Virus record (IMG/VR): IMGVR_UViG_3300024192_000006
Span: 1 to 26,606 of that record
Origin: a virus
Length of the DNA stretch: 26,606 bases
Direction: 5' to 3' (one strand)
In this document: in pieces, positions 1-26,606 of the stretch
Numbering within the stretch: position 1 is the first letter of the stretch
Layout: the number at the start of each line of letters is the position of its first letter
Notes under the pieces: generated by a model
The model's database searches: none
The model's input: only the letters and a program-made list of their open reading frames with translations
What the model was told of the DNA's origin: nothing
Program-made: the position numbers and the translations under genes

Positions 1-16
1 ACAATAGGAACTCTAA

Positions 17-22
17 TATAAT
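17..22 (+). promoter_or_regulatory. early-type -10 box before the 29-121 gene
   Basis: TATAAT lies exactly 6 nt before the ATG at 29, so transcription would be expected to start at the ATG itself. The -35 region would fall outside the window. The 20 bases at 5-24 recur exactly at 15854-15873. Confidence 0.5.
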
Positions 23-28
23 ATAGAC

Positions 29-121
29 ATGAAAGAATGGATAGTAGAGATAGTAGGAGGCCTAGTAATGTTCTCACTTATGTTAGCTTTAGTAGTACTC
101 TTACCAATAGCTTTCGGATAA
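29..121 (+). CDS. 30-residue single-span membrane peptide
   Basis: A 30-codon frame, ATG to TAA, encodes a short charged N-terminus (MKEWIVEIVGG) followed by one hydrophobic stretch of about 18 residues (LVMFSLMLALVVLLPIAF) that would span the inner membrane. I do not recognise a family. The case for a real gene is the TATAAT box 6 nt upstream, the arrangement seen at several other genes in this window, and the classic small membrane-protein composition. There is no Shine-Dalgarno sequence. The early-type promoter suggests expression soon after infection; a host-takeover or superinfection role would be a guess. Confidence 0.55.
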   Translation: MKEWIVEIVGGLVMFSLMLALVVLLPIAFG

Positions 122-138
122 CAATTTCATCATAACAG

Positions 139-198
139 AGAGCCAGGCAGGCAATTAATACATACCTACAACATAACACATATAGCCTGCCTGGCTCT
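139..198. terminator. perfect 14-bp inverted repeat with 32-nt loop
   Basis: AGAGCCAGGCAGGC at 139-152 is exactly complementary to GCCTGCCTGGCTCT at 185-198, followed by only a short T run (to 200). The stem is GC-rich against an AT-rich background. It lies between the membrane peptide gene and the late-type lipoprotein gene, so an upstream terminator or transcript-stabilising hairpin is the simplest reading. The loop is long for an intrinsic terminator and the T tract is weak. Confidence 0.5.
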
Positions 199-211
199 TT
201 AATGATACAAT

Positions 212-219
212 ACTAAATA
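212..219 (+). promoter_or_regulatory. late-type promoter octamer (ACTAAATA)
   Basis: A close variant of the T4 late promoter TATAAATA that ends 5 nt before the ATG at 225; the start codon would lie at or next to the transcript start. Confidence 0.55.
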
Positions 220-224
220 ACATC

Positions 225-515
225 ATGAAAACTATCCCATCACTAGAAGGACAACAACGAAATTCTTTTAAGCTTGTTCTCATAGGCATTGCGAGCTTAT
301 TGTTAGCATCGTGTGTAGTACCTACCGAGTATGCTGTAACAGTACCTACAGTACAGACGAGGACATATATCACTCGCCCAGCATACAATACATACGCAGC
401 CCCATCATGCTATCCATCTAGGACATCATATAGATATAGATACAATAGACATTCATATAGTAAGTGTGGAAGGTATTATTATACACCATGTGGTAGTAGG
501 TTTATTAGATACTAA
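225..515 (+). CDS. small lipoprotein, Tyr/Arg/Ser-rich
   Basis: 96 residues. A basic N-region is followed by a hydrophobic segment (about residues 16-28) and a lipobox LLLASC with the lipidated cysteine at C30, so the mature 67-residue protein should be anchored to a membrane by signal peptidase II processing. The mature part is rich in Tyr, Arg, Ser and Thr, with paired cysteines (SKCGRYYYTPCGS) that could form a disulphide outside the cytoplasm. No enzyme motif is seen. Phage lipoproteins of this size often block superinfection by binding receptors or affecting entry; that role is inferred. The late-type octamer suggests late expression. Confidence 0.75.
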   Translation: MKTIPSLEGQQRNSFKLVLIGIASLLLASCVVPTEYAVTVPTVQTRTYITRPAYNTYAAPSCYPSRTSYRYRYNRHSYSKCGRYYYTPCGSRFIRY

Positions 516-521
516 TATAAT
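516..521 (+). promoter_or_regulatory. early-type -10 box before the 528 ORF
   Basis: TATAAT ends 6 nt before an ATG at 528. I see no convincing -35 element 16-17 nt upstream, so the promoter is weak or needs an activator. Confidence 0.35.
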
Positions 522-527
522 ATAACA

Positions 528-593
528 ATGTACTTATCAGAGACTGGGTTGGTTCTAAGAATAAGGGTTGTACTAGAGAGAAGGTTTGTCTAG
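528..593 (+). CDS. possible 21-residue microprotein
   Basis: A short ATG-to-TAG frame (begins MYLSETGLVLRIRV) whose start is exactly 6 nt downstream of TATAAT, the spacing found at better supported genes here. The peptide is basic and contains an aliphatic stretch. Nothing else supports it. It lies in the 516-768 interval that otherwise has no gene besides the ORF at 670; the rest of that interval (594-657) shows only a weak AGAGC/GCTCT hairpin. Confidence 0.3.
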   Translation: MYLSETGLVLRIRVVLERRFV

Positions 594-657
594 AGAGAGC
601 GGGCTCTATAGACAGTGGGCGTTCGAGATTGTTAATATATAGAGGTGAACGAAAAAG

Positions 658-663
658 GATAAT
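658..663 (+). promoter_or_regulatory. possible early-type -10 box before the 670 ORF
   Basis: GATAAT, one mismatch from TATAAT, ends 6 nt before the ATG at 670. No clear -35 element is visible. Confidence 0.3.
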
Positions 664-669
664 ATAGCC

Positions 670-747
670 ATGGCTCGCATAATTTTTTTAGCGCTCGAGA
701 GATATCCCCTATATACGGAATTTCCCCGGGGTTACTATAAAATCTAA
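670..747 (+). CDS. possible 25-residue microprotein
   Basis: An ATG-to-TAA frame encoding a peptide that starts MARIIFLALERYPLYTEF and ends GYYKI. It combines a short hydrophobic N-terminus with an aromatic and charged tail, which looks more protein-like than random AT-rich sequence. Its ATG follows a GATAAT box at the 6-nt spacing used elsewhere. It stops just before the late promoter of the 769 gene. No family recognised; the small size limits confidence. Confidence 0.4.
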   Translation: MARIIFLALERYPLYTEFPRGYYKI

Positions 748-755
748 CAATCTAA

Positions 756-763
756 CATAAATA
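756..763 (+). promoter_or_regulatory. late-type promoter octamer (CATAAATA)
   Basis: One mismatch to TATAAATA, ending 5 nt before the ATG at 769; near-leaderless arrangement. Confidence 0.6.
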
Positions 764-768
764 ACTAT

Positions 769-1122
769 ATGCAACACAATAACTGGGGTAAAGATAGAGA
801 TGATCTAGCATCATTGGCAAGTAAAGTAATCACTGAGAGTTACGAAGCCGGAGAAGACAAGGATGCAGAGTATCTTGCAGCACATGGTGAATTACCTGAG
901 TCACAGGCTGATCTAGATAGACATGAAGCTAGTAAGTCAGAAGGTGAAGAGTGTCCACTAGACATTAAGTCACTAGATGCGCAGCAGTACGAAGATCTAC
1001 TTCATAGTATGTTTAAGCTTACACACGCTGATGCAGAAGAGACCGGTGATACAGCATTCGAAGATACAGCTAGCTACTTAAGACTGGCACATGAGGCATA
1101 TCAGGGCCGTCGGGGTAACTAA
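769..1122 (+). CDS. acidic late protein of unknown function
   Basis: 117 residues, strongly acidic, rich in Asp, Glu, Ala and Ser, with no membrane segment and no enzyme motif that I can recognise. The N-terminal region contains VITE-SYEAG (around residues 20-28), which resembles the (I/L)-x-E cleavage sites of T4-type prohead proteases, and the gene has a late-type promoter and its own downstream terminator (1148-1185), so it is a single-gene late unit. A virion-interior or scaffold-like role would fit the acidic composition and the possible cleavage site, but this is inference. Confidence 0.75.
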   Translation: MQHNNWGKDRDDLASLASKVITESYEAGEDKDAEYLAAHGELPESQADLDRHEASKSEGEECPLDIKSLDAQQYEDLLHSMFKLTHADAEETGDTAFEDTASYLRLAHEAYQGRRGN

Positions 1123-1147
1123 ACATCACTAGTATTCAGACTTTATT

Positions 1148-1185
1148 AATTCTCTAATGCCTCTGTGTGTTAGAGAATTTTTTTT
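1148..1185 (+). terminator. intrinsic terminator
   Basis: AATTCTCTAA (1148-1157) pairs with TTAGAGAATT (1170-1179) around a 12-nt loop and runs directly into eight T residues (1178-1185). It closes the 769-1122 transcription unit, just before the next promoter. Confidence 0.85.
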
Positions 1186-1191
1186 GTCCTC

Positions 1192-1219
1192 TTGTTTATA
1201 AAAGGAACTATCGTATAAT
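1192..1219 (+). promoter_or_regulatory. early-type promoter (TTGTTT-16-TATAAT)
   Basis: TTGTTT at 1192-1197, a 16-nt spacer, and TATAAT at 1214-1219, ending 6 nt before the ATG at 1226. It directly follows a terminator, so it defines a new transcription unit with an apparently leaderless mRNA. Confidence 0.6.
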
Positions 1220-1225
1220 TGGTAT

Positions 1226-1462
1226 ATGGCTAATACAAAAGATCTACAAGAAGTTATCGATGACATTCATGAACGTAATAGGAACGTTGAGTATGACACT
1301 GATAGAGAGGAAGCATACTATAAGAAGATGGAGAAGCTCTATAATGCGTATGTTGACGAGAATGATGAGATTACTAAGAAGTATAAGATCAGAACATACT
1401 TCCTCTTAGGTGCTATTGTCTCAGTGTATATTGGATTCTTTGTTTGGAAGGCTATGACATAG
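1226..1462 (+). CDS. small tail-anchored membrane protein with coiled-coil-like cytoplasmic part
   Basis: 78 residues. Residues 1-54 are highly charged and probably helical (many Glu, Asp, Lys, Arg), and residues 55-75 form a single hydrophobic helix (TYFLLGAIVSVYIGFFVWKA) close to the C-terminus. That layout predicts a cytoplasmic domain held to the inner membrane. I recognise no family. The early-type promoter with the ATG at the predicted transcript start, and the terminator pair behind it (1461-1537), make it an independent early unit. A role at the host membrane early in infection is plausible but unproven. Starting instead at 1167 in another frame gives only a shadow frame. Confidence 0.7.
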   Translation: MANTKDLQEVIDDIHERNRNVEYDTDREEAYYKKMEKLYNAYVDENDEITKKYKIRTYFLLGAIVSVYIGFFVWKAMT

Positions 1463-1537
1463 TGAGCGGCATTTTGCTCCGCGGTGCGGAGCTCTTAGTG
1501 AGCGGCATGCTGCCTTCGGCGGTGTTATGTTTTTTTT
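1461..1537 (+). terminator. tandem GC-rich hairpins ending in a T tract
   Basis: AGTGAGCGGCAT occurs twice (1461-1472 and 1497-1508). The first copy is followed by GCTCCGC/GCGGAGC (1476-1482 with 1486-1492), the second by a smaller CTGCC-TTC-GGCGG hairpin and eight Ts (1530-1537). Together they form a double terminator for the membrane-protein gene. The block is far more GC-rich than its surroundings. Confidence 0.75.
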
Positions 1538-1557
1538 GCAAATTATTATACTGTTGC

Positions 1558-1565
1558 TATAAATA
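1558..1565 (+). promoter_or_regulatory. late promoter, exact T4 consensus TATAAATA
   Basis: A perfect TATAAATA octamer that ends 10 nt before the ATG at 1576. T4-type late promoters are read by a phage sigma factor (gp55 type) with the sliding clamp; that the same machinery exists here is inferred. Confidence 0.7.
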
Positions 1566-1575
1566 ACTATATACT

Positions 1576-2430
1576 ATGAGTATTCAGAAAGACAACGAAG
1601 CCATGGCAAGACTGTATACAGAAGGTGTGCAGGATAAGAAGTATGATAAGTGCTGGGACGGGTATAAGAAGGTACCTGGTAAGAAGCGTGGTGAGTCTGG
1701 CTCATGTGAGAAGATTGAAGGTGAAGAAAATGCTGAAGATAAGCATAAGGCATCTAAACCTGGTATACTCTCTAACCAGATTAAAGGTAAGATTACTTGC
1801 TCAAAGGCAAAGAGCCTGAGAAGTAGTACTAAAGATAAAGGTTCACATACAGCCAAAGCAGCACAGCGCTTCCTTAACTACCACGACTGTGATGAAGAAG
1901 ATGCTGGAGCTCCAGCTATGTTTAAGTCTTATCTTGTAGATATGTTTGAGCAAGAGTATGGTAGTAATCAAATTTATTTTGACGACTTTAAAGAGGATAT
2001 TGGTGAAGCCATTGATCAGAAGAAGGAGTATGACCTTACCAAAGAAGAGGATGTTCTTGCACAAGCTATTAAAGCTAAGATGAGCATGGGCTTAGAAATT
2101 GAAGAGGCTAAACAGAGTCTTAAAGATGATGTACTCTCTGGTAGTTTTGACGAGGATATTCTTGCTTCATCAGGTATACCTGAAGAAGATGCTGAGTACA
2201 AAGGACGTAAGGTAACGTTGAATAAGCCAACTCGTGGTGATGTTAAAAAGTTTAAAGTATATGTTAAGGATCCTAAGACAGGTAACGTTAAGAAGGTAAA
2301 CTTCGGCGACCCTAACATGCGTATTAGAAAGTCTAACCCAGGTGCACGAAAGTCATTCAGAGCTAGACATAAGTGTGATCAAAAGAAAGACAAGACCAAA
2401 GCAGGTTACTGGTCATGTAAGAAGTGGTAG
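1576..2430 (+). CDS. conserved-looking late phage protein with Cys/Lys-rich ends
   Basis: 284 residues, very rich in Lys, Asp and Glu. The N-terminal part has a DKCWDGYKKVPGKK...GSC motif near residues 24-45; the C-terminal part (about residues 225-284) is a basic module with FKVYVKDPKTGNVKKV, FGDPNMRIRK, SFRARHKCD and a final YWSCKKW. I recall this module from T4-like phage structural or prohead-associated proteins, but cannot assign a function. Cysteines in both end modules could bind metal or DNA. The N-terminus contains LYTE-GV, resembling a prohead protease site. A perfect late promoter precedes it, and the next gene follows 2 nt after the stop, so the two are probably co-transcribed. 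Confidence 0.85.
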   Translation: MSIQKDNEAMARLYTEGVQDKKYDKCWDGYKKVPGKKRGESGSCEKIEGEENAEDKHKASKPGILSNQIKGKITCSKAKSLRSSTKDKGSHTAKAAQRFLNYHDCDEEDAGAPAMFKSYLVDMFEQEYGSNQIYFDDFKEDIGEAIDQKKEYDLTKEEDVLAQAIKAKMSMGLEIEEAKQSLKDDVLSGSFDEDILASSGIPEEDAEYKGRKVTLNKPTRGDVKKFKVYVKDPKTGNVKKVNFGDPNMRIRKSNPGARKSFRARHKCDQKKDKTKAGYWSCKKW

Positions 2431-2432
2431 AT

Positions 2433-2786
2433 ATGAAAAAGATAATTAAATTCCTAAAATCAATAATTCGTAGAGAGCCTACAGCTTGGATTGATATCGA
2501 AGTTGCAGCTGAAAAGGAAGAAGCGTTAAGTGTAGAAAAGGATGTTAACACTCTATCATGTGGTAGTGTTGTAATCACCTATAATCCTGAAGCTAACAAC
2601 ATTACTGTTGGAGATACTGAGCTTACGGTTACTACAAGAATTCTTACTAAGGTAAACAATGTCCTAAAGAAGGATGGTGTTGAGACTATTAGTAAGGAGG
2701 ATTGGTCTGAGTTCGAAGATGGTATTATAGTATCACAAGGCAAAGGTAAAAACACATACAACGCGCTACGTAAGAAAGTTAAGTAA
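2433..2786 (+). CDS. hypothetical protein, second gene of the 1576 unit
   Basis: 118 residues from the ATG at 2433 (a GTG at 2424 in frame is less likely because it overlaps the upstream stop region and adds nothing recognisable). The N-terminus is basic and amphipathic (MKKIIKFLKSIIRREP); the middle alternates short beta-like segments (SVVITYNPEANNITVGDTELTVTT) with charged helices. No known motif. Lying 2 nt behind the 1576 gene it probably shares that late transcript. There is no clear Shine-Dalgarno sequence, so translation may depend on coupling to the upstream gene. Confidence 0.7.
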   Translation: MKKIIKFLKSIIRREPTAWIDIEVAAEKEEALSVEKDVNTLSCGSVVITYNPEANNITVGDTELTVTTRILTKVNNVLKKDGVETISKEDWSEFEDGIIVSQGKGKNTYNALRKKVK

Positions 2787-2791
2787 TACAC

Positions 2792-2819
2792 TTGACTAAA
2801 TAGAGAATCATATTAATAT
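2792..2819 (+). promoter_or_regulatory. early-type promoter (TTGACT-16-TAATAT) inside a start-codon hairpin
   Basis: TTGACT at 2792-2797, a 16-nt spacer and TAATAT at 2814-2819, ending 7 nt before the ATG at 2827. The -10 box is in the loop of the hairpin at 2804-2834, so an mRNA started here would lack the 5' arm of that hairpin. Confidence 0.6.
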
Positions 2820-2834
2820 ATAATATATGATTCT
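2804..2834 (+). promoter_or_regulatory. hairpin that would mask the start codon of the 2827 gene in read-through mRNA
   Basis: AGAATCATAT (2804-2813) is exactly complementary to ATATGATTCT (2825-2834), loop of 11 nt. The ATG (2827-2829) is inside the 3' arm. Transcripts arriving from upstream would have the start codon paired; transcripts from the promoter at 2792-2819 would not. T4 uses the same logic for its lysozyme gene. Confidence 0.55.
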
Positions 2835-3657
2835 TGTTGTACCTGTATCACAGACAGATGACGAAGTCCTTGAAGACTTTGTACGCGTGTTTAATTTATT
2901 TGGACCCTACCCGGGTCATGATCTTGTTGTAGTTAGCAGGCCGCGTGATCATATTCTGGCTCGTGAGACCTATAGACGTATCGAGCATAACTTTGAACGT
3001 GGTTGTAAGATTCATCACACGTTCGATATTGACGGTAGGCTCGGTTGGCCTGGAGGACCTAACCATTATTGGTTAGAGACAGCTAAGTATCTAAAGGGTG
3101 ACGAATATACCAACACGGATAAGCCATGGCTGTTCTTGGAGATGGATATGACGCCGCTCTGTAGAGGTTGGGCTGATAAGCTTGAAGCTGAATATCACGA
3201 GGAAGGTAAGCCATTTATGGGTAACTTATCATGGACTACTACCACTACAGGTGATCAAGAGATGGTCAAACTATGCCAGCATCTCGTTGGTGCGGCTATC
3301 TATCCACCAGATATCGGCATATATTCAAGGATTTGGACGTATGTTAATAATATAAATACAGCATGGGATGTCTTATGTCAGTGGGAGTTTCCGCCGCATG
3401 CGCATGATACCAAGCTGATACAACTATGTTTCAGGACGTGTAATTATAGCAAGTATCTTGATGACTCTGGTAATTATTTCGTTCAAGGTGAAGATAGAGA
3501 GGAATGGCCTGATCCGACATATACATTTAGTGAGCCTGTTAATGTACGTACAGCTGTACTGTTACATGGCTGCAATGATGGTTCATTAGCCCGGTTAGTG
3601 TATGAAGATGTAACTGGAGAGAAGATAGAAGATAATAGTGAAGAAGTTGATGAGTAA
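2827..3657 (+). CDS. glycosyltransferase-like protein (GT-A type)
   Basis: 276 residues. It begins with a beta strand and nucleotide-fold-like segment (MILVVPVSQTDDEVLEDF) and a second strand (HDLVVVSRPRD), and contains WLFLEMDMTPL (residues 101-111), where E106-x-D108 is in the place of the DxD metal/nucleotide-sugar motif of GT-A enzymes. Conserved aromatic and Cys residues follow. This suggests transfer of a sugar to phage DNA, a virion protein or a host glycan; the acceptor is not readable from sequence. Its own early-type promoter is buried in a start-codon hairpin. The next gene overlaps it by 8 nt (ATGAGTAA), so the two are coupled. Fold assignment is moderately secure, enzyme activity less so. 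Confidence 0.65.
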   Translation: MILVVPVSQTDDEVLEDFVRVFNLFGPYPGHDLVVVSRPRDHILARETYRRIEHNFERGCKIHHTFDIDGRLGWPGGPNHYWLETAKYLKGDEYTNTDKPWLFLEMDMTPLCRGWADKLEAEYHEEGKPFMGNLSWTTTTTGDQEMVKLCQHLVGAAIYPPDIGIYSRIWTYVNNINTAWDVLCQWEFPPHAHDTKLIQLCFRTCNYSKYLDDSGNYFVQGEDREEWPDPTYTFSEPVNVRTAVLLHGCNDGSLARLVYEDVTGEKIEDNSEEVDE

Positions 3658-4441
3658 GAAGTTACCAGTATTTTTTCACATACCCAAGAACGCCGGGACA
3701 TTTATGATCCGGCAGAGCTTAGCTGTTATGAAGCAGCATGCAGCAGGTAGAGCGTGTTGGTATATAGATGTACATCAAAATGACTCATCTATTTTTAGAT
3801 TTTTATATATAGGTGACCCACCAACGAGTGGTAGTTATACAAAACTAAACCCTATTTGCTATAAGGTAGATATAAATGATTTAGATATAAGTGATAAGAA
3901 TATATTCTTTGTAAAGGTATCTGATGAAGGCTTTAGAAACTATAAAGAGACCTTATATAGTATTCTACCGGAATATATAGAACCATATGAGTTTATCTTT
4001 TTGAGAGATGTTTATGAAAGAGTGCAATCACTATATACCTATATTCAATCACCAGATTCTGCTCATGAACCAACCCATAGAGCGTTTGGCGGTAAATCAT
4101 TTATAGAATATCTCAACTCATCACAACTCGAAGGGTCTTGGTTAATTAGAAATATACATAATTTACCAAATAATATTGCAGTAACTCAAGAACACTTTAA
4201 TAAAACATGTGAGCTTCTAGATAACATGCGTGTATATAATACGACCGAGACATCAACAGCATTAGCAGAAGTATATAAAGAGTGCTATAATATAGATACT
4301 AGTAACATTAAAGAGCAAATCTACAATAAGACTGCTAATAAGATAGATGTGCCTTTTGATAGTTTAGATGATCAAACACAGCATGCCTTTTTAAATCAAA
4401 CGAAATGGGATCAGCTAATATACAGGAGATATATAAAATGA
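3650..4441 (+). CDS. sulfotransferase-like protein
   Basis: 263 residues from the ATG at 3650, which overlaps the stop of the upstream gene; the in-frame GTG at 3638 adds only MKKL. Residues 7-19 (VFFHIPKNAGTFM) match the 5'-phosphosulfate loop of membrane-type/heparan-type sulfotransferases (HIPKxGGT pattern), and the later EFIFLRDVYERVQSLYTY resembles the 3'-phosphate-binding segment (LRDPxxRxxSxY). These motifs suggest use of PAPS to sulfate a glycan or protein. It sits between two glycosyltransferase-like genes, so sulfation of a sugar added by its neighbours is a natural idea. It is more AT-rich in style than the 2827 gene, which may point to separate acquisition. Activity is inferred only from motifs. 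Confidence 0.65.
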   Translation: MSKKLPVFFHIPKNAGTFMIRQSLAVMKQHAAGRACWYIDVHQNDSSIFRFLYIGDPPTSGSYTKLNPICYKVDINDLDISDKNIFFVKVSDEGFRNYKETLYSILPEYIEPYEFIFLRDVYERVQSLYTYIQSPDSAHEPTHRAFGGKSFIEYLNSSQLEGSWLIRNIHNLPNNIAVTQEHFNKTCELLDNMRVYNTTETSTALAEVYKECYNIDTSNIKEQIYNKTANKIDVPFDSLDDQTQHAFLNQTKWDQLIYRRYIK

Positions 4442-4500
4442 TAGTTAAAAAGGGAATCGAGGCGCAACAGTTAATCTCAACTTAATCAATTCTTAAAGAC

Positions 4501-5343
4501 GTGAAATCTAAATACGAAAAAAAAATAAAAACATCTATCATAACAATAACTTACGACAAAGATCTTGAGTTCTTAAAATACAATTTAAAATCAATTAAAA
4601 AATTCTGCGAAGGATATAATGAAAACATAATTGTTATTGATGATCATGAAGATGATTGTGCGAAGTCTCAAAGATATCTAGATTCAATTAGTCAAAAATA
4701 TTTCATTGACGAAAAAGCTAAAAATATTAAACACGGTTATGTGAGGCAACAATGGATTAAGTTGCTCTCTGATAAGTATGTTGCGGATAATACTGACTAC
4801 ATTCTTCATATTGACAGTGATAGTGTATTTAGTGCTGAACATAACCCTGATGTGTGGTTCAAAGATGGGAAGCCCGTCATGCTTCGAACATCATATGATA
4901 TGTTATTTAAAAAGATGAAAAGACCAATAGAAGGTGTTCAGCGGTGGCAACAACTAACGAGCGAAGCTTTAGGTTTTGATGTTGGGTATGAATATATGAG
5001 AGGTATGCCATTGGTATATCCAAAGAGATTGTTTGGTGAACTAAGAAGCTATATCGCTCGAACGCACGGTTGCAGTTTGTTTGATTATTTAAAAGATAAG
5101 CCAACTATATCTGAGTATAATATATTAGGTGCTTATGCTTATAAATATATGCGAGATGAGTTTTATTGGATTACCCAAGATGAAAACCATGACGAATATA
5201 TGAACTTTGTACATAACGCTAAACATAAATATATGCAGCATTATTCATCTCGAGAAAAGCAGCAGCCGATAAGATATATAGATCTTAACGACAAAGACAA
5301 CCCTTTATCAAAATTATTGGATATAGTTTGTGTACCAAAATAA
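4501..5343 (+). CDS. glycosyltransferase, GT-A type
   Basis: 280 residues from a GTG start, the only reasonable start because the next in-frame ATG is more than 100 codons downstream. The N-terminus is a typical GT-A strand-turn (KTSIITITYDKDLEFLKYNL), followed by a second strand with IIVIDDHEDD, and ILHIDSDSVF around residues 101-110 carries the DxD motif (D105-S-D107) that binds metal and nucleotide-sugar. The enzyme probably transfers a sugar inside the infected cell or onto virion or host surface polymers. It ends the glycosyl/sulfotransferase island; the remnant at 5354 suggests a further glycosyltransferase once followed. Highly Lys/Tyr-rich and AT-rich. Confidence 0.75.
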   Translation: MKSKYEKKIKTSIITITYDKDLEFLKYNLKSIKKFCEGYNENIIVIDDHEDDCAKSQRYLDSISQKYFIDEKAKNIKHGYVRQQWIKLLSDKYVADNTDYILHIDSDSVFSAEHNPDVWFKDGKPVMLRTSYDMLFKKMKRPIEGVQRWQQLTSEALGFDVGYEYMRGMPLVYPKRLFGELRSYIARTHGCSLFDYLKDKPTISEYNILGAYAYKYMRDEFYWITQDENHDEYMNFVHNAKHKYMQHYSSREKQQPIRYIDLNDKDNPLSKLLDIVCVPK

Positions 5344-5353
5344 TAAAAAAAAC

Positions 5354-5431
5354 ATGAAAGTACGAATATTTATAGTAACTTACAAAGATTTTAACTATTC
5401 CATAGATCCAGTTCAAACGATCTCCTTCTAA
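5354..5431 (+). pseudogene. truncated start of a third glycosyltransferase gene
   Basis: An ATG 11 nt after the preceding stop opens with MKVRIFIVTYKDFN, the characteristic first strand and turn of GT-A/GT2 glycosyltransferases and similar to TSIITITYDKD at the start of the upstream gene. The frame then runs antisense into the 3' end of the lysozyme gene (from 5391) and stops at 5431. This looks like the 5' stub of a gene whose remainder was lost by a deletion or by recombination that brought in the lysozyme gene. Confidence 0.5.
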
Positions 5432-6101
5432 CCAGACCTTTACGTATCTTACCACCTGCTATGCGATACATTGGAAGCACTTCCTTTACACTATCGTAAT
5501 TACCATCGTTCAATCTACCCGGCTTACCAACCAGCTGACTGAGAGCACCTCTACCACAGTTATATGTAAAGCTCGTTAACGCTGCTAACTGATTACTATT
5601 AAGTGGTACCTTGACAATAGACTGTACTACTTTTTCCGTCTCCCTTAATTCTCTCTCAAGAAGACTACTAGCTTCCTCCTCAGTTATATTACCTTTATTG
5701 ACAGCAGATCCTGTATGACCATATCCAATAGTCTCTTTACCACCTGAGCAGACGTATTTCTTTGCTCTAAAGCCTTCAAAGTGCTTAACACCATCTAGCA
5801 TCTCATTCCACGAATCATCTTCTTGTGAATCTAGATCATATTTAACTTTTGGTTTAACAAGTACAGGCTCTGTTGGCTCAGCCTCCTGCTCTAAATCCTT
5901 AAGGACCTCTTCTGCAGCTGCATCAAACTTCATATCTGTTATTTGATTATCTGCTATCTTTATAGCTTGTATCTTTTGCTCAATAGGTTCAGTCTTACTA
6001 TCAATCAGACTCTTAATATAATCAGCCTCATATGCACCAGCCCCAAGAGCTAATAGTGATAGTACTACCTCTTTAACACCTTCATCAAATTGTTCAGTCA
6101 T
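5391..6101 (-). CDS. GH24 (T4-type) lysozyme with N-terminal extension
   Basis: 236 residues. Residues about 1-90 are an extension with a short hydrophobic helix near the N-terminus (VVLSLLALGAGA), then charged and Pro/Glu-rich linker. Residues about 97-236 form a GH24 muramidase domain: E109 (HFEGF) is the catalytic acid, C118 occupies the place of T4 lysozyme D20, and T124 the place of T26 (KETIGYGHT); LAALTSFTYNCGRGAL and the RRR near the C-terminus are also typical. It should cleave peptidoglycan between MurNAc and GlcNAc. Because the spike genes at 11587-13774 lack a lysozyme domain, this may be the tail-associated lysozyme; it could equally be the lysis enzyme. A late promoter on the minus strand lies 7 nt before the ATG. 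Confidence 0.9.
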   Translation of the reverse strand: MTEQFDEGVKEVVLSLLALGAGAYEADYIKSLIDSKTEPIEQKIQAIKIADNQITDMKFDAAAEEVLKDLEQEAEPTEPVLVKPKVKYDLDSQEDDSWNEMLDGVKHFEGFRAKKYVCSGGKETIGYGHTGSAVNKGNITEEEASSLLERELRETEKVVQSIVKVPLNSNQLAALTSFTYNCGRGALSQLVGKPGRLNDGNYDSVKEVLPMYRIAGGKIRKGLVRRRSFELDLWNS

Positions 6102-6108
6102 TCTTGTA

Positions 6109-6116
6109 TATTTATG
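6109..6116 (-). promoter_or_regulatory. late-type promoter octamer (CATAAATA, minus strand)
   Basis: Read on the minus strand the octamer ends 7 nt before the lysozyme ATG at 6101. It is back to back with the plus-strand octamer at 6126-6133. Confidence 0.6.
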
Positions 6117-6125
6117 CTAAAAGTT

Positions 6126-6133
6126 AATAAATA
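6126..6133 (+). promoter_or_regulatory. late-type promoter octamer (AATAAATA)
   Basis: Ends 5 nt before the ATG at 6139; the sequence between, CTATT, equals the common downstream part of T4 late promoters. Confidence 0.6.
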
Positions 6134-6138
6134 CTATT

Positions 6139-6432
6139 ATGTCACATAAAAGCTTTAAACAATTCTTTAATGAAGAGTGCGGATTACGTCACAGCGACGA
6201 AGAAACATACACATCTGAACAGCTAGATGACCTTAGTGATGAAATGAAAACAAGGTACTGGTGGCAGGATTTAGATGCAGGTCTTGAGGGCGCGCATTCT
6301 GATAGATGGAAACAAGACCCACGCTGGGAGGGTACATCACATAATGATGATAGAATAGAGGAAATAGAGGGCATATTAAGGCGTAATGGTAGGTTGAACC
6401 GACCCGTTATAGAGTGGCCAAAAAAATCGTAA
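6139..6432 (+). CDS. small late protein with capsid-targeting-like N-terminus
   Basis: 97 residues. It opens with MSHKSFKQFFNEE, which resembles the cleavable capsid-targeting peptides of T4 internal proteins (a short basic/aromatic peptide ending in hydrophobic-x-E, here F10-N11-E12). The remaining part is acidic and Trp-rich (RYWWQDLDAG, RWKQDPRWEG) with no known motif. With its late promoter, this fits a protein that is packed into the prohead, trimmed by the prohead protease and injected with DNA. The N-terminus is shared in style with the nucleotidyltransferase at 17561. Function after injection is unknown. Confidence 0.7.
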   Translation: MSHKSFKQFFNEECGLRHSDEETYTSEQLDDLSDEMKTRYWWQDLDAGLEGAHSDRWKQDPRWEGTSHNDDRIEEIEGILRRNGRLNRPVIEWPKKS

Positions 6433-6534
6433 AAGAGTGAGAAAATAGTCTGCTATTGAGTCAGGTTGTACTAAATACTTTCTGGAGAGAGTAGCTGGAG
6501 TTGGCTACTTTCCATAGTATAATTAAACAAGAAC
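6433..6534 (+). promoter_or_regulatory. intergenic leader before the RNR genes, with hairpin and TATAAT
   Basis: 102 nt. It holds ACTAAATA at 6470-6477 (late-type octamer, but no start codon within 10 nt), an imperfect hairpin whose core is AGTAGC/GCTACT (6490-6495 with 6504-6509), and TATAAT at 6518-6523, 11 nt before the ATG at 6535, without a clear -35. This is the probable promoter region of nrdB-nrdA and the least regular one in the window. Confidence 0.4.
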
Positions 6535-6642
6535 ATGAGCAGAGTATCATTAAACAACATTAGTCCTTCTCGAAAGAGGAGCTCGGGTATAGAAGTAACG
6601 AACGGAACATCTAACTGCCTTAATACACGTAATGATATTTGA
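6535..6642 (+). CDS. possible 35-residue leader peptide overlapping nrdB
   Basis: An ATG-to-TGA frame of 35 codons (starts MSRVSLNNISPSRKRSSG) placed 11 nt after a TATAAT box and overlapping the nrdB start by 11 nt. It is basic and Ser/Asn-rich with no recognisable motif. The overlap would let its translation be coupled to nrdB. It may be only a leader that delivers ribosomes to nrdB, which has no Shine-Dalgarno sequence. Confidence 0.35.
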   Translation: MSRVSLNNISPSRKRSSGIEVTNGTSNCLNTRNDI

Positions 6643-7603
6643 AGAGCAGGTTTCAAGAAAACCTAACCAGTATCCATGGACCGAGCAGTTCATTGAAGCG
6701 ATGCATAATGGCTTTTGGACAGATAAAGAGTTTGGGTTTAAGTCAGATGTACAGCAGTTTAAAGTTGTCCTTACTGATCAAGAGAGAGAGATTATTATTC
6801 GTACTCTTAGTGCTATTGGTCAGATCGAGGTAGCTGTAAAAACTTTTTGGGCTAAACTGGGCGACAATCTCCCACATCCATCTCTACAGGACCTTGGATA
6901 TGTTATGGCTAACACAGAGGTCATTCATAACAATGCATATGAGAGATTACTTTCTGTGCTTGATATGGAGGATGTATTTGAAGAGAACCTTAAGTTAGAC
7001 TTTATTCAAGGCCGTGTTAAGTATCTTAAGAAGTATACACATAGATTCTATAAGGATAGTAAGAAGCAGTATCTTTATGCTCTTATTTTGTTTACTTTGT
7101 TCGTTGAGAATGTATCTTTGTTTTCTCAGTTTTACGTTATTAACTGGTTTGCGAGATTTAAAAACGTTCTTAAGGATACTGACCAGCAAGTTAAATACAC
7201 ACGTAATGAAGAGAACATTCACGCTATGGTAGGCGCACAGCTTATTAATACCATTCGTGAAGAGTATCCTGACTTGATTGACGACGAGTTGATTCAGCGT
7301 GTATCTCACGAAGCAGAAGAAGCCTTTAAGGCAGAAGCTAAGATCATTGACTGGATGGTTAATGGTGTTGATGAGGAAGGTTTATCTGCAGAGGTATTGA
7401 AAGAGTTTGTTAGAAGTAGAATTAATGATTCACTTGAAATGATTGGATTTAATCCTGTTTTTGACATTGATAAAGATAAAATAGCCAGTACAATATGGTT
7501 TGAAGAGGAGTTACACGGTAACTCTATGACCGACTTCTTCCATGGTAGACCAGTTGAGTATGCCAAGAAGAACCAGTCATTCTCTGAAGACGATTTATTT
7601 TAA
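6632..7603 (+). CDS. nrdB: class I ribonucleotide reductase, small (beta) subunit
   Basis: 323 residues, usual for NrdB. It provides the metal/tyrosyl radical cofactor used by NrdA to reduce ribonucleotides to deoxyribonucleotides. Ferritin-like metal ligands are in order: E66 (QIEVAV), E96 and H99 (TEVIHNNAY), a later Glu in LFVENVSLF, and E-x-x-H in NEENIHAM. Y103 is in the place of the radical tyrosine Y122 of E. coli. The C-terminus ends in acidic SEDDLF, the kind of tail that docks into the large subunit. It precedes nrdA by 8 nt, the reverse of the order common in bacteria. The product feeds phage DNA synthesis with dNTPs, some made by recycling host nucleotides. Confidence 0.97.
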   Translation: MIFEEQVSRKPNQYPWTEQFIEAMHNGFWTDKEFGFKSDVQQFKVVLTDQEREIIIRTLSAIGQIEVAVKTFWAKLGDNLPHPSLQDLGYVMANTEVIHNNAYERLLSVLDMEDVFEENLKLDFIQGRVKYLKKYTHRFYKDSKKQYLYALILFTLFVENVSLFSQFYVINWFARFKNVLKDTDQQVKYTRNEENIHAMVGAQLINTIREEYPDLIDDELIQRVSHEAEEAFKAEAKIIDWMVNGVDEEGLSAEVLKEFVRSRINDSLEMIGFNPVFDIDKDKIASTIWFEEELHGNSMTDFFHGRPVEYAKKNQSFSEDDLF

Positions 7604-7611
7604 CTGATTTT

Positions 7612-9261
7612 ATGAAAAAAAGAATATACTGGCTTAATAAGGACTCGCGTAAATTTCTAGAGCGTGGGTATCTACTGGAAGGTGAAACACCAGAGCAGCG
7701 CATTAGAGATATTGCTGAGCATGCTGAGAAGATTCTCGGTATTGAAGGTTACGCAGATAAGTTTGAAAACTATATGCATAGAGGCTTCTACTCGCTAAGT
7801 TCTCCTGTATGGAGTAACTTCGGTAGAGAGCGTGGACTTCCTATTAGTTGTTTTGGTTCCTATGTACCTGATACTATGTCAGGTATTCTAGAGAAGACTG
7901 CTGAGGTAGGTATTATGACTGCTCAAGGAGGTGGAACATCTGGTTATTTTGGTGATATCAGAGGCCGTGGTGCTCCTATTTCTACTGGTGGTAAGTCAAC
8001 AGGAGCTGTTCACTTTATGGAACTTTACGATAAACTAATGAATGTTGTTTCCCAAGGGAACGTTCGTAGAGGTTCCTTTGCTGCTTACTTACCTGTTGAC
8101 CATCCAGATATTGAAGAGTTCCTTAAGATTAGATCTGAGGGTAATGATATTCAAGATATGTCTATTGGTGTTACTGTCAGTGATGAGTGGATGAAGTCCA
8201 TGATTGATGGTGATAAAGAAAAGAGATCTATTTGGGGACTTATTATTAAGAAGAGATTTGAGACTGGTTACCCGTATGTATTCTTTGAGGATAATGTTAA
8301 CAATCAAGCACCTAATGTTTATAAAGATAAAAATGAAAAGATCTACGCTAGCAACCTTTGCAGTGAGATCATGCTACCTTCTAACCCAGCGGAGAGCTTT
8401 GTTTGCTGTCTCTCAAGCTTAAACCTACTTAAGTGGGATAAGCTCGTTGATACCGATGCTGTTGAAACGCTTGTATACTTTCTTGACGCTGTTATTTCAG
8501 AGTTCGTTGATAAGACAGAAGGTATGCAGTTTATGAATGCACCGAGACGCTTTGCTCTTAATCATAGAGCATTGGGGGTTGGAGTGTTAGGATGGCATTC
8601 GTATCTGCAAAAGAACATGATAGCGTTTGAGTCCATGGAGGCAAAGATGGTTAATGGTACTATCTGGTCGACGATTCGTGAGAGAGCAGACAAAGCATCT
8701 GTGGAGTTAGCTGATATGTTTGGTGAAGCGCCTATACTTGAAGGATATGGTAGACGTAATACAACCACTCTTGCTGTAGCACCAACTACTTCAAGCTCAT
8801 TTATTCTCGGTCAGGTATCACCATCTATTGAGCCTCTTAACTCTAACTACTTTGTTAAAGATCTCGCTAAGGGTAAGTTTACTTTTAAGAATCCTGAGCT
8901 AAGAAAGCTTCTCACTAGAAAGAAACAAAATACAGATGATGTATGGAGATCTATTCTAGTACACGGAGGGTCAGTTCAGCATTTAGATTTTCTAGATCAA
9001 GAAGAGAAAGACGTGTTTAAGACCTTTGGTGAGATTTCTCAGAAGGAGATTATTATTCAAGCTGGTATTAGACAAAAGCATATTGATCAAGGCCAGTCTC
9101 TTAACATTATGATACCACCTACAACTAAACCAAAAGAAGTAAATGAGCTTATGATCTTCGCTTGGGAACAAGGTATTAAGTCATTATACTATCAGCGTAG
9201 TGCTAACCCAGCTCAAGAGCTAGCTAGATCTATTCTTACATGTAGTACTTGTGAAGGATAA
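7612..9261 (+). CDS. nrdA: class I ribonucleotide reductase, large (alpha) subunit, compact form
   Basis: 549 residues, much shorter than E. coli NrdA (about 760). Catalytic parts are all present: C80 (PISCFGS) and C265 (FVCCLSSLNL) as the active-site redox pair, N248-x-C250-x-E252 (ASNLCSEIML) with the thiyl-radical cysteine, Y526-Y527 (KSLYYQRS) for radical transfer, and C544-x-x-C547 (CSTCEG) as the C-terminal shuttle pair. The protein starts right at the ten-stranded barrel and lacks the N-terminal ATP-cone, so dATP feedback inhibition is probably absent, useful during a burst of DNA replication. The C-terminal CxxC needs a thioredoxin or glutaredoxin partner, which is not visible in this window. 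No Shine-Dalgarno; coupled to nrdB. Confidence 0.97.
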   Translation: MKKRIYWLNKDSRKFLERGYLLEGETPEQRIRDIAEHAEKILGIEGYADKFENYMHRGFYSLSSPVWSNFGRERGLPISCFGSYVPDTMSGILEKTAEVGIMTAQGGGTSGYFGDIRGRGAPISTGGKSTGAVHFMELYDKLMNVVSQGNVRRGSFAAYLPVDHPDIEEFLKIRSEGNDIQDMSIGVTVSDEWMKSMIDGDKEKRSIWGLIIKKRFETGYPYVFFEDNVNNQAPNVYKDKNEKIYASNLCSEIMLPSNPAESFVCCLSSLNLLKWDKLVDTDAVETLVYFLDAVISEFVDKTEGMQFMNAPRRFALNHRALGVGVLGWHSYLQKNMIAFESMEAKMVNGTIWSTIRERADKASVELADMFGEAPILEGYGRRNTTTLAVAPTTSSSFILGQVSPSIEPLNSNYFVKDLAKGKFTFKNPELRKLLTRKKQNTDDVWRSILVHGGSVQHLDFLDQEEKDVFKTFGEISQKEIIIQAGIRQKHIDQGQSLNIMIPPTTKPKEVNELMIFAWEQGIKSLYYQRSANPAQELARSILTCSTCEG

Positions 9262-9267
9262 TAATAG

Positions 9268-9295
9268 TTGATTAATTAAACATCTATATTAAAAT
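9268..9295 (+). promoter_or_regulatory. early-type promoter (TTGATT-16-TAAAAT)
   Basis: TTGATT at 9268-9273, 16-nt spacer, TAAAAT at 9290-9295, exactly 6 nt before the ATG at 9302. Same geometry as the promoters at 14418 and 16509. Confidence 0.6.
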
Positions 9296-9301
9296 ATAAA
9301 C

Positions 9302-9421
9302 ATGAAATTAACTCGAGGTAAACTAAAAGGTATTAGAAGAGGTTGTCACGCTATTTCTGGTACATCTAGACGTAAGACAAGTAAAATATATAAAAAACGT
9401 TATAGAGGTCAGGGTAAATAG
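9302..9421 (+). CDS. 39-residue highly basic protein
   Basis: ATG to TAG, begins MKLTRGKLKGIRRGCHAISG and ends with a Lys/Arg/Tyr-rich tail; about a third of the residues are Lys or Arg and there are no acidic residues. Such a charge suggests binding to nucleic acid or to a host polymerase or ribosome. The start is fixed by the promoter at 9268-9295, whose -10 box ends 6 nt upstream. An early promoter on a tiny basic protein is typical of phage host-takeover factors, but I recognise no family. Its stop overlaps the edge of the late promoter of the next gene. Confidence 0.65.
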   Translation: MKLTRGKLKGIRRGCHAISGTSRRKTSKIYKKRYRGQGK

Positions 9422-9429
9422 AATAAATA
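9422..9429 (+). promoter_or_regulatory. late-type promoter octamer (AATAAATA)
   Basis: Ends 5 nt before the ATG at 9435. Confidence 0.55.
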
Positions 9430-9434
9430 CTGTT

Positions 9435-9638
9435 ATGATTAAAAGAATCAATGATAACTCAGTTAGAGTATGCTGCGGTGGTAAGGGCTGTCCTGTTGTT
9501 GAAAAGCAGGCTGATGGTCGTTATAAGGTTACTGATGATGATGGTAATGTCATCATTATTAAAGCAGAGGAGCTAGAATTAATGGGTGATGCTGTTAAAA
9601 CTATAGGTGGAAGTGATGACACACTTATCTGTGGCTGA
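9435..9638 (+). CDS. small Cys-containing protein, unknown
   Basis: 67 residues with a CCGGKGC cluster near residues 13-19 and a further Cys near the C-terminus (TLICG). The remainder (YKVTDDDGNVIIIKAEEL) looks like a small beta-hairpin domain. The cysteine cluster could bind metal, but the spacing does not match a zinc-ribbon I can name. Late-type promoter 5 nt before the ATG. The next gene starts inside its 3' end, so the two are translationally coupled. Confidence 0.7.
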   Translation: MIKRINDNSVRVCCGGKGCPVVEKQADGRYKVTDDDGNVIIIKAEELELMGDAVKTIGGSDDTLICG

Positions 9639-9903
9639 TTTAATATTTCTCACCTTTACATCATATGGCTTATGCTATATTCTAATGTATGGTGAGATTT
9701 TAAATTACTTTAGAAACAAGCTGACGAAGATTGAGTTCTTTCGTCAGCTTCTTTCTTGTGCTTTATGCACAGGCTTCTGGTGCGGTATTATATTTATACC
9801 ATTTACATGTAGTATATTTACACCTCTATTTTGCGCATGTGTATGCTACTTCTTACACCTAGTTAAGGAAATAATGTGTAATAAAGCTTATCCAGACGAT
9901 TAA
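9616..9903 (+). CDS. DUF1360-like small membrane protein
   Basis: 95 residues from the ATG at 9616; a GTG at 9607 in frame is also possible. Three hydrophobic segments are visible (about residues 7-24, 45-66 and 68-80), and the sequence LLSCALCTGFWCG matches the Cys-x-x-Cys-T-G-F-W pattern that I associate with the DUF1360 family of small phage and bacterial membrane proteins of unknown function. Several other cysteines occur in the membrane part. The gene overlaps its upstream neighbour by 23 nt and ends 4 nt into the convergent minus-strand gene. A role in membrane or lysis control cannot be excluded. Confidence 0.65.
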   Translation: MTHLSVADLIFLTFTSYGLCYILMYGEILNYFRNKLTKIEFFRQLLSCALCTGFWCGIIFIPFTCSIFTPLFCACVCYFLHLVKEIMCNKAYPDD

Positions 9904-10118
9904 AGCTTTTCGATAAAGTCTTTTAAGGTATTAAGAGCTACCAAATCTGTAGCATCGTTAAAGTTTTTTTTGTTACAGATAAGCTTATCAACTTTTGATA
10001 AAATCGCAGCCACCTTATCTGCTTCATTACAGCTTGATGCATCACTGTTAACGTTAATAACATATGTATGTTTTAGGACATTTTCATACATTAAGCTTAT
10101 CTTATCATTATCATTCAT
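9900..10118 (-). CDS. small late protein, paralogue of its neighbour
   Basis: 72 residues. The N-terminus (MNDNDKISLMYENVLK) and the C-terminus (DLVALNTLKDFIEKL) align with those of the upstream gene (MDDYKEMGLLYEAFAR and TIIALNELKQFIERL), so the two arose by tandem duplication; only the linker between them differs in length. LMYE-N/LLYE-A look like prohead protease sites, as in other late genes here. It starts 2 nt after the upstream stop, so it is the second gene of a two-gene minus-strand late operon. No known domain. A virion-internal or head-assembly role is inferred from the promoter class and cleavage-like site only. Confidence 0.7.
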   Translation of the reverse strand: MNDNDKISLMYENVLKHTYVINVNSDASSCNEADKVAAILSKVDKLICNKKNFNDATDLVALNTLKDFIEKL

Positions 10119-10120
10119 AA

Positions 10121-10474
10121 TTAGAGTCTCTCTATAAATTGCTTTAGCTCGTTGAGTGCTATTATAGTCTTTGTATCCTCAAAGCTTTCTGCGTCAGTCA
10201 TAAGACTTTTCACTTTTTTGATAATATCATTTTTCATAAGTGTTGACATATCGGTTTCCTCATCACAAACTCCTGCGTTGTTATTACTGCTACTAATATT
10301 CTTTGCATGCGCGTTAATAGACCCACCAGGTAGTGTTGTTGGTAGTTGGTGACCGAGGGTATGGTTTTGATTTGCAGGTTCACTTGCTGGGTAAGATCTT
10401 GTAGTTATAGGTGCCCGTAGTGGTGCACGTGCAAATGCTTCATACAATAATCCCATTTCTTTATAGTCATCCAT
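10121..10474 (-). CDS. late protein with Ala/Pro/Asn-rich linker, paralogue of its neighbour
   Basis: 117 residues: a short N-terminal segment with LLYE-AF (possible prohead protease site), a low-complexity linker of about 50 residues rich in Pro, Thr, Asn and Ser, and a helical C-terminal segment (residues about 80-117) shared with the downstream paralogue at 9900-10118. The extra linker is the main difference between the two. It is first in a minus-strand pair and preceded by a late-type octamer that ends 5 nt before the ATG. Function unknown; a head or core component is possible. Confidence 0.7.
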   Translation of the reverse strand: MDDYKEMGLLYEAFARAPLRAPITTRSYPASEPANQNHTLGHQLPTTLPGGSINAHAKNISSSNNNAGVCDEETDMSTLMKNDIIKKVKSLMTDAESFEDTKTIIALNELKQFIERL

Positions 10475-10479
10475 ATACT

Positions 10480-10487
10480 TATTTAAT
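10480..10487 (-). promoter_or_regulatory. late-type promoter octamer (ATTAAATA, minus strand)
   Basis: On the minus strand it ends 5 nt before the ATG at 10474. It touches the -35 box of the divergent plus-strand promoter at 10487-10514, so the two can hardly be occupied at once. Confidence 0.5.
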
Positions 10488-10514
10488 TGATTAAATCAAA
10501 AAGTATATTATAAT
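10487..10514 (+). promoter_or_regulatory. early-type promoter (TTGATT-16-TATAAT)
   Basis: TTGATT at 10487-10492, 16-nt spacer, TATAAT at 10509-10514, 8 nt before the ATG at 10523. Confidence 0.65.
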
Positions 10515-10522
10515 AATGCTAT

Positions 10523-10972
10523 ATGAAAGAAAAGATTATCGGTTACGATGTAATAGATTTTTTAACGAAAAGTATTGCTCTTCGTTTTAAACTTAATGGA
10601 AAAGACTTTACACACGTTATTGGCATTGCACGTGGTGGAATGATTCCGGCGACTATGATGAGTTATTTATTTAATGCAAAGCTATTATCGTATGATGTAA
10701 GTTCGTATGAAGGTACAGAACAAGGAGATATTGAAATCAATCAGGATATTGATTTAGATAGTATTGATAAAGATAGTAAGGTGTTGGTTATTGATGATAT
10801 ATGCGATTCAAGTAAAACCATGCAACACATTAAGCAAAAGATAGGTGATACAAGATATAAATCTGTAAGATACGTTACGTTGTTTGCTAGAGAGAAAACC
10901 AAACATGTTGTAGATCACTACGGTGTTACAGTTAAGGAAGGTACGTGGTTAGTATTTCCATGGGAGAAATAA
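10523..10972 (+). CDS. purine-type phosphoribosyltransferase
   Basis: 149 residues. VIGIARGGMIPA (residues 32-43) is the substrate-proximal loop and VLVIDDICDSSKTM (87-100) the PRPP-binding signature of type I phosphoribosyltransferases; the ending LVFPWEK is also familiar from xanthine/guanine-type members. It would attach a ribose-5-phosphate from PRPP to a free purine base (guanine, xanthine or hypoxanthine) and release pyrophosphate. An early-type promoter places it with the nucleotide and modification genes. If the TGT-like enzyme at 14452 swaps guanine out of DNA, this enzyme could recover the released guanine as GMP; that link is my inference. The exact base cannot be read from the sequence. 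Confidence 0.9.
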   Translation: MKEKIIGYDVIDFLTKSIALRFKLNGKDFTHVIGIARGGMIPATMMSYLFNAKLLSYDVSSYEGTEQGDIEINQDIDLDSIDKDSKVLVIDDICDSSKTMQHIKQKIGDTRYKSVRYVTLFAREKTKHVVDHYGVTVKEGTWLVFPWEK

Positions 10973-10975
10973 GTT

Positions 10976-11338
10976 ATGGCAAGTAGAAGTATAAAATGTA
11001 TTATAACTGGTAGTAAATATACTTTCAGTAAGGATTATTTTGCGAAGAAGGTAGATGAATTTGAAACAGAAGAAAATCTAAAGAGATTCTTTATTACAAA
11101 GAAGGCAAAGACATACCTCAACAAAGGGTATTCTATTCAAGAAATAAGAAACATTCTTAATATTGAAGATGAAGGCTTAGCTGATCCTGATTCACAGGAT
11201 ATAAAGGATTTAATTGATTACCATAAGTTAAGAGGTATTAGTTCAAATAAAAAAATTAGTAATACATTAAACTTCGCTACACATAAATCCGATGAAGCGG
11301 TATCGATGTTTATAAATACTATAAAAGATTATGAGTAG
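10976..11338 (+). CDS. hypothetical protein, likely co-transcribed with the phosphoribosyltransferase
   Basis: 120 residues, Lys-rich, mostly helical. The N-terminus reads SIKCIITGSKYTFSKDYFAKKVDEF, followed by a basic helix and KGYSIQEIRNILNI, which looks like a small helix-turn-helix-like or hairpin segment but not a family I can name. It follows the previous gene by 3 nt, and GGAG lies 9 nt before its ATG (10960s), one of the few Shine-Dalgarno-like sequences in the window. The next gene overlaps its end by 8 nt. A regulatory or nucleic-acid-binding function is only a guess. Confidence 0.75.
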   Translation: MASRSIKCIITGSKYTFSKDYFAKKVDEFETEENLKRFFITKKAKTYLNKGYSIQEIRNILNIEDEGLADPDSQDIKDLIDYHKLRGISSNKKISNTLNFATHKSDEAVSMFINTIKDYE

Positions 11339-11576
11339 ACCATCAACATTTACAGCAGCGTTAGCATCATCAAATCAAATTAAAATTTATGATGCAATGA
11401 CTGGGAATTTACATAGAATAATTACATTACCTGGATCGTCAACCATTATCGCAGGACCTGTAGTTTTAAGTGATGGCCTATCTGTTACAGTAAAAGAAGG
11501 TAGCGGTACCTTTTTAATATTATACAGCTTCCCGTTATGTAATATTAAATCTAAGACACATATATCCACACCTTAA
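11331..11576 (+). CDS. small beta-rich protein, unknown
   Basis: 81 residues, starting 8 nt inside the upstream gene. The composition is unlike its neighbours: Ser/Thr/Gly/Ile-rich with predicted short strands (QIKIYDAMTGNLHRIITLPGS, SDGLSVTVKEGSGTFLILYSF), a pattern like one or two blades of a propeller or a small beta-sandwich. It ends 10 nt before the convergent spike gene. No family recognised. Third gene of the phosphoribosyltransferase unit by position, though its beta-rich character would also suit a virion accessory protein. Confidence 0.6.
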   Translation: MSRPSTFTAALASSNQIKIYDAMTGNLHRIITLPGSSTIIAGPVVLSDGLSVTVKEGSGTFLILYSFPLCNIKSKTHISTP

Positions 11577-11586
11577 TATTACATAA

Positions 11587-13122
11587 CTACCCACCTTTTG
11601 GTGGACCCGTTGTACCACCGGAGTCACCAGGATGAACATGCTTACGTAGACTAACACTACCAGCGATCATATCTTTCTCTGTTTTTATTGTAGCGCGTGC
11701 TGTTATACCACCTGACCCACCAGTACCGTATGATGCAATTGCACCTTGAACTAGTACATTGGCGTTTGTAGTAATATCTTTATTAACATGTCCCCAGCCT
11801 TTCTGTACATCTAGATTACCTTTTGTAACAACAATACCGGTACTACCATGACAGTAAATATCTCCCTGTACAGTTAAAGTACCTTGTACACGTAAATCAC
11901 CTTCAATATGTACATCCTCAGTAATATGAGTTAAGGGAGTTGCAATAGTAACTTGATCGCTAGCGGCTAGGTTAATTAAGGGCGAGGCCGTTGTAAATAC
12001 TATTTTCGAATTAATAAAAACGTCGTGATCACTTTTAACAGTAAACCTACCAACACTCGCGTCACTTGAAGATGTACCCGAACCAATAACTACTTCAGTA
12101 CCACCTAAGGCAAGACGACCGGTAGATGAAATAGATGATTCACCTGAAGATTGTAAATTAAAGCCGCCTGACCCAGTCTCTATATTAACCTTACCCATAG
12201 CTTTAAAGGTTATGTCTCCGAAAGGCATACTGCTCGAGGTATCAGTACTTTCATATGTAGGTGCAGCTGTTCTAACTTGACTATGACTAGCACTATTATC
12301 TTGTATACCTACGGCAGGTGTAGTATATTTCTTGAGTATATCTCTACCGTTTTGTACACTATAACCTGTGTCAAATGGTACTGCGACGGTACCAGCCTGG
12401 AATAAAATATGTTTTGCTGAAGTGAGTATAATATTACCACCTGTACCCATCTCTTTCTCAAGCTCTGTTAACCTTCCCTGCTTTTCTTTTATAATATCAG
12501 TAACCTTACTTGCGGACTCGTTTTCTTTGAAGTTACCTTTCTCAACAGCCCCGGATGATTTATCAGGCTTTCCATCAACCGGTAGTTGTACTTTAGAGTT
12601 ATTAGTTATACCACCTATCTTTTTTTCCGGAGCTACTTGCGCTACTGCTATATCACGTCTCTCTTTTACATACTCTTTAGCTATGCTATCATTAAAAAAC
12701 TTTTTACTACCTGTAATAATATAAAAATTACCATAAGCTCTATTTTCATAATTTTTATATACTGTATTATATGCATCACCATGTGTTGTCGCAAAACTAC
12801 TACCATGAGTCAAGGTTTGATAAGTATTAGGTGAGAACATAGATGTGCATCTATTATCAAATTTAATATTAGAGCCAGACCTATGGGTAAGTTGAACACG
12901 CTGCTGACCGGTTGTATTAGAAAACACTAATGCCCCGGAACCTTGGTTAATGACATAGCTATCTCTATCTATGTTACACTCTTCAGGATTCTCTATAGGT
13001 ATACCACTTACGCTACTAACAGAAGTATTTGGTGCTTTAGTTGGTGTAGCTGTAGTATTGGTCGTGTTTTGAGCTACAGGTGTTTGATCACTTGTTTTAT
13101 CTTTTCTAGGTATACTTGCCAT
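11587..13122 (-). CDS. baseplate spike/needle protein (gp5 C-terminal part, gpV-like tip)
   Basis: 511 residues. The N-terminal 40 residues are a Thr/Ser/Asn linker; residues about 45-270 mix beta-rich and charged coil segments; from about 290 onwards the sequence is a continuous repetitive beta pattern (GDITFKAMGKVNIETGSG, VHIEGDLRVQGTLTVQGDIYCHG) typical of intertwined trimeric beta-helix needles. The C-terminus SLRKHVHPGDSGGTTGPP has H495-x-H497, like the HxH residues that bind iron in the spike tips of P2 gpV and Mu gp45. It should form the membrane-piercing needle below the OB-fold hub encoded directly upstream. There is no lysozyme domain. Third gene of the minus-strand baseplate operon. 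Confidence 0.85.
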   Translation of the reverse strand: MASIPRKDKTSDQTPVAQNTTNTTATPTKAPNTSVSSVSGIPIENPEECNIDRDSYVINQGSGALVFSNTTGQQRVQLTHRSGSNIKFDNRCTSMFSPNTYQTLTHGSSFATTHGDAYNTVYKNYENRAYGNFYIITGSKKFFNDSIAKEYVKERRDIAVAQVAPEKKIGGITNNSKVQLPVDGKPDKSSGAVEKGNFKENESASKVTDIIKEKQGRLTELEKEMGTGGNIILTSAKHILFQAGTVAVPFDTGYSVQNGRDILKKYTTPAVGIQDNSASHSQVRTAAPTYESTDTSSSMPFGDITFKAMGKVNIETGSGGFNLQSSGESSISSTGRLALGGTEVVIGSGTSSSDASVGRFTVKSDHDVFINSKIVFTTASPLINLAASDQVTIATPLTHITEDVHIEGDLRVQGTLTVQGDIYCHGSTGIVVTKGNLDVQKGWGHVNKDITTNANVLVQGAIASYGTGGSGGITARATIKTEKDMIAGSVSLRKHVHPGDSGGTTGPPKGG

Positions 13123-13126
13123 TTAT

Positions 13127-13774
13127 TTAAGCAGTTTGTTGTTTATTAGGTGTTATTATTCCCTGTGTAGCGCCTGGAGAATCAGGCATTGGACCACCAC
13201 TACTCCCGGCAGAATTTATTGAGCCATATGCCTCCTTACCCATTAAGGTACCTATAACAACAGGCATACCTCTATTACCATTAAGAAAGGATATTGCAAC
13301 AGTTGCGCCTATAGGTGGTATACAAAAAATACCCTTAGCAGCACCATCTCTGTTATCTGGTACAAAATTTGCGTCTGTTGTATTGTTGGCTGCAGAACCT
13401 GCATCTGTACTATTGTTACCTGCACCTAATGTAAGCTCATAAGCAGCTGCTGGAGCCTTCTTATATGAATCATTAGGATCGTTTGCATCGCTATGTGGTT
13501 TAGTAAAATTTTTACCTGGGTTATAACTACCAATAGCACCACCAGTATTAGATTGCAGTACATAAGCCCATACTTCAGTATTGTTAACTCTATTTAAAGT
13601 TTCTGGTGATAACGAACGACACAAATTACTACCATGCGGATTTACATAATCCTCAGTTTGTGGTATGTCAGACTTATTACGTATCATAACGAGTACCCTA
13701 CCCATAGCCTCCGTATTTCTAGGGTCTGATATATCCGAGTTTGCTATAACTGTACCTATATGTATATCACTCAT
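13127..13774 (-). CDS. baseplate central spike OB-fold protein (gp5/VgrG-type)
   Basis: 215 residues. GRVLVMIRNKSDIP near residue 25, VWAYVLQSNTGGA near residue 68 and GIFCIPPIGATVAISFLNGNRGMPVVIGTL (about residues 148-178) are the strands of the OB fold found in T4 gp5 and in Mu gp45/VgrG spikes, with a Ser/Asn-rich insertion between. The C-terminus is a flexible Gly/Pro tail. It would link the tail tube hub to the needle made by the next gene, whose ATG lies 4 nt behind this stop. In T4 the OB fold, lysozyme and needle are one polypeptide; here at least two genes share the task. Starts immediately at the stop of the upstream gene. Confidence 0.85.
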   Translation of the reverse strand: MSDIHIGTVIANSDISDPRNTEAMGRVLVMIRNKSDIPQTEDYVNPHGSNLCRSLSPETLNRVNNTEVWAYVLQSNTGGAIGSYNPGKNFTKPHSDANDPNDSYKKAPAAAYELTLGAGNNSTDAGSAANNTTDANFVPDNRDGAAKGIFCIPPIGATVAISFLNGNRGMPVVIGTLMGKEAYGSINSAGSSGGPMPDSPGATQGIITPNKQQTA

Positions 13775-14401
13775 TTAAATAATTTTATTAGCTTTGTTTA
13801 AAATACTCGAGGCTCTGTTTAGCTGTGCGGCGTGTTTGTTAATGTTACTACCTACAACACTCTCTAATTTGTTACCCGTGGACACAGATTTGTTAATAGC
13901 ATCTTCTAATTTAAGACTACCTTTAGCAATAGATGATATATCCCTTTTGCTTAAATTATTTAAGGTTTCTTGAGCTAAGCACTTACTCAGTGCAGCACCA
14001 GCAAAGCTACAATTATCTTTATCGCTTATGAAGCTTTTTATATCTGCCACACTGTTATCAATAGCATTAAAAAAATTATTTACTTCTAAGGATATAGTAC
14101 CTATTTCGCCTAACAGTTGATTTACCTTATTGAATTTACTAGTTATATCATCAACAGCACCTTGTATTGCGTTTGTAGCAATTGACGTTGCTGCAGCAAT
14201 AGAGCTGTTAATTGTATTTGTAATACCACCAATAATACCACCAATAATATTTGGTATTGTTGATACAGCACCAGAAATCATCGCTGGTAAACACAACACA
14301 CCTTTTGCAGCAGAAGTTAGGTCATTAAGTCCGGAAGCTAGACCACCAGCCTTCTTGCTTATACTATTTGATACTTTGCCTATGTTATCTAAAAGTCCCA
14401 T
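13775..14401 (-). CDS. helical, Ala/Ser/Ile-rich baseplate-operon protein
   Basis: 208 residues, no acidic or basic clusters, dominated by Ala, Ser, Ile, Asn and Gly. Residues about 38-85 (CLPAMISGAVSTIPNIIGGIIGGITNTINSS...) are a long hydrophobic, Gly-rich stretch that could be a membrane-active or helical-bundle segment; the remainder is helical, with cysteines at NCSFAGAALSKC. Being first in the operon with the spike OB and needle genes and behind a perfect late promoter, it is likely a baseplate hub, tape-measure-like or membrane-contact component. I do not recognise a named family, so the role rests on context. Confidence 0.65.
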   Translation of the reverse strand: MGLLDNIGKVSNSISKKAGGLASGLNDLTSAAKGVLCLPAMISGAVSTIPNIIGGIIGGITNTINSSIAAATSIATNAIQGAVDDITSKFNKVNQLLGEIGTISLEVNNFFNAIDNSVADIKSFISDKDNCSFAGAALSKCLAQETLNNLSKRDISSIAKGSLKLEDAINKSVSTGNKLESVVGSNINKHAAQLNRASSILNKANKII

Positions 14402-14408
14402 TCTATTA

Positions 14409-14416
14409 TATTTATA
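14409..14416 (-). promoter_or_regulatory. late promoter TATAAATA (minus strand) for the baseplate operon
   Basis: Exact T4 late consensus on the minus strand, ending 7 nt before the ATG at 14401. It is nested just beyond the -35 box of the divergent early promoter (14418-14445). Confidence 0.7.
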
Positions 14417-14417
14417 C

Positions 14418-14445
14418 TTGAAATCTGTTTTTCAAGAGCTATAAT
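14418..14445 (+). promoter_or_regulatory. early-type promoter (TTGAAA-16-TATAAT) for the modification operon
   Basis: TTGAAA at 14418-14423, 16-nt spacer, TATAAT at 14440-14445, exactly 6 nt before the ATG at 14452. CTTGAAA and TTTCAAG in the spacer region form a small inverted repeat (14417-14423 with 14430-14436), a possible operator. Confidence 0.7.
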
Positions 14446-14451
14446 ATAAGT

Positions 14452-15315
14452 ATGCTTGTATCACATGAAACACCTATTAGTATGCTAGAAGAGTCTAGAT
14501 ATTACAATGATTATGATTATGCTCTAGTGCACTTGTTCGAGACTCACCCAGAGTATTACTCCTTCTTTAAACAATCACTTCTTGCTGGTAGAGAGGTATT
14601 GCTAGATAACTCTATCTTTGAACTTGGTTATGCCTTTAATCCTGAGAAGTTTGTAAAATATGTTGAAGAGCTTAAACCTACTTATTATGTAGTACCTGAT
14701 GTTCTAGAAGACTCGCAAAAGACTATGTCATCTTTTCATAAGTTTAAGATGCAATATCCTGATCTACCTGGTCTGACTATCGGAGTTGTACAAGGAAAGA
14801 CTTATCAGCAGTTAGTTAAATGTTATAAGTATATGTCAGCTCATGCAGATTATATCGCTATCTCATTTGACTACTCCTGGTATAAAACTATCGGTCATTA
14901 TGAGCCTATTGAAAGACCGCATGTAGTTATGGATGTAGAAGACAAATCTCTATATGACAAGCTACATAAGCAAGATGATCATAGAGCCGTGCTAGAGTTA
15001 CTAGCAGATGGTAGACGTAAGTTTATTAATATGTTGATTGATGATGGTATCTGGAATCATAATAAGCCACATCACTTGCTCGGTAATTCACTCCCACAAG
15101 AGATGAAGCATTATACTGATATTAAGTCTATTAGATCTGTTGATACATCCAACCCTATCGTCGCAGGTATCAAAGGTATTCGATATATTAAGGATTATGG
15201 AATGACACAGAAGCCATCTACTATGCTAGCCGATCTTATCGATCACGAGGTTACAGAAGATGAGAAGTTTGATATTAACTATAACGTACAACAATATAAG
15301 CAGCTATGCAAGTAG
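14452..15315 (+). CDS. dpdA: TGT/DpdA-like base-exchange enzyme (7-deazaguanine insertion in DNA)
   Basis: 287 residues, shorter than bacterial tRNA-guanine transglycosylase (about 370). The TGT landmarks appear in order: LLDNSIFELG (D52, place of the DSGGFQ aspartate), YVVPDVLEDS (D83), LTIGVVQGKTYQQL (GVVQG 111-115, the GIVQGG loop), DYIAISFDY (place of GGLSVGE), HLLGNSLPQE (208-217, place of the LMGVGTPED motif), and IRSVDTSNP with D231 as the probable nucleophile. I cannot find the Cys/His zinc cluster of tRNA enzymes with their usual spacing. Phage DpdA enzymes exchange guanine in DNA for preQ0 or preQ1. A QueF gene 1.2 kb downstream and a coupled formyltransferase support DNA modification rather than tRNA queuosine. 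First gene of a three-gene overlapping operon. Confidence 0.8.
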   Translation: MLVSHETPISMLEESRYYNDYDYALVHLFETHPEYYSFFKQSLLAGREVLLDNSIFELGYAFNPEKFVKYVEELKPTYYVVPDVLEDSQKTMSSFHKFKMQYPDLPGLTIGVVQGKTYQQLVKCYKYMSAHADYIAISFDYSWYKTIGHYEPIERPHVVMDVEDKSLYDKLHKQDDHRAVLELLADGRRKFINMLIDDGIWNHNKPHHLLGNSLPQEMKHYTDIKSIRSVDTSNPIVAGIKGIRYIKDYGMTQKPSTMLADLIDHEVTEDEKFDINYNVQQYKQLCK

Positions 15316-15944
15316 GTAGTAAGTGGGTAGCGTTCTTTTCGCAGACTGGTTCTGAAATTGTAAGTCTTATTAAGAAGGGGTATAGGCCTGATCTTATTAT
15401 TACTGATAATAAAGAATCGTACGATGAACGTAAGACGTTCTTTAAGTATTTTAATATTGAGTTTTGGTATAGACCTTTACCAAAAAGTATCAATTATAAA
15501 GTACAGTATTATGATGAGATTTTGAATAGTAAAGATATAGTCACATTACATGGCTGGTTAAATATTGTACCTGCAGATACATGTGAAAGGTATACTATAT
15601 ATAACGGTCATCCAGGTCATATAGTTAACTACCCTGAACTTAAAGGTAAAGATCCGCAAGAGCGTGTTTTTAAGAACCTTAAAAAGTATGATACTGTTGG
15701 TAGTGTTATCCATAGAGTTACAGATGAAGTAGATGGTGGTGAGGTTGTAGTTGTAGCTGAACAATCAACAAATACAAATATTAAAATAAACTCACTTGAT
15801 GGTATGTTTGGTGTTTGTAGTGCTTTATCTCTACATACTTGGGAACAGTTTTTTAGGAACTCTAATATAATATTGGAAACGGATCTTAACTACGATGGAA
15901 CATTTAAGAATGATCGTGAGAATAACATACCTATATACTGCTAA
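15306..15944 (+). CDS. PurN-like formyltransferase, likely part of the deazaguanine pathway
   Basis: 212 residues. The fold and catalytic triad match 10-formyl-tetrahydrofolate-dependent formyltransferases: an N-terminal strand-loop (WVAFFSQTGSEIVSLI), N100-x-H102 in YNGHPGHIVNYP, and D143 in GSVIHRVTDEVDGGEVV. The first gene overlaps it by 10 nt and the third by 1 nt, so the three products are probably made together. In purine synthesis such enzymes formylate GAR, but nothing else of that pathway is here. Formylation of the primary amine of preQ1, free or already in DNA, is a better contextual fit. Homology to PurN is clear; the substrate is inferred. A sugar-nucleotide amine is another possible acceptor. 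Confidence 0.85.
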   Translation: MQVGSKWVAFFSQTGSEIVSLIKKGYRPDLIITDNKESYDERKTFFKYFNIEFWYRPLPKSINYKVQYYDEILNSKDIVTLHGWLNIVPADTCERYTIYNGHPGHIVNYPELKGKDPQERVFKNLKKYDTVGSVIHRVTDEVDGGEVVVVAEQSTNTNIKINSLDGMFGVCSALSLHTWEQFFRNSNIILETDLNYDGTFKNDRENNIPIYC

Positions 15945-16528
15945 TGAGTAAGCTACTAATATCATTCTCCGGTGCTCAATGTACTGGAAAGACGACTCTA
16001 CTTAAAAGGTTACGTGATTGTAATTCTAGTGTTAACTTTGTTCCTGAAGTTACTAGACTTATTAAACGTGACTATGGTGTTGATATTAATGAAGCTGGTA
16101 ATGAGATGACTCAAGCTCTTATCATTACCGAGCATTTTAAGAATATTAATAATCATAACAAACAAGAAAGAAGCTCTATCTTAGATAGATGTATTCTAGA
16201 TGGGCTTATCTATACTTCCTGGTTAGAAGATAATAAAGCTCTAAATACCTGGACTGGTAATTATGCATATCATCTATTTGATAATTATATTGAAAGTTAT
16301 GATGTTATTTTTTATACTGACTCAGCTGATGTTAAGATCGAAGACGATGGTGAGAGAAGTATAGATATTGGTTTTAGGAATGATATCATTAGTGACTTCG
16401 AGCATTGGCTTGAGTGTAATCCTAGATTAAAAGAAAGGGTTGTAGTACTGAGTGGTACAGTAGAAGAAAGATTAGAAATAATTAAAAGGACTTTGTCTGA
16501 AAAAGGACTTGACATCAACATCAAATAA
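15944..16528 (+). CDS. P-loop kinase/ATPase (AAA_28/NadR-like)
   Basis: 194 residues. Walker A is G10-AQCTG-K16-T17 (FSGAQCTGKTTLL); ERSSILDRCILDG (around 75-87) carries the D-R pair typical of nucleoside and nucleotide kinases of the NadR/deoxynucleoside-kinase type, and KxxxDGERS near residue 127 resembles a lid. It starts on the last base of the formyltransferase stop (TAATG), so it belongs to the same early operon. It probably phosphorylates a small molecule; candidates are a nucleotide or deazapurine intermediate, or a general dNMP. The promoter of queF overlaps its last codons. Substrate unknown. Confidence 0.8.
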   Translation: MSKLLISFSGAQCTGKTTLLKRLRDCNSSVNFVPEVTRLIKRDYGVDINEAGNEMTQALIITEHFKNINNHNKQERSSILDRCILDGLIYTSWLEDNKALNTWTGNYAYHLFDNYIESYDVIFYTDSADVKIEDDGERSIDIGFRNDIISDFEHWLECNPRLKERVVVLSGTVEERLEIIKRTLSEKGLDINIK

Positions 16529-16536
16529 TATATAAT
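16509..16536 (+). promoter_or_regulatory. early-type promoter, consensus TTGACA-16-TATAAT, for queF
   Basis: Both hexamers match the sigma70 consensus perfectly. The -35 is inside the last codons of the kinase gene and the -10 ends 6 nt before the ATG at 16543, predicting a leaderless queF mRNA. It is the strongest promoter-like sequence I found in the window. Confidence 0.8.
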
Positions 16537-16542
16537 AAGAAC

Positions 16543-17484
16543 ATGGCATTAAAAGAACTAGATAATTCAAATATTAATAAGCACCTCGGTAAGTCATCTG
16601 AGTATGCGAGTCTATATGATCCGAGCTTGCTTGTACGTGAGCCTCGTCAATCAAACCGAACGCATATTAATGTTGTAGATGATAGCCTTCCTTTTGTAGG
16701 AGGTGATACATGGAATGGTTATGAGGTAACTGGTCTTACAAATAGTGGTAGACCTATTGTAGGTGTGGCTAAGTTTGTATATCCTTGCGATAGTAAGTAT
16801 ATTGTAGAATCAAAGTCACTTAAACTTTACTTCAACTCGTTTTGTATGACTCATCTAGGTGAGACTGAGCAAGATGTACTGCGTAGTATCGAAGAAAAAG
16901 CTGCTAAAGATCTTAGTGAGTATCTTGAGACTACAGCAGAGGTGAGAGTATTCTCTAACTTCGAAGCGTTAAATGATCCAACGTATGCAATGCGTGAGTG
17001 GCATCGAGATGCACTAGTTGGTGATAGAATTCAAGGTTATATTACTCTAGAAGAATCATGTAAAGACGATTCAATGGTGTTTGATACCTACTCTGAAACT
17101 CCTGAGTTGCTGGAGTTGATTGATAGTGATAAAGAAGCTCAACTCTTTCATAGTTCTCTACTAAGATCTAGATGTCGTGTAACTTCGCAACCTGACTCAG
17201 GTGATGTGTATATTTACTTTAAGGGTGATAAAACAGTAACTGAAGAGTCTCTACTTAAGTATATTGTATCATTTAGAGATGAGTGTCACTTCCATGAAGA
17301 GATTTGCGAGACTATCTATACTCGTTTATTTGAGTTACTAGAACCAGAAGAGCTTGTAGTTCGTTGTCTATATGCACGCCGTGGTGGGTGGGATATTAAC
17401 CCTGAACGAGCGTCAGATCCTAAACTATTACATCATACTCTTGGCGATACTCGAGTAGTTCATGTTAAGACACCAAAGCAATAA
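16543..17484 (+). CDS. queF: 7-cyano-7-deazaguanine (preQ0) reductase, QueF
   Basis: 313 residues, the long two-domain form like E. coli QueF. It reduces the nitrile of preQ0 to the aminomethyl of preQ1 with two NADPH. Landmarks: LGKSSEYASLYDPSLLVREPRQSNR (start of the domain), the family signature ESKSLKLYFNSF (89-100), the catalytic C211 that forms the thioimide with D218 close by (SRCRVTSQPDSG), FHEE (250-253) for substrate binding, and ARRGGWDINP (278-287) near the C-terminus. No preQ0 synthesis genes are in the window, so preQ0 would come from the host or from elsewhere in the genome. It has its own consensus promoter and terminator, directly behind the TGT-like/formyltransferase/kinase operon. 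Confidence 0.97.
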   Translation: MALKELDNSNINKHLGKSSEYASLYDPSLLVREPRQSNRTHINVVDDSLPFVGGDTWNGYEVTGLTNSGRPIVGVAKFVYPCDSKYIVESKSLKLYFNSFCMTHLGETEQDVLRSIEEKAAKDLSEYLETTAEVRVFSNFEALNDPTYAMREWHRDALVGDRIQGYITLEESCKDDSMVFDTYSETPELLELIDSDKEAQLFHSSLLRSRCRVTSQPDSGDVYIYFKGDKTVTEESLLKYIVSFRDECHFHEEICETIYTRLFELLEPEELVVRCLYARRGGWDINPERASDPKLLHHTLGDTRVVHVKTPKQ

Positions 17485-17503
17485 TATAATTAATAATTAA
17501 ATT

Positions 17504-17538
17504 AAGCTCTATAGATTTATTTCTATAGAGCTTTTTTT
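17504..17538 (+). terminator. strong intrinsic terminator after queF
   Basis: AAGCTCTATAGA (17504-17515) pairs fully with TCTATAGAGCTT (17522-17533) around a 6-nt loop and leads into seven Ts (17532-17538). It ends the modification cassette just before a late promoter. Confidence 0.92.
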
Positions 17539-17546
17539 GTTTCTAG

Positions 17547-17554
17547 ATTAAATA
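17547..17554 (+). promoter_or_regulatory. late-type promoter octamer (ATTAAATA)
   Basis: Ends 6 nt before the ATG at 17561, directly behind the queF terminator, marking the switch from early-type to late-type genes. Confidence 0.55.
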
Positions 17555-17560
17555 ACTAAT

Positions 17561-18292
17561 ATGAAGACCTTTAAGAGATTCTTTACTGAAAAGTTTTATA
17601 ACGATACACTACATCCTAGATTCTGGGATGATCAAAATCAGCTTGACCCAGAGGTGAGAGAAACTCTCTTAGAGATTGCTAAAGACGTTTCAGAGCAAGC
17701 GGGAGTTGAAGACCTTATTACAGATGTTCAGTTGACAGGTTCACTTGCTAATTACAACTATACTGACTACTCTGACCTTGATGTGCATATGTTACTAGAC
17801 TTTAAAGATGTAAATGCTGACGAAGAGTTAGTTAAGTCTTCGTTAGATGGTAAGAGGTTTATTTGGAATGAAAGGCATGATATCACAATAGGTGGTGTCG
17901 AGGTTGAAGTTTATTTTCAAGATGTAGATGAACCACACATGGCTTCTGGTCTATACTCTCTACAAAAAGGTGAGTGGTTAAGAGAGCCTGTTTTTGATCC
18001 ACCAGAAGTTGATGCTGCAGATGTTAAAACAAAAGCAGAACAAATAGAGAGAGATATCGATAGACTGGAACGCACGGTTGTGGAAAGTTCTGATATGAGT
18101 ATAGAAGACTTGCAGGCTGCAACTACAAAGATACGTAAGAAGATTTCTAGAATGAGGAAAGACTCTCTAGAGAAAGATGGTGAGTTTGGTGTTGGTAACT
18201 TAGCATTTAAATCTCTTCGTAACTCCGGCCATATAGGTAGAATTATAGATCTAGATAGTAAGCTTTATGATATGCAGTTTACTAGTGAATAG
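17561..18292 (+). CDS. nucleotidyltransferase-fold protein with T4-like capsid-targeting peptide
   Basis: 243 residues. It starts MKTFKRFFTE-KFYND; T4 internal proteins carry a ten-residue capsid-targeting peptide of nearly the same form ending in E10, cut by the prohead protease. Residues about 50-120 have the pol-beta nucleotidyltransferase core: LTGSLANYNYTDYSDLDVHML with G60-S61 and D72-x-D74, and a later acidic strand VEVEVYFQD (E114/E116). The C-terminal 100 residues are helical and charged. The protein may be packed in the head and injected, where it could transfer a nucleotide to a host target, in the way T4 injects the ADP-ribosyltransferase Alt. The late promoter fits a virion protein. 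Substrate unknown. Confidence 0.75.
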   Translation: MKTFKRFFTEKFYNDTLHPRFWDDQNQLDPEVRETLLEIAKDVSEQAGVEDLITDVQLTGSLANYNYTDYSDLDVHMLLDFKDVNADEELVKSSLDGKRFIWNERHDITIGGVEVEVYFQDVDEPHMASGLYSLQKGEWLREPVFDPPEVDAADVKTKAEQIERDIDRLERTVVESSDMSIEDLQAATTKIRKKISRMRKDSLEKDGEFGVGNLAFKSLRNSGHIGRIIDLDSKLYDMQFTSE

Positions 18293-18315
18293 TTATAGAT
18301 TTAGTATCGTGTAAG

Positions 18316-18323
18316 ACTAAATA
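18316..18323 (+). promoter_or_regulatory. late-type promoter octamer (ACTAAATA)
   Basis: Ends 9 nt before the ATG of the large fibre gene at 18333. Confidence 0.55.
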
Positions 18324-18332
18324 TACTTACAT

Positions 18333-21300
18333 ATGATTAAACTGTTTAGCGAAGAGGTAAATCCTACCTTTACTAGCTCAAGACATAACATCCTAACAGT
18401 TGAAAGCTATAATGAAGTTTTCTTCGATGTGTTTGAATTTGAGATAAATGGTACAACGTATATTGCGGAGAAGTTGTCTGTATATAACGGCAAACCTGTA
18501 GTTGCGATACCTGTAGTAGAGAAGGATGTAAAGCGTACGATCCCGTTTGTACTTACAGAAGGTAGCTTTGAGGTGCTATATAACGAGGCAAATAATGAAG
18601 TCGTTAATAGTGCTGAAGATCAGAGGATTATCGATAGCATCATGATCGAGGATGATGTAGTAGATATTGCACGCGACTATAAAGAAGATTTACTTGAGGA
18701 GGTTGAGGTAGCAAAGCGGCATGCAGCAGAATACGCGGAGCGTGTTAGGCTTCAAAAAATAGCAGAAGCTGATATTACCATAGAAGAGAAAAAACAAAGT
18801 ATCAGAGAGTTCTTCGATACGTCAAAAGTTGATCTACTTGAAGAGTTTAATACTGCTCTTATTAATAATAAACAAGATTTTGAGAACTATACAGAGCAAA
18901 AGCATAGTGAGATAGAGAAGTATCTTACTAGTAGAATTGAAAATAACTTTAGTGAGTTCTTTGACATTAACGAGGAGCGTATTAAGGAGCTCGATGGTAG
19001 AATTGAGCTCAGCCTTGTAGATAAAATTAAGGCAGCTGAAGGGCGTGTTACAAAAGATGTACATGAAACGGTATCACAACAGAGCGATGTATTAACTGAG
19101 CAGATCAAAAAGGGTGTAGATAAAGCTCTTGGTAGGGTAGGTAATGTTAAAACAGCGGTTAACGATTTACAGGACCAGTTACTAGAAAAAATTGAAACTG
19201 TTGATGGTAGTATCAGAGAATACTACGATACTAGGATCAGTAATATCAGAGATGAGGTTGATATACTTAACGAGAGTCAGAAGGATTACTTTATTAACTT
19301 GGTTGAAGAGAGTAAGACACGTTTACTTGAGCAAGTTAATCAAAATAAAGAAGAGACCGTACAAGCGTTAATTGAAGAAAATTATGACCCGGTAAAAGGC
19401 AATAAGGACTTCAATAAGAGTATTAAAAAGCTAAAAGTAGAACTTGAAAAAGTTATATCTGATAAGTTTAGTGGTGAGTTAATGTCACTTAAACGTGCTA
19501 TCGAATTATCCGGAGGTGGTGGTGGTACTGTAGCCAAACAGTTTGCGAACGGTGGTGTTATGCGTGGCGACTTAACGGTTATAGGTACTGTATCTGCAGA
19601 TTGTGGTGATAGTAATGATTGGTGCAGTACATATACAACAGTTAATGCTAATAGTGCGCTATGGAATACTGGTGGTTATGATTTTTCATTATTAGAATCA
19701 ACTAGCGGTAACTGGAATTCAACATACACAACGGTAGGTACTTATAGTGCTAACTGGGAATCAACCTATACAACGGTAGGTTCAAATAGTGCAGACTGGG
19801 TGACCTATTCATCAGATAGTATTTCAGCTGCTAACTGGGTACTAGATGAGAATAATTTAGGGAGTAATTCTAATACAAAAGTACCTACACAGCAGAGTGT
19901 AAAAGCGTATGTTGATAATATTGTAACTGGTGTTAATAATCTAAAGGGTGGTTATGATGCGAGTACAGATAGCCCGCCGTTAACAGCAGGGGTCGGTGTA
20001 TTACAAGGAGATACATATTATATTGAAACGGGTGGGTTGTTTTACACGGAACAAGTAGATCCAGGTGATTTAATTATCGCGATAGAAGATGGGTCTAATG
20101 CAGAAGGTAAGTGGGTTGCTGTTAACAGAAACCTTCAAGATGAATTAATCGATAAATGGAATAGTAATTATACTACCACAAGTGCTAATAGTGCTAATTG
20201 GCAGTCAACATATACTACAGTCGATGCTGCATCCGGTAATTGGAATAGTACTTATAATACAGTTACTTCGTTAAGTGATACTTGGGATGATCAATTCGAT
20301 AGTACAGCAATAGAAGCCGCAAGTGCTAACTGGGATAGTACTTATAATACAGTTACTTCTCTGAGCGATACTTGGGATGATCAATTCGATAGTACAGCAA
20401 TAGAAGCTTCATCCGGTAATTGGGATAGTACTTATAATACAGTTACTTCGTTAAGTGATACTTGGGATGATCAATTCGATAGCACGGAAATAGAAGCTTC
20501 ATCCGGTAATTGGGATAGTACTTATAATACAGTTACTTCGTTAAGTGATACTTGGGATGATCAATTCGATAGCACGGAAATAGAAGCCGCAAGTGCTAAC
20601 TGGGATAGTACTTATAATACAGTTACTTCGTTAAGTGATACTTGGGATGATCAATTCGATAGCACGGAAATAGAAGCTGCATCCGGTAATTGGAATAGTA
20701 CATACACCACAGTAACTAATGAGAGTGCTGATTGGGAGAGTACATATACAACAGTTGATACTGAGAGTGCTAACTGGGATAGTACTTATAGTACTGTAGG
20801 TACATATAGTGCTGATTGGGAGAGTGGAGGCACTGGTGATTTTTGTGGTAAAGTTGTTACAATGGATCAACTCTCATCCTGCGGTACAGGTACAATTGGT
20901 GTTTCTGCTAATCTTGATGTTAACGATAACACTATAGACAATGTACACTCTATACAGTTTCACCTAGACGATACTATAACACCTGTTGAAGGTAATTTGA
21001 ACTGGAATGAAACAGAGGGTACTTTGGATTTAGGCCTTGCTGGTGATGGTATAGGTGTTATGCTTGGTATGGAGCAGGTCCTACGTGTTAAGGCAAATGA
21101 AAATATTACAGCAGGTCAGGCAGTTTATATTACTAGTGCTCAGGGTCAGCACCCGCTAATATCTTTAGCATCTAACGATACAGAGGAAGAATCTCATGCA
21201 GTGGCTGGTGTAGCTGCAGAAGATATTGATTCGAATCAGTTTGGTTATATAACCACGCAAGGTATACTTAGTGGTATCGATACAAGTAATATTCCAGCTG

Positions 21301-22364
21301 GTGAAATTGTGTATCTTGGTACAAATGGTGCGCTTGTCGACATTATTCCTACAACACCTGACCATGAAGTGCGTTTAGGTTACTGTATACGGTCGGCAGT
21401 TGCTCCAGAAGGTAAGATGTATGTCAGTCTAGATTTAGGTTACGATGTGGAAGATCTACATGATGTATCAATTAACTCCTTACAAGATAAAGATATATTA
21501 TCATATAATAGTTCATTAAGCGTTTATGAAAATGTAACTAGTACAAATTGGGAATCAACCTATACTACTGTAAGTTCGAATAGCGCTAACTGGGTTAAGT
21601 ATGATATTGAAGATATTGCTACACCTGCAACATGGGTACTAGATATTGATAATTTAACTGATCCAGAAGTGTTAGGTGATGCAGATGGCTCTGCTACAAA
21701 AGTACCAACACAGCAGAGTGTAAAGGCATATGTCGATAGTATTGTAACCGGTGTTAATAATTTGGAGGGTGGTTATAATGCGAGTACAGATAGCCCACCG
21801 TTAACAGCAGGTACTGGTGTATCGCAAGGTGATACATATTATATTGAAACAGGTGGTACGTTTTACGACATACAAGTTGATAAAGGTGATTTAATTATCG
21901 CGATAGAAGACGGTTCTAATATAAAAGATGAATGGGTTATTGTTAACAGAAACCTTCAAGATGAATTAATCGATAAATGGAATAGTAATTATACTACCAC
22001 AAGTGCTAATAGCGCTGATTGGCAGTCCACATATACGACAGTAGGCACCTATAGCGCTAATTGGGGAGCAGGAGCGTCTGTTGTAACACAAAGTACGCCG
22101 CCGTTAGCGGTTGATTCAGAAGTAGGTGATTTGTGGTTTGAAGATGATAGTGGTAAGCTATTTGTATATTATTGGGATGGTGATGCATATCACTGGGTGG
22201 ATACATCTGGCGGTATATCAGATCTAGATAACGTAGTTACAAGCCCGGATTCAGATGTTTCTGCGGAAACAACACAGGTTAATGAAATAATTCAAATAAC
22301 ACAGGCGGGGTATAATGCACTTACCCCACCTGCTGCTAATACGTTATATATTATTATAGATTAA
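18333..22364 (+). CDS. large repeat-built tail fibre protein
   Basis: 1343 residues. Residues 1-110 form a small beta-rich attachment domain (NGTTYIAEKLSVYNGKPVVAIPV); about 110-390 is a long charged coiled coil; a Gly hinge (SGGGGGT, near 392) follows; then come many 14-residue units of the form NWxSTYTTVxxxSA, five perfect-looking 30-residue repeats (residues 636-785), a beta-rich domain near 830-1060 (ITAGQAVYITSAQ), and a C-terminal tip ending NTLYIIID. A module of about 130 residues (KVPTQQSVKAYVD ... NRNLQDELIDKWNSNYTTT) occurs twice. The NWxSTY units probably form a trimeric coil. Role: host recognition as a trimeric fibre on the baseplate. Late promoter; the adhesin genes follow immediately. 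Confidence 0.85.
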   Translation: MIKLFSEEVNPTFTSSRHNILTVESYNEVFFDVFEFEINGTTYIAEKLSVYNGKPVVAIPVVEKDVKRTIPFVLTEGSFEVLYNEANNEVVNSAEDQRIIDSIMIEDDVVDIARDYKEDLLEEVEVAKRHAAEYAERVRLQKIAEADITIEEKKQSIREFFDTSKVDLLEEFNTALINNKQDFENYTEQKHSEIEKYLTSRIENNFSEFFDINEERIKELDGRIELSLVDKIKAAEGRVTKDVHETVSQQSDVLTEQIKKGVDKALGRVGNVKTAVNDLQDQLLEKIETVDGSIREYYDTRISNIRDEVDILNESQKDYFINLVEESKTRLLEQVNQNKEETVQALIEENYDPVKGNKDFNKSIKKLKVELEKVISDKFSGELMSLKRAIELSGGGGGTVAKQFANGGVMRGDLTVIGTVSADCGDSNDWCSTYTTVNANSALWNTGGYDFSLLESTSGNWNSTYTTVGTYSANWESTYTTVGSNSADWVTYSSDSISAANWVLDENNLGSNSNTKVPTQQSVKAYVDNIVTGVNNLKGGYDASTDSPPLTAGVGVLQGDTYYIETGGLFYTEQVDPGDLIIAIEDGSNAEGKWVAVNRNLQDELIDKWNSNYTTTSANSANWQSTYTTVDAASGNWNSTYNTVTSLSDTWDDQFDSTAIEAASANWDSTYNTVTSLSDTWDDQFDSTAIEASSGNWDSTYNTVTSLSDTWDDQFDSTEIEASSGNWDSTYNTVTSLSDTWDDQFDSTEIEAASANWDSTYNTVTSLSDTWDDQFDSTEIEAASGNWNSTYTTVTNESADWESTYTTVDTESANWDSTYSTVGTYSADWESGGTGDFCGKVVTMDQLSSCGTGTIGVSANLDVNDNTIDNVHSIQFHLDDTITPVEGNLNWNETEGTLDLGLAGDGIGVMLGMEQVLRVKANENITAGQAVYITSAQGQHPLISLASNDTEEESHAVAGVAAEDIDSNQFGYITTQGILSGIDTSNIPAGEIVYLGTNGALVDIIPTTPDHEVRLGYCIRSAVAPEGKMYVSLDLGYDVEDLHDVSINSLQDKDILSYNSSLSVYENVTSTNWESTYTTVSSNSANWVKYDIEDIATPATWVLDIDNLTDPEVLGDADGSATKVPTQQSVKAYVDSIVTGVNNLEGGYNASTDSPPLTAGTGVSQGDTYYIETGGTFYDIQVDKGDLIIAIEDGSNIKDEWVIVNRNLQDELIDKWNSNYTTTSANSADWQSTYTTVGTYSANWGAGASVVTQSTPPLAVDSEVGDLWFEDDSGKLFVYYWDGDAYHWVDTSGGISDLDNVVTSPDSDVSAETTQVNEIIQITQAGYNALTPPAANTLYIIID
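19836..20219 (+). repeat. fibre module, copy A (copy B at 21633-22039)
   Basis: Encodes WVLDENNLG...KVPTQQSVKAYVD...NRNLQDELIDKWNSNYTTTSANSANW. Copy B encodes almost the same sequence with an insertion near its start (TDPEVLGDADG). The 3' parts are nearly identical in DNA, indicating a recent duplication or conversion. Confidence 0.8.
20238..20687 (+). repeat. five tandem 90-bp repeats in the fibre gene
   Basis: Five in-frame units of 30 residues (NW(N/D)STYNTVTSLSDTWDD, then QFDST(A/E)IEA(A/S)S(A/G)), nearly identical in DNA. Single variants (AIE/EIE, ASA/SSG) are shuffled between copies as expected from recombination. Two more copies lie in the fibre gene at 23916. Confidence 0.95.
20695..20820 (+). 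repeat. 126-bp exact direct repeat shared with 24265-24390
   Basis: Positions 20695-20820 and 24265-24390 are identical base for base as read by eye, in frame in two different fibre genes 3570 bp apart. The identity stops abruptly at both ends. Confidence 0.9.
21633..22039 (+). repeat. fibre module, copy B (copy A at 19836-20219)
   Basis: Second copy of the KVPTQQSVKAYVD module, closer to the C-terminus of the same protein. See copy A. Confidence 0.8.
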
Positions 22365-22368
22365 GGCT

Positions 22369-22614
22369 GTGAATAATATTCTTAACAACGCGATTAATTT
22401 AAAACTAGGAGACGGTCAGGTATCTGCTGCGTATTTAAATGACGTACGAGTATGGCCTGTGTTTGATGGTATTTGGCGCTTCGACACTCCCTCACCTGGT
22501 ACTACAATCACAGGTTTTAAAGTAACTACATCGAGCGGAGGTGTCTTCGTCGATTGGGGCGACGGTGATACTGAGTTTGTAAATTCAGGTCAATCTATAA
22601 ATAAAACGTATTAA
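22369..22614 (+). CDS. N-terminal part of a split LRR tail adhesin (PKD-like domain)
   Basis: 81 residues from a GTG 4 nt after the fibre stop; no in-frame ATG exists, and the protein opens with NLKLGDGQVSAAYLNDVRVWP, a common start of phage tip proteins. Residues 40-81 are the first strands of a PKD/BspA-type domain (FKVTTSSGGVFVDWGDGDTEF...SINKTY) which normally continues with a final strand. That strand (ATVISINPEDG) is found in another frame at once downstream. A one-base backward shift at the TAT codon (22609-22611) would join both reading frames as KTY-LIAMATVISI. So this is one gene, now split by a frameshift, or read through by programmed slippage. Confidence 0.75.
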   Translation: MNNILNNAINLKLGDGQVSAAYLNDVRVWPVFDGIWRFDTPSPGTTITGFKVTTSSGGVFVDWGDGDTEFVNSGQSINKTY

Positions 22615-22619
22615 TAGCT

Positions 22620-23615
22620 ATGGCGACAGTAATAAGTATAAATCCAGAGGACGGCCCTTCAGCTGTTACAAAAATCGATTGCGGGACATCCTCTCCGAAA
22701 CTTAGTGGTACGATTGATGTATCTGCTTTTGAAAATTTACAAGAAATAAGATGCAGAAGTAATCATATAACAGAAATAACCGGTTATACTGATAATACTA
22801 ATATACAGACAATATTTGTGGATGATAACAAACTCAGCGGGTCTATTCCTGATATCACCGGTATGTCGAGTTTACAGCTTATAAATTATGGCAAAAATCA
22901 GCTCACTGGTAGTATTCCAAGTTTAAGCAACAATACGGTGCTGAGAGATTTCTTTTGTTACAGTAATCAACTCACTGGTAATATTCCAAGTTTAAGCAAC
23001 AATACAGTTCTTGAAAAATTTAACTGTGTTGATAATAACTTAACTGGTAATATTCCAAGTTTAAGCAACAATACGGAGCTTTCAGTATTTAAATGTCGTA
23101 GAAATCAACTCACTGGTAATATTCCAAGTTTAAGCAACAATACCGTGCTTGAAATATTTGACTGTGCTGAAAATAACTTAACTGGTAATATTCCAAGTTT
23201 AAGTAGTAATACGGTGCTTGAACAATTTGACTGTGCTGAAAATAACTTAACTGGTAATATTCCAAGTTTAAGTAGTAATACGGTGCTGAGAGATTTCTTT
23301 TGTTACGGTAATCAACTCACTGGTAATATTCCAAGTTTAAGTAGTAATACAGTTCTTGAACAATTTAGCTGTCGTAGAAATCAATTATCTGGATACGTGG
23401 CTGGTTCGGTGCCAACAAGTTTATTATTTTTTAAAGCAGAATATAATCAATTAACTGCAACAGCAGTAAATGCCATTTTAGCAGATCTTGTTGCTGCCGG
23501 CACGACAAATGGTACTTTAAATTTAGGTGGCACGAATGCCGCCCCTACTGGTCAGGGCTCTATTGATGCACAAACTCTTAGAGATCGCAATTGGTCAGTA
23601 ACAGTAGCCCTATAA
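22620..23615 (+). CDS. leucine-rich-repeat tail adhesin (C-terminal part of split gene)
   Basis: 331 residues from the ATG at 22620; the open frame extends upstream to 22605. After the last strand of a PKD-like domain come about nine LRR units, of which seven are 23-residue near-identical repeats NxLTGxIPSLSxNTxLxxFxCxx (22896-23378). The LTGxIP pattern is the plant/bacterial-extracellular type of LRR. A unique cap follows (SVPTSLLFFKAEYNQLTATAVNAILADLV) and a C-terminal beta segment. LRR arrays bind proteins or glycans, so this is a likely receptor-binding tip carried by the preceding fibre. The conserved Cys in each repeat is probably reduced in the ladder interior. Confidence 0.85.
   Translation: MATVISINPEDGPSAVTKIDCGTSSPKLSGTIDVSAFENLQEIRCRSNHITEITGYTDNTNIQTIFVDDNKLSGSIPDITGMSSLQLINYGKNQLTGSIPSLSNNTVLRDFFCYSNQLTGNIPSLSNNTVLEKFNCVDNNLTGNIPSLSNNTELSVFKCRRNQLTGNIPSLSNNTVLEIFDCAENNLTGNIPSLSSNTVLEQFDCAENNLTGNIPSLSSNTVLRDFFCYGNQLTGNIPSLSSNTVLEQFSCRRNQLSGYVAGSVPTSLLFFKAEYNQLTATAVNAILADLVAAGTTNGTLNLGGTNAAPTGQGSIDAQTLRDRNWSVTVAL
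22896..23378 (+). repeat. seven tandem 69-bp LRR-coding repeats
   Basis: Seven units of 69 bp, sharing TTCCAAGTTTAAG and flanking bases almost without change, with changes concentrated at the last seven codons of each unit (DFFCYS, KFNCVD, VFKCRR, IFDCAE, QFDCAE, DFFCYG, QFSCRR). Copy number can vary by recombination without breaking the frame. Confidence 0.95.
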
Positions 23616-23619
23616 TTTT

Positions 23620-23844
23620 ATGTCAATACAAAAAATAACAAATGTCGATAATATTGAAACGACTCAAGAGCAGTGGTGGATACTATATAGTGATGAAACA
23701 AAAATTGTAATAGAAGATCCACTTCAATGCAGTGGGTATACATCATCTCCAAATATAATGGTCATTGCTGATACAGAAGAAGAGCTTCTAACATATATCA
23801 TTGACAACGATATCAAGCCTTTTTCAGATGAAGAGACTATCTAG
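23620..23844 (+). CDS. small acidic protein after the adhesin, possible fibre chaperone
   Basis: 74 residues, acidic, with QEQWWILYSDETKIVIEDP in the first half and TEEELLTYIIDNDIKPFSDEE at the end. Small acidic genes right after a fibre or adhesin gene often encode fibre-assembly chaperones or caps, and the W-x-x-L-Y-S-D segment is reminiscent of such proteins, but I cannot name the family. It begins 4 nt after the LRR gene stop, so it is in the same late unit. It is followed by a 71-bp gap with the late promoter of the next fibre gene. Confidence 0.6.
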   Translation: MSIQKITNVDNIETTQEQWWILYSDETKIVIEDPLQCSGYTSSPNIMVIADTEEELLTYIIDNDIKPFSDEETI

Positions 23845-23900
23845 CTATTTACTGAGTCAAAATAGAAACTAAAAAAGTTATATTATTATAGGTTACTAAG

Positions 23901-23908
23901 AATAAATA
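23901..23908 (+). promoter_or_regulatory. late-type promoter octamer (AATAAATA)
   Basis: Ends 7 nt before the ATG at 23916. Confidence 0.6.
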
Positions 23909-23915
23909 AAGTTAT

Positions 23916-25217
23916 ATGGCTGCTATTAATTTTCCAACTCCTGAAGAAGGCAAAAAACACCGATCTTGGATTTATCAGCAAGGTGCTTGGGTAAAACAAC
24001 CTTTTAATTTTACCTTTATTATAGCATCTTCTGGTAACTGGGAGAGTACATATACTACAGTTGATGCTGAGAGTGCTAACTGGGATAGTACATATAATAC
24101 AGTTACTTCTCTGAGCAATACTTGGGATGATCAATTTGATAGCACAGCAATTGAAGCCGCGAGTGCTAACTGGGATAGTACATATAATACAGTCACCTCG
24201 TTAAGTAATACCTGGGATGATCAATTTGATAGTACGGAAATAGAAGCTGCGAGTGCTAACTGGGATAGTACATACACCACAGTAACTAATGAGAGTGCTG
24301 ATTGGGAGAGTACATATACAACAGTTGATACTGAGAGTGCTAACTGGGATAGTACTTATAGTACTGTAGGTACATATAGTGCTGATTGGGGTCTTATGGG
24401 AGGTACTGAACTAAATCATGACAATAACAACAACGGCACGCAATTAGCACTTGAAGTTGTTGAGAGAAATACTGGCGCGGCGAATCATGATAATATCGTA
24501 CAGGGTAATAGAAGAGGCGCCTCAGCTGTAGATCTGCAGATATATCGCACTTCAGCTGATGAAGTCGCTGCCGGCCCAAGAAGTTCATTACTAGGTGGTG
24601 ATAAAAATAAGATAGGTACAGCAGGTAATGGCTCTACTATTATAGGCGGTTTAAACAATGAAGCGACTAGCAATTATAGTGCTATATTAGCAGGACGAGA
24701 CAATATAATTACCACGCAGTCATGTATAGCCGGTGGTCAAAGTAGTATAATCAATCATGATCGATCATTCATGTTTAATGCGGGTGATTTATCGAATACC
24801 TTTAGTACCGTTAGCGCAGATACATTCAACGTTAGAGTTGGTAATGGTATGCGTCTAGTGTTTGATGAGGTTGATCATACAGGTGATGTATTAACATGTC
24901 TAGATAGTAATGGTATAGGTAAGTGGGCATCATTATATAGTTCTGAGACAATATCTACAACTACTCATACACAGGCAGTTGACACTACACATAACTTATA
25001 TAATGATGATACAGCTGGTGCACAAATTGATGTAACACTACTAGCTCCAACGAGTCATAAAGGAGAGACTACACATATGAAGATAGGCTCAACTGCAGAT
25101 GTGGTATTAACACCAGCAAGTGGTACAATTAATGGAGCTGGTTCTTATACACTAACAACACAATATCAAGCTGTTAAGGTGTTTAGTGACGGTACAAACT
25201 ACTTCGTAATGGCTTAA
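23916..25217 (+). CDS. second tail fibre protein with YadA-head-like repeats
   Basis: 433 residues. It starts with an attachment motif (INFPTPEEGKKHRSWIYQQGAWV), continues with NWxSTYTTV units and two 30-residue repeats shared with the 18333 fibre (residues about 40-158), then a beta-roll region about residues 195-285 (SSLLGGDKNKIGTAGNGSTIIGGLNNEATSNYSAILAGRDN..., cut here for length) like the head repeats of trimeric autotransporters, and ends in a beta-rich tip (TLLAPTSHKGETTHMKIGS ... YFVMA). A trimeric fibre or short adhesin is likely. The 126-bp exact identity with the 18333 gene indicates exchange between the two. Confidence 0.85.
   Translation: MAAINFPTPEEGKKHRSWIYQQGAWVKQPFNFTFIIASSGNWESTYTTVDAESANWDSTYNTVTSLSNTWDDQFDSTAIEAASANWDSTYNTVTSLSNTWDDQFDSTEIEAASANWDSTYTTVTNESADWESTYTTVDTESANWDSTYSTVGTYSADWGLMGGTELNHDNNNNGTQLALEVVERNTGAANHDNIVQGNRRGASAVDLQIYRTSADEVAAGPRSSLLGGDKNKIGTAGNGSTIIGGLNNEATSNYSAILAGRDNIITTQSCIAGGQSSIINHDRSFMFNAGDLSNTFSTVSADTFNVRVGNGMRLVFDEVDHTGDVLTCLDSNGIGKWASLYSSETISTTTHTQAVDTTHNLYNDDTAGAQIDVTLLAPTSHKGETTHMKIGSTADVVLTPASGTINGAGSYTLTTQYQAVKVFSDGTNYFVMA
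24265..24390 (+). repeat. 126-bp exact direct repeat, second copy
   Basis: Identical to 20695-20820. It encodes the NW-STYTTV units just before the YadA-like part of this fibre. Confidence 0.9.
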
Positions 25218-25242
25218 TGTAGATTGATAATGCTGGAATCTG

Positions 25243-25250
25243 ACTAAATA
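25243..25250 (+). promoter_or_regulatory. late-type promoter octamer (ACTAAATA) for the lysis genes
   Basis: Ends 8 nt before the ATG at 25259. Confidence 0.55.
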
Positions 25251-25258
25251 TAGGTACT

Positions 25259-25912
25259 ATGAAGAATAGTATATACAAACATAACCTATTGAGAATGATA
25301 GTTGTTAGTTTAATTCTAACTGCTACATCTTGTAATTTCAGGCAGAATGACAAGCGTGAGGTTATACCACATACTGATAAAGCAGATGTACATAAAGCGA
25401 GTGACGATGTAATGGCCGCAACAGGCTTTGCCTTCACTGCCCAGCAGAGCGTTAGTAATGCTCAAGCTGAGATTATAAAAGCAAAAATATATGCTAAAGA
25501 GATTGAATCTCTTGTAGCAACAATGAAACGTAAAAAGAGTGAGTTTGCTGATAATATTGAAACACTCAGACAGATTTACGTACAGCATATTGTTGTTATT
25601 GAGAAAGAGTTACGTACTACTAGCTCTACTATTAAGAAGCAGATAGTCGCGTTAAGAGAGGCTGAGAAAGAGCTAGAAAGAGCAAAGGTACAAATTGCTA
25701 ATGGTGAAAAAGAGAAGGCTGCATTAAGAGAGAGTAATGCGATTCTTGCTAAAGACCTAGAGAAGTATCAAGCCTATAAAGACAAATACCATAAGCTTAC
25801 AAAGTATAAATGGATTGTTTGGGGTTTAGGTGCTTGGATTCTTGTTAAGTTCTTAGGTGGGCTTGGAGCATGGTCGCCACAAGGTAGAATCGCTAGAGCG
25901 CTGATTGGCTAG
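25259..25912 (+). CDS. candidate unimolecular spanin (lipoprotein with C-terminal membrane helix)
   Basis: 217 residues. The N-terminus is a lipoprotein signal (VVSLILTATSC, lipidated Cys at C25); residues about 60-180 are a long charged coiled coil (ETLRQIYVQHIVVIEKELRT, REAEKELERAKVQIANGEK); and a hydrophobic helix lies near residues 184-206 (WIVWGLGAWILVKFLGGLGAW) close to the C-terminus. A lipid anchor in the outer membrane and a transmembrane anchor in the inner membrane joined by a coiled coil is exactly the u-spanin layout known from phage T1 gp11, though longer. It would fuse the two membranes in the final step of lysis. A membrane protein and an exported endolysin-like protein follow. 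Confidence 0.75.
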   Translation: MKNSIYKHNLLRMIVVSLILTATSCNFRQNDKREVIPHTDKADVHKASDDVMAATGFAFTAQQSVSNAQAEIIKAKIYAKEIESLVATMKRKKSEFADNIETLRQIYVQHIVVIEKELRTTSSTIKKQIVALREAEKELERAKVQIANGEKEKAALRESNAILAKDLEKYQAYKDKYHKLTKYKWIVWGLGAWILVKFLGGLGAWSPQGRIARALIG

Positions 25913-25950
25913 TAGTTGCCTTTCATGGAAAACACACTAAGTATTTTTCT

Positions 25951-26304
25951 ATGAAACTATTAAAATTACCGATTATTACATACGCAAAGCGTTATTGGCC
26001 ACTACTACTCGCCCTTACAGTGCTCATCTACGCTTACACTAGCGGTGCACTCGGAGTTGCTATGAAAGGAATTCTCTTAATTCCAATCTTCACCCTTGCT
26101 GCAGCAGCCTCAGGACTACTTCTGCGTAATGTATATAACAGAAGTACAACAGATAAGTATGTTGATGATAAGGTACAACTCAAAGAAGACTGGGAGTCCT
26201 TGACATCATACGAACGTATTAAGCTAATGAAGTTTGAAGCGCTAACATACTTTATTGGTGGCTCAATTATCGCAGCAGGTCTAGTTATTATTATTAATGT
26301 ATAG
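25951..26304 (+). CDS. three-helix membrane protein, candidate holin
   Basis: 117 residues. Three hydrophobic helices are visible: about residues 15-32 (YWPLLLALTVLIYAYTSG), 38-58 (GILLIPIFTLAAAASGLLL) and 97-115 (FIGGSIIAAGLVIIINV), with a charged cytoplasmic-looking loop in between. Position between a spanin candidate and an exported endolysin-like gene suggests a holin or pinholin, but sequence alone cannot distinguish this from another membrane protein. ACTAAGTA (25936-25943), a one-base variant of the late octamer, ends 7 nt before the ATG. The next gene overlaps by 8 nt. A 9-codon frame (25925-25954) overlaps the start and may be chance. Confidence 0.65.
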   Translation: MKLLKLPIITYAKRYWPLLLALTVLIYAYTSGALGVAMKGILLIPIFTLAAAASGLLLRNVYNRSTTDKYVDDKVQLKEDWESLTSYERIKLMKFEALTYFIGGSIIAAGLVIIINV

Positions 26305-26606
26305 AATAACTACATGTTTTTGTGCACTTCTCCTATTAACCTCATCTGGTGATAGGAGAAGTTTGCCTGAACCTGTCTTTAGACACACACCTAAGACCCA
26401 TCATGAGAAGCTTTGGGATAGTGTAGAGATTAAAGGTTCACAAGTCTTTCGTATTGATAAGAGAATCTCTCAATATGTAGAGAATAAAGCTAGATATGTA
26501 GCTATTGAAAAAATGCGTAATGGTGGAGTACCATCAGCTGTAATCTTTACGTTACATGGTAGAGAGTCTACATGGAGCTTTAAGAAGCACCTACACGAAG
26601 GTAGCC
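26297..26606 (+). CDS. exported endolysin-like protein, 5' part only
   Basis: Incomplete: 103 codons before the window ends. It begins with a short Sec-type signal (MYRITTCFCALLLLTSSG), so the product should leave the cytoplasm without the help of a large holin hole. Near the window end, SAVIFTLHGRESTWSFKKHL contains H-x-R-E-S with a likely catalytic Glu, a pattern I associate with lysozyme-like or transglycosylase-like phage endolysins that continue ...HLHxG. It overlaps the candidate holin by 8 nt. Together with the GH24 lysozyme at 5391-6101, the phage would have two muralytic enzymes, one for lysis and one for entry. Confidence 0.6.
   Translation, partial: MYRITTCFCALLLLTSSGDRRSLPEPVFRHTPKTHHEKLWDSVEIKGSQVFRIDKRISQYVENKARYVAIEKMRNGGVPSAVIFTLHGRESTWSFKKHLHEGS

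Follow-up and report, generated by a model that had tools for sequence, protein, structure and literature searches.

A probable DpdA3-type 7-deazaguanine DNA-modification cassette in a phage genome fragment and the kinase associated with its short transglycosylase

Do four adjacent phage genes, encoding a TGT-like protein, a formyltransferase, a P-loop kinase and QueF, constitute a pathway for placing a 7-deazaguanine in DNA, as an earlier note on this DNA had proposed, and which of them form its core? The genes lie at 14452-17484 of a 26,606-bp linear IMG/VR fragment (referred to here as the window, i.e. the whole stretch of DNA analyzed), with all ORFs on the + strand. They are coupled in the manner originally described: dpdA and the formyltransferase gene overlap by 10 nt, the formyltransferase and kinase genes overlap by 1 nt (TAATG) and the kinase and queF genes are separated by a 14-nt gap. 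Tail and other late-type genes flank the cassette in the window. The relevant features are as follows:

6632..9261, + strand: ribonucleotide reductase NrdB and NrdA (NrdE-prime); context, deoxynucleotide supply
10523..10972, + strand: xanthine/guanine phosphoribosyltransferase-like (XGPRT-like) protein; close-set promoter, -10 end 8 nt before the ATG
14418..14445, + strand: predicted sigma70-type promoter TTGAAA-16-TATAAT, 11/12; -10 end 6 nt 5' of the dpdA ATG, leaderless-type
14452..15315, + strand: predicted short DNA-guanine transglycosylase, DpdA3-type; 287 aa; from fold, invariant residues and homology
15306..15944, + strand: PurN-fold formyltransferase (DpdN-like, predicted preQ1 N-formyltransferase); 212 aa; N100-x-H102, D143
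15944..16528, + strand: AAA_28/dNK/NadR-type nucleoside or nucleotide kinase; 194 aa; apparently the obligatory partner of the transglycosylase
16509..16536, + strand: predicted consensus promoter TTGACA-16-TATAAT, 12/12; in the 3' end of the kinase gene, reading queF; -10 end 6 nt 5' of the ATG
16543..17484, + strand: bimodular QueF (7-cyano-7-deazaguanine reductase); 313 aa; ESKSLKLY, C211, D218, H251-E252
17504..17533, + strand: strong intrinsic terminator, 12-bp stem and T-run; end of the cassette unit

Because sequence searches of Pfam and the PDB alone did not reveal the identity of the 14452 protein (they returned only DUF6610, 0.0011, and the Pfam TGT family gave no match), its assignment is based on fold. 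An AlphaFold2 model (mean pLDDT 92.8, pTM 0.88), compared over residues 1-287, matched both the DNA preQ0 insertase DpdA (7ui4; Z 17.2, 227 residues) and arcTGT (1iq8; Z 17.6), and structure prediction thus bears out the TGT-like barrel that had been proposed. The motifs previously singled out, D52 (in LDNS), GVVQG (111-115) and D231 (in SVDTSNP), are found at the positions given for them. D52, D83, Q114-G115, H208 and D231 are invariant across 64 relatives, and six deep relatives retain LDN, H-x-LG and RS-D. When phage genomes were searched with tblastn, the protein showed 46.8% identity to the "DNA guanine transglycosylase" encoded by Flavobacterium phage immuto, and 43-44% identity (E-values to 2e-52) to hypothetical proteins of Campylobacter phages, among them CP220 and CPt10, in which the homologous transglycosylase carries no functional annotation; these Campylobacter homologues connect it to phages known to replace all of their dG. 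The 14452 protein is a predicted short DpdA with a TGT-like barrel, which we take to be of the DpdA3 type reportedly defined by Cui et al. 2023.

The product of 16543-17484 exceeds the Pfam cut-offs for both QueF domains (PF14819, QueF_N, 102.1 bits; PF14489, 72 bits) and has an NADPH motif and the catalytic Cys and Asp, with ESKSLKLY (ESKSLKL, 89), C211, D218 and H251-E252 all present. These results agree with the proposed identity and with the catalytic position assigned to C211. With 232.4 bits over 287 residues against the NCBIfam equivalog TIGR03138 (cut-off 293.45), the protein is named from its sequence as QueF-domain reductase-like and not as a certified equivalog. The earlier note also remarked on the absence of any preQ0 synthesis gene. 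This is true of the 26.6-kb window, in which we found none, but it does not stand as a novelty because the record is a fragment and long relatives encode these genes elsewhere: among nine long IMG/VR relatives, QueC, QueD and QueE are present in eight and FolE in five, located away from the cassette.

The formyltransferase profile matched PurN structures in the PDB (E-value: 9e-12), consistent with the PurN-like label given earlier, and the residues of the N-x-H...D catalytic triad (N100, H102 and D143) are invariant in 13/13 alignment rows. The protein therefore combines the formyl-THF transferase fold and triad by which DpdN is recognized. PurN itself (GAR transformylase) was rejected as its identity, as the score against the PurN equivalog TIGR00639 was 28.8 bits, with a cut-off of 150.1. 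Among 50,697 phage records, homologues were found only in immuto phages. The enzyme is predicted to formylate preQ1 or dPreQ1, the sole support for this being its location between DpdA and QueF, and its target could be a base, a nucleotide or DNA. Cui et al. 2023 reportedly described DpdN as a dPreQ1 formyltransferase predicted to yield fdPreQ1, and are also said to have linked the short DpdA3 transglycosylases to complete guanine replacement; as so described, DpdA3 and DpdN resemble the short DpdA and predicted formyltransferase found here.

The third gene encodes a P-loop kinase, as had been thought, with 60.6 bits to Pfam PF13521 (AAA_28). Structures of NadR (a ribosylnicotinamide kinase) and of deoxycytidine/deoxyguanosine kinases align with its model at Z-scores of 17-19 (NadR 18.7, dCK approximately 18). 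The conserved positions comprise the P-loop, E35, R38, Q57, D81-R82 and D135-G-x-R-S, and both fold and motifs are those of a dNK/NadR/TMK-type P-loop kinase. Against Pfam dNK (PF01712, cut-off 27) the protein itself falls short at 24.5 bits, and a remote homologue in locus L160 reaches 33.6 bits. We infer that it acts on purine nucleosides or nucleotides.

Two early-type promoters had been reported for the cassette, and both are present, at 14418 (11/12) and 16509 (12/12). They are the only sites in the window scoring at least 11/12. As shuffled sequences contain an average of 1.1 such sites, we rejected the idea that the pair is a statistical oddity; this count proves nothing, and support for the promoters comes from their position and conservation. 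In 84 loci, the dpdA promoter scores at least 10/12 in 88% (the local background mean is 8.1/12) and the queF promoter does so in 66%. Across 25 loci, 41 of the 74 genes with a promoter of at least 10/12 have a -10-to-ATG spacing of 5-6 nt, and these are mostly dpdA, kinase, queF and phosphoribosyltransferase genes. Judged from sequence, such close-set promoters point to leaderless early transcripts. Late-like [T/A]AAATA boxes stand before 16 of the 34 genes in the window, against an expectation of approximately 1.9, and before no gene of the cassette. The earlier description of the cassette as an early-type unit is supported.

The combination of a formyltransferase, a kinase and a short TGT-like enzyme had been considered new. 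It is not: the gene order of the cassette recurs in Flavobacterium phage vB_FspM_immuto (MW353176, immuto35A_54-68), which encodes in succession DpdA, a formyltransferase, a "thymidylate kinase" and QueF (with protein identities of 47%, 39%, 32% and 44%, respectively), and all four genes occur together in 29/66 IMG/VR loci. The immuto locus differs in two respects. First, a small ORF separates DpdA from the formyltransferase, while the two genes overlap here. Second, QueD, QueE, FolE, a phosphoribosyltransferase and a MazG-like protein are encoded just upstream, while the preQ0 genes of the present phage lie outside the fragment.

Although the formyltransferase and kinase had been presented as equal extras, they behave differently among relatives. 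The IMG/VR co-occurrence set comprised 66 loci with at least 3.5 kb of downstream sequence. The kinase and QueF are each encoded in 66/66 of these loci and the formyltransferase in 29/66, and the order dpdA-(ft)-kinase-queF is constant in all 66. After removal of near-copies the kinase was present in 64/64 loci, and among the 50 non-redundant loci with enough sequence the kinase was found in 50, QueF in 50 and the formyltransferase in 26. Three changes on the DpdA tree suffice to account for the distribution of the formyltransferase. Because the loci share kinship, the kinase counts are not independent trials.

Stronger evidence than these counts comes from the separate kinase families and swapped gene positions of more distant phages. 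In Campylobacter phages CP220 and CPt10, a homologous DpdA (43% identity) is followed immediately by a homologous kinase; in contrast to the present cassette, neither QueF nor a formyltransferase is next to them, and an HD and P-loop protein is encoded upstream. In deeper lineages, P-loop kinases of other families are encoded directly upstream of dpdA, namely phrog_761 (annotated "thymidylate kinase") in Bacillus phage BSP7 and Weizmannia phage Youna2, and phrog_19196 in Cellulophaga phage phiST and Chryseobacterium phage MA9V-3. All four of these phages share with the cassette a (distant) DpdA and a directly adjacent kinase-like gene, but have no neighbouring formyltransferase. In L147, dpdA is abutted by a QueD-kinase fusion whose C-terminal half forms the kinase domain; the N-terminus appears QueD-like on reading the sequence, the profile score being for AAA_18 only. 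No adjacent kinase was seen in the deep relatives L153, L155, L166, L168-L170 and L172-L174, for which DpdA3 membership is uncertain. The kinase rule thus holds in all close relatives examined and is not universal in the deepest ones.

Systems of the DpdA1 type provide a contrast. Those of phages 9g and Dp-1 likewise combine a TGT-fold DNA transglycosylase with queuosine genes, but have no adjoining kinase and replace only part of the guanine (PMC6884629). Pfam PF01702 failed to detect DpdA in 9g, CAjan, Dp-1, nt-1 and 7-11, and controls were therefore chosen by annotation and DpdA1 alignment. A kinase-like ORF adjoined none of the 79 control DpdA1-type loci (0/79; one was found within 3 kb), and the kinase profile had no match in the complete 9g, CAjan and Dp-1 genomes. 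The separate CAjan stretch taken as a control lay outside its dpdA gene. The best reading of these distributions is that the kinase is a core partner of the short DpdA and that the formyltransferase is optional. We found no statement of this rule in the literature accessible to us.

Based on these results, the cassette is probably a DpdA3-type module for modifying DNA with a 7-deazaguanine, expressed early by a large marine phage that has T4-like traits. In the predicted pathway, preQ0 would be made by FolE, QueD, QueE and QueC encoded elsewhere in the phage genome, as seen in relatives. QueF would reduce preQ0 to preQ1, the short DpdA would swap guanine for preQ1 and the PurN-like enzyme would formylate the aminomethyl group with formyl-tetrahydrofolate as donor, so that the best reading of the final DNA base is preQ1 or formyl-preQ1. 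The kinase, which a DpdA of this type would need, may either activate a modified deoxynucleotide or recycle the displaced guanine to dGTP; these two routes are about equally likely. The modification would probably benefit the phage by protecting its DNA from restriction.

The first route would operate in the nucleotide pool. DpdA would act on deoxyguanosine in free form, whether nucleotide or nucleoside, the kinase would phosphorylate the resulting 7-deazaguanine deoxynucleotide and the phage polymerase would incorporate it, giving complete replacement. Such an account is tentative, but fits several observations: a kinase accompanies the short DpdA in all close relatives, with other kinase families in its place in several deeper lineages, and adjoins no DpdA1-type gene among the controls; its fold is that of the dNK/NadR/TMK enzymes, with the L160 member above the Pfam dNK cut-off; and the L147 fusion places a kinase domain with a QueD-like one beside dpdA. 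On the other hand, the TGT fold suggests a polymer substrate, Crippen 2019 reportedly looked in infected cells and detected no phosphates of dADG, and Cui 2023 is said to have concluded that insertion is post-replicative. The enzymes for removing dGTP that usually belong to a route of this kind, sought with PF03819, PF01503 and PF01966, did not turn up in most of the long relatives, which also counts against it; a dGTP-removing pyrophosphatase is not supported as a constant companion of the cassette. A pool route is consistent with complete replacement in CP220; in the DNA of CP220 and CPt10, according to PMC8306585 (citing Crippen 2019), dADG takes the place of 100% of dG. For the Campylobacter phages, the possibility of a modified dGTP has been raised (PMC6884629). 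It is possible, though we hold it only tentatively, that the short DpdA and kinase together provide a second means, acting before replication, of introducing 7-deazaguanine into DNA, with complete replacement achieved in the nucleotide pool.

In the second route, exchange would be post-replicative. Each exchange carried out by DpdA on DNA would free one guanine, which a Gpt-like phosphoribosyltransferase would convert to GMP and the kinase to (d)GDP, with ribonucleotide reductase refilling the dGTP pool. This account, comparably tentative, agrees with the published view of insertion after replication and with gene content: the window encodes NrdAB, and an XGPRT-like protein is encoded both in the window and within the immuto queuosine cluster. 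The XGPRT-like protein (10523..10972) may be a guanine-recycling partner of the cassette. A phosphoribosyltransferase is found in 10/12 genomes and, where seen, has a close-set promoter like those of dpdA and queF. Recycling is harder to reconcile with CP220 and the genome G003, which keep the kinase and in which no phosphoribosyltransferase was detected, with the DpdA1 phages that replace approximately 30% of G with no adjacent kinase, and with the guanylate kinase that hosts already possess.

It is unlikely that the kinase instead modifies the base within DNA, or is a general dNMP kinase present by chance. P-loop kinases do function in DNA (thymine) hypermodification in other phages, and related-family kinases adjoin the dUTPase gene of Campylobacter phage CC_R7 and occur in Streptomyces phages with no DpdA nearby. 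However, the kinase is retained in CP220, a phage whose modified base is unadorned dADG (PMC8306585). Chance does not account for a fixed order in 66/66 loci or for the recruitment of other kinase families. QueF and TGT-fold proteins are also used in queuosine synthesis, but it is very improbable that these genes serve tRNA queuosine, as the nearest relatives are proteins of DNA-modifying phages, the 14452 protein lacks a Pfam TGT match and formyl-preQ1 is not known as a base of tRNA.

The cassette is therefore another example of a DNA-modification system already known, and the pathway reading with which we began is mostly right. The transglycosylase type is widespread in uncultured phages, with relatives encoded in at least 558 IMG/VR stretches, and its tie to a kinase persists through variation in the final base, in the formyltransferase and even in the family to which the kinase belongs. 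This marks the kinase, little studied so far, as a core component. As other DpdA phages replace only part of their guanine, the association offers a handle on how some phages replace every guanine, and it may help to explain complete guanine replacement in such phages.

In relatives of the window, the gene for the short TGT-fold DNA guanine transglycosylase, dpdA, is in some loci followed by inserted genes. In two dpdA loci, L010 and L023, dpdA is separated from the formyltransferase gene by a block of what appear to be genes for curli secretion (CsgG/E/F-like), FecR and CHASE2 proteins, and in L009 and L027 the ORFs immediately downstream of dpdA look like GIY-YIG homing endonucleases:

L010:8791-14397 and L023:8979-14573, minus strand, inserted block
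L009:8428-9180 and L027:8842-9648, inserted ORFs

A second, longer AAA_28 kinase paralogue (~250-300 aa) is encoded in the genomes G001, G002, G004, G005, G007, G008 and G009. It lies close behind QueE in G005 (C1:96401-97147) and in the preQ0 gene region in most of the other six. In a 304-aa ORF (L147:5082-5993) directly upstream of a distant dpdA, one half is QueD-like and is fused to an AAA_18 kinase.

Elsewhere in the window are the following:

2827-5343, putative glycosyltransferase- and sulfotransferase-like genes
18333-22364 and 23916-25217, large structural proteins, both with the Trp/Ser-rich repeat SANWDSTYNTVTSLSDTWDDQFDS
22620-23615, leucine-rich-like repeat protein, between these two

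The genes at 2827-5343 had no PHROG matches.

[T/A]AAATA boxes, resembling a T4-late-promoter signal, lie 7-30 nt upstream of the start codons of 16 of the 34 window genes. Consensus sigma70 promoters with the -10 end 5-8 nt upstream of the ATG recur at the dpdA, kinase, queF and phosphoribosyltransferase genes:

14418-14452, 16509-16543 and 10523 in the window; also loci L007-L094

This closeness of -10 to ATG suggests that the early transcripts of these genes are leaderless.
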